Shown piece by piece: positions 1 through 64,000 of a stretch of DNA of 64,000 bases. The position numbers and the translations under genes are program-made. The notes beneath the pieces were generated by a model. It saw nothing but the letters and a program-made list of their open reading frames with translations, was not told the origin of the DNA and made no database searches. The number at the start of each line of letters is the position of its first letter. Position 1 is the first letter of the stretch. The DNA is from Paracoccaceae bacterium (GTDB lineage Bacteria > Pseudomonadota > Alphaproteobacteria > Rhodobacterales > Rhodobacteraceae), in the NCBI GenBank assembly GCA_902631295.1, contig CACOXV010000007.1, forward strand, positions 16,047 to 80,046. Reading direction: 5' to 3'.

Positions 1-146
1 GAGAAAGATTGTACAACTGACTCAGAGCATTGTCTTTGTAATTAAGAAGTTCAATCATTTATAGTTTCTGGGCTGGAAAATTTTGCGAGCAATTTCTAGA
101 ATTTTTATTTTAAAATCGCTGATCGATATTTATTACAGGGCAATAT

Positions 147-365
147 TTGAAAAAAGACTGGCGTACGGAAATAAACTTGGATAACCATCAGCATCCATCA
201 AACCAAAACATTCAGAGATGTCCTAGGTGCTCAGCACCACTTAACACAATAGTCGTTCATGGACATGAAGCTTGTGCTGTTTGTAAATCAAATATATTTG
301 AATGCTGCACTGGAGATGTCTGCGGGACCGACGCTAATCTAGATCGCGGATATAATCGAACTTAG
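147..365 (+). CDS. small zinc-ribbon-like protein (CPRC...CAVC)
   Basis: 72-aa ORF with two CxxC motifs; TTG start. Confidence 0.55.
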   Translation: MKKDWRTEINLDNHQHPSNQNIQRCPRCSAPLNTIVVHGHEACAVCKSNIFECCTGDVCGTDANLDRGYNRT

Positions 366-407
366 CCCTATCTCGCTACGAGAAATAAGTAGTGGATAGG
401 TCTGCGT

Positions 408-764
408 TTAATTTTTAACGCCGCCGTGCACCTTCCAAAACTTACACTTATTATTTTCGAATCTTGCAAAAAACATAACTTCCCATTCAGGTTCGCCGTC
501 TTGCTTATATGAATGTCGGCCACAAATTATGCTCTCATCCTCATGGTAAACTTTAAAGTCACCAATGGACTGGCCACCTTCAGAAACCCAGCTCAAAACT
601 TCATTTTTAGTTTCATGGTTCCCGTCTGTATTTTCAAATACATAATCTTCAGCAAGCATTTCTTCTACTTCAGAAGTATTCCCTGTCGAGAAAGCTTTTT
701 CCCATTTATTAAGTTTTTCAATTGCCGATAAAGTCATTTTTTTCCTCAAATTGAATTGCTGCAC
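408..764 (-). CDS. SnoaL/NTF2-like protein
   Basis: ORF with EKLNKWEKAFSTGN...VEEMLAEDYVFE pattern; likely start at the internal MTLSAIEK. Confidence 0.6.
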   Translation of the reverse strand: MQQFNLRKKMTLSAIEKLNKWEKAFSTGNTSEVEEMLAEDYVFENTDGNHETKNEVLSWVSEGGQSIGDFKVYHEDESIICGRHSYKQDGEPEWEVMFFARFENNKCKFWKVHGGVKN

Positions 765-978
765 CTAGTATTTCATGGAATTTAAGTAAAGTAAGTACAA
801 ATTAAGTGGTAGTAATTAGCCAAACTAAAATTAATCACATATAAACGTGCGTGCTAACCTAATTTTGGCCAACAACTTCCAATCTAAATTTAAAGTCACA
901 CGGGCACAGCGGTAGAAGCTTCGTCTTTGTTTTTTAAGTGCAGAGGCTTGCATGGTCGTTGACCCATATGTTGAGGTT

Positions 979-1242
979 TTACTCTGTCATTTCTTCCATG
1001 CTATAAACTGTGTATTCGCAGCCGTTATCTTTGTCCCACTGTAATTCTTCCGGGCTATTCATAAATGCTCCCATCGCTTCCATGTCGGAAACATTTATAC
1101 AAGCCATAAACTCTTTTTCACCTACTTCGGCAAACCTCCATTCAGTCACAAATTCACCAGCTCCGGCTTTCATATCCTGTTTAATTTTCTCATGCAGGAC
1201 ATGCGCGCCTGTTGCTATAGTTCCACGAATAAACACATTCAT
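979..1242 (-). CDS. small hypothetical protein, DUF3764-like / ferredoxin-fold
   Basis: start MNVFIRGT preceded by AAAGGAGA; the ORF track start is further upstream. Confidence 0.6.
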   Translation of the reverse strand: MNVFIRGTIATGAHVLHEKIKQDMKAGAGEFVTEWRFAEVGEKEFMACINVSDMEAMGAFMNSPEELQWDKDNGCEYTVYSMEEMTE

Positions 1243-1300
1243 AATTTTCTCCTTTAAATATTTAACACCGAATATACCGAGTTTCTTGAGAGAGCGATCA

Positions 1301-1654
1301 TTAGTCAGTAATTCCCTTAAGTTTACGTTCCGAGCAGTCCGCAATAAGCTTCATTTTCTTTTTTGCCGAGACCGCGTTTCCTTCAAAAATAACGTGCTTT
1401 ACGGATGGAGAGAGTTGCAGTTGTAAAGATGAATTTACTTTTGTTTTCAGTTTAGCCACTCCATTTTTGAATGCGGCACTCTTGCCAGTTGCAAGATCGC
1501 GCACAATAAAATATCGAGCTTCAAGTTCGCACTTGTTTACCAGAGTAATTTCAGCCTTGATTTCTTTACCAGAGCTGAATAGCCAAGAAAAAAGTCCGTC
1601 CGACTTAGCTTGGGACGCCAGCGTCAAAGATATAATTACAACTAGAACTCGCAA
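1301..1654 (-). CDS. secreted hypothetical protein
   Basis: 117-aa ORF with N-terminal signal-like segment MRVLVVIISLTLASQAKS. Confidence 0.5.
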   Translation of the reverse strand: MRVLVVIISLTLASQAKSDGLFSWLFSSGKEIKAEITLVNKCELEARYFIVRDLATGKSAAFKNGVAKLKTKVNSSLQLQLSPSVKHVIFEGNAVSAKKKMKLIADCSERKLKGITD

Positions 1655-1655
1655 G

Positions 1656-1949
1656 CTAAGCTTCAGACATTATGGATAATACTGGACCCATTGTTTCTTC
1701 AACCATCTTATGTCCAGTTTCATTAATTGACTGTGCACGTTGCTTTTGGCGCATTTCTAGTTCTGCTTTAGCATCTTCCTCAGAGGAAAATATAATTACT
1801 GATTGATGTGTATTAACATCTATTTGAAACCAAATTATATCTTCTGCTTTTGTTTGGCTTCTAAACTCACGATGCCAACCTTGCATAGTCTCCGCACTCG
1901 GAACGCCGTCAGGCCACTCCCATTTTGTATGGATTGCATACTTTGTCAT
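1656..1949 (-). CDS. small hypothetical protein, possible ferredoxin-like fold
   Basis: 97-aa ORF; C-terminus INETGHKMVEETMGPVLSIMS recurs in a remnant at 8947-9057. Confidence 0.65.
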   Translation of the reverse strand: MTKYAIHTKWEWPDGVPSAETMQGWHREFRSQTKAEDIIWFQIDVNTHQSVIIFSSEEDAKAELEMRQKQRAQSINETGHKMVEETMGPVLSIMSEA

Positions 1950-2265
1950 TTAAAAACTCCTTGAACTACTGACTTGAGGAAATCAAAAATGCAGTTTCGT
2001 GGCAACAAGAAAAATGTTTGCACGCGTATTTTACTAATTTCCTGTTCGCCTTGCTAAAGAAATGGAACGAATGGAATGCTACATCCGGACAAAAATATTA
2101 TAATTAATACTGATATTACGCGCATCGTAACCCCGATCCTTTTCTTTAAATTAAACCAAGCACAAAACCTACGCAATTTGCAATTTGGTTTCAATTAGAA
2201 CACAAAAACACGCCGTTAAAAAACGTGATTAACTTTTAATAGATTTTAGTTTTGCAAGCACTTAA

Positions 2266-2371
2266 TACAGGGTGGATCAGTTAATGGGGTTAAACTGATC
2301 CATAGTATGTTGGTGTTTTACGTGGATCAGTTGAACTGGGAGGTGACAATCTGATCCAAAACTTCCCTGTA
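2266..2371. repeat. 106-bp element: terminal inverted repeats TACAGGG/CCCTGTA enclosing two related hairpins (TGGATCAGTT...CTGATCCA twice)
   Basis: read directly: 2266-2272 vs 2365-2371; hairpin 1 2273-2302; hairpin 2 2323-2358. Confidence 0.75.
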
Positions 2372-2531
2372 CTAAATAAGATTAGCTTTTGAACTTGCTA
2401 CTTCAACGCATAAATTGTCGCAGATTTCTGGGAAAATTGAATTTTGTTTGGCGTTAGGTATAAACATTCTGACTTATTGGCCGTTAGTATTATTGAAAGA
2501 AATATTCATTTAAAGCTCCCTTATTAAATTT

Positions 2532-2556
2532 CCCCTCGCTTGCGAGGGGTTTTTTT
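2532..2556 (+). terminator. Rho-independent terminator
   Basis: CCCCTCGC-TT-GCGAGGGG followed by TTTTTTT. Confidence 0.9.
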
Positions 2557-2767
2557 AATTACTTGTAAGATTTAATTTAAACGCTTTAAAACCTCACGCC
2601 TAATACGCAACTGAAGCCAATTAATTTAAAAATGGTTTAAACCACTTATAAAGGCCAGAAAATTAGGGCATGGTTAAATAGAAAAAGAGTGGGTTGGATT
2701 TTTAATAAAGGTAACTATTTAAACAATAAGTCATACATCCAACAGTTTTTATACAGAGGAATAAATA

Positions 2768-3151
2768 ATGAAGAGTTTTCCAGAATTAATTAATGAAGCA
2801 AACAATCAAATAAATACCGTTTCAGTAGAAGAACTACAGTCTATAATAGATGACCCGAAGCTCATACTTGTGGATGTGCAATCAAAAGAGGCTGTTGAAG
2901 AAAGTGGTATGATAAAAAATGCGATACATGCCAACCGTGGTTTTCTAGAGTTTTATTTTGATCAAAGAGCAGATAACCCTTTCAAAAAAATAGATGTAAA
3001 ATCTGATAGTAAAATAATAGTTTATTGTGGAGCAGGCGGACAAGGTGCCTTGGCAACAAAAACACTTGTGGATATGGGCTTTAGTGATGTGAGTAATTTA
3101 GAGGGTGGATCAGGGGCCTGGGTTGAAGCGGGTAATATACTCTATGCGTAG
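2768..3151 (+). CDS. rhodanese-like domain protein
   Basis: LILVDVQSKEAVEESGMIKNAIHANRG...IIVYCGAGGQGALATKTLVDMGFSDVSNLEGGSGAW. Confidence 0.9.
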   Translation: MKSFPELINEANNQINTVSVEELQSIIDDPKLILVDVQSKEAVEESGMIKNAIHANRGFLEFYFDQRADNPFKKIDVKSDSKIIVYCGAGGQGALATKTLVDMGFSDVSNLEGGSGAWVEAGNILYA

Positions 3152-3191
3152 TGGTATTATTTTAAAACCGCTGCTTTCAATAATTTCAGTA

Positions 3192-3656
3192 TTAGCAATC
3201 TCTGTAACTTATGCTGGCATCAGGAAGAACAGTTTTACATAATCGAGCATTATTCAGCTGATCTTCAGATATAGAGGCATGAAGAAGATAGGCTTCAATC
3301 AGATTAACATTAACAAAAAGTGCTTGGCTAAAATCTGCTAGCTCTAATTCCGCACCGCTTAAATTAGTTTTTACCAGCGTGGCCTCTGAGAGATTCGCCC
3401 CATTCATATAAGTGTTGCTCAAATTGCTGTTTGACAGGTTTGCATTGCCTAGATCAACATTAACCAAATAACTCTCGCTTAGATCTGCCCTGCTCAAGTC
3501 AACTTTGAAAAGTTTATAATTGCCAAGGTTCAATTTAGACAAATTACAGCCATTACAGGACCGATTTTCAATCAAAAGTTTGAGTATCTTATCTTCACTG
3601 GCATCACAGTGATTAGCCAAAAGGCAAAACATTATTATCGGGACTAATTTGGTCAT
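3192..3656 (-). CDS. pentapeptide-repeat protein, secreted
   Basis: repeated A(D/N)LS pentapeptides after a signal-like N-terminus. Confidence 0.85.
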   Translation of the reverse strand: MTKLVPIIMFCLLANHCDASEDKILKLLIENRSCNGCNLSKLNLGNYKLFKVDLSRADLSESYLVNVDLGNANLSNSNLSNTYMNGANLSEATLVKTNLSGAELELADFSQALFVNVNLIEAYLLHASISEDQLNNARLCKTVLPDASISYRDC

Positions 3657-3813
3657 AAAAATACTATAGCAAAATAGCTCGGCTCAATAAAAGCGTTAGT
3701 AAAACTTTACCGATAAGATTTCAGTCAACTGTGTTACTTGTTCTGAAAATATACTCAATATAGAATTTTTATTAAGCTAGAAAGCGCAATAAAAGAGGAT
3801 AAATTCTTAAAGG

Positions 3814-4446
3814 CTATCCATAAACTAATTTAACGCTAGGTCGAACACCTGTTTGTTGGGCGATCCGCTGCACATTAGGAAAGTTACTTAGTTCTGGATG
3901 CTCTCGCGACGGTTTAAGCCAAGTTGTAAGCATATATAAATAAATATCGGCTGCACTGAAGCACTCACCTAGGATCCATTTTTTCTCGCCAATTTGGTCA
4001 TCAATTATCCGCAAAGTCTCCATTAACCTTTTTTGCCCACGCCTTTGCGCTCCTGGCTCATCTTCTATCGTATCAGCAAATCGATATGGGTGATAATCCT
4101 GCTGAAATGCAGTTTGAATTGAACTAGAGAAGTAAACGAGCGTCTGGAGAAAAAGACTACGCAGTGGTGAATTTGGTGTTGGAGCTAATTGTGCGGCTGG
4201 ATGACGATCGCATAGAAATATTGTTATAGCTGCGCACTCATACATTGCCCCATCGTCCCAAATAAGTACTGGTATCCATCCGTTTGGATTAATTCTTAAT
4301 TGCTCCGATGGTCGTGGTTTGCCTCGGATGGTCGTTGTCGATATGAGTTCGTAAGGTGCGCCAATTTCTTCTAGAAGTACTCGCACACCCATCGATGCGG
4401 TTCCCTCTACGTAATATAATTTGTAGCCTGACAATTTTTCCATCAC
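3814..4446 (-). CDS. glutathione S-transferase family protein
   Basis: NPNGWIPVLIWDDGAMYECAAITIFLCDRHP; C-terminal FSAADIYLYML. Confidence 0.85.
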   Translation of the reverse strand: MMEKLSGYKLYYVEGTASMGVRVLLEEIGAPYELISTTTIRGKPRPSEQLRINPNGWIPVLIWDDGAMYECAAITIFLCDRHPAAQLAPTPNSPLRSLFLQTLVYFSSSIQTAFQQDYHPYRFADTIEDEPGAQRRGQKRLMETLRIIDDQIGEKKWILGECFSAADIYLYMLTTWLKPSREHPELSNFPNVQRIAQQTGVRPSVKLVYG

Positions 4447-4481
4447 TTATTTAACGCTAAAAACCTTACAAAGATCAAAAA

Positions 4482-4913
4482 TTAAGGCTGCATTTCGGTG
4501 CTATCAGGGCCGGCCACATGCCATTTGGCCTCCGAAATAGTTTCAATCCAAGCAACTTTTGATTGCCCAAAAATGTGCTTTGTTGGAGTAAGTGTATGGT
4601 GCTGATCTAAAAAGCCTGTTCTAACGTTGAAAACTGATCTATCAGTTGCTCTAGCATAAATTTGACAACCGCAATTACCGCAAAACCCCTGAACCCGTTT
4701 GTTACCACTGTCTGCAACTTTTGTGTATTCAGTTACCTCCCCGCTGATCTTTATATCTTCGTTTTTAATAATTGCGACTGGTCTAAACGGAGCACCGCTA
4801 AACTGCTGGCAATCCGTGCAATGACAGGCAATTACCATATCTTCAGATACTTTGCCGCTGATTTGAATTCTTCCACAGTGGCAAGATCCGTTTACGTTTA
4901 CATAGTTGGACAT
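4482..4913 (-). CDS. GFA family (glutathione-dependent formaldehyde-activating-like/CENP-V) protein
   Basis: GSCHCGRIQ...CHCTDCQQFSGAPF...FCGNCGCQIYA. Confidence 0.9.
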   Translation of the reverse strand: MSNYVNVNGSCHCGRIQISGKVSEDMVIACHCTDCQQFSGAPFRPVAIIKNEDIKISGEVTEYTKVADSGNKRVQGFCGNCGCQIYARATDRSVFNVRTGFLDQHHTLTPTKHIFGQSKVAWIETISEAKWHVAGPDSTEMQP

Positions 4914-4942
4914 TTATCTTATTTTTTAAACGTTTTTAAAAA

Positions 4943-5230
4943 TTAGCTCACATATGAGGTATTGTGCTTGATAACAGTGCTAACCTCCGAGATTTCACTG
5001 GCTGGCACACCGGCGCGCTCTGCATGTTCTTTAACGAGTTCTTCACTGTCAGCATTGTAAACGCAGTATATTGCATCCCCAATTACGTAGCTTTGCTCCT
5101 GGGCAATATTTTTTCCCTCAGAACGCATAGCTTCAAGAACTCCCTCAGAACCCTTGCCTGCATTATTCAAGTCATTTTTAGGAAGGCTTCCCGCGCCTGC
5201 CATCTCTCTTTTAATCAAAAACTTTTTCAA
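4943..5230 (-). CDS. DUF4242-like small protein
   Basis: KKFLIKREMAGAGSLPKNDL...YVIGDAIYCVYNADSEELVKEHAERAGVPASEISEV. Confidence 0.75.
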   Translation of the reverse strand: MKKFLIKREMAGAGSLPKNDLNNAGKGSEGVLEAMRSEGKNIAQEQSYVIGDAIYCVYNADSEELVKEHAERAGVPASEISEVSTVIKHNTSYVS

Positions 5231-5268
5231 CTTATTATCTCCTAATTATCATTATACACTTAAATTAA

Positions 5269-5544
5269 TTAATCTGACGCAATGGACATTGACATTGATG
5301 CTGGGTCGGTGTCTCCGCCTGCTGAAGCGATAAGGTCTGCTTCATTTTCCATATGTTCCCGTATAACGTCCATATTCGGGGTATACATTACTACATGTAT
5401 AGTATCTTTATCCTCTATATCTTGGCCTCTGTAAATCGTCTTTATTCCATATTTACTGCTTCTAAGATCTTCTGCGCCGTCATATGCAGCTAGCCAATGA
5501 TCAAAACCTTTTGTTATCTTTTGCTTTAGAATAAGTGTTGGCAT
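5269..5544 (-). CDS. small DUF3764-like protein
   Basis: MPTLILKQKITKGFDHW...; resembles the 9112 gene (KGF..W, ..IHVV/LHTV). Confidence 0.6.
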   Translation of the reverse strand: MPTLILKQKITKGFDHWLAAYDGAEDLRSSKYGIKTIYRGQDIEDKDTIHVVMYTPNMDVIREHMENEADLIASAGGDTDPASMSMSIASD

Positions 5545-5795
5545 CTCTTTCCTTTTCAAAACTAAACCTAGTGTTAGCATACACTCGGAATTAAGCTTGC
5601 ATAGTACAGGTTTAGTAGTGTCTTTTATTTTGGATAATTAATATAATTAGAAAAGTATCAATTCAGTTGATTAGATAAATATTTTTCAAAGCTTTGATAT
5701 CTAATGGCCGAACTTAGTTTTCGAGACAGGTAAAAACATGATATAATGCAAAAGGCAGCTTGCAAAGTTTGTTGCTATCGGAGAAGTTTGAATAA

Positions 5796-6473
5796 ATGAT
5801 TAAACTTATTTATTTTAAAATGAGAGCGTTAGCCGAAGCACCACAACTGCTTTTGGCTTATTGTGGAATAGATTACTAGTATTGCATGTCGTGGGATCAC
5901 TTTGACGAAGAGTGGTCGAACGTAAAACCCAAAATTCCTTTTCAACAGCTACCCATTCTGGAAGTCGAAGATGGCACTCAAATTTGCCAAAGCGTTGCTA
6001 TTCTCAAATATATAGAAAATGTAGGTGGTTTAACAATCAATGATCCTGTGAAAGCCGCGGAAGCCATGGGCGTTTTGCAAAGTGCCCAAGAATTATTCGC
6101 CCCACTGAATCCAACAGTAAATTTTGCTATTGGACAGAATTTTTGCAACAAAAGAGATAATATGAGAGCAAATTTAAAAAGCCGGTTTTCCGATTTAGCC
6201 CGGTATCTTGATAATCATAAAGGTAGATACTTTATCGATGATACTCCAAGAGCTGCAGAATTTGCCTGTTTTCATCATCTTGATTTGTCCAGAAAATTAG
6301 ACCCAGAATTACTTAATGAATTCCCAAGATTAATAAAGTTGGTAAAAGATATTGAAAATATTGAAGCGGTCTCAAAATATCTGAAAAACAGGCCGAAGTT
6401 GGTGGATGTGGGAATACAGCCAAAACTGATAATAAATGGACGTGCACATCCTACTGGAGTTAACAAAACTTAG
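5796..6473 (+). pseudogene. sigma-class-like GST with an in-frame TAG at codon 28
   Basis: MIKLIYFKMRALAEAPQLLLAYCGIDY*YCMSWDHFDEEWSNVKPKIPFQQLPILEVEDGTQICQS in one frame; TAG at 5877-5879. Confidence 0.75.
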
Positions 6474-6634
6474 ATTTATGTTGAAACTTCGTGTGTCGGA
6501 ACTTTTTAAGTTGAAGTAGAGGTTAGTATTATCTTCCCTCTACTAAAAATTCTTTTAAGGATACTAAGATAACGAGCAATTGCTGATTGTATGTATGAAC
6601 CCATTTTTTTTATGAAAGTATATGAGTAAACTTC

Positions 6635-6784
6635 CTAGAACATTGGGTTCATCAAACTAAAAGTCTCATACCAGTCTGAGCCTTCTGTTGCTAGAAGCAT
6701 CATAACTGGTATTCCAACAATAAAAAATACACAGCTTAAGAAAGCCCAACCGAGCCCACTGTTGTTAGATGCATTTGCGTTCAT
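6635..6784 (-). CDS. 49-aa single-TM protein, start overlaps the upstream stop
   Basis: MNANASNNSGLGWAFLSCVFFIVGIPVMMLLATEGSDWYETFSLMNPMF; ATGA overlap with the 6781 ORF. Confidence 0.65.
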   Translation of the reverse strand: MNANASNNSGLGWAFLSCVFFIVGIPVMMLLATEGSDWYETFSLMNPMF

Positions 6785-6939
6785 GCACTTGTTTCCATAC
6801 ACATACCCAATTCAGCATTCCACTCTTGCCCAACTTCGCATGTCATTGCTGTATCCGTACCATGCTTGTTGCAACCGTCTGCAAGAGTAAATGAGGTTGA
6901 TAGGATCACTGCAAATAGTGTTGTACTTAATAATTTCAT
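6781..6939 (-). CDS. small secreted Cys-containing protein
   Basis: MKLLSTTLFAVILSTSFTLADGCNKHGTDTAMTCEVGQEWNAELGMCM. Confidence 0.65.
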   Translation of the reverse strand: MKLLSTTLFAVILSTSFTLADGCNKHGTDTAMTCEVGQEWNAELGMCMETSA

Positions 6940-7062
6940 AATATTCTCCTGTTTAGATGGATGAATCTTAGCTCGACGAAAGTGCAATTCAATGCGACTT
7001 TCTGTCAGATATAACGTTTGGCACTTCGAACGGAACCCGTGCTTTCGTTAAAGGACAAAAAC

Positions 7063-7488
7063 TTATTTATTAAGGCGGTGAATAGTATCTACCAGTGTAT
7101 CTATTTCATCTATTGTTTCACTGATCATACCTTCGACAAACAAATTTCGAAAACGTCTTTCAGAAGCCGTAATTGCAATTACAGGTTTGTTATTTGCATA
7201 ACTGAAACCTATTTCTGCTGCTGTTCCAGAATCAATATCTTGACCGGTTAATAGCGCTACAGTCAGATCAGAACTTTCTAATGCGGTGAGATCATTATTA
7301 AAAATTTTCCCTTTGGTTGCAGCTGTCATAATAGGCTGTTCAAGCTCCTTTTCAGAAACACCTCTTTGGTCTCGGTGGGGAAGAAAACAAGCAAAACCAT
7401 TATCTTCTAACAGTTGCGAAATTTTCTCCAGATAATGCTTCTCGTGGGAATTAAATAAAGGTCCGGCTATGTAAACTTTCTTTATCAA
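7063..7488 (-). CDS. nucleoside 2-deoxyribosyltransferase family protein
   Basis: KKVYIAGPLFNSHEKHYLEKI...VALLTGQDIDSGTAAEIGFSYANNKPVIAI. Confidence 0.85.
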   Translation of the reverse strand: MIKKVYIAGPLFNSHEKHYLEKISQLLEDNGFACFLPHRDQRGVSEKELEQPIMTAATKGKIFNNDLTALESSDLTVALLTGQDIDSGTAAEIGFSYANNKPVIAITASERRFRNLFVEGMISETIDEIDTLVDTIHRLNK

Positions 7489-7537
7489 AATTAGTCCTGT
7501 GCTTGATTTTTAACGGTACTCAACAATTACTAGTCAT

Positions 7538-7723
7538 TTACTTTTTTGGCTCGATATCAATCCTCAAAAGTTCCTGAGTAAGACGGTTTTTATACCTTCT
7601 TTGTCTGCGTCTTGCCTTACTTGAGTTTGCTCTCCAATTTTGTCTTTTATCCTGAACCAATTCTTCGAGGTCATCGACGGTCTCAATTAGTTCAGCATCT
7701 GCTTCACGTGTCCTTCTTGCCAT
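7538..7723 (-). CDS. small basic hypothetical protein
   Basis: 61-aa ORF overlapping the upstream ORF end. Confidence 0.45.
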   Translation of the reverse strand: MARRTREADAELIETVDDLEELVQDKRQNWRANSSKARRRQRRYKNRLTQELLRIDIEPKK

Positions 7724-7868
7724 TGCGAAGCTTCTCAGCGCACTCTTTCAGCTTGTCTCTGCACTTTGGGTCAGTGAGAGCAGCAGCGGCAAGAACTGTT
7801 CCCGCTGTAACAAAGACTGCTCCAGTAATTAAAATCTTAGTAGCAATTAGTTTATGGGCTAAAAACAT
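7704..7868 (-). CDS. small single-TM hypothetical protein
   Basis: MFLAHKLIATKILITGAVFVTAGTVLAAAALTD preceded by AAGGAGG. Confidence 0.55.
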   Translation of the reverse strand: MFLAHKLIATKILITGAVFVTAGTVLAAAALTDPKCRDKLKECAEKLRNGKKDT

Positions 7869-7973
7869 ATAAACCTCCTTGTGATTAATCGTAGACTGCA
7901 CATGTGAGTTTTCAAGATACTAAACTATTCAGCCTTCAATTTTGAAAGAGGACAGAATTCAAAACCATGATTT

Positions 7974-8543
7974 TTATGTGCTTCTTTCAGCTGGGTTGGA
8001 AAGATCTACCCAATCTGCCGCAACTCCAACTTCAGTTAAGAATTTTTGTAAATTTGTTGGTGAAATCCCCAACGTTCTGTCATTCACTAACGGGTGGACA
8101 TATATCTTTTTACAGTTTTTCAGTTCGTGATCGATAAAAAGTCGAACACCTTTTTTAGCGCCAGTAATCATTGCTAATGGTGTCACTGCGCCAGGTCTAA
8201 CACCCAGGTGCTCCATCAATCGTTCGGCAGAACCAAACGATAATCGGCCAAGACCTAGTTTTGATGCGACTAATTTGAGATCGATTTTTCTGTCTTGTTC
8301 GGAAACTAATAGCAAGCTGCGTTTTTTGTTATCCCTTAGGTAAAGATTTTTAATGTGACCTCCACCTTCTTTTGAAGATAAAAACTGATATTGTATTTTT
8401 TTAGCATCTTCTACAGTTTTAAGGGGTGCATGGTTGGATCTATCGTATATAATTCCCCACTGATCTAATAGTTTAATTAAATTATCGGACGAGACTGGAA
8501 GACTTCCTTGATATACTGAAGATGCATCAGGAATTAACGTCAT
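7974..8543 (-). CDS. YbaK/ProX-type prolyl-tRNA editing domain protein
   Basis: DRSNHAPLKTVEDAKK...HIKNLYLRDNKKRSLLLV...GVRPGAVTPLAMI. Confidence 0.85.
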   Translation of the reverse strand: MTLIPDASSVYQGSLPVSSDNLIKLLDQWGIIYDRSNHAPLKTVEDAKKIQYQFLSSKEGGGHIKNLYLRDNKKRSLLLVSEQDRKIDLKLVASKLGLGRLSFGSAERLMEHLGVRPGAVTPLAMITGAKKGVRLFIDHELKNCKKIYVHPLVNDRTLGISPTNLQKFLTEVGVAADWVDLSNPAERST

Positions 8544-8594
8544 AGATTTTAACTTATTTAAAATGATACATATTATAATCTAATATTATCTGTT

Positions 8595-8927
8595 TTATTT
8601 TAGTAGCTCTGCAGGATTTACCATGCGCTCACCAGTAAGCCTATCGGAGGATATATATCGTTGCGTTTCTGTCGGTAGCGTAACCATAACGTCATTCATG
8701 CCCATATTTTCTAAAGCTGCAAATATAGCATCTTCGTCTTCAGCATACCAATGACAATAAAAGAAATCTTCTGTGCCCATCCAATGCTGAAGTAATTCAG
8801 CTTTTTCGGTTTTCATTCCGTCAAAAAGTTCATTGTCAGTTAAGTTTTTTGTATCCTCAAGGAATTTGTCCTTAATATCATCACTCATGTATGTGTGAGT
8901 ACACATGAAATGCTTTTTCAACTCCAT
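8595..8927 (-). CDS. DUF4242-like small protein
   Basis: MELKKHFMCTHTYMSDDIKDKF...LLQHWMGTEDFFYCHWYAEDEDAIFAALE; start assigned to MELKK behind GGAGG. Confidence 0.6.
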   Translation of the reverse strand: MELKKHFMCTHTYMSDDIKDKFLEDTKNLTDNELFDGMKTEKAELLQHWMGTEDFFYCHWYAEDEDAIFAALENMGMNDVMVTLPTETQRYISSDRLTGERMVNPAELLK

Positions 8928-8946
8928 CCTCCAACAATTATCGTAC

Positions 8947-9057
8947 TTAAGACATAATATAAAAAATAGGACCAATCATCCCCTCTATCAATTTATGCCC
9001 TGTTTCATTTATCGTGTATGATGTTTTTTCTATACTATGCTTTAAGGTATTGAAAGT
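8947..9057 (-). pseudogene. C-terminal remnant of a paralog of the 1656..1949 gene
   Basis: translates SKTFNTLKHSIEKTSYTINETGHKLIEGMIGPIFYIMS*, cf. INETGHKMVEETMGPVLSIMSEA. Confidence 0.75.
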
Positions 9058-9111
9058 CTTGGATTAGCTAATAACGTCAAATTAGAGTTTTTAGCATGAA
9101 AGGATCAAAAG

Positions 9112-9420
9112 ATGCTCGTTGTTACAACTATTAGCTTATCAAAAGGCTTCAAGGCTTGGAAAGAAATGGTTCACGCAAGTGAAGATAAGCTTAAAGAATA
9201 TGGTATGACGTTTGTATTTGCAGGCACCGAGGCTGACGACGATAGTAAACTACATACGGTTATCCACTTTGAATCCGAAGCGCATTTACAACGCTTTCAT
9301 AAGGATGAAGAGCTTACACAGCGAAGAGCTGAGGCGGGAGCGATGGTAGAAACAGGAACTTTCACACCAATATCTGATGAAGCTTTTACTAACTATCCTT
9401 CAGCCTTGAACTTAAAATGA
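9112..9420 (+). CDS. small DUF3764-like protein
   Basis: MLVVTTISLSKGFKAWKEMVHASEDKLKEYGMTFVFAGTEADDDSKLHTVIHFES. Confidence 0.6.
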   Translation: MLVVTTISLSKGFKAWKEMVHASEDKLKEYGMTFVFAGTEADDDSKLHTVIHFESEAHLQRFHKDEELTQRRAEAGAMVETGTFTPISDEAFTNYPSALNLK

Positions 9421-9551
9421 AGATACAAGCTAAACTTTATACTTAAACTTCGCCAATTGCTGAGCCAGATTTTGTAGAATTACTGCGTAAGTTTGTTTAT
9501 GTCACAATGCAACTAAAGTAGTCTTGTGAAGAAAAATTTTGAGGAAAAGTA

Positions 9552-10214
9552 ATGAATTGGTTTGCACCAGTAGATGGGTATTGCGAGAGAATTGATGGAT
9601 CGTTTTGGTCTGAACCATTAAATGCAATAACCAATATATTTTTTTTGGTGGCTGCAATCTGGGTTTTGCGGAGAGAGGGTCTTAATAGTACAGCTCGTAT
9701 TCTGGCTATTATTCTTGGAATGATTGGTTTCGCTTCCTTTCTTTTCCACTCATTCGCGCAGACATGGGCTGGAGCCTTGGACGTTTTATTTATATTATTG
9801 TTTACGCTTTTTTATTTGTTTGCGGCTTCAAAAGACTTTTTAGGAGTACCAACAAGCATCGCATTGTTAATAACACTAGGATATTTCCCTTTTTCAATCG
9901 TCGTTGATTGGTTGACCTTGCCTCTAACCTTTCTTGGTTCTACCAAGGTTTATATGCCCATACTGATACTCATTATAGTTTTCTCGCTTCTGATATATAC
10001 GAGGTTACCCAAGGTCTCTCGTGGCTTGGCAATAGGCGCTTTTATATTGATGACTTCAATGATGGCCCGTATCTTGGATGTCCCGTTATGCCAGACTATT
10101 CCAATAGGTACACATTTTTTATGGCATGTTATGAACGCAGTTATGCTCGCTTGGATGATTGAAGTTTATCGTCGTCACATAATTTCTGAAAAATATAAAC
10201 TTTCGTATTGCTGA
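9552..10214 (+). CDS. ceramidase-domain (CREST-like) membrane protein
   Basis: CERIDGSFWSEPLNAITNIFFL..SFLFHSFAQTWAGALDVLFI...THFLWHVMNAV. Confidence 0.75.
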   Translation: MNWFAPVDGYCERIDGSFWSEPLNAITNIFFLVAAIWVLRREGLNSTARILAIILGMIGFASFLFHSFAQTWAGALDVLFILLFTLFYLFAASKDFLGVPTSIALLITLGYFPFSIVVDWLTLPLTFLGSTKVYMPILILIIVFSLLIYTRLPKVSRGLAIGAFILMTSMMARILDVPLCQTIPIGTHFLWHVMNAVMLAWMIEVYRRHIISEKYKLSYC

Positions 10215-10321
10215 CTGTTGTTAAAGTATGCCCTTTCGCAATGAAAGCCTATATTATTTCTATTTTGCCTGTGCAGATTTATCCAATTATTTAGTATACC
10301 TTCGCCAGCAAATGTTTGTTG

Positions 10322-10753
10322 TCAGTTTCGCAAATCTGAAATTAATCTCTTTCGAAGTAAAACGATATCATCCGCTTTCGAGTATTGAAACTTCTCATAA
10401 AAATCCAGGACTTCAGTATTATTTGCCCAAACTAATAAATTTACTTGTGGGCAACCTAAATCTTTTAATTTTTTCTCAACCGCCTGCATTAACATCTTGC
10501 CAAATCCTTGTCCTCGATAGCTTGGGTGTACTCCCAAATAGTTAATTATGCCGCGGTGACCATCGTAACCACCCATTACTGTTCCAATAACCTTCTCCTC
10601 CTCTTCTAAGACGAGAAAAAGCTCTTCGCCAAATCCCTTCTTTCTGTCTAAATCGTTCTTTGGGTTATTTTTGGGACGAACTAAATTACATTCGCGCCAC
10701 AATGCTAAAACCTGTCTTCGGTCTTTCTCTTTATATATACGTATGGTTACCAT
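10322..10753 (-). CDS. GNAT family acetyltransferase (YpeA-like)
   Basis: IRIYKEKDRRQVLALW...YLGVHPSYRGQGFGKMLMQAVE. Confidence 0.88.
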   Translation of the reverse strand: MVTIRIYKEKDRRQVLALWRECNLVRPKNNPKNDLDRKKGFGEELFLVLEEEEKVIGTVMGGYDGHRGIINYLGVHPSYRGQGFGKMLMQAVEKKLKDLGCPQVNLLVWANNTEVLDFYEKFQYSKADDIVLLRKRLISDLRN

Positions 10754-10790
10754 TAAGGACCTACAGACTGTCTATTACCACTTATCGTAA

Positions 10791-11666
10791 TCATCGTTTC
10801 ACATCTTTAATGGCACGTTCTCGTAAAGCAATAAAATAACCAGATGCAACAATTAGAAAAGCTCCAGTCCATGTAAAAAAATCAGGGTTTTCGCCCAAAA
10901 TAAGTATTGAGAGGAGCATCGCAAATATCAACCTAGAGTATCTGAATGGAGCAATTAGTGAAGCCTCGCCGCGACGAGTAGCTCCTACGAGTAGATAATA
11001 AGCCGCTACTCCAGATGATATACCAACCAAAAATAACGAGGTTTCTCTTAAGTCTGGTAAAACAAATGCTTCGTAAAATGGGATCGCTAATATACCTGCT
11101 AAAGCCAATGCTACAAATGCATAAATCGATATAGTTATTGTCGGTAGGGCGTCCGTCATAGCTCGAGTGGCCAGATCTCTGGCCGATAAACAGATTACAG
11201 CGGCTACTGCCAATAAACTTAAAGGACTGAAGTCAGCCACGCCAGGTTTAATTATCAAAATTATGCCAATAAAGCCAACAAGAACTGCTATCCACCGCCT
11301 GAGGCCTACAGTTTCTCCCAGGAAAATAGCTGCGCCAGCAGTAACTGCAAGCGGAGTTCCCTGTAATATAGCTGAAGCCGATGATAAGGGCGTAAGTACT
11401 ATCGCACTCACAAAAAACAATGCGCCAAACAAGTCTCCCAAAGTTCTTACAATTACATGCTTATCCAGTAAATCACGGCTGAAAATTGGTTGTTTCGCTA
11501 TTGCGGCAGCTGTAATAAAAAATGTTGTCCCAAGTAGCCCCATAATTATCATGATTTGAGATGCAGGAATAGTTTTTGATAAAAGTTTTATGAAAAAATC
11601 TTCTAAAGAAAAAAGAGCCATGGAGCCAACCATAAATAGTACTGGTCGGAATGAGGAATCTGTCAA
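10791..11666 (-). CDS. EamA/DMT family transporter
   Basis: multi-TM ORF with two EamA-like halves. Confidence 0.85.
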   Translation of the reverse strand: MTDSSFRPVLFMVGSMALFSLEDFFIKLLSKTIPASQIMIIMGLLGTTFFITAAAIAKQPIFSRDLLDKHVIVRTLGDLFGALFFVSAIVLTPLSSASAILQGTPLAVTAGAAIFLGETVGLRRWIAVLVGFIGIILIIKPGVADFSPLSLLAVAAVICLSARDLATRAMTDALPTITISIYAFVALALAGILAIPFYEAFVLPDLRETSLFLVGISSGVAAYYLLVGATRRGEASLIAPFRYSRLIFAMLLSILILGENPDFFTWTGAFLIVASGYFIALRERAIKDVKR

Positions 11667-11905
11667 AATCTTTTCCTTGATGCGAGCAATAATTAAGAAA
11701 CAACTACATAAGAAAATAAAGTTTGGCTACGTTTTGTTTTCTTAACTCATATGAGTTTACTATTGTACATTACTAGCTTTGATTTCTAACAATTATGTTT
11801 AAATAAAATTATTGATTTTTAAATTACGAAGATGAATACTTTTATTTAATATATAGAATTCCACTCCTTTACTGAGAGATCGGAATAGAATTTGGTGAGG
11901 TAAAA

Positions 11906-12355
11906 ATGAAATATTCGGGCAATTGTTTATGTGGTGCTGTGTCGTTCAAATTTCCATACGACCCCATGATGCAATTTAAATGTCATTGTAATGTATGCCA
12001 GAAAGTATTTGGGAATAGCTTGCATGCTTTAGCAATGCCACAGGATGAGCTCGAAATTTCTGGAACACTGTCCCACTATTTTACAACTGGTGGAAGTGGT
12101 AACAAACTACATTATAATTTTTGTCCAACTTGTGGAACGTTTATTTACAACAAGCCAGATCTTCTAGACCCTATGATTTATGTGCCTGCGGGATTGCTTG
12201 ATGGTCAAATAGAGTTTACTCCTACGGTTGAATTGTGGACTTCACAAAAACCAAAGAATATTTCACAGGCGTCTTCTACCAAAGCGGCGTTTGAGGACAA
12301 CGGGACAACCGACCGTCTTATGGAAATGCTCGAAAATTTTGATCAAAGAGAATGA
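11906..12355 (+). CDS. GFA family protein
   Basis: GNCLCGAVSFKF...CHCNVCQKVFGNS...FCPTCGTFIYN. Confidence 0.9.
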   Translation: MKYSGNCLCGAVSFKFPYDPMMQFKCHCNVCQKVFGNSLHALAMPQDELEISGTLSHYFTTGGSGNKLHYNFCPTCGTFIYNKPDLLDPMIYVPAGLLDGQIEFTPTVELWTSQKPKNISQASSTKAAFEDNGTTDRLMEMLENFDQRE

Positions 12356-12438
12356 AAAATTTATGAGTTTATTACTATTTCGATTAGGCATTTACCCTAT
12401 TTAGTTTAATAGTTTTATAAATATCTAAAGCTTTCAGT

Positions 12439-12810
12439 CTATCTTATTGAGTGATAGATTTCCCCACCAATACTTATCACTTTCCCATAGTTTCCAAGTA
12501 TTTCGGCAAATTTGGGAAAGTAGTCATTTTGTGATGCATTTTCTACATGGCGCTGGATACTCGTCATTCCTGTGAAACGTTCATTAATTGTAAACAAGGT
12601 GTTGCCGGTTACACCTTTTTCTGGATCAGTAGGATCAATGAACTCGGGCGCTTTTGTAAAATATGCATTCAGTAAATGTTCGCTTCCGTTATTTGACTCT
12701 GAGTAAAATTCAGTCATCCAAGCAGAATGTTTCCGAAATATTTCTTCCACAGCTGGTGCGTCTGAATTGGAACAAACATAGCCAAGGTTAATACATTTTA
12801 TATCTGATAT
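12439..12810 (-). CDS. ABM/Dabb-like small protein with an apparent ATA start
   Basis: ORF extends upstream of the called GTG: (ATA)SDIKCINLGYVCSNSDAPAVEEIFRKHSAW; AAAGGAG lies 6 nt before the ATA. Confidence 0.55.
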   Translation of the reverse strand: MSDIKCINLGYVCSNSDAPAVEEIFRKHSAWMTEFYSESNNGSEHLLNAYFTKAPEFIDPTDPEKGVTGNTLFTINERFTGMTSIQRHVENASQNDYFPKFAEILGNYGKVISIGGEIYHSIR

Positions 12811-12920
12811 ATTGTTCTCCTTTAAAAATGTCTAAACAGTCTGTAACGCTAATAAATATTATAATAGTACAGTTTCAGGAGTTAGGTAAAATCCTGATTG
12901 TGCGCGTCGTGAATGTAAAT

Positions 12921-13232
12921 CTAATTAAGCGCTTCATAAATGTTCATGACCCCTTCAACGACTTTTGCTGATAGATTAGACTTACAAAACTTAAGTAATT
13001 CCATCCCAAACACTGTTTCATCTGCATGAATTGCTTTTTGTGATGCCCAATTTGCTCCACCTACAAAGCCGGTCACCCATGCATCAAAAAAGTTTTTATC
13101 AAAAAAACTACCGCCTTCCCATGCTTTTACGAGTTCAGAGCATGGTTTGCTGCCTGGGCCATATATGGTCTGTGCAGTGATTTGGCTTGCACTCAAGTAT
13201 AGAAATACGCTGACTAAAAAAGTTCTCATCAT
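12921..13232 (-). CDS. small secreted hypothetical protein
   Basis: signal peptide-like MMRTFLVSVFLYLSASQITAQ. Confidence 0.6.
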   Translation of the reverse strand: MMRTFLVSVFLYLSASQITAQTIYGPGSKPCSELVKAWEGGSFFDKNFFDAWVTGFVGGANWASQKAIHADETVFGMELLKFCKSNLSAKVVEGVMNIYEALN

Positions 13233-13369
13233 TTATTAGTTAAAAAATTGTCAAAGCGAGTAAATTTTAGACTACTAACATAATACGAAAAACAACAGGC
13301 TGCGATGAGTAAAAACATTATGACTAGTTGATGCTTTTTCATTTTTTTAGCAGTAGGAAAAATTCTAAA

Positions 13370-13714
13370 TTAATAGCCACTAGTTTCATTTTGATGGAGA
13401 ACTATTCCAGAAAAAGCCTGTGTACGACTACCGTCTTCATACAGCTCTAAAATAGGGGTAATGTCATCTAACCAATCTAAACCGGATACGACATCCATAC
13501 TTCTATTTTCAATACTTTCGTAAGTATTTAAAGCAGCATACTCATTATCCCCTAAACTCAATATTTGCCAGGAGATGGAGTTTGTATTGTCAAAGCTTCT
13601 GAGAGCATCGATTAGTTGATCCTCTAAACCAAGCTTGGCTTTGAATTTTGTTATAGTTGTAACCAATGTCATATCAATCTTCCTGTTAAATCGAAATAAA
13701 TATTTATTTTCCAA
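13370..13714 (-). CDS. small hypothetical protein, Dabb-like
   Basis: likely start at MTLVTTITKFKAKLG. Confidence 0.5.
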   Translation of the reverse strand: MENKYLFRFNRKIDMTLVTTITKFKAKLGLEDQLIDALRSFDNTNSISWQILSLGDNEYAALNTYESIENRSMDVVSGLDWLDDITPILELYEDGSRTQAFSGIVLHQNETSGY

Positions 13715-13820
13715 GTTTATTTAAGATTTCTTTTAATAAGTCGTTGCCATCCTCTTTTAGCTTATTTTGCAACTTAAGTTGCTCAACTATTTGCCTTAAG
13801 TAAACCTCTTCAAGATCCAT
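13704..13820 (-). CDS. 38-aa putative coiled-coil peptide
   Basis: MDLEEVYLRQIVEQLKLQNKLKEDGNDLLKEILNKLGK*, below the ORF track cutoff. Confidence 0.4.
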   Translation of the reverse strand: MDLEEVYLRQIVEQLKLQNKLKEDGNDLLKEILNKLGK

Positions 13821-13944
13821 TTCGTTTCCTTTCAATCAAAGTTAAAGCACTAATATTATATACTGTAGGTTCACATTGCTATCTACATCACTTTTGTTAA
13901 TGTTTATGTTAGTATAAGAAAAATTTTTTGAAAGAATTTTGAGC

Positions 13945-14322
13945 ATGCGCTTACTGTTTTTAGCTTTTTTGATATCGTTCTCTACGAACGCATTTGGTGA
14001 AATGAGTAATAATCGTTTGCGTGTTCTTTTGAATATTTGTGATGCGGCTCAAAAATCAGCCGATTTGGGCACAGTCAGAAATATTGCCTCACAAATTCAG
14101 AGTGTAAATCCGCCAGAAAATACCCAATTAGCTGATCGTTTTAATAAATGTCTGCAAATTGCATTTGGGGAAACCAAAAAAAAACCTGATGTAAATGAAT
14201 TAGTTAAGACAATAGAAAAGACATTCTCAAAACTCGAGGAAGATTGCCGTGTACTGCTGAGAACTGCTCCAGAGATCGCTATTGTTCATCCAATCTGTAA
14301 GCCGGTAATTACTTCACCATAA
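13945..14322 (+). CDS. secreted hypothetical protein
   Basis: signal peptide MRLLFLAFLISFSTNAFG. Confidence 0.6.
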   Translation: MRLLFLAFLISFSTNAFGEMSNNRLRVLLNICDAAQKSADLGTVRNIASQIQSVNPPENTQLADRFNKCLQIAFGETKKKPDVNELVKTIEKTFSKLEEDCRVLLRTAPEIAIVHPICKPVITSP

Positions 14323-14572
14323 TTAACAGGGCGGTTTTTTACAAATTTTCTCTGGGTATTCAAATAATTTCATCTGCACAATTAAAGCTTCCATAGTTTT
14401 CAATTTTTTTTTGTAGCTGATTTTAGATTTTAAGATCTCTTAGGTTTAAAGCTTTCTTTAAAAATATAATTATTGCTGTAACAAGTGATCATTTTGTCAC
14501 TCATTAGAGACTTGAAAATTTCAATTCAGATACCCATTATTAACCGAAGGGTCGTTTAGCTTATATTCACAG

Positions 14573-14701
14573 ATGAGACTTGTGCAGGTGACTTGGCGCC
14601 ACGGTGTGCGTTACATTTTATATGATGAGAAAGGCAAGGTTGTAATTATAACCCGAGATAAGAAAGTAGCTTTGCACTATGCAAATGCTTTGGAGCCTTG
14701 A
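14573..14701 (+). CDS. 42-aa hypothetical protein
   Basis: MRLVQVTWRHGVRYILYDEKGKVVIITRDKKVALHYANALEP*. Confidence 0.4.
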   Translation: MRLVQVTWRHGVRYILYDEKGKVVIITRDKKVALHYANALEP

Positions 14702-14779
14702 TAAGAATAATCAAACTATTATTCAAGCGTTTGAACACTATAATAATTTTTATTTTGGACCACGCTAGTGACTTTACAG

Positions 14780-15889
14780 CTAACTTAAGCCTTTCCACTC
14801 TTTAACTTCTGGATAGAATTGTTCCCGCCATTTAATCACTTTTGGATTCATAACTCTCCGCCAAAGAAATGGAATAAGGCTAAATACTACCATAATTGGG
14901 TATCCAAATGGTAATTGAGGTGCGCTTTCTTCGCCGTATGCACTTAGCATTGGATAAGTTTTTGCTGGTTTTGCATGATGATCCGAATGTTTTTGTAGGT
15001 TAATAAGTAGTAAATTACTGGCTGCGTGGTTTGCATTCCAACTATGATGTGGCTTCGTTGGTTCATATTTATTTTCTGATATTTTTTTTCTGGAGAGCCC
15101 ATAATGCTCAATATAATTTACAACCTCCAAGTGAAGTATTGCGATAAGCGCCTGAATGAAAAATAGTGTTATTCCGTATGTGCCACCTATTATGAAAGAC
15201 AGTAATACAAATAGAGATGCTAATGCAGCATAAGTATAAAACGGGTTTGACATAGAGAAGGTAGACTTATTTTTTGCGGCCAGCTTTTGGGCTTCCACAG
15301 ACCATGCTGAAATCAGGCATTGTGGAATAACTCGTAGGAAGAAAGTATAGAAACTCTCATTAAAGCGGGCGGTTACTGCATCTTTTTTTGTGCCTACATA
15401 CCGGTGATGTACAAATACATGTTCGGTTCGAAAATGACCATAAAATGCCATAGCCATTAAGACATCAGCCAAAAATCTTTCCAGCTTTGTTTTTTGATGC
15501 ATTAACTCATGGGCAAAAGTAATCCCAACTGCTCCAGTAATCATGCCCTGCACCAACATTAAAATAACCGCTTCTACAACCGTTAGATGCTGGAACCAAC
15601 AAATAGAAATTAAAGATCCAATAAGTAGAAAGAATTGAATTAAGGGCCATGCAAACAGGATTAACTTATATCTGCTTGTGTCATTCGTGACATCCATTTC
15701 GTTTTTTCGATTCTCACCAATTATAAAATCAACGATTGATATTATGACATAGCCAAAAGCAGGTGCGAGAATTAAAACAACGCCTCCATAAATCCATGCC
15801 AGAACTAGTAATGGGCAAAACAGTAATGGAAGGGCGAAAGCCAACGGTGGCTCAGGGTTTGTGAAATTTTGACTTGCTTCTGACATCAA
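14780..15889 (-). CDS. alkB: AlkB-type alkane 1-monooxygenase
   Basis: His boxes HELMHQ, HVFVHHRYVG, LQKHSDHH and NYIEHYGL. Confidence 0.9.
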   Translation of the reverse strand: MMSEASQNFTNPEPPLAFALPLLFCPLLVLAWIYGGVVLILAPAFGYVIISIVDFIIGENRKNEMDVTNDTSRYKLILFAWPLIQFFLLIGSLISICWFQHLTVVEAVILMLVQGMITGAVGITFAHELMHQKTKLERFLADVLMAMAFYGHFRTEHVFVHHRYVGTKKDAVTARFNESFYTFFLRVIPQCLISAWSVEAQKLAAKNKSTFSMSNPFYTYAALASLFVLLSFIIGGTYGITLFFIQALIAILHLEVVNYIEHYGLSRKKISENKYEPTKPHHSWNANHAASNLLLINLQKHSDHHAKPAKTYPMLSAYGEESAPQLPFGYPIMVVFSLIPFLWRRVMNPKVIKWREQFYPEVKEWKGLS

Positions 15890-16440
15890 AAAAACCTTTT
15901 GTCTTATACAATTATGGCTGAACAGTTATACAGTTTGAAGTTAAATCTAGTTTATTCTTAAGTATTCCTTTCAAACTATCAATCATTACTATTCCTGTTT
16001 GTGACTACTCTTACTAGTAAATTTTAATCTTCGCGTTTTAGAATTCAATAATGGCATTCAACTATTTTTAATCTTGTTTCTTTTATTTCTACTAAATTTA
16101 TTACTAAAGCAAAAATTTACAAACTTTACGACACTTCTGTCGATGTGGTGGCTAAAATTTGATTAAATTTAAATTTGATATTAAGATTATTAAATGGGGG
16201 ATTCTAAAGTTACCATAATTCACTTGCTTTCTGTTGTGGCAGTGTTGGCGGTTATAGCAACCCAAAGTCTTGCTTTAATATAAGCCTGCTGATCCAACTA
16301 GGTAATATGAATTTGGCAGAATAAAACATCCCTTTATAATTGATCAGATCCAACTCAATATACTTTAAGGTAAATTTTAGCGAAGAGACTAAACCTGATT
16401 AAAAATTTATTTTTATGAAAATGGAAGACAGAGGGAGCAA

Positions 16441-16968
16441 TTAAGTGCCCTTTTTTGAAAACGGAACCATTGCTGACCACACACCATCGTTTTTAAAACG
16501 GTGAAAAATCGCTGCTAATACGTGAATAGCTACTAACCAATATGTTGATGTCACTGCAAATTCGTGAATACTTATTACGGCTTCCATTACAAAATTTTCT
16601 CTCATTCCCAACCAATAAAGTCCACCGATCAAGAGCCCGGTAAGCGCTATTGATCCAAGACTAATATACATCCCAAGGTGAACAAGTTTTGCCGCGGTCT
16701 TTTGTATTTTGCTTGTGTTTTCTGGTAGAGCGCTTTGCTGCGTTTTTTTTACGTAAATAAATCGAATAATCAATAAAAGGATAAATATCCCTGCAAAGAC
16801 AATCTCTAATCTGAATAATGAAGGGTCTGCTAATTCGGAGAGGTTATCTACTTGTTTAAAAACACCATATGCGAAGAGTAGGACAAACCCCCAATGCATT
16901 GTTTTAGCAAACTTGCTATATGGAACCGGAGCTTCAGTACTATTTTCGTTCAACAAGTTATTCTCCAA
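16441..16968 (-). CDS. cytochrome b561 family protein
   Basis: YSKFAKTMHWGFVLLF... 4-TM pattern with conserved His. Confidence 0.85.
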   Translation of the reverse strand: MENNLLNENSTEAPVPYSKFAKTMHWGFVLLFAYGVFKQVDNLSELADPSLFRLEIVFAGIFILLLIIRFIYVKKTQQSALPENTSKIQKTAAKLVHLGMYISLGSIALTGLLIGGLYWLGMRENFVMEAVISIHEFAVTSTYWLVAIHVLAAIFHRFKNDGVWSAMVPFSKKGT

Positions 16969-17099
16969 AAACCTTCTATCGTATTTGTGGAAACCTGAAC
17001 AGATCCTTTAAAAAGCTTAGCATGATTATTTTCTAAAAGTTGTAAAGAGTAATTGATGGCTATTGACCTTCCGTTATTGGGACCCATTACTATTTTGTA

Positions 17100-17963
17100 A
17101 TGAGACTAAAAGCTATTATATTCATGTTTTGCCTGACCGCCTTTGGTGTTGCACTGTACTTGTTCGTGTCCAGACCGAAATCATCTGACCCAATCGAATA
17201 TTCTGCCAAAAATTCTGATTCTGATAATGGTAAATATATATATCTCGCGGCAGGTTGCAGTAGTTGTCATGTAGCAGAGGGCTCGGAGAATAAATACTTG
17301 CTAGCGGGTGGGCAGAAATTTGAAACATCGTTCGGTACATTTAGAGCGCCTAATATTTCAAATAGTGTTGAATTTGGAATTGGGTCTTGGGAATTCAAAG
17401 ATTTTTACAACGCTTTAAAGCTTGGACAAGATCCAGATGGGCAACATTATTTTCCTGCGTTTCCCTACACCGCATATAATAAAATGAAGGACCAAGATAT
17501 CATTGATCTTTGGACTTTCTGGAAAACGCTACCAAGCTCGGAGACACCGAATGAAGACCATAATTTACCATTTTTTTTGGATTTAAGGCGTAATATTGGT
17601 GTTTGGAAAAGTCTTTACATGTCAGACGAATTCGTCAATGAAGATCAGGATCGTGCAACTTATCTGGTTGAGGCACTTGCTCATTGCTCAGAGTGTCATA
17701 CCGCCAGAAATTTTATAGGAGCATTGGAAAATGCCAAGTGGTTCGAGGGTGCACAGGATCCCAGTGGCAGAGGAAGAATACCAGGTATAACAGCGCAAGA
17801 TTTAGGCTGGACTAAGGACGAAATAGTAGAATATCTCAGTTCTGGTTTTACACCCGATTATGATGTCGTAGGGGGTAAAATGGCCTCTGTTGTGGAAAAC
17901 ATTTCCCAACTTACCGCAATGGATAAAGAATTGATCGCTCAATATTTACTAAGAATAAAATAG
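17100..17963 (+). CDS. diheme c-type cytochrome
   Basis: two CxxCH motifs: AAGCSSCHVAEG and ALAHCSECHTARN. Confidence 0.9.
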   Translation: MRLKAIIFMFCLTAFGVALYLFVSRPKSSDPIEYSAKNSDSDNGKYIYLAAGCSSCHVAEGSENKYLLAGGQKFETSFGTFRAPNISNSVEFGIGSWEFKDFYNALKLGQDPDGQHYFPAFPYTAYNKMKDQDIIDLWTFWKTLPSSETPNEDHNLPFFLDLRRNIGVWKSLYMSDEFVNEDQDRATYLVEALAHCSECHTARNFIGALENAKWFEGAQDPSGRGRIPGITAQDLGWTKDEIVEYLSSGFTPDYDVVGGKMASVVENISQLTAMDKELIAQYLLRIK

Positions 17964-18010
17964 ATTATATTTATTGATAGTCAGTTTGTTCTAACGCCTA
18001 AGTTGTCTGA

Positions 18011-18592
18011 TTATCTGTTTAAAATCTCCATTTTGGAAATGCTTTTAATTACAGACTTGAGAGTTTGCCCATACCTTGGACGTTTTATTTCATTAAAGGA
18101 ACCTGAAACCGCTTCGATAGATCTAAACTGTTGGGTTTCTTTCTTAGAAAAACTCATAATCAATGGAATATTTTTCAAGTTATTAATTTGATTGGTATCT
18201 TTTAGTTCATTTAAATAAATTGCAGCGGAAGGTTTAATGGACAAATCACAAGTCGTTACACAATGGTCTTTGAAGAACATAAAAACATTATCTCTGTAGC
18301 TTTTGTGATTTACGCCAATTACAGAAAAGCACTCTTTACAGTATACGCGAGTAGATCGTGCGTTATGTCTTAACTGGAATGCTTTCATGAATTCTAAACC
18401 AAATATGTAAACAATATCTGATTTAACGTAAATTAATTCAGGCAAAGATACTGGTTCTAAACCACCTTTTTTAGCGCACCACTCCAATGCTTCGCGACAA
18501 TCAGTACATCCACATAGCAAGCTTAGGCTGGGTTGATCGTCCGTTATCTCAAATCCGCAGGCTCCACAGCGGCAAGTGATTTTAGCACTCAT
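18011..18592 (-). CDS. GFA/CENP-V-like protein with C-terminal extension
   Basis: CRCGACGFEI...LCGCTDCREALEWCAKKGG...YCKECFSVIG. Confidence 0.75.
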   Translation of the reverse strand: MSAKITCRCGACGFEITDDQPSLSLLCGCTDCREALEWCAKKGGLEPVSLPELIYVKSDIVYIFGLEFMKAFQLRHNARSTRVYCKECFSVIGVNHKSYRDNVFMFFKDHCVTTCDLSIKPSAAIYLNELKDTNQINNLKNIPLIMSFSKKETQQFRSIEAVSGSFNEIKRPRYGQTLKSVIKSISKMEILNR

Positions 18593-18650
18593 GAACCAAT
18601 GACTTTCAAAAAACTCTATTAACGAGGACTATAGTATTAAGTTATTAGAT

Positions 18651-19004
18651 TTACTCTTGAATTATAAAAAGTTTTTTCACTTTCTCGTGTATTGTCCATT
18701 CGCCTTTCCAGCCTTTAGGAAGTACCAGTAGATCTCCTGCAGACAGGTCACGTTGGCCATTTCCGTCATAGTTGATTACTGAAGCTTTGCCGTGAAGGAT
18801 GTGACAAAACTCAGCAGCAGAGGATCTGTCGGCAGTAAAAGTACCCTCTGAGCACTCCCATATTCCAATTTTTGTTTTGTCATCCTCGGAAGACCAAAGG
18901 ATTCGTGATGCCTCTTCTTGTCCTGGTGTTTTGGTAGTTGGCTTAGGATTGAAATCAGCAAGTTCTTCATTTCCAAATTGCTCAAAGGTTTTCAATTCTA
19001 TCAT
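18651..19004 (-). CDS. cupin-domain protein
   Basis: IGIWECSEGTFTADRSSAAEFCHILHGKASVINYDGNGQRDLSAGDLLVLPKGWKGEWTI. Confidence 0.88.
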   Translation of the reverse strand: MIELKTFEQFGNEELADFNPKPTTKTPGQEEASRILWSSEDDKTKIGIWECSEGTFTADRSSAAEFCHILHGKASVINYDGNGQRDLSAGDLLVLPKGWKGEWTIHEKVKKLFIIQE

Positions 19005-20108
19005 TTGTTAACCCAATGCTGCTTAATATATTTGTATATAGCAACAAATTTATCTTTTTTCAAAAGAAGAAGAATTGCTGCACTAATATGAAAGTTAGTT
19101 TAGACTTCGAATTCTCCTTAGAAAATTAGAAGCCATGGAAAATTGAGAAGATATTTAATTTTATCGGCATAAGATTAACCAATCATAACACGACTAAACA
19201 TCAAACGTAGTCAGTCGTTATTATTTCAATGGGTGTTATGTTTGATAAAAAAGCATTAGATTATATGCCGGTACTTAACTTGCGTACAGATCTTTCTATT
19301 ACCAAAGATAAAGATAAAGAGCAGAGAAAAAAGCGACAAAAAGAAAAGTCAAATACTTGCTCCAATCAAATAATAAAAAAAGATAAAAAATACCCTTTCA
19401 AAAAATTAAATTTATTAGATGTCACCGTTTAATTAACTCATGTAGTGATGTTTGAGTTTAGCCAAATATAAGATGGCTTTGAACTTTTTATGCTTACATC
19501 AAAACTCTAAAATAAAATTTAGATCAATTATTAAGCATTAATTCTATTTGTGAAATTAGCGATTAGCACCGTCTGACTCTCCGCTTTTTGTATTTTCCTA
19601 TTTGTTTACTCTTTTTAACGCATCTCGTGTGATCTCCCTTACTTTGTAAGTCAGCGAAACGTAGCCTGCGTTAAATAAAAATTTTTAGGCGTTAAAAAAT
19701 TAGGCTATTTGATATTGGGATTTGATATAATGGCTCAGATCGATGATTTTTTACCAAGGAAAGAATTCTTAAATGATGAGAGTCCCAGATGTATGATCCT
19801 CATACATTTGCAATGAGGAATCGGTATTCCTTAAGTCTGTTAGTACTAGGGATTACTAATTGGCTTACACAAAAAGTTACAGATTGGTAACAGCGTACGC
19901 TATGACTAAAACTAGATAAGAGATGGTACCAAAAAGCAATTTTGGGTTTGTATCAACTGTTTTAATTAATTTTACAAATCTGCCATAGATTTCGACAACT
20001 GTAGGGTCTTTTGTAATGTAAAGTTTCATACCTTCTATACGGTCCGGTATAAAATATGGATCAATATTTCTTACACACAAAAAAATACTGTACGATTAAA
20101 TACCAAAA

Positions 20109-20279
20109 TTAGTCCTGTTCTATGGTCATCGGCTGACAATAAATTTTCTCGTCTTCATTATCATTAAAGTCGATAACCATACCGCCAATTGGATACCATC
20201 CGTTTTCAATATATCTCGAAACATGTTCGCATAAATTTGCTCGATTGTACCCGGTTGCAATTACGTATTTGTTGTCCAT
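20109..20279 (-). CDS. DUF1737-like small protein
   Basis: MDNKYVIATGYNRANLCEHVSRYIENGWYPIGGMVIDFNDNEDEKIYCQPMTIEQD*. Confidence 0.65.
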   Translation of the reverse strand: MDNKYVIATGYNRANLCEHVSRYIENGWYPIGGMVIDFNDNEDEKIYCQPMTIEQD

Positions 20280-20802
20280 TACTATCTCTTTCAGTTTGAT
20301 TGCTGGAATTCAAAATTATTTAGTTACCTGTTTTAATTTAACCAGGCTAATTAAATAGTTCTAATTAGATTTGCCTTACTAATCTACTTCTCATTCTTTG
20401 GTGAATATATTATATTGAAACCGATTTGTACTTCTGCATCAGTATTCTTATTGAATATTTCAGTAGTGCTTAATTTTATTCATGAAAAAAGCACAATACT
20501 AAAATGAAGAAGATGTGTAACTTAGTGGTCGCTGCAGGAAGAGTAGAACACTCACACCGTTTGCTAAGCTCCACACTCTTAACGGTAGCTGATAGTCTTA
20601 TTATAGATAGTATAAAAAGTGTATTTCCAGCTATATCCTTAATTTGTCAGATATGATTAGCAAAATTATAAAAATTATGTTACATTCTAAATACATTGTA
20701 AAATGTACAAGCGGATATAGATATCCTCCCAAATCTGATTATTCGCTAATGATATAAGTAATGAGCAGTCAGATATTCAGTCTTGATTGTAAGTTTGGGA
20801 CA

Positions 20803-20834
20803 GGACCAGCTATACTCTCCCATATAGCTGGTCC
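20803..20834 (+). terminator. strong hairpin, terminator or structured RNA
   Basis: perfect 12-bp stem GGACCAGCTATA/TATAGCTGGTCC, 8-nt loop, then CTTTTA. Confidence 0.75.
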
Positions 20835-20962
20835 CTTTTATACAGATAATCGATCTATTTTAACTAAACTCACAGGTTCATTTTAATATATAAAATCAAT
20901 TAGTTGTTGACTCTTGAGTTATCTTTCGCACTATTGAGTTAATCTTTCTGGGGAGAGATTGG

Positions 20963-21010
20963 AAAAGCGGGTCCGGTAGGTTTGGGAGGAGCTACCGTTG
21001 ACCCGCTTTT
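20963..21010. terminator. bidirectional terminator-like hairpin
   Basis: AAAAGCGGGTC/GACCCGCTTTT outer stem plus CGGTAG/CTACCG inner stem; 3' of the 21044 gene. Confidence 0.75.
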
Positions 21011-21043
21011 TGCTTTAAGATTATGTTTTGTCAATTATGTTTT

Positions 21044-21952
21044 TTAGTATTTTTTTGTGAAGCTTACTGCACCTGACGCAAAAAGGACTCCTAAAGTTAC
21101 AAGACAGATGCCAAGCAGTTTTGAAGGCGTAATTAGCTCTCCCAGAAAAATCATGCCGCCCAACATTGACAAAATTGGTGTAATCACTCCAAAAGCAGCG
21201 GTTTGTGCAGCGCCTAACTGTTTGACTGCATAGGTAAATAGCAGCATCGACAAAATCCCTATAACAACGCTGTGCAAAATTATCATAAGAAAAATATTTG
21301 TACCGCTCGCATGTTTAAAACTTACGTTACCAAAAATAGCAAGAATTGGAACAAAGATAATACTCCCCCAAAATAATCCAATAACGAGGCCTTGAAATGG
21401 GTTGATCCCACTCTGACGGAACATGACTGTATAAATTGCCCAGAGAGCCGCTCCAATTAGAAAAAGTATATTGCCAAACCAAGTTAGATTTCCAGAATTT
21501 GTTTCGAGTTGAAAAATTCCGATTAAGACGGCGCCAAACAAAATTATGAATAATCCAATTTTACGCAGAATATCCGGGTTTTCACGAGTAATAAAATAAG
21601 CAATTAGTGCGGTCCAAAACGGGAGTGTGCCGGGAGCTAAAGCCCCTGCATTTGATGCTGGAGCGTAATAAAGCCCCATTGAGAGAATCCAAGGGAATAA
21701 AGCGCTGGCGCCTAGTGCAAAAATAATCTTAGTAATAAATCGGTCTCCAGGCGGTAGGATACCAAATTTAAACATGAGTGGAGCCATGATTATGGTCGCT
21801 GGAAGAAGCCTCAGTATAAATATTTCTTCAACTGTAAAATTTTTAGTTATCGCAAACCTAGTTCCGACTAAAAATGCTGCCCAGATTGATACTGTTATTA
21901 TCGCAGCCAAATAACCCAACAGTTTTTTGTTTAACAAAAAATTATTGCTCAA
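21044..21952 (-). CDS. EamA/DMT family transporter
   Basis: 10-TM-like ORF with EamA repeats. Confidence 0.87.
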   Translation of the reverse strand: MSNNFLLNKKLLGYLAAIITVSIWAAFLVGTRFAITKNFTVEEIFILRLLPATIIMAPLMFKFGILPPGDRFITKIIFALGASALFPWILSMGLYYAPASNAGALAPGTLPFWTALIAYFITRENPDILRKIGLFIILFGAVLIGIFQLETNSGNLTWFGNILFLIGAALWAIYTVMFRQSGINPFQGLVIGLFWGSIIFVPILAIFGNVSFKHASGTNIFLMIILHSVVIGILSMLLFTYAVKQLGAAQTAAFGVITPILSMLGGMIFLGELITPSKLLGICLVTLGVLFASGAVSFTKKY

Positions 21953-22020
21953 TCTATTTAACAGTACAAAAATTCTGGTTTAGTAAACGTCGTTTTTTAA
22001 ACATTATTTATTAGATCTCG

Positions 22021-22263
22021 TCATGTATCACTTGCCGTTAGAGAAGAATTTACTATTCGTTCTTGGAGAAATCTTTGCCCCTCTGGCGTAACCTTCCCGC
22101 TTTTGTCAATAAATCCTCTCTCTTTTGCGATGTCTATAATGCCAATATCTCTGCTTTCCGTTTTTTGTTCTGCTTTTTTACGAACAGTCTTAATAGTATT
22201 ATAATCACTTACATTCATCAGAAACCTCATAAAAAATTTAAGCTTCTGTTGGCTACGAGCCAT
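22021..22263 (-). CDS. hypothetical protein
   Basis: 80-aa ORF; alternative start MNVSDYN. Confidence 0.4.
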   Translation of the reverse strand: MARSQQKLKFFMRFLMNVSDYNTIKTVRKKAEQKTESRDIGIIDIAKERGFIDKSGKVTPEGQRFLQERIVNSSLTASDT

Positions 22264-22307
22264 GAAGTAATTTTCCTTTTTATAAAGTCAAAATATTTTC
22301 AGGTATT

Positions 22308-22652
22308 TTATTCGCCCCATGTACCTGCAAACTCATAAACTAAGGCCGGTTTGTCCCCAAAAACCCACGCGTTGTGACCTGTTGAAATCGCATATGCATC
22401 GCCAGCCGAGTATGTCGCTTCGCGCCATCATCACAAACGCAATGCACAGCACCCTCTGCAATTATATCGGTATGGGTCGCTTGGCAATTATGAGTTCCTA
22501 CTATTGTCTTTATATTTTTTTACCATTTCCAGTCTGGACTTAATGTCAACTTTACCATACGTTGGTTGAGCACATTTACCGCTTCCATGCGCGCATTAGG
22601 CATATCTTTTGGCTCAGCAGCAGTGGATGAATTTTTTTTACGTAATCGGCAT
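22308..22652 (-). pseudogene. decayed cupin gene
   Basis: MPNARMEAVNVLNQRMVKLTLSPDWKW*KNIKTIVGTHNCQATHTDIIAEGAVHCVCDDG then frameshift to ATYSAGDAYAISTGHNAWVFGDKPALVYEFAGTWGE*. Confidence 0.85.
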
Positions 22653-22701
22653 GACTTTTCTCCCTCTTAAGTAAAAAATTTCAGTAAAATTAATTATCAC
22701 A

Positions 22702-23325
22702 TTATTTAAGCATCATTATTAGTCTGGAATGCTTTAATGTTCCAAGCTCATTGGCCGCATCGACCAACTCAGAAAAATTAGGATTAGCGATAACTGCATC
22801 AGTAGCGCTGCCCCAGTGTTTTAAATCTTCAAACCTATATAAAATTCGCATCATTTCATGATCTGATGCAATTACAGGCACGCCTACGCCTAACTCCACA
22901 TTATTTTCATCACAAATTTCTTGCAAGCCGGGTACTAATTCCATTGCCTTAGCAATATTTTTTCGTGGCATATGATAATCCCGAGCCAGTACTATTTTTC
23001 TTAGATCATCTTTACCAGAATTATAGAGCATTCTTCCCAGCCACGGACCTCGCATTTCTGCGACAGGGGTCAGGGCGCGTTCTTCAAATATTTTTTTGAA
23101 ATCAGGGTCATCGGAGTATCCTTCCATTGCGGAAGCTCCCGCTGCTACCGTTTCGTACCAATTGTAAAGTTCATAATCTCCAGACCTGTGACCACCAATA
23201 ACTTTACCTACTCTGGAAACTGCGCCGTATTTTTCAATTATATTTGATGTCCTAAGTATTCGATCTTCGAGTACTGCATCTTTGCCAATCATAGGTGTAA
23301 ATTCTCTTATAGCTGCGTATAACAT
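22702..23325 (-). CDS. hypothetical protein, probable two-domain ferredoxin-like fold
   Basis: 207-aa ORF with two similar-size halves. Confidence 0.55.
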   Translation of the reverse strand: MLYAAIREFTPMIGKDAVLEDRILRTSNIIEKYGAVSRVGKVIGGHRSGDYELYNWYETVAAGASAMEGYSDDPDFKKIFEERALTPVAEMRGPWLGRMLYNSGKDDLRKIVLARDYHMPRKNIAKAMELVPGLQEICDENNVELGVGVPVIASDHEMMRILYRFEDLKHWGSATDAVIANPNFSELVDAANELGTLKHSRLIMMLK

Positions 23326-23512
23326 TGGTTCTCCTTCAAAAAATACATATTTGTTTTATCAATAGTTTGTGAATCAAGTACAAGAACTGTATCGCACAAG
23401 CTTTAAATAATCATTATTTGTTTCAAAGCTATTGTTTTAATTAGATAATTGAGAATTAGGTAAAAATTTGGCTTTATAGAAACCTATTGCAGATGTCACT
23501 ACGCAACGACCC

Positions 23513-24571
23513 TTAAAATATATGAGCCTTTAGACGGTCATAGGTAAAAGACACCTGGCTTCCCATTTCTATATCAAGTGTTTCTGGTGAGGCAAATCTA
23601 AAAGGTACTTCACTTTTTGAGAGAAGTTCCACAACGGTTTCCGTACCAAGGCGTTCGACTAAGGTAACTTTACCGACAATCGCGCCGTTATCGTTAATTT
23701 TTAAATCCTGAGGTCTTATACCTAAATGTACTAATTCCCCAACGCCCTTTTCTTGCGAAACAAGTCTGATATAATTTGAGTTATGGCCATCAAATTCCAC
23801 TTTTCCACTTGTTTTTGGACTATTCACTGATATGAGTTTGCTTTCAAAAAAATTCATCTTAGGAGACCCCAGAAAGCCTGCTACAAATTTGTTTGCTGGA
23901 TAATTGAATAAATCCATTGGAGCGCCTACCTGCATGACTTCCCCATCCTTCAAGACAACAATTTTGTCAGCAAGTGTCATGGCTTCAACTTGATCATGGG
24001 TAACATACACGGTTGTCGCTCCCAATTGACGATGTAATTTTGCTATTTCCACCCGAGTATCATGACGAAGAGCAGCATCTAAATTTGAAAGAGGTTCATC
24101 GAACAAGAATACTTCGGGGTTTCTTACGATGGCGCGTCCAATTGCAACTCGCTGGCGCTGACCACCAGACAGGGCTGCGGGGCGCCTGTCGAGTAGGTGT
24201 TCCATCTGTAAAATTTTTGCTGCATCTTCAACACGCTGTTTAATTTCCATCTTTGGCATTTTTTGTAAATCGAGGGAAAAGGCCATATTTTGGAAAACAC
24301 TCATATGAGGGTACAGCGCGTATGACTGAAAGACCATTGCAATGCCTCTTTCCGACGGTGGAAGATCCATTACTTCTTTTTCCGCAATTATTATTTTACC
24401 ACTAGTTAATTTTTCAAGTCCAGATATCAATCTGAGTAATGTGGATTTGCCACATCCAGACGGCCCAACGAAAACCACAAATTCGCCTTTGTTTATTTCC
24501 AACTCAACGTCACGGATAACCTCTGTATTTCCAAAAGTCTTAGTCACACCTTGTAATTCTACATGTGCCAT
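23513..24571 (-). CDS. aglK: alpha-glucoside ABC transporter ATP-binding protein
   Basis: MalK/UgpC-type: Walker A GPSGCGKST, LSGGQRQRVAIGRA, C-terminal TOBE-like domain; follows an aglA fragment. Confidence 0.88.
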   Translation of the reverse strand: MAHVELQGVTKTFGNTEVIRDVELEINKGEFVVFVGPSGCGKSTLLRLISGLEKLTSGKIIIAEKEVMDLPPSERGIAMVFQSYALYPHMSVFQNMAFSLDLQKMPKMEIKQRVEDAAKILQMEHLLDRRPAALSGGQRQRVAIGRAIVRNPEVFLFDEPLSNLDAALRHDTRVEIAKLHRQLGATTVYVTHDQVEAMTLADKIVVLKDGEVMQVGAPMDLFNYPANKFVAGFLGSPKMNFFESKLISVNSPKTSGKVEFDGHNSNYIRLVSQEKGVGELVHLGIRPQDLKINDNGAIVGKVTLVERLGTETVVELLSKSEVPFRFASPETLDIEMGSQVSFTYDRLKAHIF

Positions 24572-24976
24572 TTAAATCTCCTCAAACGACGCTGTTAACG
24601 TTTTAAAATTGAAATTACAGTTAAGAGTTTGATCATCACTTTCACGGTCAAAACTTATTTCTGTATCATCGCCTGCTATATTCGAAATACAATTTGCTTC
24701 GGTCATTGCTGACTGCTTCTTGCGCCATTTCAAAAACTTTGCCAAATCATTGTAAATTGAATTTGGATCCAATGCACTATCGATCGCCGCTCTTTCTAAA
24801 TGCTTGTCTGAAATCGGTAGCCAAGTTGTATTTGCTTTAGAAAATCCGCCGTTTGGTTGATTTTTATTCCATACCATCGGAGTTCGGCATGTATCTCTAC
24901 CAAGAAAAGTTGGTGCAAATTCTATACCCCAGGGATCTTGCATCTTCTCTTTTGGAATATCATTAACATCCTCCAT
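24572..24976 (-). pseudogene. aglA: 3' fragment of aglA (GH13 alpha-glucosidase), fused in frame to an MFS 5' fragment
   Basis: MEDVNDIPKEKMQDPWGIEFAPTFLGRDTCRTPMVWNKNQPNGGFSKANTTWLPIS...DPNSIYNDLAKFLKWRKK. Confidence 0.88.
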
Positions 24977-25756
24977 ACCAAATCTTTCTACCATCATAAA
25001 TCCGGCGAAAACGACAAAAATTTGTCTTCGGGCTCCAGACAGAAATTGTAGTAAATAATAAAGCCAGTAACGTTTACGTATGACCATATTTTTGGTTTGC
25101 GGAACTGGAGCTTTGAAATTTGGAAAAATAATATACCCAATTAACGCCAAGGCAAAACAGGAAAGCCCTGCAAACATATATGCGGAATTAAAAGATAAAT
25201 TTAGCTTTTCCCAACCCAAAATTATAAAAATATAAGCAATTAGTGTTGCAGCAGATCCATATGCCATTAGTTGACCAAGCTTATTTGGAGCCTCTTCTTT
25301 TGAAAACCATTGAAGTTGCAAGGACTGATTAACTGTTTCAAAAAAATGAAAACCGACGGAACTTAAAAGGGTTATCGTCAATATGCCACTTAAAAAAGGA
25401 AACCAAGCAGTGACAGCAGTAGCGATCCCTAGAAGGGCAAGCATCGAGAGCGCTAATGTCTGCTCTCTTACAAAGAGTAAGATACTAATCACTCCCACCG
25501 CTAAAAACCCAGGAATTTCTCTGATAGTATGCAGCACGCCAATATCTAATCCATCAAAACGAATGACCTCTACGACAAAGTTGTTTAAGAGGGCAGACCA
25601 AACTGAAAATGCTAAAGGCAAAGCAACCGCCATTAATATCAATAAGGCTTCAGGACGCCTCCATTTTGGCAATTTGTATGCATTACGTACGGAAAAGTCT
25701 TCTCTCATAGCCTGCGTATAATTAAAATTTGTTGCCAAGAACAGTTGATAAATCAC
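24977..25756 (-). pseudogene. 5' fragment of an MFS transporter (C-terminal half missing)
   Basis: multi-TM ORF through RKRYWLYYLLQFLSGARRQIFVVFAGFMMVERFG, then switches to GH13 sequence; likely start at internal MREDFSVRN. Confidence 0.85.
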
Positions 25757-27954
25757 AAAAAACTTTGAGGATCCACATCAATTGTTAGGCGGACATCATT
25801 TTTTAAATTTACTCGCGATACCCATGATTTAACTGTACTTTGCATGGATGTACCCTTGTCCGCCTTGAGCAAAAGCCTTACCCGGTATCGACCACGTACT
25901 CGGGTTATTGGAGCTGGTGCCGGGCCATAGAGGGTAATCCCGGCAGAATTTAAAATTTTTGCACTTTTTGCTAATTGAAGTCCTAGTTCAAATGCATCTT
26001 CAGATTTCTGCGCTGAAATTAAGATGCCAACTAGCCGACCGTAAGGAGGCATTTTTGCACTCGCTCTACCTTCAGCTTCTGCTATCCAAAATTGTTCATC
26101 TTGGCCCTCAGAAATTGCTTTTATAACGGGATGCAGTGGTTGGTATGTCTGTAAATATGCGGCTCCTTTTTTATCACTTCGCCCTGCACGACCCGAGACC
26201 TGCCTTATAAGTTGAAAGGTTCGTTCGGCTGCTCGGAGATCTGACCCCTGTAAGCCCAAATCAGGATCAACAACACCAACAACTGTAAGATCAGGAAAAT
26301 TGTGCCCTTTAGCGATCAATTGGGTTCCAATAATTATATCACTATTACCGCGCGAAATTCTTTCCAATTCATCCTTCAACGATCTAGCAGATTTGTACAA
26401 ATCTGAGGATAATACAGTAATTGATGCCTCTGGAAAAGTTTTAGCAGCCTCCTCTGCTAATCTTTCAACACCGGGCCCTATTGGAGCAAAATTGCCCATC
26501 ACTTTGCAATTAGGACACGTTATGGGCATAGCCTTTGTTTCACCGCACTGATGACACATCAACCGTTTTTGGAACCGGTGCTCGATCATTGCAGTATCAC
26601 AAAAATCACAACCAATTCGCTCACCACACGAACGGCACAAAGTGACGGGAGCATAACCTCGACGATTCAAAAACAATAATACTTGCTCGCTATTATTTAT
26701 CGCCACATCGATTTTAGTCTTCAGGGTCGGCGAAATCCACTGATCAGATCGCAACTCCTCGTTCCTCATATCAATAATCTCAATATCCGGCAGAACAGAG
26801 GAACCGTATCTTTTCGTCAAGTTGAAACGTTTATATTTACCAGATTTAGCATTATTCCAGGTCTCTAAACTTGGGGTCGCAGATGCTAATATAACTTTTG
26901 CATTAGCCAAAGACGCTCTTAGCACGGCCATATCTCGCGCATTGTATAAAACGCCATCTTGCTGTTTGTAAGATGAGTCATGCTCTTCATCGACTACAAT
27001 AAGCCCTAACGACTCAAACGGTAAAAAAAGTGCTGATCGAGCACCAACTACTATTTGAGCCTGACCGCGACCCACCATTTTCCAGACCCTGCGACGCTCA
27101 GATTGAGAGATACCAGAATGCCATTCTGCAGGATAAACTCCAAACCGAGCTTTAAGCCGTTCTGTAAATTCGCCAGTTAATGCGATCTCCGGTAAAAGAA
27201 CTAATGCTTGTAGACCACCATCAATTACCTTCGCAATTGCCTCAAGGTAGACAGCAGTTTTTCCAGAACCCGTTACCCCGCAAAGTAATATGGAAGAGTG
27301 AGCATTTTGATCCAAAACTTTACTTAATTCGGAAACTACCCGTGCTTGATCTTCACTGAGCGGCCTTTTTGAATGGGTAGTATCCACTGCTGCATACGGC
27401 AAGTCCTTTGGCTGCATTTTAGAAATTAGGCATCCAGATGGTATCATGGCATTGATTACGGACGGTGAAACTTTAGCTAATTTAGCTAACTCTGAGATTG
27501 ATAGGCCAGTACCATCTGATTGGTCAAAGCTTTCTAAAACACGGGCTCTAGCTGAGGTCATTTTAAATTGACTTGGTACTTTTCCTCTAAATAAAAGTCT
27601 TTTATGGGTCTCTTGAGCCGCAATATCCCGCACCCGTGTAACCAATCGAAAAACCGAATATAATGGTGAAACAGTATAATCTGCAACTCTCCGAATAAAA
27701 TTTTGCAATTCGGGCTGTATGGGCCGATGTTCCAAAATGCTATCAATCGTTTTTATTTTCTTTGGCTCAATTTTTTCAGTACTCGCGCCCCATACCAAGC
27801 CCATGACAATACGTTTTCCAAAAGGAACAAGAACAATAGCACCTTTAAAACAGCCTGCACTTGGAGCTTTATAGGTAAATAACCTATCAACTGGCTGTGT
27901 CGTCAACACTTCGACCAACATTCCATCAGCAAAAAATTCTTGATCTTGTTTCAA
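25753..27954 (-). CDS. priA: primosomal protein N' (replication restart helicase)
   Basis: GVTGSGKTAVYLEAI, DEEHDSSYKQ, zinc-binding CRSCGERIGCDFCD...CHQCG. Confidence 0.97.
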   Translation of the reverse strand: MKQDQEFFADGMLVEVLTTQPVDRLFTYKAPSAGCFKGAIVLVPFGKRIVMGLVWGASTEKIEPKKIKTIDSILEHRPIQPELQNFIRRVADYTVSPLYSVFRLVTRVRDIAAQETHKRLLFRGKVPSQFKMTSARARVLESFDQSDGTGLSISELAKLAKVSPSVINAMIPSGCLISKMQPKDLPYAAVDTTHSKRPLSEDQARVVSELSKVLDQNAHSSILLCGVTGSGKTAVYLEAIAKVIDGGLQALVLLPEIALTGEFTERLKARFGVYPAEWHSGISQSERRRVWKMVGRGQAQIVVGARSALFLPFESLGLIVVDEEHDSSYKQQDGVLYNARDMAVLRASLANAKVILASATPSLETWNNAKSGKYKRFNLTKRYGSSVLPDIEIIDMRNEELRSDQWISPTLKTKIDVAINNSEQVLLFLNRRGYAPVTLCRSCGERIGCDFCDTAMIEHRFQKRLMCHQCGETKAMPITCPNCKVMGNFAPIGPGVERLAEEAAKTFPEASITVLSSDLYKSARSLKDELERISRGNSDIIIGTQLIAKGHNFPDLTVVGVVDPDLGLQGSDLRAAERTFQLIRQVSGRAGRSDKKGAAYLQTYQPLHPVIKAISEGQDEQFWIAEAEGRASAKMPPYGRLVGILISAQKSEDAFELGLQLAKSAKILNSAGITLYGPAPAPITRVRGRYRVRLLLKADKGTSMQSTVKSWVSRVNLKNDVRLTIDVDPQSFL

Positions 27955-28036
27955 AGTTTTCCTTAAGGGGTTTTCCCAAGCTTAAAACTGAAGTAAATAA
28001 TCTTCAACACTTCGCTAGGCGTATGGGAGAAAAACA

Positions 28037-28690
28037 ATGAAATTTTTTGTAGACACCGCAGAAATTGACCAGATTAAGGAACTCAACGACTTAGGCATGG
28101 TCGACGGTGTAACAACGAACCCATCACTTATTAAGAAATCAGGAAGAGATATCATTGAAGTTACAAAAGAAATTTGTTCGATTGTTAAAGGCCCTGTGAG
28201 TGCTGAAGTTACTTCGACTGAAGCTAGTACTATGATTAAGGAAGGTCGCAAACTCGTAACAATTGCAAAAAATATAGCTGTGAAGGTCCCATTAACCTGG
28301 GATGGGCTGAGAGCATGCAAAACCCTGAGTTCTGAAGGGCACATGGTAAACGTGACGCTTTGTTTTTCAGCAAATCAAGCCTTGCTAGCAGCAAAGGCGG
28401 GCGCCACATTCATTTCACCATTTATCGGAAGGTTGGATGACATCAATCTTGACGGCATGCAGTTGATTGAGGATATTCGTGAAATCTACGACAACTACGA
28501 TTTTAAAACTCAAATCTTAGCTGCATCAATTCGTACAGTGAACCACGCATTAGAAAGTGCTCGTATAGGCGCCGACGTTATGACAGCGCCACCAACTGTT
28601 ATAAAATCGATGATAAACCATCCACTTACCGACAAAGGCTTAACGGCATTTTTAGAAGATATAAAATTTACAAAACAAAAAATTCTGTAA
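28037..28690 (+). CDS. fsa: fructose-6-phosphate aldolase/transaldolase
   Basis: [32 protein letters not shown]. Confidence 0.95.
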
Positions 28691-28741
28691 TTTTTTTTAA
28701 TATCGTGCCATTATGTTAATAAAAAACATACAGGCAACAAT

Positions 28742-29443
28742 ATGGAAGATACTGTCCGAGCTGAGCTCCTTGCTGATCCATCAATTATCCTAAATGACCA
28801 GGAGTTAATGGATAGCCTTTTAGCAGCAACAGACATCAAATTAGGTACTAATGTCGTTGATCTACGTAATGTAGCAATGAACCGACTATCTGATAAACTA
28901 GGTGAGCTCGAAGGCGCACATCAATCGGTAGTTGCGGCAGCATACCAAAACCTTTTAGGAACAAAGCAAATTCATCAAGCAGTGATCCAGCTTCTGGATA
29001 AGAAAAGCTTGGATGAGTTTGTTATCTTCCTAAAATCCGAATTATTAAAAATTCTAAGCGTAGATTGCATATTTATTTTGCTTGAGAAACCAGATGGTTT
29101 TGCAGACTCGCTAATCCCATCTAATTACCGGCCTGATATACAAACAGTCATGCCAGGATTCGTAAATACTTACATAACACAAGGAGGTTCAACTGAGTTA
29201 TCAAAAGTAAAACTGCGCAAAGCAAAAAGTGTAACAAATCAGCTATTTGAAAATGCCTCTATCAAGATTGAGTCAGAAGCATGCGTTCAGTTAAATCTTG
29301 ATGAAAATCAAATTACAGGGATGATAACTTTTGGATCAAGTGACGCAAATTTCTTTGACCCGGGACAAGGCACAGACTTATTAAAATTTTTCGCATCTGC
29401 ATGTGAGAAAATGTTAGAACGATGGATCAATTTAAACTTATAG
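28742..29443 (+). CDS. DUF484 family protein
   Basis: position upstream of xerC and GAF-like composition. Confidence 0.85.
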   Translation: MEDTVRAELLADPSIILNDQELMDSLLAATDIKLGTNVVDLRNVAMNRLSDKLGELEGAHQSVVAAAYQNLLGTKQIHQAVIQLLDKKSLDEFVIFLKSELLKILSVDCIFILLEKPDGFADSLIPSNYRPDIQTVMPGFVNTYITQGGSTELSKVKLRKAKSVTNQLFENASIKIESEACVQLNLDENQITGMITFGSSDANFFDPGQGTDLLKFFASACEKMLERWINLNL

Positions 29444-30351
29444 CACCTGTTATAAAAAATAGTATTGAAAGCTGGTTAGAGATAAAAGCTGCTACAGGCA
29501 ATCTAGCTAGCAATACAAGAAGCGCCTACTATAGTGATTTGACAGATTTTTTTAAGTTTTTAGCTGAATATCATAATGAAACTGCTAATTTGTTGACTGT
29601 TGAAAATTTGAAAATATCAGATATCCGAGCGTGGCAAGCCAAGCTAAGAACCACAAATTCTGGTGCAAGATCAAATGCGAGAAAATTATCAAGTTTAAAG
29701 TCATATATAAGGTGGCTCTCAAAGCATCGTAAATTTGATGCGACACATATATTATCAATGAAATCACCAAAATTTTCAAAAAAATTACCACGCCCTTTGG
29801 AACCGGTTGAGGCCAAAGCAGTTCTAACGCAATGCGAGAGCACATCAACTGAACCTTGGATCGTCGCACGAGATACTGCTGTGTTGATTTTGCTATATGG
29901 TTGTGGACTGCGTATATCTGAAGCACTTAATTTACGTAAAAAAGAGATACCGTTGGGTAATTCGATAAGAATAACTGGAAAAGGTGGCAAAGTGCGAATA
30001 GTCCCAGTTTTAAAAATCGCACAAAATGCCGTCAATCAATATGTAGAATTATGCCCATTTAAACTTGAACGAGATGATAAGATTTTCTTTGGTGCAATGG
30101 GAAAGCAATTATCACCAAAAGTAATTCAAAATAAAATGAAGTTTGTTCGACATCTTCTTGGCCTTCCAGCATCTGCTACTCCGCATGCACTAAGACACAG
30201 CTTTGCCACGCATCTACTATCCAATGGTGGTGACCTAAGGACCATTCAAGAACTACTTGGCCACGCTAGCCTTTCAACTACTCAAATTTATACGTCAGTA
30301 GATAGCGTTCGCTTAATGGAGGTTTATTCTAAAACACATCCTCAGGCTTAG
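29422..30351 (+). CDS. xerC: tyrosine recombinase XerC
   Basis: LLYGCGLRISEALNL, TPHALRHSFATHLLSNGGDLRTIQELLGHASLSTTQIYT. Confidence 0.92.
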   Translation: MDQFKLIAPVIKNSIESWLEIKAATGNLASNTRSAYYSDLTDFFKFLAEYHNETANLLTVENLKISDIRAWQAKLRTTNSGARSNARKLSSLKSYIRWLSKHRKFDATHILSMKSPKFSKKLPRPLEPVEAKAVLTQCESTSTEPWIVARDTAVLILLYGCGLRISEALNLRKKEIPLGNSIRITGKGGKVRIVPVLKIAQNAVNQYVELCPFKLERDDKIFFGAMGKQLSPKVIQNKMKFVRHLLGLPASATPHALRHSFATHLLSNGGDLRTIQELLGHASLSTTQIYTSVDSVRLMEVYSKTHPQA

Positions 30352-30390
30352 CAGTTGCGCCCAGTCTCAATAAAATCGTATAGAATAAAA

Positions 30391-31086
30391 ATGAACCCAA
30401 GAGTAACTGCGTTATCTGTACACTTATTAACTGCAACTGGAGCAGTATTTGCAATGCTTTCGATGCTTGCAGCGGCCAATCACCAATGGAGTTTAATGTT
30501 TCTATGGCTTGTCGTTGCCTTTGCTGTGGACGGCATCGATGGTCCATTAGCACGACGATTTGACGTTAAAAAATATGCGCCAAGGTTCGATGGAGTTTTG
30601 CTGGATCTTATTATTGATTATTTAACCTATGTTTTTATTCCGGCCTTTGCATTATTTCAATCTGGACTTTTGCCGGGTTGGACTGGATGGGTTACAATAA
30701 TTGTAATAACATTTGCATCAGCAATGTACTTTTGTGACGGTAACATGAAAACTAAAGATAAAAGCTTTCATGGGTTCCCTGGATGTTGGAACATGGTAGC
30801 TCTGGTAATGTTTGCGATTCAGCCAAATTTTTGGATCATTTTGACAGTAGTTATTGTTTTGGCAATAGCTATGTTTCTTCCTCTTAAGTTCGTACACCCT
30901 GTCCGAACAAAGCGTTGGCGTTTTATATCTTTACCAATAACGCTTTTATGGATTGCATTTGCTGGATGGTCTGCTTGGGTCGATTTTTCTGCAAACCCGG
31001 TAATTTTATGGGGGCTAACTGGTACATCATTGTATTTAATTAGTGCTGGCCTTCTACAGCAAATAAGCCCAAAAAAGATATTATAA
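30391..31086 (+). CDS. pcs: phosphatidylcholine synthase
   Basis: CDP-alcohol phosphatidyltransferase motif DGIDGPLARRFDVKKYAPRFDGVLLDLIIDYLTYV. Confidence 0.92.
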   Translation: MNPRVTALSVHLLTATGAVFAMLSMLAAANHQWSLMFLWLVVAFAVDGIDGPLARRFDVKKYAPRFDGVLLDLIIDYLTYVFIPAFALFQSGLLPGWTGWVTIIVITFASAMYFCDGNMKTKDKSFHGFPGCWNMVALVMFAIQPNFWIILTVVIVLAIAMFLPLKFVHPVRTKRWRFISLPITLLWIAFAGWSAWVDFSANPVILWGLTGTSLYLISAGLLQQISPKKIL

Positions 31087-31167
31087 TATTAGATCATAAT
31101 ACCAAACACTCTTGTATCTCCGTCAGTAAGGTTTATGATACTACGATGCAATTTATGGGAAATGTAA

Positions 31168-31746
31168 ATGTCTTGGACCGATGAAAGAGTAGAAATTTTA
31201 AAGAAGTTATGGGGCGAAGGTCAATCGGCTAGTCAAATAGCAAAAGAACTAGGTGGCGTAACCCGGAATGCTGTAATTGGAAAGGTACATCGTTTGGGAC
31301 TGTCAAATCGCGCTACAAGTTCGTCATCATCCAAATCGGATTCCAAAACAAAGGCCTCCGTCAAAACTATCTCAGATACAAAAAGAGGCTCCAGCAAGTC
31401 AAACGCATCAAAAGTAACTACCGCAAATTCTCCAACTGAACCAAGATCCAATGTGACAAGTTTACGACGGCAGATTATACCTGCAGGTCAACCACTTCCC
31501 CCTCAACCATCCGCAAATGAAATAAGTCCAGAAGCATTAGCCCGGGTAAGTGAAATTGAAAAGAAAGCAAAAAAAATCTCTCTTCTTGACCTTACCGAAC
31601 GAACTTGCAAGTGGCCAGTTGGAGATCCAGCTACAGAAGATTTTTGGTTTTGTGGTCTCCCGTCGCAAGCAGGGAAACCGTATTGTGAGGCGCATGTAGG
31701 CGTGGCATTTCAACCGATGAGTCAAAGGCGTGATCGGCGCAAATAA
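31168..31746 (+). CDS. gcrA: cell cycle regulator GcrA family
   Basis: MSWTDERVEILKKLWGEGQSASQIAKELGGVTRNAVIGKVHRLGL. Confidence 0.96.
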   Translation: MSWTDERVEILKKLWGEGQSASQIAKELGGVTRNAVIGKVHRLGLSNRATSSSSSKSDSKTKASVKTISDTKRGSSKSNASKVTTANSPTEPRSNVTSLRRQIIPAGQPLPPQPSANEISPEALARVSEIEKKAKKISLLDLTERTCKWPVGDPATEDFWFCGLPSQAGKPYCEAHVGVAFQPMSQRRDRRK

Positions 31747-31823
31747 ATTACTGTTCAAATTTGAATTCGACAAAAATAATTAACTCTTAGCCATCAAGGT
31801 CTTTTGCTGAACGAATGGTATAG

Positions 31824-33185
31824 ATGAAAATACAGAGTCGCCCAGATCTAGCAAACCCAAAAATTCCAAGTGGTTTAAAAAATAACCAGCCTACTGTAGG
31901 GATGGTGTCATTAGGTTGTCCAAAAGCATTGGTAGATAGTGAACGCATCCTAACAAGACTTCGTGCAGAAGGTTATCAAATATCCAGCGATTATTCTGGC
32001 TCTAATGCTGTAATTGTAAACACCTGTGGCTTCCTGGATAGTGCTAAAGCTGAAAGCTTAGACGCGATTGGGGAAGCTCTAGCAGAAAATGGAAAAGTAA
32101 TTGTTACGGGTTGTTTGGGAGCCGAGCCCGATTACATAAAAAAACATCATCCAAAGGTTTTAGCAATAACTGGGCCACAGCAATATGAAAATGTACTAGA
32201 TACCGTTCATCAAATTGTTCCACCTAAACCAGATCCATTTGTGGATCTACTTCCCCCTACCGGTATTAAATTAACACCAAGGCACTATAGTTATCTTAAA
32301 ATATCAGAAGGCTGCAATCATAAATGTAAATTTTGTATCATCCCCAAAATGCGCGGCCGTTTGTCAAGCAGGCCAGCCCGCTATGTCATCAAAGAGGCTG
32401 AAAAGCTGGTCGAAAATGGCGTTAAAGAATTATTAGTTATTTCTCAAGACACATCCGCTTATGGGTTGGATTTAAAACACACCACTGTAGGCGGCCATAG
32501 ATCTCACATTTCTGACTTAGCTAAAGATTTAGGATCCCTAGGAGTTTGGGTCAGACTACACTATGTTTACCCATACCCACATGTGAGAAACCTAATCCCA
32601 TTAATGGCCGAGCAAAAAATTTTACCCTACCTGGATATACCGTTCCAGCACGCACATCCCGAAACATTGAAAAGGATGGCCCGCCCAGCTGCTGCTTCAC
32701 GCACGTTAAACGAAATCGAACAATGGCGAAAAATATGCCCAGATATAACTTTAAGATCGACATTTATAGTTGGCTACCCAGGCGAAACAGAGGAAGAATT
32801 TACATTTTTGCTTGATTGGTTGCAGGAAGCTCAACTAGATCGTGTCGGTTGCTTTCAATATGAAAATGTTGAGGGGGCCAGATCAAACCTACTTTTAAAT
32901 CAAGTTCCCAGCGCTGTAAAACAGGAGAGATGGGATCGTTTTATGTCAAAAGCCAATGAGATTTCATCTGAAAAATTGGAACGCAAAGTGGGTACAACAG
33001 TCAAGGTTATAGTTGACCAAGTAGATGAAGACACGGCAATATGCAGAACTCAAGCCGATGCACCGGAGATCGATGGTAATTTATTTATCGATAAAAACTT
33101 TTCTCACTTAAAGCCCGGGGATTTACTAACTGTAAAAGTCGATGAGGCGAGCGATTATGACCTATGGGGTGTAGAAATAGCTTAA
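31824..33185 (+). CDS. rimO: ribosomal protein S12 methylthiotransferase
   Basis: [15 protein letters not shown], radical-SAM [15 protein letters not shown]-like C-terminus. Confidence 0.96.
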
Positions 33186-33286
33186 TGGATTTTTCTCTAG
33201 GTCTGTAATACTTATATCTTATACTAATAAAAATGTAAAATTGTCGCGCCTTATTGCTTAAGTTAATAAAGCACTACATTTTCAAC

Positions 33287-33664
33287 ATGACAAGTAATAG
33301 TAAACCAAGCACCACAGTTCTTTTTAATGGCGATTGTGAAATTTGCAGTAAAGAAATTTGTATATATGAAAGCTATGGTGCTTCAAAAGGGCTTCCTATA
33401 GATTTCAAGGATATAAATAATACGGATCTGGATTTATTTGGATTAACAAGGGATGAAACTGCTCGTCAGCTTCATGTACTCAAAAATTCTGAATTATTTG
33501 TAGGTGTGGACGCATTTGTAACCTTATGGAATGAAATGCCAAAATATCGCTTTCTAGCAAAAATTTTTAGTTTGCCAGGGATGGCAAAAGTTGCACAATT
33601 TTTTTATTATCACATAATCTCACTTTATCTTTATAAGCGTGACGTTAAGAGATTAAAAACCTAG
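33287..33664 (+). CDS. DCC (DUF393) thiol-disulfide oxidoreductase
   Basis: VLFNGDCEICSKEI. Confidence 0.85.
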   Translation: MTSNSKPSTTVLFNGDCEICSKEICIYESYGASKGLPIDFKDINNTDLDLFGLTRDETARQLHVLKNSELFVGVDAFVTLWNEMPKYRFLAKIFSLPGMAKVAQFFYYHIISLYLYKRDVKRLKT

Positions 33665-33668
33665 CTAT

Positions 33669-35081
33669 CTATTTGATGATAACTCCCGGGTTCATAATCC
33701 CATTTGGGTCGAATAAATCTTTCAGCTTTCGCATTAGATCTAATTTTACTGGACTACTGTATTTTATTAAATCTTTCACCTTAGATCGACCTATACCATG
33801 CTCAGCACTTACAGATCCTTTGAACTCTACGGTCAGATCGTGAACAACACTTTCGATCACATCACACTGAGATGAATACTGATCTTTTGTTTTTCCAGTT
33901 TCTGGAAAAACATTAAAATGCAAATTTCCATCACCTAAATGTCCAAAACAATTTATACGAAATCGACCAATAGAAGATAATTCAATTTGAGCTCTGTCTA
34001 TAAATGTTGAAATTTCTGAAAGAGGTAAAGAAAGATCATGACTGGCTATAGCACCAATTCTTCGATTAGCTTCAGGTATTGTTTCTCTAAGCTTCCACAG
34101 AGCATCACTTTCTTTTTTAGATTTCGCAAGCACGCCATCATAGACCAACTTATGATAACAAATTTTTTCATAAAGTTTGATCATAGAGTTTTCCGCATTT
34201 CTAGCCGATCCGAATCCTAATTGGATAAGAATTGCCCAATCAGGTATTTTGCTAAACGGAAGTTGTACCGAAGGCATTGCTTCTTTAATGAAAGAAAAAC
34301 CCTGGCCTGATAATAATTCAAATGCACTTAACCCCTCAGAAACAAAATCTTGAGTGATATTAAGAGCAGCTAGTGCAGCCTTTGGACTGTTCACAAAAAG
34401 CAAGGCGGTACTTTCCGATCTTGGTAAAGGAGCCAATCTCAAGGAGGCAGCAGTCACCAAGCCCAAAGATCCCTCAGAGCCTATCAGTAGGCTTTTTAAA
34501 TCATAGCCAGAATTATCTTTCCTCAGACGGCGAAGATCTGACCAAATCTCTCCATTAGGAAAAGTTACTTCTAATCCTAAACATAAATCTCGTGCATTAC
34601 CGTATCGTAAGACCCCTATACCACCTGCGTTAGTAGCTAAATTACCTCCAATTCTAGCGGAACCTTTTGATGCTAAAGATAATGGGAATAAACGGTTATT
34701 ATTCTTAGCCTCATTTTGAATATCTTCCAATGTGCATCCTGCTTCACAAACAATAACATGTTCCTCCGGAAATATATCTATTATCTTTGTCAAACGCTCA
34801 GTTGATAAAATGAGAGGTGAATCAAGGTTTGCTCCAACCTGTCCACCAACTAAGCCAGTACCACCACCATAAGGAATTACAGGCACCCGAGCATCTGAGC
34901 AAATCTTTAAAATTTTTGAGGCCTCAGAAACATTTTGGGGGGCCACTACTGCGCCGATTTTACCGATCCATCTACCACGCGGTTCCTCCTTATAGCTTTG
35001 GCTAGCGGGCCTAAAAACTTTTGGACCACAGGCAATTTCTATTTTGGATAAGAACTTTTTATCAGCGGGGTTAAACATCAA
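33669..35081 (-). CDS. FAD-binding oxidase (GlcD/D-2-hydroxyacid dehydrogenase-like)
   Basis: VIPYGGGTGLVGGQV, GHLGDGNLHFNVF, AEHGIGRSK. Confidence 0.92.
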   Translation of the reverse strand: MMFNPADKKFLSKIEIACGPKVFRPASQSYKEEPRGRWIGKIGAVVAPQNVSEASKILKICSDARVPVIPYGGGTGLVGGQVGANLDSPLILSTERLTKIIDIFPEEHVIVCEAGCTLEDIQNEAKNNNRLFPLSLASKGSARIGGNLATNAGGIGVLRYGNARDLCLGLEVTFPNGEIWSDLRRLRKDNSGYDLKSLLIGSEGSLGLVTAASLRLAPLPRSESTALLFVNSPKAALAALNITQDFVSEGLSAFELLSGQGFSFIKEAMPSVQLPFSKIPDWAILIQLGFGSARNAENSMIKLYEKICYHKLVYDGVLAKSKKESDALWKLRETIPEANRRIGAIASHDLSLPLSEISTFIDRAQIELSSIGRFRINCFGHLGDGNLHFNVFPETGKTKDQYSSQCDVIESVVHDLTVEFKGSVSAEHGIGRSKVKDLIKYSSPVKLDLMRKLKDLFDPNGIMNPGVIIK

Positions 35082-35129
35082 AGTTAATCTACCAAATTAA
35101 AATCACATAATTTCGTTTGCGCGCTAATA

Positions 35130-35720
35130 TTATAAAACCCCAGTATCAGTTTTTCCTCGTCTATCATAACGCAAGGATGCATATAAAACATGAGTGCGCC
35201 ACCGACCATCAATTTGAATGTAAGCCTGAGCTACTCCCTCATACTTGAACCCACATTTTTCCAGAACTTTACGCGACGGGGTATTTTCTGGCAAGCAAGC
35301 TGACTCAATTCTACTTATATCTAATGTACCAAATGCGTAATGAACCAGAGCGGATATAGCTTCTGACATAAAACCTTTGCGAACGTACGGAAGCCCAATC
35401 CAATAGCCCATGGTAGCGGTTTGATTTGGTCCCCTTCGTATATTGTCTAGAGTTATTGCTCCTATCAGCACTCCATCATTTCTGTTGATTATAAATAAGG
35501 GGATAGCAGTGCCATGCTGTATTGAGCGCTTTGCCCAATTAACTCGATTTATAAAAGGCCTTCTAAGTAGATGGTCGTGAGACCAAGTTGGTTCCCAAGG
35601 AGTTAAAAACTCTTTTGATTCAAAACGTAGCTGAGACCAGTTTTTATGGTCTGAGAGCTGAGGCAGCCGCAAGTCTAGTCTATCTGTCTGTATCAGCAAC
35701 TGACGCTTACTAAATAGCAT
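35130..35720 (-). CDS. RimJ/RimL-type GNAT acetyltransferase
   Basis: GYWIGLPYVRKGFMSEAISALVHYAF...CLPENTPSRKVLEKCGF. Confidence 0.92.
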   Translation of the reverse strand: MLFSKRQLLIQTDRLDLRLPQLSDHKNWSQLRFESKEFLTPWEPTWSHDHLLRRPFINRVNWAKRSIQHGTAIPLFIINRNDGVLIGAITLDNIRRGPNQTATMGYWIGLPYVRKGFMSEAISALVHYAFGTLDISRIESACLPENTPSRKVLEKCGFKYEGVAQAYIQIDGRWRTHVLYASLRYDRRGKTDTGVL

Positions 35721-35722
35721 TT

Positions 35723-36988
35723 TCAGGCGGCTCGTCGCTTTTCTAAATCAATAAGATCTGGGGCCAAACCTACCGGGCCATACAAGGCCATTGCAGTTTT
35801 TGTTGTAAACGCAATTTTCTCTACATAATTTCGCATATCGTTTAAACCTATTGCATCAATTTTATGAACAGTTTCTTCTATACTTGGAACGCGATCCCAT
35901 ATTGAAACCATCCGTGCAAGTCGCTCTGCACGAGAAGATGCGCTTTCAAGGCCCATTAGCAAACCTGCTTTCATTTGAGCACGTGCACGATCCAACTCAG
36001 ACTGACTGAAGTTATCAGCAGCCCTTTTTAGTTCATCGAAGGTTAGTTCGCTTAATTCCTTTAATTTTTCCTCACTAGTACCTGCATATATTAAAGTACT
36101 GCCACCGTCACGATATGCTACTGACTGCGCGAAAATAGAATAACATAGGCCCCGTTTTTCTCGGATTTCTTGGAAAAGGCGGGAAGACATTCCTCCGCCA
36201 AGTGCTACGCTATAAATCTGCGCTGCGTAAATTTCGTCATCAACATAACTAGGCCCATCAAAAGCTAAGGCCATATGTGCTTGCTCTAATTTTTTTTCTC
36301 TTCGAAACTCGCCACCGTGAAAATTGGTTGAAGTAATTGGAGATCTTGTCTTTTTCAGTTTTAGATCACCAAAATGTTCCTTTGCCAAAGACACAATCTG
36401 CTCGTGATTTACCCCACCAGCAGCTGCCAAAATCAACCTATCAGGAGAGTAATTTTCGGATACAAAATCAGATAGGTCACGCTTATCAAATTTTTGAACC
36501 TTTTCTGCAGGACCTAAGATTGTTCGCCCCATCGGTTGATCAGGGTATGCCGTTTCCTGCAACCAATCAAAAATTATATCATCTGGAGTATCTAATGATT
36601 GACCGATTTCTTGCAGAATGACATTACGTTCGACTTCTATTTCTCTTTTATCAAAAATCGAATTCTTCAAAATATCTGCCAAAATATCGATAGCTAACGG
36701 TATATTTTCGTTTAACAATCTGACATAATAAGCCGTTACTTCTCTGGAAGTATAAGCATTTATATACCCACCTACATCTTCAATCGCTTCAGCTATATCG
36801 AATGCAGACCTCTTAGCAGTTCCCTTAAATGCCATATGCTCTAAAAAGTGAGCAATCCCATTTTGTTCAGGGCGCTCATGGCGACCTCCCGCGTCAACCC
36901 AAACTCCGATCGAAGCTGATTGCAAACCCGGCATATGCTCCGTGACAATACGAAATCCATTTTCTAATTTTTCAGTTTGAACTGTCAC
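35723..36988 (-). CDS. M16 family zinc peptidase
   Basis: HFLEHMAFKGT (HxxEH) and typical mitochondrial processing peptidase-like ORF. Confidence 0.95.
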   Translation of the reverse strand: MTVQTEKLENGFRIVTEHMPGLQSASIGVWVDAGGRHERPEQNGIAHFLEHMAFKGTAKRSAFDIAEAIEDVGGYINAYTSREVTAYYVRLLNENIPLAIDILADILKNSIFDKREIEVERNVILQEIGQSLDTPDDIIFDWLQETAYPDQPMGRTILGPAEKVQKFDKRDLSDFVSENYSPDRLILAAAGGVNHEQIVSLAKEHFGDLKLKKTRSPITSTNFHGGEFRREKKLEQAHMALAFDGPSYVDDEIYAAQIYSVALGGGMSSRLFQEIREKRGLCYSIFAQSVAYRDGGSTLIYAGTSEEKLKELSELTFDELKRAADNFSQSELDRARAQMKAGLLMGLESASSRAERLARMVSIWDRVPSIEETVHKIDAIGLNDMRNYVEKIAFTTKTAMALYGPVGLAPDLIDLEKRRAA

Positions 36989-36989
36989 A

Positions 36990-38402
36990 TTATATCCTGT
37001 CTCTAATTAAATTTTTTAACTGAACCACATCGTTATCAACTTTTAAAATCCGCTCCGGTCTGTCAAATAGATCACTCATTATGTTTGGGAGCTCTGGATT
37101 TACTTCTGAAGCGTTTTTAACAGCAGCTGGAAATTTTGCAGGATGTGCTGTCGCTAGTGTAACCATAGGCACTTTATTATTACGCAACTCGTCCGCAACC
37201 TTTACCCCTATAGCTGTGTGTGGGCAAAGTAGCTGGGCTGATCTAGTCAAAATGGTCTTAATCGTATCAAAAGTTTCGACTTCAGTCGCCATACCAGAAG
37301 AATAATGCTCCGATAAAGCGATTAAAGCATCGTTTGTAATTTCAAAACCATCATTCTGTTTCAATTGCTCCATGAGTTTTACAATTTCTGTTGTGTCCAG
37401 GCCGTATGCATAGAATAAAGCCCTCTCAAAATTTGAACTGATTTGTATATCCATTGATGGGCTAATTGACGCTGCAACTTGCGTCGTATGATATCCCTTT
37501 CCACTCAAGCATCTATGCAAAATGTCATTCTGGTTGGTGGCCACAACTAATCGTTCAATTGGCAAACCCATTTCTTTTGCAATATAACCAGCAAAAATAT
37601 CACCGAAATTACCAGTTGGAACAGTGAAGCTCACTTTTCGAAGAGGTGCACCTAGCGAAACTGCAGATGAAAAATAATATACAATTTGTGCAAGAACGCG
37701 CGCCCAGTTTATAGAATTAATACCTGCAAGTTGCACTTCGTTACGAAATTCATGGTCGTTAAACATATCTTTTACACGAGATTGACAGTCATCAAAGGTT
37801 CCGTCGACCGCAATCGCATGAACGTTACTTTCTTTCGCAGTTGTCATTTGCCTGCGTTGAACATCCGAAACTCGCCCATCTGGAAAGAGAATGAAAACAT
37901 TCACCGCGTCTAGACCCCTAAAAGCCTCTATAGCAGCACTACCAGTATCTCCACTTGTTGCACCAATTATTGTGACTTTTTGCTTACGGCGGTTTAACGC
38001 GACCTGAAATAGTTGTCCGATTAATTGCATAGCGAAGTCTTTGAATGCAAGGGTCGGACCATGAAAGAGCTCTAATAAAAAATGATTAGCCTCCAACTCA
38101 ACCAAGGGAGCGCATGAAACATGGCTGAAATCTGCGTAGGCTTTTTCAATAATGTCGATTAAAGAATCATCGTCGAATGCATCATCCACGAAGGGTTTAA
38201 TTATTCTAAATGCAATGTCTTGATAACGTAAACCCTGCAGAGATAGAATTTCATCTTTGGTTAACTTAGGAATGTGAGCTGGAACATATAATCCACCGTC
38301 CAGAGCCAAGCCCGTAAGCATTGCTTCCTCGAAGCTAAGCGCAGGAGCCGCTCCACGGGTTGAGATATACTTCATTTTACAGCCTTTTGCCTTGTAGTCC
38401 AA
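36990..38402 (-). CDS. thrC: threonine synthase
   Basis: STRGAAPALSFEEAMLTGLALDGGLYVP, GPTLAFKDFAMQ, GATSGDTGSAAIEAF. Confidence 0.96.
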   Translation of the reverse strand: MDYKAKGCKMKYISTRGAAPALSFEEAMLTGLALDGGLYVPAHIPKLTKDEILSLQGLRYQDIAFRIIKPFVDDAFDDDSLIDIIEKAYADFSHVSCAPLVELEANHFLLELFHGPTLAFKDFAMQLIGQLFQVALNRRKQKVTIIGATSGDTGSAAIEAFRGLDAVNVFILFPDGRVSDVQRRQMTTAKESNVHAIAVDGTFDDCQSRVKDMFNDHEFRNEVQLAGINSINWARVLAQIVYYFSSAVSLGAPLRKVSFTVPTGNFGDIFAGYIAKEMGLPIERLVVATNQNDILHRCLSGKGYHTTQVAASISPSMDIQISSNFERALFYAYGLDTTEIVKLMEQLKQNDGFEITNDALIALSEHYSSGMATEVETFDTIKTILTRSAQLLCPHTAIGVKVADELRNNKVPMVTLATAHPAKFPAAVKNASEVNPELPNIMSDLFDRPERILKVDNDVVQLKNLIRDRI

Positions 38403-39046
38403 ATAAATAGACAGCTCATAAGAGCCCAGATTATGGCTAAAGAAAACCAGGTAATCGCGTACTGTAAGTGATCATTTGGAATGTGCGTAGTGTCAATAGG
38501 CATTGGCTTAATATTTTGATCTTTTAATGTTGAATCTTTTAGAATTATTAATATCGGTTCCGTTTGCAAAGCAGATGCAACACGCTCTACGTTACGCGCA
38601 AACCAAATATTATTTTCAAAATCAGGTTCCGGAGTGAAGTTGTCTACTTCATCAGGCCAATGCAAATTTCCAACTAAAGAAATATCATTAATCAAATCTA
38701 CATCATAATCAGTTTCAAGCCCCACGAAACCCAGATCTACAAGCAGCCTTCGTCCATTTGTGCGGAAAACATGAATTATGCGATAACCAGCTCCATAACG
38801 CTTTTTACTCGCCAGTACCCGAATGCTTTCTTTCAAAAACTGTCCAGAAATTTCTACAGATAAATATTTATGAACACTTTCAGAGGGCTCAACTGGCAAA
38901 GGCACTGGGGCTGCAGCAATTTTTTGATCTATCTTATTTAAGACGCCTAGTTTCCAATACAGCCTGTCAATTTGCCACTTACCCAGATAAAGCAAACATG
39001 CTGTTCCAGCGAAACCAATAAACACTATGAACCAAATACGCTTCAT
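38372..39046 (-). CDS. SURF1 family protein
   Basis: LYLGKWQIDRLYWK and position downstream of coxC. Confidence 0.9.
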   Translation of the reverse strand: MKRIWFIVFIGFAGTACLLYLGKWQIDRLYWKLGVLNKIDQKIAAAPVPLPVEPSESVHKYLSVEISGQFLKESIRVLASKKRYGAGYRIIHVFRTNGRRLLVDLGFVGLETDYDVDLINDISLVGNLHWPDEVDNFTPEPDFENNIWFARNVERVASALQTEPILIILKDSTLKDQNIKPMPIDTTHIPNDHLQYAITWFSLAIIWALMSCLFIWTTRQKAVK

Positions 39047-39135
39047 TGGCTTAATTCTTTAAACGCGAAATACGCTAGTAACAAGTAGTGGGTTTATGCA
39101 TTTGACTAATTTTGCTTTTGGAAAAAAAGTAAATA

Positions 39136-39936
39136 TCAGCCTCCCCAAACATATACAGCCGCAAAAAGAAATAGCCAAACTACGTCTACAAAGTGCCAGT
39201 ACCAAGCAGCTGCCTCAAAACCGAGATGACTTTCAGGCGAAAAATGACCACGCAAAGTTCTCATAAGGCAAATAAATAGAAATATAGTGCCTACAATGAC
39301 ATGGAATCCATGAAATCCAGTCGCCATAAAAAAATTGGCGCCGTAGATATTACCACTGAAACCAAATGCCGCATGGCTGTACTCGTAAGCTTGGAAAACG
39401 GTAAAAATACCTCCTAATAAAATTGCTAAAATTAAGCCATTTTTTATATCTTTCCGATTATTCTCATGTACCAGAGCGTGGTGCGCCCATGTAGCTGCAG
39501 CACCAGAGCATAGTAAAATAAGTGTGTTAATTAGGGGTAAATGCCAGGGATCGAAAGTTTCAATTCCTACAGGTGGCCAAACACCATCGGCTATAGGGGA
39601 CTGATCTGACATTGGATACATGGCGTGTTTAAAAAAACTCCAAAACCAAGCTGCAAAAAACATTACTTCCGACATGATAAAAAGGATAAAACCGTAACGC
39701 AGCCCTATTAAAACTACCGGGGTATGATCACCCTCTTTATTTTCAGTAACAGTATCAGCCCACCATCCAAACATTACATAAAGAACGCCAACAAACCCAA
39801 TTAGAAGAAGCCAAGGACCGTTTCCGTGAAAAAACAAAACAGCGCCAAACAACATTACGAAAGCTGCAACTGACCCGATAAATGGCCAGAGAGATGGATT
39901 TAAAATGTGATAATCGTGATTTTTTACATGTGCCAT
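39136..39936 (-). CDS. ctaE: cytochrome c oxidase subunit III
   Basis: [43 protein letters not shown]. Confidence 0.97.
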
Positions 39937-40589
39937 AATTGTCCCTCTTTGGCGTCGCTATTTAAGTCTGTGCTCGGGTAGTGACTATTAAATTTTGCTT
40001 CATCCACTGGCAGATCAATCTCGTAAAAAGTATACGACAGCGTGATGGTTTTAGCAAATTTGGCGTCTTTATCATTTACTAACTCAGGATCTACAAAAAA
40101 TGTCACAGGCATTTGTACCCGTTCACCTGGCTGTAGAATCTGCTCTTGAAAGCAGAAACAGTCAATTTTATTGAAAAAGGACCCAGCACCGTAAGGGGTA
40201 ACATTATAACTGGCGGATCCCGCGATTGGTCGGCTCGTTGGATTATATGCTTCGTAAAACGCGAGTGCTGTTTCTCCAAGTTTAACCTCTAGCTGTCTTT
40301 CAACTGGCATGAATTCCCAAGGCATATCACGCTCCAAAGAAGCATCAAACCTTATTGTTATTGTCTCGTCTAAGATAATTTTAGACTCAACTTCTGAAAC
40401 ATTTGTATAGCCACCGTACCCGGTAACTCGACAAAAAAGATCATATAGAGGAACTGAGGCCCAAGCCATTGCTCCCATAAAAAATACCACACCTAAGGCA
40501 TAAAGAGCGGTCTTTTGATTTGCACTCTCATTCACTACTTGCTGCTCCTGCAATTGCGCTGGAAACATCTCCATCTGTAACTTTAACAA
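39924..40589 (-). CDS. ctaG: cytochrome c oxidase assembly protein CtaG/Cox11
   Basis: [19 protein letters not shown]...[12 protein letters not shown]. Confidence 0.96.
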
Positions 40590-40695
40590 CAGTTAGTCCG
40601 AATATAAGAGCTACAAAAGTTACGAGAACAACGCCTATACCAATGTTTTTACTCATACGGCGCTTATGAAGTTCGTGCTCCACACCAAAGTTCAT
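40528..40695 (-). CDS. 55-aa CoxF-like small membrane protein
   Basis: [55 protein letters not shown], between ctaB and ctaG. Confidence 0.75.
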
Positions 40696-41633
40696 AAGAG
40701 CCCCCATGAAAAATTTGTACCAAGCCCTCTGTCTACGAGAATAGAACCAAATTGTAAAAAAAGATACACTAGTGAGTACCGAAAAAATCTGCGCTCTACA
40801 CTAAAATTATCTTCCTCAGCTTCGTGATCGCCTCTCACCCAAATGTTGAACGCCATAGCTATGAACAATGAGTTAAGTACTAAGGCAGTTCCAAGATAAA
40901 CCCAGCCACCTAGCGAAGTAAAAGACGTAAATAATGCAAAAAGAGCTAATGAAATTGTATAGAAAAAAATATGGTTTCTGGTAGAACGCCGACCATGCGT
41001 AACTGTAAGCATTGGTACGCTTGCCTTTTCATAATCATCTCGGATGAAAAGGGCTAAAGCCCAAAAATGTGGTGGGGTCCACAGAAATATTAACGAAAAC
41101 ATAAGAACACTCTCAACTGATATTCCTGAGGTAGCAACGGCCCAACCAATCATAGGAGGAAAAGCACCTGCTGCTCCACCAATAACAATATTTTGGGGGG
41201 TCCATCTTTTTAACCATATAGTGTAAATCACAACATAAAAGAAAATAGTAAAGACCAATAACGCCGCAGCGAACCAATTTGCAGACAATCCAAGCATCAA
41301 AACAGAAATACCTGCCAGTGCAAAACCAAATGCTTTAGCTTCATCACCGGTAATTTTTCCAGTAGGAATTGGACGGTTTCTGGTACGACGCATTAGGCTG
41401 TCGATATCAGATTCATACCACATATTTAAAGCACCAGACGCGCCACCACCAAGTGCGATAAATATAATTGAAACTAATATTGTGAATGGATGCACCTCAA
41501 TCGGGGCCGCGATAATACCCACTAAAGCTGTAAATACGACCAAAATCATCACTCTCGGCTTTAAAAGAGCAATATAATCACTGATATCAGACTCAGTATC
41601 AAATTCGGCTTTTGCTAGAGTTGTATCACTCAT
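40692..41633 (-). CDS. ctaB: protoheme IX farnesyltransferase
   Basis: [39 protein letters not shown]. Confidence 0.97.
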
Positions 41634-41694
41634 GGTTATTCTGGGGACCCAATAATTAAATAAAAATTGTAAGTCTTGTTGATATCTAACGCAA

Positions 41695-42573
41695 TCACTT
41701 AACTAGAGCCAACTCGACAGTGCCGCTGATTTCCTTGACCTCAGCGAACTCTTCAATGGCGCCGGACAGCCAAGCATCATAATTTTCCTGGCTTACAACT
41801 TTGACCGTAATTGGCATGTATGCGTGATCTTTACCACAAAGCTCAGAACATTGCCCAAAATAAACGCCTTCTTTCTCTGCTTTGAACCACAACTGTCCCA
41901 GTCTTCCAGGAACAGCATCTTGTTTCACTCCAAAGGCTGGTATGGTCCAACTATGGATTACATCAGCACCCGTAACTTGCATTACAACTACTTTATCAAC
42001 GGGAACCACAACCGCCGTATCTGTCGCAAGTAAAAACTCATCACTAGAATAGCCTGCTTCAATTAACTCCGTTTCTACATCTTGGGTCAAAACTTTACCA
42101 TCACCAATCATATAACTCGCGAAGTCGAACCCGTGGTCTACATACTCATATTCCCAGAACCACTGGTATCCTGTAACTTTGATGTTTATGTCGCCATCGG
42201 GGATAACTTGCTGCTTGAAAAGTACCGGAAGAGAAAACGCTCCAATGAAAACAAGGATTACGATCGGCACCACCGTCCAAGCAACTTCAATTGGCGTATT
42301 ATGGGTGAAAGATGCTGGCTCCGGATTTGATTTACGATTAAATTTAAAAATTACATAACCCAATAGAAATGTTACAAATAGGCTTATTCCTGTAATTATG
42401 ATTAGTAGCATTCCATCCAGCCACTGTAGATCTCTTGCTAACTCTGTTACGGCCGGCTGAAAACCAGTACCTGATTGCTTTGGCACTCCAATCAACTCCA
42501 AATTTTCCTGTGAATTGGCTACTGTTCCCAAGAAAAAGGCTGTTGTGCTGTACTTTAAAATATTTTGTCCCAT
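41695..42573 (-). CDS. ctaC: cytochrome c oxidase subunit II
   Basis: [10 protein letters not shown], CuA motif [16 protein letters not shown]. Confidence 0.97.
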
Positions 42574-42720
42574 TGTATAACCTTAGCTTATGCTGTGTTT
42601 GGCTGTTGTCTTACTTAAGTTTAAAACCATATTCTTGCTGATAGTTAAAGAAAAAACCTTGCGTCAAAGAGACGCTTTCAATCATTTTCGTCAAATTTAA
42701 TAAAAAACTTGGATTAAAAA

Positions 42721-44142
42721 ATGAAAAATGAAAAATTTCTGCCATTTGAACAGTATTTAGATCAAGACAAAACTAAAAAATTTTTGGCCGACGTACTTAA
42801 AACAGCTGACGACGGTGAATTATTTATTGAAGAAAAACGATCTGAGTCGCTGGTTTTAGACGACCAACGATTAAAGTCAGCCAATTTAGATGCTTCAAAA
42901 GGTTTTGGCCTTCGTGCAGTAAAAAATGAGTCAACTGCGTTTGCCCATTCAACTGAGATAAGTGAAAAATCACTGAATCGAGCTTCAGAAACCATTAAAC
43001 TATTGAACTCGGATAAGGATCAGCAGAATAGTCTTCCTCCCTCAAACGTAATAAGCAAACTGTATAAAGATATTGACCCAATTATTGAGTTACCATTTTC
43101 CTCAAAGGTAGACTTATTGAGAGAAATTGATGACTATGCCAGAAATTTAGATAAAAGAGTTGTTCAAGTATCAGCCTCGGTATCTGCCTCGGTGCAAAAT
43201 ATATCGATTTTGCGGCCTGATTGTGATCTCAAACTCGATACCAGACCATTAACTAGAATAAATGTTTCTGTCAGTGTGGAAGAAATGGGGCGTCGTGAAA
43301 CTGGAAGCGCAGGTGGCGGAGGTAGATATTCACTTTCAATTGTTTCTGAACCAGATATTTGGCGCGGATTTGTGAAAGAAGCTTTGAGGATTGCAGTTTT
43401 AAATTTAAAGGCTGAAGCAGCACCGGCAGGTGTCATGGATGTAGTTTTAGGTCCTGGCTGGCCAGGAATTTTGTTACATGAGGCTGTTGGTCATGGCTTA
43501 GAGGGTGATTTCAATCGGAAAAATACAAGTGCGTTCGCGAACTTGATGGGTAAACAAGTGGCGGCCAAAGGAGTGACAGTTTTAGATGATGGCACAATTC
43601 CGGATAGAAGGGGCTCAATATCTTTTGATGATGAAGGAACTCCGAGCTCAAAAAACACCCTAATTGAGGATGGAATATTAGTGGGGTATATGCAAGATCG
43701 GCAAAACGCCCGTTTAATGGGTACGTCATCAACAGGAAATGGTCGCAGACAAAGTTACGCCCATCCACCCATGCCGCGTATGACAAACACATACATGCTT
43801 GATGGTACGGACAATGTTAAAGATATGCTGTCTTCAGTAAAAAATGGAATTTATGCCGTTGGTTTTGGTGGCGGACAAGTTGACATCACTAATGGGAAGT
43901 TTGTTTTCTCATGTACGGAGGCATATAATGTGAGGAACGGAAAAGTTGGTGCTCCCGTAAAAGGCGCTACGCTTATAGGAGATGGCGCATCGGCTTTGAA
44001 AGAAATCCGCGCGATTGGGGCCGATATGTCTTTAGATCCTGGGATGGGCAATTGCGGAAAGGCTGGACAATGGGTCCCAGTGGGAGTTGGTCAGCCATCA
44101 CTTTTAATAGGTGGTCTTACCGTTGGTGGGTCGCAAACGTAA
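42721..44142 (+). CDS. tldD: metalloprotease TldD
   Basis: VLGPGWPGILLHEAVGHGLEGDFNRK. Confidence 0.96.
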   Translation: MKNEKFLPFEQYLDQDKTKKFLADVLKTADDGELFIEEKRSESLVLDDQRLKSANLDASKGFGLRAVKNESTAFAHSTEISEKSLNRASETIKLLNSDKDQQNSLPPSNVISKLYKDIDPIIELPFSSKVDLLREIDDYARNLDKRVVQVSASVSASVQNISILRPDCDLKLDTRPLTRINVSVSVEEMGRRETGSAGGGGRYSLSIVSEPDIWRGFVKEALRIAVLNLKAEAAPAGVMDVVLGPGWPGILLHEAVGHGLEGDFNRKNTSAFANLMGKQVAAKGVTVLDDGTIPDRRGSISFDDEGTPSSKNTLIEDGILVGYMQDRQNARLMGTSSTGNGRRQSYAHPPMPRMTNTYMLDGTDNVKDMLSSVKNGIYAVGFGGGQVDITNGKFVFSCTEAYNVRNGKVGAPVKGATLIGDGASALKEIRAIGADMSLDPGMGNCGKAGQWVPVGVGQPSLLIGGLTVGGSQT

Positions 44143-44342
44143 ACCAGATAGTTTTACATTTTAGGGCCGAAGTAGGCATGTACGTCCACAGTCAATTAAT
44201 TTTTGTAAGTCATAAATTTGTACTTTTTGAGATATAATAGAAAATATTTTGGCTTATTGTACAGACAACGGATTGACAACACCCACTCAGTCAATTCATT
44301 AAGCGCCGCGATAACCTATTCGTCGAGTCGGAAGGAAATTAA

Positions 44343-46844
44343 ATGCCCGTAGTTGTGGTGGAGTCTCCAGCAAAAGCAAAAACGATCAACAAATACTTAG
44401 GAAATGATTATAGTGTTTTTGCATCGTACGGTCATGTGAGAGATTTACCTCCTAAAGATGGATCAGTGGACCCACAAAATAACTTTGAAATGTTATGGGA
44501 AGTATCCACTGACAGTAAAAAACACATCAAAGCAATATCAGATGCATTGAAAAAAGATAATACACTTATCTTGGCGACTGACCCAGATCGGGAAGGCGAA
44601 GCAATTAGTTGGCATTTAGAGGAAGCGTTGCGCAAAAGACGCGCAATTACTGGCAACACACAGATCCAGCGTGTTGTCTTCAATGCCATCACTAAATCAG
44701 CAGTTTCCGAAGCCATGAAAGCTCCGAGAGAGATAGATTCACCCCTGGTAGAAGCCTACCTCGCTAGAAGAGCTTTAGATTATTTGGTTGGTTTTAATTT
44801 AAGCCCAGTGCTTTGGAGAAAATTACCTGGAGCGCGCTCCGCAGGAAGGGTTCAATCAGTATGCCTAAGACTGATTGTCGAAAGGGAAATGGAAATTGAA
44901 GCCTTTAAAGCCCAAGAATATTGGAGTGTTCATGCATCTCTAAAGTCCCCAAGAGGACAAGTTTTTGATGCACGCCTTATCAATTTAGCCGGTGATAAAT
45001 TGGATAAATTTGATTTGCAAAATGAGCCACAAGCGGAAATAGCTGTTGCAGCTGTACAGAGCCGCGATCTTCAAATTAAGAGCGTCGAAGCAAATGCAGC
45101 AAATAGAAACCCTTACGCACCATTCATGACCTCAACTCTTCAGCAAGAAGCAAGCCGAAAATTTGGTATGGGAGCCAGGCAAACAATGAGTACGGCTCAA
45201 CGGTTATACGAAGCAGGACATATTACATACATGCGAACTGATGGGATCGACATGGCACCAGAGGCCGTTATGGCCACTCGAGAGGAAATTAATCGGCGGT
45301 ATGGAGTTAACTACGTGCCCAAAAGTCCCAGAATGTACAAAAATAAAGCAAAAAATGCCCAAGAAGCTCACGAATGTATACGCCCTACTGATGTTTCCAA
45401 AGATGCGTCAATCGCAAAAATATCTGATGCCGATCAGAGAAAACTTTATGACCTTATATGGAAAAGAACGATTTCGTGCCAAATGGAGGCTGCAAAACTT
45501 GAACGCACTACAATTGATATCGCCAGTGAAGATCAGCAAATTCTATTACGAGCTAACGGGCAAGTTATAATTTTTGACGGGTTCTTGAAAGTCTACGAGG
45601 AGGGCCGTGACGATACTGAGAAGAGAGAAGATGGAAAAAGTTTACCAAAACTTTTCGAAAATGAGCAATTAGAAAAATTAGAAGTGAGAAAAGAGCAGCA
45701 CTTCACCCAAGCTCCACCACGCTATACAGAAGCAACTTTAGTCAAAAAAATGGAAGAGTTAGGAATAGGGCGACCCTCAACTTACGCCTCTATTGTGACC
45801 ACAATTCAGGACCGTGACTACGTTAGAAAAGAAAAAAATCGCTTGTCACCAGAAGACAAAGGCCGCATCGTAACAATCTTTTTATTAAACTTTTTCAAGA
45901 AATATATAGAGTACGATTTCACAGCGGGGCTTGAAGAAAAACTAGATATAATAAGCGCAGGCAAGCTTGAGTATACAAATGTATTAAAAGATTTTTGGCA
46001 GGATTTTTCTTTAGCAATATCAGAAACCTCTGAACTTCGCATAACCCAAGTTTTGGATGTTTTGGATGACGCCTTATCTCCGCAGCTTTATCCTCCCAGA
46101 AGTGACGGGGCCGATCCAAGATTATGCCCAAAATGCAAAAGCGGCAAACTACATCTCAAATCCTCAAAGACCGGAGGTTTCGTAGGTTGCGGCAATTACC
46201 CAGAATGTAATTTTACTCGTCCAATTTCGGGGGATAATGGTGATAATTCCGATCGTACTCTTGGTGAAGATCAAGGAGATGTTATTCAGTTAAAATCCGG
46301 TCGTTTTGGTCCCTATATTCAACGCGGTGAGGTAAGTGAAGAAACCCCAAAGCCTCCTAGAGCGAGCTTGCCCAAAAGTTGGAATGCATCAGACTTAGAT
46401 CTTGCAAAAGCACTACAATTACTGGAGCTCCCAAGGGAGATTGGAAAGCATCCCGAGGATGGTGAAGTGGTAGAAGCAGGCATTGGAAGATATGGACCGT
46501 TTATTAAACATGGACGTCTCTACGCAAATCTCAAAGAAGTAGACGAGGTATTTACAATTGGCATGAACCGAGCAGTTGAAGTTTTAGCACTGAAAGCGAG
46601 CAATAGTGGGCGTGGGTCAGCAGCCGCAAAACCTATAAAGGAATTGGGCGAACATCCAGACGAAGGAGGCCCAGTAAATGTAATGGACGGAAAATATGGC
46701 CCATACGTGAAGTGGGGTAAAATAAATGCAACACTTCCTAAAGATGTGGAACCTGATAGTTTGGAGCTTGAGGCTGCAGTATTGTTAATTTCCGAAAAAA
46801 TTAAAAAAGGTCCCGCTAAAAAGAGAACAAGAAAAAAATCATAA
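44343..46844 (+). CDS. topA: DNA topoisomerase I
   Basis: VVVESPAKAKTINKYLG, TDPDREGEAISWHL, MRTDG, C-terminal zinc motifs. Confidence 0.98.
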   Translation: MPVVVVESPAKAKTINKYLGNDYSVFASYGHVRDLPPKDGSVDPQNNFEMLWEVSTDSKKHIKAISDALKKDNTLILATDPDREGEAISWHLEEALRKRRAITGNTQIQRVVFNAITKSAVSEAMKAPREIDSPLVEAYLARRALDYLVGFNLSPVLWRKLPGARSAGRVQSVCLRLIVEREMEIEAFKAQEYWSVHASLKSPRGQVFDARLINLAGDKLDKFDLQNEPQAEIAVAAVQSRDLQIKSVEANAANRNPYAPFMTSTLQQEASRKFGMGARQTMSTAQRLYEAGHITYMRTDGIDMAPEAVMATREEINRRYGVNYVPKSPRMYKNKAKNAQEAHECIRPTDVSKDASIAKISDADQRKLYDLIWKRTISCQMEAAKLERTTIDIASEDQQILLRANGQVIIFDGFLKVYEEGRDDTEKREDGKSLPKLFENEQLEKLEVRKEQHFTQAPPRYTEATLVKKMEELGIGRPSTYASIVTTIQDRDYVRKEKNRLSPEDKGRIVTIFLLNFFKKYIEYDFTAGLEEKLDIISAGKLEYTNVLKDFWQDFSLAISETSELRITQVLDVLDDALSPQLYPPRSDGADPRLCPKCKSGKLHLKSSKTGGFVGCGNYPECNFTRPISGDNGDNSDRTLGEDQGDVIQLKSGRFGPYIQRGEVSEETPKPPRASLPKSWNASDLDLAKALQLLELPREIGKHPEDGEVVEAGIGRYGPFIKHGRLYANLKEVDEVFTIGMNRAVEVLALKASNSGRGSAAAKPIKELGEHPDEGGPVNVMDGKYGPYVKWGKINATLPKDVEPDSLELEAAVLLISEKIKKGPAKKRTRKKS

Positions 46845-46991
46845 AATTTTTTTCAGGAGCAATGTCATTTTGAACAAATAAAGATTTTGAAGTGTTCTAT
46901 ATTTGTAATAATTTTGACAAAATTGTTTTAAACTCTAAGCCAATCGAATAGATGCAATCCAAATTGTATAGTCCAATATAGTTCAATAAAA

Positions 46992-49403
46992 GTGCAGATA
47001 CCTAATAAAATTCTAAACTGGATTAGTACCAAAAATTGGACTCTACATGAGCATCAGATACGAATGTTCGAAAGTTTTGAGACATCAGCCCAATTATTGA
47101 TTGCTCCTACCGGATCAGGTAAAACTCTCTCAGGCTTTTTGCCAACATTAGCCGACCTTTATTTAAATCCATCAGAAAAGCTACACACGCTTTATATTTC
47201 GCCGCTTAAAGCATTAGCTTCTGATATCAAAAGGAATTTAGAAAGACCTATCGATGAATTGAAGCTTGATATCAGCGTAGAAGACAGAACGGGAGACACA
47301 AAGCAGTCTATAAAAAAGAAGCAGCGTGTCACACCTCCTAATATTCTGCTCACCACACCAGAAAGCTTAGCTCTGTTGATATCATACCCAGAGGCGCCAA
47401 GGATATTTTCCAACTTGAAAAGGATTATTGTGGATGAAATACATTCAATTACTGAAAGCAAAAGAGGTGATCAATTATTTCTCGCAATATCAAATCTACG
47501 TAAATATTGCTTAGACGCTAAGATAATCGGATTATCGGCTACTGTGAGTGATCCTTCATTAATTGCAGGCTGGCTTGGTCCTGAAAGTGATTGCGAGATT
47601 ATTTTATCTGACCCAGGTTTAGAGCCGAATGTTTCAATATTGAAGACTTCAGAACCTCCGCCGTGGGCCGGTAGTGGCGGCTTGTACTCAATCCCTGAGG
47701 TTATAGAGGAAATCGCACAGCACAGGACAACCTTAATTTTTCACAATACGCGGGCTCAGGCAGAAATTTTCTTTCATAATTTATGGTTAGAAAATAATAA
47801 AAATTTACCAATCGCTATCCACCATGGAAGCCTAGATAAAGAGCAAAGAAGGCAAGTAGAGGAGGCGATGGTTAGGGGAGAACTGAGGGCAGTGGTTTGT
47901 ACTGGCAGTTTAGATCTTGGCATTGATTGGGGATCAGTAGATTTAGTAATTCAAATAGGCGCTCCAAGGCAAGTAAAACGTTTAGTACAACGCGTAGGTA
48001 GAGCGAACCATAACCACAGTAGAGCGAGCAAAGCACTTCTCATCCCGGCCAATCGCTTAGAAGTACTAGAGTGTTTTACGGCCCTTGATGCCATTAACGA
48101 AAATAAACTGGACAGCGAGATACAAACTCACGTTCCCTTAGATGTAATTTGCCAGCATTTATTACTGATTGCATGTGCGGGACCATTTAAGCCGATAGAC
48201 ATTTTTAATGAGATTAGGAGTATTGCCAAATATAAGAATTTGAGCCGACAAGAGTTCGATAAATGTTTAGACTTTTGTATAACTGGTGGATATGCGTTAA
48301 AAAAATACGAGCAGTGGCATAGGTTAGTTCAAGCGAGCGATGGATTTGTAAAACTCAGAGATCCCCGTGTAGCAAACCGTTTGAGAATGAATGCAGGAAC
48401 CATTCAGGATAGTGACACATTAAAAGTTAAGTATAAATCTAAGCAGGGTAAATCAAAAGGCTCGAGTATCGGTGAAATAGAAGAGGCCTTTGCTATATCT
48501 CTAACCCCTGGTGATACCTTTTTGATTGGCGGTAAAATCGTGAAATTTGAGTCTCTCAGAGAGATGATTGTGGAAGTTTCACCAAAGCCTGAAAAAAGAC
48601 CTAAAATTGCCGTTTTTAGCGGAACCAAATTCGCCACATCAACACTACTATGCGATAGAATCCTAAAAACCTTGGAAGACAAACGTTGGGATAATTTACC
48701 TGATTATCTCTGCAGATGGCTTGAGCAACAAGAATCTTATTCAAAGTTACCGGAACCCAATAGCCTGCTTATTGAAACCTTTCCTAGAAATAATCTGCAC
48801 TATACCTGTGTTTATGGATTTGCAGGTAGAAATGCGCAGCAAACCCTTGGACTACTGTTGACTAAGCGCATGGAGGAACTGAACTTGAACCCTCTTGGTT
48901 TTGTAGCAAATGACTACACCACTTTAGTTTGGGGCCTAACAAAAGTATTGAAGCCAAAAAAATTACTTGAAGGTGAAAATATTTTGAGGGGTTTAGATCT
49001 TTGGCTATCTAATAATGCAGTTATGAAAAGAACATTTCGATCTGTTGCAACAGTAGCGGGATTAATTGAACGTAATTTACCTGGCCTTAAAAAATCTGGC
49101 CGCCAAGCTACTTTTTCATCAGATATTTTATATGATACTCTTTTACGATATGATCCAAACCATCTTTTACTTAAGGCAACTAAAAATGAGGCAATGCAGG
49201 GATTGGTTGATTTTGGCAGAATTGAAAATATGCTTGAAAAAACTAAAGATCGAGTAGATCATATTGACCTGAAACGGGTATCTCCATTTTCAGCACCACT
49301 TCTTCTCGAGGCTGGTAAAATACCAATTCACGGGAGCGCAATTGAGCTGATGCTGGACACAGAAATTAATTCGCTTATGGCTGATGCTGGATTAGAATAT
49401 TAA
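46992..49403 (+). CDS. Lhr-like (ligase-associated type) DEXH helicase
   Basis: LIAPTGSGKTLSGFLP, VDEIHS, LGIDWGSVDLVIQIGAPRQVKRLVQRVGRANH; GTG start. Confidence 0.93.
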   Translation: MQIPNKILNWISTKNWTLHEHQIRMFESFETSAQLLIAPTGSGKTLSGFLPTLADLYLNPSEKLHTLYISPLKALASDIKRNLERPIDELKLDISVEDRTGDTKQSIKKKQRVTPPNILLTTPESLALLISYPEAPRIFSNLKRIIVDEIHSITESKRGDQLFLAISNLRKYCLDAKIIGLSATVSDPSLIAGWLGPESDCEIILSDPGLEPNVSILKTSEPPPWAGSGGLYSIPEVIEEIAQHRTTLIFHNTRAQAEIFFHNLWLENNKNLPIAIHHGSLDKEQRRQVEEAMVRGELRAVVCTGSLDLGIDWGSVDLVIQIGAPRQVKRLVQRVGRANHNHSRASKALLIPANRLEVLECFTALDAINENKLDSEIQTHVPLDVICQHLLLIACAGPFKPIDIFNEIRSIAKYKNLSRQEFDKCLDFCITGGYALKKYEQWHRLVQASDGFVKLRDPRVANRLRMNAGTIQDSDTLKVKYKSKQGKSKGSSIGEIEEAFAISLTPGDTFLIGGKIVKFESLREMIVEVSPKPEKRPKIAVFSGTKFATSTLLCDRILKTLEDKRWDNLPDYLCRWLEQQESYSKLPEPNSLLIETFPRNNLHYTCVYGFAGRNAQQTLGLLLTKRMEELNLNPLGFVANDYTTLVWGLTKVLKPKKLLEGENILRGLDLWLSNNAVMKRTFRSVATVAGLIERNLPGLKKSGRQATFSSDILYDTLLRYDPNHLLLKATKNEAMQGLVDFGRIENMLEKTKDRVDHIDLKRVSPFSAPLLLEAGKIPIHGSAIELMLDTEINSLMADAGLEY

Positions 49404-49435
49404 TTACCTTACTAATGGGTCACGCTTTATAATAT

Positions 49436-50104
49436 ATGCACTCTTATGATTTTTATTTAGTTGGCGAAAAACTAACAGCGCTTTGCACTGGTAGCCTTTT
49501 TTGGGAGGAGATGGGAATATTATGCGTATCCGATTTACATCTAGGCAAAACTCACAGACTAAATCGTATTGGTGCTGGAGCATTACCGCCTTATGAAAAC
49601 ATAGATACTTTAAAAAGACTACAGGAAGATATTCACAATACAAATCCGAGTTGCGTGATTTGTCTCGGTGATAGCTTTGATGATCCACTCGCTGAGAGAA
49701 GCCTCAGTACCAGCGAAATTAACTCCCTTAAGATTTTGCAGAAGGGTCGAGACTGGATCTGGATATCTGGCAACCATGATCCTTATATATCGTGTAAATA
49801 TGGTAATTATTTAAATTCGTTTTCCAAGTCGGCTATTACTTTTCGCCACATAGCGTTGCGAGGTGAAAATGGTGAAATTTCAGGCCACTATCATCCAAAA
49901 ATCTCAGTAAAGTTATCAAACGCGAATGTAGTAAGAGCATGCTTTATAGCAGACCAAAATAAAATTATCATGCCTTCATATGGAACTTACACTGGGGGCA
50001 TGAGTGTGCGATCTGACGAAATAAAAGAACTTGTTGACCCAGATGCAATTGTGATGCTCACTGGAAAGAAAATAAGGGCAATTCCTTATTCTTCGTGTTT
50101 TTGA
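49436..50104 (+). CDS. PdeM-like ligase-associated metallophosphoesterase
   Basis: CVSDLHLGKTHRLNR, LGDSFDD, GNHDP, GHYHPK. Confidence 0.9.
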   Translation: MHSYDFYLVGEKLTALCTGSLFWEEMGILCVSDLHLGKTHRLNRIGAGALPPYENIDTLKRLQEDIHNTNPSCVICLGDSFDDPLAERSLSTSEINSLKILQKGRDWIWISGNHDPYISCKYGNYLNSFSKSAITFRHIALRGENGEISGHYHPKISVKLSNANVVRACFIADQNKIIMPSYGTYTGGMSVRSDEIKELVDPDAIVMLTGKKIRAIPYSSCF

Positions 50105-50133
50105 AACAATTTAAAAGATGTGTAAAAGATACT

Positions 50134-50871
50134 TTATTTAACGTTACTACTATTTACTACTTCGTTCATTAAGTCATTTGAGCGTCTCTCAATAGTTTCC
50201 TCAAGTTTGTACAAAAAAGTATCTCTATCCAATCCAGGCATGATTACTGGTAAAAATTCTATCGTCGCTTTACCAGGTTTTTTATAAATTCCAAGACGGC
50301 CCCAAAACAGGCCAACATTGCAGGCAACAGGCATGCATGGCTGCCCTAATTCTTTATAGAGCGCAGCCGCACCTACTTTATAAGAAGCTTTATCTCCAGG
50401 CGTTACACGCGTTCCCTGCGGATAAATAATTAATTGACCAGGCGGAGCATTTCCATCTTGTACTGCTGCTATCATAGTTTTAATTGCTTCACTGCGCCTT
50501 CCACGCTTTACTGGTATGCAACCAATGCGACGTGCATAAAACCCAATAATTGGCATGTAGATTAAAGATGACTTCATAATAAATTTCGGCTGGGGTGTTT
50601 TAGACACAATCATTATAACATCTAAAAAACTCTGATGTTTTGCAGCAATGAGTATTTCGCCTGAAGGTGGCTCCCCTCTAATCTCAGTTTGCAAACCAAT
50701 TATCCAAGAAGCTGACCAAGTCACATAATTACAAAATAAACGCACCACTACACATGCATAATCGGTTCTGAGTAACGAAATTGGGGCTCCAAAAAAAGCT
50801 ATAACCGTCATCGCAAGATACATCTGAACAGCAAAAATTAGAGAACGCATCCACTGTACTATATATTGCAT
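50134..50871 (-). CDS. plsC: 1-acyl-sn-glycerol-3-phosphate acyltransferase
   Basis: AAKHQSFLD (HxxxxD), YPQGTR. Confidence 0.95.
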   Translation of the reverse strand: MQYIVQWMRSLIFAVQMYLAMTVIAFFGAPISLLRTDYACVVVRLFCNYVTWSASWIIGLQTEIRGEPPSGEILIAAKHQSFLDVIMIVSKTPQPKFIMKSSLIYMPIIGFYARRIGCIPVKRGRRSEAIKTMIAAVQDGNAPPGQLIIYPQGTRVTPGDKASYKVGAAALYKELGQPCMPVACNVGLFWGRLGIYKKPGKATIEFLPVIMPGLDRDTFLYKLEETIERRSNDLMNEVVNSSNVK

Positions 50872-51770
50872 TACACAAGCCTTTTAAGAGAAGATTTCAC
50901 AGCATTTCGAGTTACAAAAATAGATATTATTGCGAATAGAAATGGCACACATGCAAAATATATCGTATCTTTTATTTCAAGACTAAGGATATCCAATATT
51001 CCTAAATTTTCACTGAAAGTTGGTATTAAAAATAGCACTAGGCTAGCGCAAACTGTTCCTGTAAGTGATCCCAAAAAAACTCTGAGGGTAAATATACGAA
51101 CGAAAACTGTGACTATGAATGTATCAAACGCACCAACTAGTCGAAGGACCCTCAGCACCTTAACATTTGCAGAAAGCGCCGCATTAGACGCCATAGTAAC
51201 CATAGATATGGAAGATAGTATTATTAATATTACGGTAAACATCCCAAGCTGGCTGACTAACTTTGAAACGACTTCAATGGGACGCTTCCATTCAGAATGA
51301 TTATCTAGACTAGCGGAAGGTAATTCTGCGCTAAGACGCAACCTCAACCCGTCATAGTCAACACCAGCCTCAGTTTCGCGTATTTCGATTAAGGCTGGCA
51401 TCGCAATAGCTTCCAGGGGAAAATCCACACCAAGCCAAGGCTCCAACAGTTTTTTCTTACCGCCAATTCCAACCAGCCGCGCTGACTCAACCCCACTAGT
51501 TTGCTCCAAAATAGCTAGAGCCATATTAGTTTGTTTTTCTAAGAGATCAGTTGGTGCCGAAAGGCGTAGAGAAGAATTTTTTAGAGACTTTCCCCATTCA
51601 TTTGATAAATCAGAACATATCAGCGAGAATGCTAGCCCCACGACTGCTAAGAAACTCATTGCTCCAGCTGTAAAAGTTGTTAACCATTTAGTAAAACCTG
51701 TATTTGGGACAACCTGCAAATGTTCAGGATTATTCAAAACAGCCTTCGAAAACATAAACAAAAAATGCAC
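50871..51770 (-). CDS. ftsX: cell division protein FtsX
   Basis: membrane ORF with FtsX-like C-terminal 3-TM region immediately downstream of ftsE. Confidence 0.88.
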   Translation of the reverse strand: MHFLFMFSKAVLNNPEHLQVVPNTGFTKWLTTFTAGAMSFLAVVGLAFSLICSDLSNEWGKSLKNSSLRLSAPTDLLEKQTNMALAILEQTSGVESARLVGIGGKKKLLEPWLGVDFPLEAIAMPALIEIRETEAGVDYDGLRLRLSAELPSASLDNHSEWKRPIEVVSKLVSQLGMFTVILIILSSISMVTMASNAALSANVKVLRVLRLVGAFDTFIVTVFVRIFTLRVFLGSLTGTVCASLVLFLIPTFSENLGILDILSLEIKDTIYFACVPFLFAIISIFVTRNAVKSSLKRLV

Positions 51771-52447
51771 TACAGGTCAGCTCCTGCTTGGCTCAATTGT
51801 AGATCCGAAATTCTTAGAGTCCGCGCTTTTACATATGATTTTGCTAATCTAACGAGGGAAAGATCATGTGTAGAAATGAAAATAGTTTTACCCATTTTAT
51901 TAAGCTCAACCAATAGCTGTAGGAGACGCTGAGACATCTCCCAATCGACATTACCAGTTGGCTCGTCAGCTAAAATAATATCCGGCGACATAATAACAGC
52001 TCTCGCCAGCGCTGCTCTCTGCCGCTCTCCTCCAGATAGTTCCTGCGGTTTTACCTTGGATTTTGAATAGAGGCCAACCCATTTCATTAACTCCAGTACG
52101 TTTGCACGCTCCTTCAGCGGGTCCAGCCCTGCAAGGAATACGGGCAGTATAATATTATCTTCAATGCTTAAATGATCTAAAAATTCACATTCCTGATGCA
52201 CTATTCCTAAGCGCCTCCTCATCCTCGATAGTTCGTAATTAGTCATATTTTTTGTTTCTTCACCGAATACACTTATATTGCCAATTTCTGGAATAAGAGA
52301 GCCTGCGCACAGATTAATAAAGGTAGTTTTTCCAGAACCAGATGGACCGGTTAAAAAATAGAAGGAACCAGGCGCCACGCTTAATGACACATCAGAAAAA
52401 ACTGAATTACCCCCAAAAGAATGGCTAACTTTTGATATTTCTAGCAA
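51770..52447 (-). CDS. ftsE: cell division ATP-binding protein FtsE
   Basis: GPSGSGKTTFINL, LSGGERQRAALARAVIMSPDIILADEPTGNVD. Confidence 0.93.
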   Translation of the reverse strand: MLEISKVSHSFGGNSVFSDVSLSVAPGSFYFLTGPSGSGKTTFINLCAGSLIPEIGNISVFGEETKNMTNYELSRMRRRLGIVHQECEFLDHLSIEDNIILPVFLAGLDPLKERANVLELMKWVGLYSKSKVKPQELSGGERQRAALARAVIMSPDIILADEPTGNVDWEMSQRLLQLLVELNKMGKTIFISTHDLSLVRLAKSYVKARTLRISDLQLSQAGADL

Positions 52448-52573
52448 AACTGCTCCAAAAGATTAGAATGTCGAATTTATTATCCATCCATATCTAACAC
52501 TTTTTCCTATGCTATGGAAAACAATATATGCAATAAGTATTTTATTATCTCATAAAACCGAGCAACAAAGCTT

Positions 52574-53245
52574 ATGTTAATCAAGTGCCCTAACTGCGAC
52601 GCCCAATATGAAGTCCCAAATGATATAATACCTGCAGCTGGACGAGATGTTCAATGCTCAAGCTGCTCTAAAACTTGGTTTGTAACAAGTCAATCTGGCA
52701 AAAAAATAGTTAAAGATAAAGTATCGAATTATAAAAATCAGAAAAAAGGCGAATTACCTAAATTTGAAACAACTGAAAGTTTTCTTACAGAAAAAGCTAA
52801 TAATGAAGTTGACGCAAATGCATTAGAAATTTTGAGAGAGGAAGCTGATCGCGAAATTCGCGCAAGGGCCGTTGATGGCGGTCTCGGTGAGAATACGCAA
52901 AAGCCATCGAGTAAGAAAGCAATTAAATATAAAAACAAAGTGAACAACAAATCGTTACCAGACAATATTGAAATAGGAACTACCTTGGAAGAAACCCTGG
53001 TTCCCAATTATTCTGTAGCGGATCGAATTAAGTACAAAAATAAATCCGGAAAAGCTGGTTTTTTTGTTGGCATAGTAATTTTTATGATTTGTTGGGGGGC
53101 TTATTATTACTTGGACTTAATCAGTCAAACTGTTCCCGAAATAGCAATTTACATGGACATTTACAAAAATTATGTTCAGTCCATTCTAGCAACAAGAGAT
53201 GATTTACTACAGAATTTAATAGAAAAATTCGCAGACCGAGAATGA
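52574..53245 (+). CDS. MJ0042-type zinc-ribbon protein
   Basis: MLIKCPNCDAQYEVPNDIIPAAGRDVQCSSCSKTWFV plus a TM segment. Confidence 0.88.
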   Translation: MLIKCPNCDAQYEVPNDIIPAAGRDVQCSSCSKTWFVTSQSGKKIVKDKVSNYKNQKKGELPKFETTESFLTEKANNEVDANALEILREEADREIRARAVDGGLGENTQKPSSKKAIKYKNKVNNKSLPDNIEIGTTLEETLVPNYSVADRIKYKNKSGKAGFFVGIVIFMICWGAYYYLDLISQTVPEIAIYMDIYKNYVQSILATRDDLLQNLIEKFADRE

Positions 53246-53263
53246 CTCGCAAAAATCTAGTCA

Positions 53264-54529
53264 TTACAACCAATTAGGTATTTTATCTCTAGCTATAATT
53301 TCGTCCAATGTTGGCCTCTCTCTTATGGCTAAATAATCACTATTATTGACTAAAACCTCAGGCACCAAAGGGCGAGTGTTATACTCACTTGCCATTGCAG
53401 CCCCATATGCACCTGCAGAACGAAAAGCCACAAGTTCTCCAGGCTTACAGATATGCATGGCACGAGATTTAGCAAAAGTATCCCCAGTTTCACAAACTGG
53501 ACCAACTACATCATAAACCGTGTTCTTTTGATTTACAGAGGGTTGCAAAACGGGAACTATATCATGGTATGCTTCATAAAGAGCCGGACGTAATAAATCA
53601 TTCATTGCCGCATCCAAAATTAAGAATTCTCTGTCGTGGCCTTTTTTAACGTAGATAACCTCTGTAACAAGCAGACCAGCGTTGCCCACCAAAAGCCGTC
53701 CAGGCTCAATTTCTATTTCACAATTCAAGTGACCCAGAACCCTCTTTATCATTTGACCATATTCTTTTGGCGTGGGAGGACTGCCATCTTTCGATCCGTA
53801 AGGAATACCTAAACCACCACCCAAATCGAGGCGTTTGATTTCATGCCCGTCAGATCTAAGCATTTCAGTGAGATCAGCGAGTTTTTTATATGCTTCTTCA
53901 AAGGGTAAAAGTTGAGTAAGCTGGCTGCCGATGTGAACATCTATTCCCACCACTTGTATTCCAGGCAATGATGCAGCTTTCGCGTATACCTCCCTGGCTC
54001 TCGATATTGGTATCCCAAATTTGTTCTCGGCCTTACCAGTGGCAATTTTTTCGTGAGTTTTCGCATCAACGTCTGGGTTCACTCTCACAGTGATTGGTGC
54101 TACTTTATTCATATTATTAGCTATTTCCGATAATACTTGTAGCTCTTCCTCGGACTCAACATTGAACTGTCGCACCCCCTCACTCAGTGCAAGTTTCATT
54201 TCCGCACCAGTTTTTCCAACTCCCGAAAAAACTATCTGGCGACCCTCAACACCAGCCTCTCTCGCCCTTTTATATTCACCACCAGACACTACATCCATTC
54301 CAGCACCAAAGTTTGCTAAAGTCTTTAAAATGGCCTGATTTGACGCTGCTTTAACCGCGTAACATATTAAATGGTCGATCCCGCTCAGAGCACTTTCAAA
54401 AAGATCAAAATGTCTACGCAGTGTTGCAGTTGAATAGACATAAAATGGTGTGCCAACTTCTTTTGCAATCTCTTTAATTGATGCGTCTTCAGCGTGAAGA
54501 ATGCCACCCTTGTATGAAAAATAATCCAT
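53264..54529 (-). CDS. lysA: diaminopimelate decarboxylase
   Basis: YAVKAASNQAILK, HIGSQL, GPVCETGDTFAK. Confidence 0.97.
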   Translation of the reverse strand: MDYFSYKGGILHAEDASIKEIAKEVGTPFYVYSTATLRRHFDLFESALSGIDHLICYAVKAASNQAILKTLANFGAGMDVVSGGEYKRAREAGVEGRQIVFSGVGKTGAEMKLALSEGVRQFNVESEEELQVLSEIANNMNKVAPITVRVNPDVDAKTHEKIATGKAENKFGIPISRAREVYAKAASLPGIQVVGIDVHIGSQLTQLLPFEEAYKKLADLTEMLRSDGHEIKRLDLGGGLGIPYGSKDGSPPTPKEYGQMIKRVLGHLNCEIEIEPGRLLVGNAGLLVTEVIYVKKGHDREFLILDAAMNDLLRPALYEAYHDIVPVLQPSVNQKNTVYDVVGPVCETGDTFAKSRAMHICKPGELVAFRSAGAYGAAMASEYNTRPLVPEVLVNNSDYLAIRERPTLDEIIARDKIPNWL

Positions 54530-54644
54530 TTAAAAAAGCCTAATCAAGAACTTTGGAAATAAATTTAAACATATATTGTATACAATTCTGAAAAATGTAA
54601 ATGAGGTAAGATAATATAATAAAAGTAATATCTTTCAGCAGAAC

Positions 54645-54740
54645 TTAGTCAATCGAAACAAAGGACTTAGGTGTAGGAGCTCCATCTATACCACACCCGT
54701 TTAATGCCATCGCAAAAATGATAATCAAAACAAATCTCAT
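54645..54740 (-). CDS. 31-aa putative lipoprotein
   Basis: [31 protein letters not shown]; lipobox LNGC; ATGA overlap with the argH stop. Confidence 0.7.
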
Positions 54741-56131
54741 AAGTCCAGGATATCTCTCCAACGGTTAATCTGACTTCGCACCTGAGAGGGTGCGGTTCCG
54801 CCATATGAAGATCTAGAGGCGACCGACTGATGTACTGAAAGTACGGAGTATATATCCTCAGTAATTCTATCATCAACCTCCTGCATTTCACCCAAATCCA
54901 GATCACATAAGTCACACTTTTTAGTCTCTGCTATTAAAACTATTTGGCCCGTTATATGATGTGCTTCTCTGAACGGCAAATTTAAGTTTTGAACTAACCA
55001 GTCTGCTAGATCGGTTGCAGTTGAAAATCCAAAATGTGCCGCTGCTTCCATATTCTCTTTGTTTGCTTTCAGATCCTTAATCATCCCAGTCATAGCGGCT
55101 AGGGCAACTGTCAAATTATCAGCGGCATCAAAAACCTGCTCTTTATCTTCTTGCATGTCTTTTGAATAGGCCAATGGCAATCCCTTCATTACCATCATCA
55201 GAGCTACATTAGCACCAAAAATTCGTCCCACTTTTGCTCTTATTAATTCAGCAGCGTCAGGATTTTTCTTTTGAGGCATCATCGATGATCCAGTTGAAAA
55301 CCGGTCAGAAAGTGAAATTAATTTGAATTGTGCTGAAGACCAAATCACCAGTTCTTCAGCCAACCTACTTAAATGCATTGCACAAATAGACGAACTTGAT
55401 AAAAATTCTAATGCGAAATCTCTGTCACTAACAGCATCCAAAGAATTTGCTGAGGGGGCTTTAAAATTTAACGCCGATGATGTTGTTTCTCTATTAATTG
55501 GAAATGACGTCCCGGCAAGCGCAGCTGCACCTAATGGACATTCGTTCATCCTATCTCTTGCATCACTAAATCTCGATAGATCTCTACTGAACATCTCCAC
55601 ATAAGCCAGCATATGGTGACCCCAGGTGACTGGTTGCGCCATTTGCAAATGGGTAAATCCAGGCATGACCCAATCAACCCCCGAATCCGCTTGAGCCAAA
55701 AGTGTTTCTATTAAACCCCTTAATAGCTTTTGAGATAAATCGATTTGATCACGCACCCATAATCGAAAATCAGTTGCAACTTGATCATTTCGCGACCGTG
55801 CAGTGTGAAGCCTGCCCGCTGGTTCTCCAATTATTTCCTTAAGCTGAGCTTCAATATTCATATGAATATCCTCAAGAGCTCTGTCGAAAACAAATTCATT
55901 TTTTTTGATTTGTGACGCAATTAGATCGAGTCCCTTTACAATCGATTTACAGTCAGATTCACTAATTATGTTTTGTTTTGAAAGCATTTTAGCATGTACT
56001 TTTGAAGCTAAGATATCTTGCTCTGCTAAGCGCTTGTCAAATTCGATCGAAGCATTAATTTCCTCCATAAGGCTATCTTGCCCAGCAGCAAATCTGCCGC
56101 CCCACATGAGATTAGATTTTTTTTGCGCCAT
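54737..56131 (-). CDS. argH: argininosuccinate lyase
   Basis: [18 protein letters not shown]; start assigned to [14 protein letters not shown]. Confidence 0.97.
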
Positions 56132-56153
56132 TAATTTACCTTTCGGAGAATAT

Positions 56154-56729
56154 ATGAACAAAATTCGCTACGCTGTTCTTTACACTTCATTTTTATTGTT
56201 CGCAAATGCACTTTCTGCAAATGAAGCAAAATTTGTTGACCTCAATAATAATAAATTTGGCGATATGAAAAAAATGACGCTGGCAACTCAACCTTTTAAC
56301 GCGCCAAATACGGTTTTTTTTGCGGAAGACGAAACAGAATTAACTTTAAATGATTTCAAAGGGCGAGTAACACTTGTAAACTTTTGGGCAACATGGTGCG
56401 CTCCTTGTCGTAAAGAAATGCCTAGCCTTGAAGTGCTGTCAAACCAGCTAAGTGGTGATAATTTTCAAGTTCTCACAATCGCCACAATGCGTAGTAGTAA
56501 GGAGGCTATAGAAGACTTCTTTCATGGCAACAATATTAGTGAACTCCCAAAATATCGAGATCCTAAAGGAAAGCTCGCGCGCGCGTCAGGTGTTGCCGCT
56601 CTTCCATTAACAATATTATTTGACAGAACAGGGCATGAGATAGGTCGTTTAATCGGTGATGCAGATTGGTCCCAATTTGAGACAATTGAATTTATTAAAA
56701 AAGCGATAGAAATCGATAAATTTAATTAA
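56154..56729 (+). CDS. TlpA-like thioredoxin-fold protein
   Basis: [22 protein letters not shown]; in-frame start [10 protein letters not shown] with signal peptide. Confidence 0.92.
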
Positions 56730-56760
56730 GTTGGTTTGAATAAATACACGAGCTTTATCG

Positions 56761-58512
56761 TTATGTTAGCGCACCGAATAAATCACGAAATGCAGCCGAT
56801 GTTTTTTCTATCTTTTTTGGCTCATCAAAGCCTACTACCTTCCCGTTTTCAAGCATTAGAACTTTGTCAACATAGTCTAACAAAGCTGGTCGATGAGTAA
56901 TAAATATAACTGTTTCACTTTCAAGAGTTTTTAACATAGCTGTCATAATTTCGCGCTCATTTTCCACGTCTAACGCGCTAGTTGCTTCGTCAAAAATATA
57001 TATAGAGGCTTTTTTCAAAAGTCCGCGGGCTATCGCAACTCTTTGTTTTTGTCCACCTGATAAATTTGAACCATTAGAACCTACTATTGTCTGCAGCCCT
57101 AGAGGAAAATCTGCTGTAAAATTATCAACTTGTGCGCTCCTTACAGCGATATTGACTTCTTCTTTGGAAGCACTTGAATACCCATCCCTTATATTTTCTT
57201 CAATTGTATCATCAAATAGGAAAACATCCTGACTAATAAAAGCAATATGGTTTTTAAGAGCCGTTGGTAAAATTGATGAAATCTCCGTTGATCCAATTTT
57301 AATTATACCGTTATCCGGGCCATAGAAGCCAAGAATTAGGTCTACTAATGTTGATTTACCTGCTCCAGATTTACCAACTATTGCTACTTTTTCTCCGTGA
57401 TTTAAATGAAAACTTACTTTGTCAATTGAAACATCATCATTTTCATAACCGAACGAAACATCAGAAAAAGTTATGCTTCCTAAACTTCCGTCTAACGACT
57501 TATTTCCATAGCTGACGCTTTGTGGCTTAGTATCAATCAATTGTAACATAAAAAATGATTGGGTCAGAGATTTCTGTAATTCGACCCAAAGTTTTGAAAT
57601 CTTAGCTGCTGGCTGATAGGCTAAAAGAAAGGCTGTTATAAAAGCTGTAAATTCCCCTGGAGTTTTTCCATAATTAATGGTCTGCCAAGCTGCATAAATT
57701 ACAAATACACCCAGTACTAAACCACCTAGAAATTCCATTATTGGATGGGTTGCGGCGGTTACCTTGCTGATACCAAAGATCCGATCTTCTAACGCATCAA
57801 CAGACGAATTAAACTTATCTATCGATTTTCGTTCTAAATTGTAACTTTTTACTGTTCGAACTCCAGCAAGAGCCTCTGAACCTGCTGCAAAATAATGCCC
57901 AGATAGGTCGGTTTCTTCCTTAGCTACTTTTCTAATTTTCCGAGAAAGGAACGAGACCAGACCGAATATAACGGGAATTATGAGTATGGAATACAGCGTC
58001 ATCAAAGCATCTTGAAGAAACATAACGACGAATAGCGCTAAAAGTGTTAATATTTCAGTCAAAAATCTTGAGCATAGAACTGTAACAGCTTGGCCTGCAG
58101 CCATACCGTATAATCTTATCTGTGCCATGTGATCCGAGGCATGCTTTCCATTGAAAAAACTAATCTCTCTTCTAAGTGTTTTTTCGAAAGCTTCTTTTTG
58201 ATAAGAGCTGGAAATTGATCGGTTTAGAACTGTCTGAAGAACAGCATTTCCATAGTGAAAAAGGCTTTTGGATAATGAAACGACAATAACTATAATTGCT
58301 ACCTCAATCGCAGCTTTTGCATCTTTGGCAACAAAAACATCATTCACAATCAATTTAGTCGTGTAAGCAAGCGCAGCAGTAAAAAAGGAGACACCAAGCA
58401 TACACAGGATCGATGCAGTAAAAATCTTTTTCCTTTTAGGAATTGTTTCTTTAACCAACCGCTTTGCGGTCTGTAAAGCATCATTTCCAGTCGGTGTAGG
58501 AGCCCCTTCCAT
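56761..58512 (-). CDS. MsbA-like ABC exporter (TMD-NBD fusion)
   Basis: VGKSGAGKSTLVDLI, LSGGQKQRVAIARGLLKKASIYIFDEATSALD. Confidence 0.93.
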   Translation of the reverse strand: MEGAPTPTGNDALQTAKRLVKETIPKRKKIFTASILCMLGVSFFTAALAYTTKLIVNDVFVAKDAKAAIEVAIIVIVVSLSKSLFHYGNAVLQTVLNRSISSSYQKEAFEKTLRREISFFNGKHASDHMAQIRLYGMAAGQAVTVLCSRFLTEILTLLALFVVMFLQDALMTLYSILIIPVIFGLVSFLSRKIRKVAKEETDLSGHYFAAGSEALAGVRTVKSYNLERKSIDKFNSSVDALEDRIFGISKVTAATHPIMEFLGGLVLGVFVIYAAWQTINYGKTPGEFTAFITAFLLAYQPAAKISKLWVELQKSLTQSFFMLQLIDTKPQSVSYGNKSLDGSLGSITFSDVSFGYENDDVSIDKVSFHLNHGEKVAIVGKSGAGKSTLVDLILGFYGPDNGIIKIGSTEISSILPTALKNHIAFISQDVFLFDDTIEENIRDGYSSASKEEVNIAVRSAQVDNFTADFPLGLQTIVGSNGSNLSGGQKQRVAIARGLLKKASIYIFDEATSALDVENEREIMTAMLKTLESETVIFITHRPALLDYVDKVLMLENGKVVGFDEPKKIEKTSAAFRDLFGALT

Positions 58513-58873
58513 CGTATTGCCTTTGAACCTTTAAACAGAGCGCTTTAAGCCCTACTCTTAAATTCAAGTTTACCAAAAGTCATTCGAAATCGACCAAAAA
58601 AATAAACACGCCGAATTAGGCTATTAGCAAAAGTTAAATTTCAGTGCCGTCATCGCCGCGGCTATTGACAGTCAAAAATTAATTTTAAAGCAAAATATAA
58701 TTTGAGCGTATAATACAGCTTGAGAGTGTCTTAAACACTGGCTTTTATCGGTTGACTGCAGTATTTCATACCGCTATGCCATTTCACGACACTTTAACTC
58801 GCTGAAATTTTCTTTACCAGAAACAGTTCAATTGACACATTGTAATTGATTTGGCTCATGGAGTTCATATATT

Positions 58874-59338
58874 TTGACTGTTTCAACTGAGATCAGTACT
58901 TATAAAAAAGCTTTAAGTCAGTTTGCAACGGGAGTAACGGTTGTAACCTGTGGCTCTGACGAAGGTCCTATAGGTATTACTGCAAATAGCTTCACAAGCG
59001 TTTCGTTGAACCCTCCATTGGTTCTTTGGTCAGCTGCAAAAAGTTCGAAGCGTCACGACTATTTCGCTAATGCAGATCATTTTGCAATTCATGTTTTAAA
59101 AAAACAGCAACTCGATTTATGTTCTAAATTTACAAAACCACATGAAGGTTTCGAAGAATTAGGTTGGCAATATAATATGCATGGAGTTCCCATTATACAC
59201 GATTGTTTAGCATTATTTGAATGTTCTTTTTACGCTAGTCATGATGGAGGCGATCATACAATATTTGTGGGGCATGTGAACAGCTTCGACGTTAATAAAG
59301 GCGAGCCTCTTGTTTTCCTTCAAGGCCAGTACTCCTAA
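58874..59338 (+). CDS. flavin reductase-like domain protein
   Basis: LSQFATGVTVVTCGSDEGPIGITANSFTSVSLNPPLVLWSAAKSSKRHDYF. Confidence 0.92.
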   Translation: MTVSTEISTYKKALSQFATGVTVVTCGSDEGPIGITANSFTSVSLNPPLVLWSAAKSSKRHDYFANADHFAIHVLKKQQLDLCSKFTKPHEGFEELGWQYNMHGVPIIHDCLALFECSFYASHDGGDHTIFVGHVNSFDVNKGEPLVFLQGQYS

Positions 59339-59480
59339 TAAATTACTGACATCAAGTATAGTTTATATTCTGAAATAGATAACTCACTTTTAGGCCTCTT
59401 TAAAATTTTTGTCAGATCTTTTTGTTTCGTTCAATTAAATTGATACTTGCAGGACAAAAATTCAAATGTTAGCGTTCACA

Positions 59481-59498
59481 TTAGCATTCAGATGCTAA
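59481..59498. promoter_or_regulatory. palindromic operator candidate upstream of aglE
   Basis: TTAGCAT-TCAG-ATGCTAA, about 63 bp upstream of the aglE ATG. Confidence 0.5.
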
Positions 59499-59561
59499 CC
59501 AATAGCCAAATTATTTGTAATTCAAAATTACAATGACAAAAATATTCTTGGGAGGGAATTT

Positions 59562-60902
59562 ATGGCCTTAAAAAATAAATTAACCACTACAGCAGCACTT
59601 GTTGCTGCTTCCTACGCTTTCGGAAGTGTGGCATATGCAGACGTATGCGATACGCCGTCTAAGCTAGGCGATATGGGAAGTTTTCCAGGTGAAGTCATTA
59701 CCATTCAAGGCTCAATGCTAGGTACAGACCAGGAGATGCTTCTAAATACCGTTAGTTGCTTTGAAAAAGCAACTGGGGCGAAAATCCAATATTCTGGCTC
59801 ACGAGACTTTGCAGCACTTGTTGTCGCGGACATGCGCTCAAATAATCCGCCAAATATAGCAATCTTTCCCCAACCGGGTCTCGCTGCAGATATGGCAGCA
59901 GAAGGTCACTTAATTCCCATTGGCGATGAGGCCGCAGCGTGGATGAAAGATAACTATGGTGCAGGTTCATCATGGGTTGATCTCGGCACATATGCAGATT
60001 CTAACGGTAACGATCATTTCTATGGGTTTGCCTATAAAATGGATCTTAAATCTTTGGTTTGGTATTCACCTGAGCAATTCGAGGATAATGGCTATGAAAT
60101 ACCAGCTACTATGGAAGAACTAATTGAACTTTCAGACCAAATGGTTGCAGATGGCAATACCCCTTGGTGTATTGGTGTAGAATCTGGCAATGCGACTGGA
60201 TGGACCGCAACTGACTGGATGGAAGACATAATGTTGCGTACGACATCTGCAGAAAATTATGACCGTTGGGTTTCAAATGACCTAGCATTCAACAGCCCAG
60301 AAGTAATTAACGCAATGGAGCTGTATGGAAAATTCTCTCGAAACGACGATTACGTTGCAGGTGGGGCATCATCAGTCGCCACTACATCTTTTGGTGATGC
60401 GCCAAAAGGTTTATTCACGTCACCACCAAGCTGTATGATGCATCGTCAAGCATCCTTCATTACCGGTTTTTTCCCCGATAAAGGCGCAGAAGTCGCGCGC
60501 GGAGAGGCTGATGCTTTCTACTTCCCACCGTTTGCATCCGGAAATTTGGGCAACCCAGTACTTGGTGCGGGAACGCTTTACACAATGGCGAAAGACTCCC
60601 CTGCTACACGTGCGTTCTTCAAATATTTGCAAGAAGCCTCAGCTCATGAAGCTTGGATGCAGCAGGGCGTATTCCTAACTGCGCACAAGGGGGCAGACTT
60701 ATCTGCTTACGCCACACCTCTTCTACGAAAGCAGGGAGAAATATTGGCTAATGCGACAACATTTCGTTTTGATGCTTCTGATTTAATGCCTGGCGCTATC
60801 GGAGCTGGAGCTTTCTGGAGTGAGATGACAGCTTTTGCAAACGGTCAAGATGCAAATACAACGGCTGATAATATTCAGTCAGCATGGGACGCTATTAAAT
60901 AA
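59562..60902 (+). CDS. aglE: alpha-glucoside ABC transporter substrate-binding protein
   Basis: signal peptide and extracellular sugar-binding protein features; operon context aglEFGA. Confidence 0.88.
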   Translation: MALKNKLTTTAALVAASYAFGSVAYADVCDTPSKLGDMGSFPGEVITIQGSMLGTDQEMLLNTVSCFEKATGAKIQYSGSRDFAALVVADMRSNNPPNIAIFPQPGLAADMAAEGHLIPIGDEAAAWMKDNYGAGSSWVDLGTYADSNGNDHFYGFAYKMDLKSLVWYSPEQFEDNGYEIPATMEELIELSDQMVADGNTPWCIGVESGNATGWTATDWMEDIMLRTTSAENYDRWVSNDLAFNSPEVINAMELYGKFSRNDDYVAGGASSVATTSFGDAPKGLFTSPPSCMMHRQASFITGFFPDKGAEVARGEADAFYFPPFASGNLGNPVLGAGTLYTMAKDSPATRAFFKYLQEASAHEAWMQQGVFLTAHKGADLSAYATPLLRKQGEILANATTFRFDASDLMPGAIGAGAFWSEMTAFANGQDANTTADNIQSAWDAIK

Positions 60903-60924
60903 TAGTATCCGCAATATGACTTTT

Positions 60925-60951
60925 AAGAGCACAGGGTAAACCTGTGCTCTT
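60925..60951 (+). promoter_or_regulatory. intercistronic stem-loop between aglE and aglF
   Basis: AAGAGCACAGG-GTAAA-CCTGTGCTCTT, perfect 11-bp stem. Confidence 0.8.
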
Positions 60952-60979
60952 ATTCTATTGATCATAGGTAAATACGTAT

Positions 60980-62233
60980 ATGCGTTCGATCCAATCTATA
61001 ATATTCAGCAATAGCCTTGCTATCGTATTAACCATTATCTGTGTGTTGCCCCTAACAGCCGTTTTTATTTTTTCATTAACTGCACCAATAGATGATGCTT
61101 TTGCGAGTTTCGGTCTCTGGCTTCATAATAAATATGGATGGTCTGTTTCCACTTTTGTAACTGAACTCAGATTTGCAAAAGTTGGTTTTGCTTTACGCTC
61201 AGTAGTTATCGCATTATTCATATCGTTTTTATACTATTGGATTTCTAATTGGCTAAACTTTGGATTGGCTAAAATCAGCTCAAGTAAATCAATAGGCAAA
61301 AGATCTGTAGTTATCGAAACGATACAACCATGGATATTCGTTGGACCAGCTTTAGTGCTCCTGTTACTTTTTTTGCTTGTTCCAGCGCTTACAACATTAA
61401 AAATTTCTTTTACCGAACCTGGCGGTGGCGCATCAGTAAACAACTATGCGTTCCTTTGGGACTCTAACGCTTTGGGATACCTTCAATTTAGGCTTGCAAT
61501 GAGAAATAGCTTAATGTGGCTAATCCTTGTGCCATCACTTTGCATAATTTTTGGCTTACTGATTGCTGTATTGGCAGATTCGGTCAGTTGGGGTGTAGTC
61601 GCAAAAACATTTATCTTTGTTCCTTTGGCTATCTCCTTTGTAGGAGCAGCCGTTATCTGGAGAAATATTTTTGCAGGTGGTGGAATTGAACCTCAGCAAG
61701 CAATTAATGGAGCGACACCATCTTATCAAATCGGATTACTGAAAGCACTACTAGGACACACTCCCGAATATAATGAACCTTTGTATAATCTAAAGTTCTG
61801 GGGGAACTTTTATCTAATGTGGATAATGGTATGGATTAAGACTGGCTTTGCAATGGTAATTTTTTCTGCTGCTTTGAGAGGTGTACCGCAAGAAACAGTT
61901 GAAGCTGCAATTATTGATGGGGCAAACCCGCGGCAACTCTTTTTCCGCGTAAAATTACCGCAAATTTTTTCGACAGTCGTCGTTGTTTGGACATATCTTG
62001 TTACAGATGTACTAAAAGTTTTTGATATTCCATATGCATTATCGGCCAATGATGATGACAAACTATTGCTCGCTACTATGATGGAAGCCGCCATGAACAC
62101 ATGGTCTATTGGAGGTAACAACGTTGATAATTTGTTTGCAGCTATTGCGATCATGCTCATGCTAACAGTCATTCCACATATGATTTTTCTTGGGTGGAGA
62201 ATACGACGCGAACAAAAACAAGTAGGACATTAA
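60980..62233 (+). CDS. aglF: alpha-glucoside ABC transporter permease
   Basis: binding-protein-dependent permease motif EAAIIDGANPRQLFFRVKLPQI. Confidence 0.87.
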   Translation: MRSIQSIIFSNSLAIVLTIICVLPLTAVFIFSLTAPIDDAFASFGLWLHNKYGWSVSTFVTELRFAKVGFALRSVVIALFISFLYYWISNWLNFGLAKISSSKSIGKRSVVIETIQPWIFVGPALVLLLLFLLVPALTTLKISFTEPGGGASVNNYAFLWDSNALGYLQFRLAMRNSLMWLILVPSLCIIFGLLIAVLADSVSWGVVAKTFIFVPLAISFVGAAVIWRNIFAGGGIEPQQAINGATPSYQIGLLKALLGHTPEYNEPLYNLKFWGNFYLMWIMVWIKTGFAMVIFSAALRGVPQETVEAAIIDGANPRQLFFRVKLPQIFSTVVVVWTYLVTDVLKVFDIPYALSANDDDKLLLATMMEAAMNTWSIGGNNVDNLFAAIAIMLMLTVIPHMIFLGWRIRREQKQVGH

Positions 62234-62247
62234 GGATTTAATCTGTC

Positions 62248-63474
62248 ATGTATAGTCGCTCGTTTGCCCACATCATACTTGCATTAATTTTGGTGATTTG
62301 GGTCGTACCATTTATTGCGCTCGTAACCACTTCCTTTCGGTCTGAAGTGGCATCTAAGACCTCTGGGTTTTGGACTGCCTTTACCCCAACGGAGCTTGGA
62401 CACCGCTTCAGCACGCATGACAAAGGTAAAAAGGTAAAAATAACGGAAATGCGCGGTAATATTTTTGACCGAATAAATAAAGATGAGGAGTGGTTCCAAA
62501 TATCTGGAGAGATCCGCTCAATTATGTTCAAAGGTCGTGTTCCAGATCCAGACAAACCCGGTAAGACCAAGTTAATACGAAAGCTTGTTCCAGCGGGAGA
62601 AATTATGCTTGTACGGGATGGTGAATTCGTTTTTCAAGCTAACGGTGACTTCACTTGGTCATTTCCGGAGGAGGTAGCTCCAAAGCCAAAAAATCTTGAC
62701 GTATTTATAAATCAAGATCCTGTCTTTGGTGCTGAGGCATATTTTGAGGTACTTCTCGATAACAAAGACGTCCCAAATGCACTTATATCTTCATTTATTG
62801 TAGTCGTTCCAGCAACAATTATTCCAATAACAGTCGCTGCATTTGCAGCTTACGCTTTTTCATGGATGCAATTTCCAGGACGTGACTGGCTATTCATTAT
62901 TGTGGTATCTTTAATGGTCGTCCCAACGCAATTAGCATTTCTTCCTATTCTTCAGGGATTAAACGGCCTGGCTTCGTGGGCGACTTCGTTAAATCAGTGG
63001 ATGACGGACTGTGAAATTACAAACACATGCCAATTCCCAACAAAATCATTCGCTGGTTTATGGCTTACCCACACGGGCTTTGGTCTTCCTTTGGCTATAT
63101 TTCTTTTACGTAATTACATAGTAGGACTACCCCGAGAATTAATTGAAAGTGCCAAAATTGACGGTGCTAACCATATGCAAATATTTTTAAAAGTAGTTGT
63201 CCCTTTGTCTGTACCTGCACTTGCGTCTTTTAGTATATTCCAGTTTCTTTGGATCTGGAACGATTTACTTGTTGCAATGTTCGTGGGGCCTAGTGCAACA
63301 GACGATATCGTTTTTCCTATTCTGTTAGAAAGACAGTTAGGAACCTTTGGAGATCAGCTCCATCTGCTAAACGCATCAGCCGTAATTTCTATGATAGTAC
63401 CGGTGATCGTATTTCTAGCCATGCAAAAATATTTTATACGCGGTCTGCTGGCCGGATCAGTTAAAGGGGGCTAA
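62248..63474 (+). CDS. aglG: alpha-glucoside ABC transporter permease
   Basis: permease motif ESAKIDGANHMQIFLKVVVPLSVPALASFSIFQFLWIWNDLLVA; periplasmic insertion. Confidence 0.88.
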   Translation: MYSRSFAHIILALILVIWVVPFIALVTTSFRSEVASKTSGFWTAFTPTELGHRFSTHDKGKKVKITEMRGNIFDRINKDEEWFQISGEIRSIMFKGRVPDPDKPGKTKLIRKLVPAGEIMLVRDGEFVFQANGDFTWSFPEEVAPKPKNLDVFINQDPVFGAEAYFEVLLDNKDVPNALISSFIVVVPATIIPITVAAFAAYAFSWMQFPGRDWLFIIVVSLMVVPTQLAFLPILQGLNGLASWATSLNQWMTDCEITNTCQFPTKSFAGLWLTHTGFGLPLAIFLLRNYIVGLPRELIESAKIDGANHMQIFLKVVVPLSVPALASFSIFQFLWIWNDLLVAMFVGPSATDDIVFPILLERQLGTFGDQLHLLNASAVISMIVPVIVFLAMQKYFIRGLLAGSVKGG

Positions 63475-63477
63475 ACA

Positions 63478-64000
63478 ATGTCTTCTTTGAAGTGGTGGGA
63501 AAATGCAGTGATATATCAAATATACCCACGATCTTTTCAAGACTCGAATGATGACGGTATTGGAGATTTAAAGGGAATAACCAGCCGACTAGATTACTTA
63601 TCTGAACTTGGAGTGGACGCTATCTGGATCAGTCCGTTTTTTAAATCGCCGCAAAAAGATTTCGGTTATGATGTCTCAGACTATTATAGCATTAATCCAG
63701 AATACGGAACTTTAGAAGACTTCGAATTACTCGTCAGTAAGGCTCATAACTTAAAATTAAAGGTTATGTTAGACATTGTTCCAGCACATTGCTCCAGCGA
63801 ACATCCATGGTTTGTCGAAAGCAGATCTTCCACCACGAACTCTAAATCAGACTGGTTCCATTGGGCTGAACCAAAAAAAGATGGAAGTGCGCCCACAAAT
63901 TGGCTATCCTTTTTTGGAGGTCAAGCTTGGACTTGGGAACCTCGGCGTCAACAGTACTATTTGCATAACTTTCTACCAGAGCAACCAAACTTAAATTATG
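63478..64000 (+). CDS. aglA: GH13 alpha-glucosidase, 5' part, runs off the window
   Basis: MSSLKWWENAVIYQIYPRSFQDSNDDGIGDLKGITSRLDYLSELGVDAIWISPFFKSPQKDFGYDVSDYY. Confidence 0.92.
   Translation, partial: MSSLKWWENAVIYQIYPRSFQDSNDDGIGDLKGITSRLDYLSELGVDAIWISPFFKSPQKDFGYDVSDYYSINPEYGTLEDFELLVSKAHNLKLKVMLDIVPAHCSSEHPWFVESRSSTTNSKSDWFHWAEPKKDGSAPTNWLSFFGGQAWTWEPRRQQYYLHNFLPEQPNLNY

Follow-up and report, generated by a model that had tools for sequence, protein, structure and literature searches.

When an open reading frame (ORF) runs without interruption from a transporter into an enzyme, is it a gene or a product of the way in which the genome was obtained? The question is raised by a 394-aa ORF with a GTG start (24572-25756, minus strand) in the window, by which we mean the whole 64,000-bp stretch of DNA analyzed here, the last 64,000 bases of contig C7 (80,046 bp). 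The ORF is one open frame: ∼258 to 261 codons from the start of an MFS transporter gene run in frame into the final ∼133 codons of aglA, a GH13 gene. The first-pass annotation had described an MFS N-terminus fused to a GH13 C-terminus at these coordinates, and congener identity and Pfam matches agree with it on both counts. Residues 1 to ∼262 are 81 to 94% identical to the intact MFS transporters of congeners (comparison with the MFS genes of G012, G009, G013, G005, and G011), and residues ∼255 to 394 are 74 to 92% identical to the C-terminus of the congeners' 517- to 518-aa GH13 proteins (G012, G005, and G013). In Pfam, the chimera matches the end of the Alpha-amylase profile (positions 353 to 445 of 446). 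The features at the join and at the contig end are listed in Table 1.

Table 1. Features at the join and at the right end of the window (window coordinates)
Feature	Position	Strand	Basis
aglK-like ABC transporter ATPase (MalK/UgpC type)	23513..24571	-	Pfam/NCBIfam
AglA-C, 3′ end of the GH13 gene aglA (final ∼133 codons plus stop)	24572..24971	-	Congener identity, Pfam
Junction, coding strand TTGGTATGGA	24972..24981	-	Alignments to parents
MFS-N, 5′ part (first ∼260 of ∼420 codons) of MFS transporter gene	24976..25756	-	Congener identity
priA	25753..27954	-	TIGR00595 PriA
Start of aglA (5′, codons 1-174), truncated at contig end	63478..64000	+	94% identity to G012 aglA 1-523

In its assembled form, the ORF would give half a transporter with an enzyme tail devoid of catalytic residues. 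The GH13 catalytic residues of the intact AglA of G012 are D201, E272, and D337, and all three lie upstream of the aglA portion in the chimera, which starts at codon ∼383; none of the Asp, Glu, and Asp residues that characterize the GH13 alpha-amylase family is therefore present. A hydropathy scan found 6 membrane segments in the chimera versus 11 in an intact relative transporter, where an MFS protein is expected to have two six-helix halves. The earlier reading that the GH13 part lacks its catalytic residues, that the MFS part is incomplete, and that neither half would be expected to function in its present form is in keeping with these predictions.

The same annotation held that full-length homologs with this architecture in many genomes would speak against it. 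We looked for such homologs and found no second MFS-GH13 fusion among the 61 genomes compared, none elsewhere among the 16 genomes of the genus, and none among the 80 GTDB loci listed. A conserved domain architecture was ruled out, as the fusion was in no other genome examined. The junction 22-mer TTTGGTATGGAGGATGTTAATG was likewise not found in any retrieved locus except the source genome's own. The dN/dS ratios were 0.10 to 0.11 for MFS-N and 0.07 to 0.10 for AglA-C, compared with 0.06 to 0.11 for the neighboring AglK and 0.11 to 0.20 for PriA. By these ratios, both halves look like working genes, without relaxed selection; gene decay, considered as a sign of age, was seen in neither.

To place the join in its genomic context, we compared it with the parent loci in relatives. 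In four genomes of the same genus (G005, G011, G012, and G013), the MFS gene and aglA lie on one contig, on opposite strands and 39 to 40 kb apart, and all four congeners that span the region keep the same order of the two genes. In relatives, priA comes before the MFS gene (the same order is found in G005 and G009), and two permease genes lie upstream of aglA and the aglK-like ATPase gene downstream (G005 also has the aglA-aglK order). We take this neighborhood to be the aglEFGAK operon of alphaproteobacterial sugar uptake, with which the relatives share the order two permeases, GH13, and AglK-type ATPase. The window, in contrast, has aglA as two pieces on opposite strands without the catalytic middle.

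The whole of C7 was aligned to contig C35 of G005. Positions 41018 to 80046 of C7 match C35 19510-58517 on the plus strand, and C7 from 41025 down to 17017 matches C35 59141-88210, reversed. In window terms, bases 24972-64000, to the right of the join, follow the relatives' MFS-priA-...-aglEFG-aglA′ collinearly, and the sequence to the left runs through the relatives' ′aglA-aglK-... in reverse. Because both arms are collinear with G005, one of them reversed, and meet at the join, the join is, as judged by the gene order of relatives, not a local fusion but one end of an inversion-type rearrangement whose two loci lie 39 to 40 kb apart. The MFS/aglA chimera of the first-pass annotation is supported, but its treatment as a fusion gene has little support. 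A simple deletion between genes on the same strand was ruled out, since the parents are on opposite strands.

Alignments to the parents place the switch at 24972 to 24981, in accordance with the previous estimate of about 24974 to 24980, and the nucleotide alignment of MFS-N to all congener MFS genes ends at 24972. At the switch word TTGGTATGGA (24981-24972 on the coding strand), the MFS parent (G009) reads TTTGGTATGGATGTG and the AglA parent (G012) reads CTTGGTCTGGAGGAT. The 4 nt TGGA (24975-24972) are exact in both parents, and the longer word agrees at 9 of 10 bases, with one mismatch; a short homology at this point had been proposed. Assembly collapse at a long inverted repeat was ruled out, as only 4 to 10 bases are shared and no inverted repeat is present at the join.

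The right end of the window is also the end of the contig (C7 80046), and it falls inside aglA after gene base 523, 603 bp short of the breakpoint. These 603 bp (aglA 524-1125), which carry the three catalytic residues, are absent from the source genome's assembly, and the aglA piece that follows them is the one joined to the MFS gene. Also absent from that assembly are the 3′ part of the MFS gene and prmA-ruvC-ruvA-ruvB beyond it; on G005 coordinates, the closest contig on this side, C58 (3,338 bp), stops 4.8 kb away from the breakpoint. Neither an intact MFS gene nor an intact aglA, second copies included, was found in the 70%-complete assembly.

The assembly consists of 67 contigs, with 70.5% completeness and 0.06% contamination. 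In all contigs sampled, numbering follows length, from 146,902 down to 2,033 bp, and the last four are 2,208, 2,111, 2,083, and 2,033 bp long. The closest sister genome is G012 (AG-457-F15). Its plate, AG-457, is one of Bigelow's single-cell plates, produced with a workflow that retains only contigs of >2,000 bp (PMC6122165; also PMC11247762). Because the contigs are sorted by size with a minimum of 2,033 bp and the sister comes from a single-cell plate, the source genome is probably a single-amplified genome. Benchmarks of the Bigelow single-cell workflow give 1.5 misassemblies per 100 kb (PMC6122165; also PMC11247762).

Taken with the geometry of the join, this probable origin makes it likely that the join is an MDA/assembly chimera, made in single-cell amplification and kept by the assembler. 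During MDA, a strand being copied by phi29 polymerase through the MFS gene would have lost its template at TTGGTATGGA; its freed 3′ end may then have paired with TTGGTCTGGA, an almost identical word in aglA, and been extended in the opposite genomic direction, and the assembler would have retained the chimeric junction. We thus infer that the join probably arose in vitro. The chromosome of the cell itself probably has the congener order, in which an intact MFS gene beside priA is separated by ∼39 kb from an aglEFGAK operon that is likewise intact.

Published MDA chimeras offer a close comparison (Lasken and Stockwell 2007, PMC1855051): 85% of them are inverted, and most junctions have 2 to 21 nt of homology. 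In another data set, over 95% of the overlaps are 3 to 13 nt (PMC5372508). The present join has the inverted segments (with the relatives' order standing in for the true order) and the short shared word (4 nt exact, 9 of 10 with a mismatch), and it shares with the published inverted chimeras the loss of intervening sequence; it is found in one genome only. It differs in that its single-cell origin is deduced rather than recorded and in its spacing. Among the inverted chimeras, 83% have join points <10 kb apart and the remainder show no proximity pattern, with spacing of >10 kb in 69 of 406 (PMC1855051). A spacing of <10 kb is therefore typical but not obligatory, and the ∼39 kb seen here (39 to 40 kb in relatives) is unusual for an MDA chimera. 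We counted this spacing against an amplification origin, together with the absence of the intact arrangement from the assembly and the absence of any other inverted join in ∼258 kb of the source genome aligned to G005, which indicates that the genome is not riddled with chimeras. In its favor, we counted the dN/dS ratios of working genes in both halves and the position of the two absent pieces, the 603 bp of aglA and the 3′ part of the MFS gene, which both belong at the join; a leftover of 603 bp would fall below the 2-kb contig cut.

The main alternative is a real and recent chromosomal inversion of ∼39.6 kb by illegitimate recombination at a short word shared by the two oppositely oriented genes, which we consider unlikely. 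The geometry of the join fits such an event exactly: apart from the reversal of one arm, both keep the relatives' order as far as the breakpoint, and 39 kb is an ordinary size for an inversion. Moreover, aglA 524-1125, the MFS 3′ part, and prmA-ruvCAB would all fall in a single ∼5.4-kb gap separating C58 from the right-hand end of C7, so that the missing pieces need one gap instead of two. However, an inversion would break both genes and leave two reciprocal fusions, and only the MFS-N::AglA-C fusion is in the assembly; the reciprocal junction (aglA 5′ and middle parts with MFS 3′) was not found in this 70%-complete assembly. The event would also have to be very recent because neither of the broken halves has decayed, and the contig end would by chance have to lie no more than 603 bp from the second breakpoint. 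The retention of the gene order in four of four congeners spanning the region and the lack of repeats at the ends, with only 4 exact bases, further argue against it. The weights that we give to an artefact and to a real inversion are a matter of judgment.

More doubtful by far is the fuller scenario of a microhomology-driven 39-kb inversion in one wild marine cell that broke a sugar-uptake operon and gave rise to an expressed transporter-enzyme hybrid. An MFS-GH13 fusion gene under selection, with a functional membrane-bound product, is nearly excluded. Its reading frame is indeed open across the join, but an inversion-type join of oppositely oriented genes is always sense to sense, and an open frame thus has about a one in three chance of arising. 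Against a functional fusion also stand the loss of all three catalytic residues from the GH13 part and of about half of the membrane segments from the MFS part, as well as the absence of a homologous fusion from the genomes searched.

An assembly artefact, which the first-pass annotation had itself named as a refuting case, is accordingly the likeliest outcome in our assessment, and the MFS-N::AglA-C ORF is probably not a real gene. Any gene catalogue that includes ORF 24572-25756 would present a hybrid protein that is probably nonexistent and would mistakenly record the catalytic part of AglA as lost from the source genome. An in-frame "fusion gene" in a single-cell genome can be a chimera of amplification and calls for caution; the gene order of relatives exposes such chimeras at once.

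Several irregularities were seen in the sequences compared. In G012, a contig begins within the MFS gene: contig C14 (L033 1-41) starts 41 bases beyond the same MFS breakpoint, with the native MFS continuation. By a rough estimate (50 contigs in 1.9 Mb), the chance of such a start is well under 1% for one chosen genome. It may be a coincidence or may mark a spot that amplifies or assembles badly, and it is not a demonstration of the fusion. In G011, a Red Sea metagenome genome, aglA (L041 4461-5947) is split into frames of 318 and 169 codons by a ∼67-bp deletion relative to G005. Positions 1 to 17000 of C7, to the left of the window and into its start, have patchy, out-of-order, and partly inverted matches to C35 of G005, unlike the collinear remainder, and may form a variable or mobile region. 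Near 87.6 kb on contig C3 of the source genome (G000), the alignment leaves G005 C39 while 10 kb of that contig remains and resumes at the beginning of G005 C36, which may reflect an indel or a misjoin in either genome.
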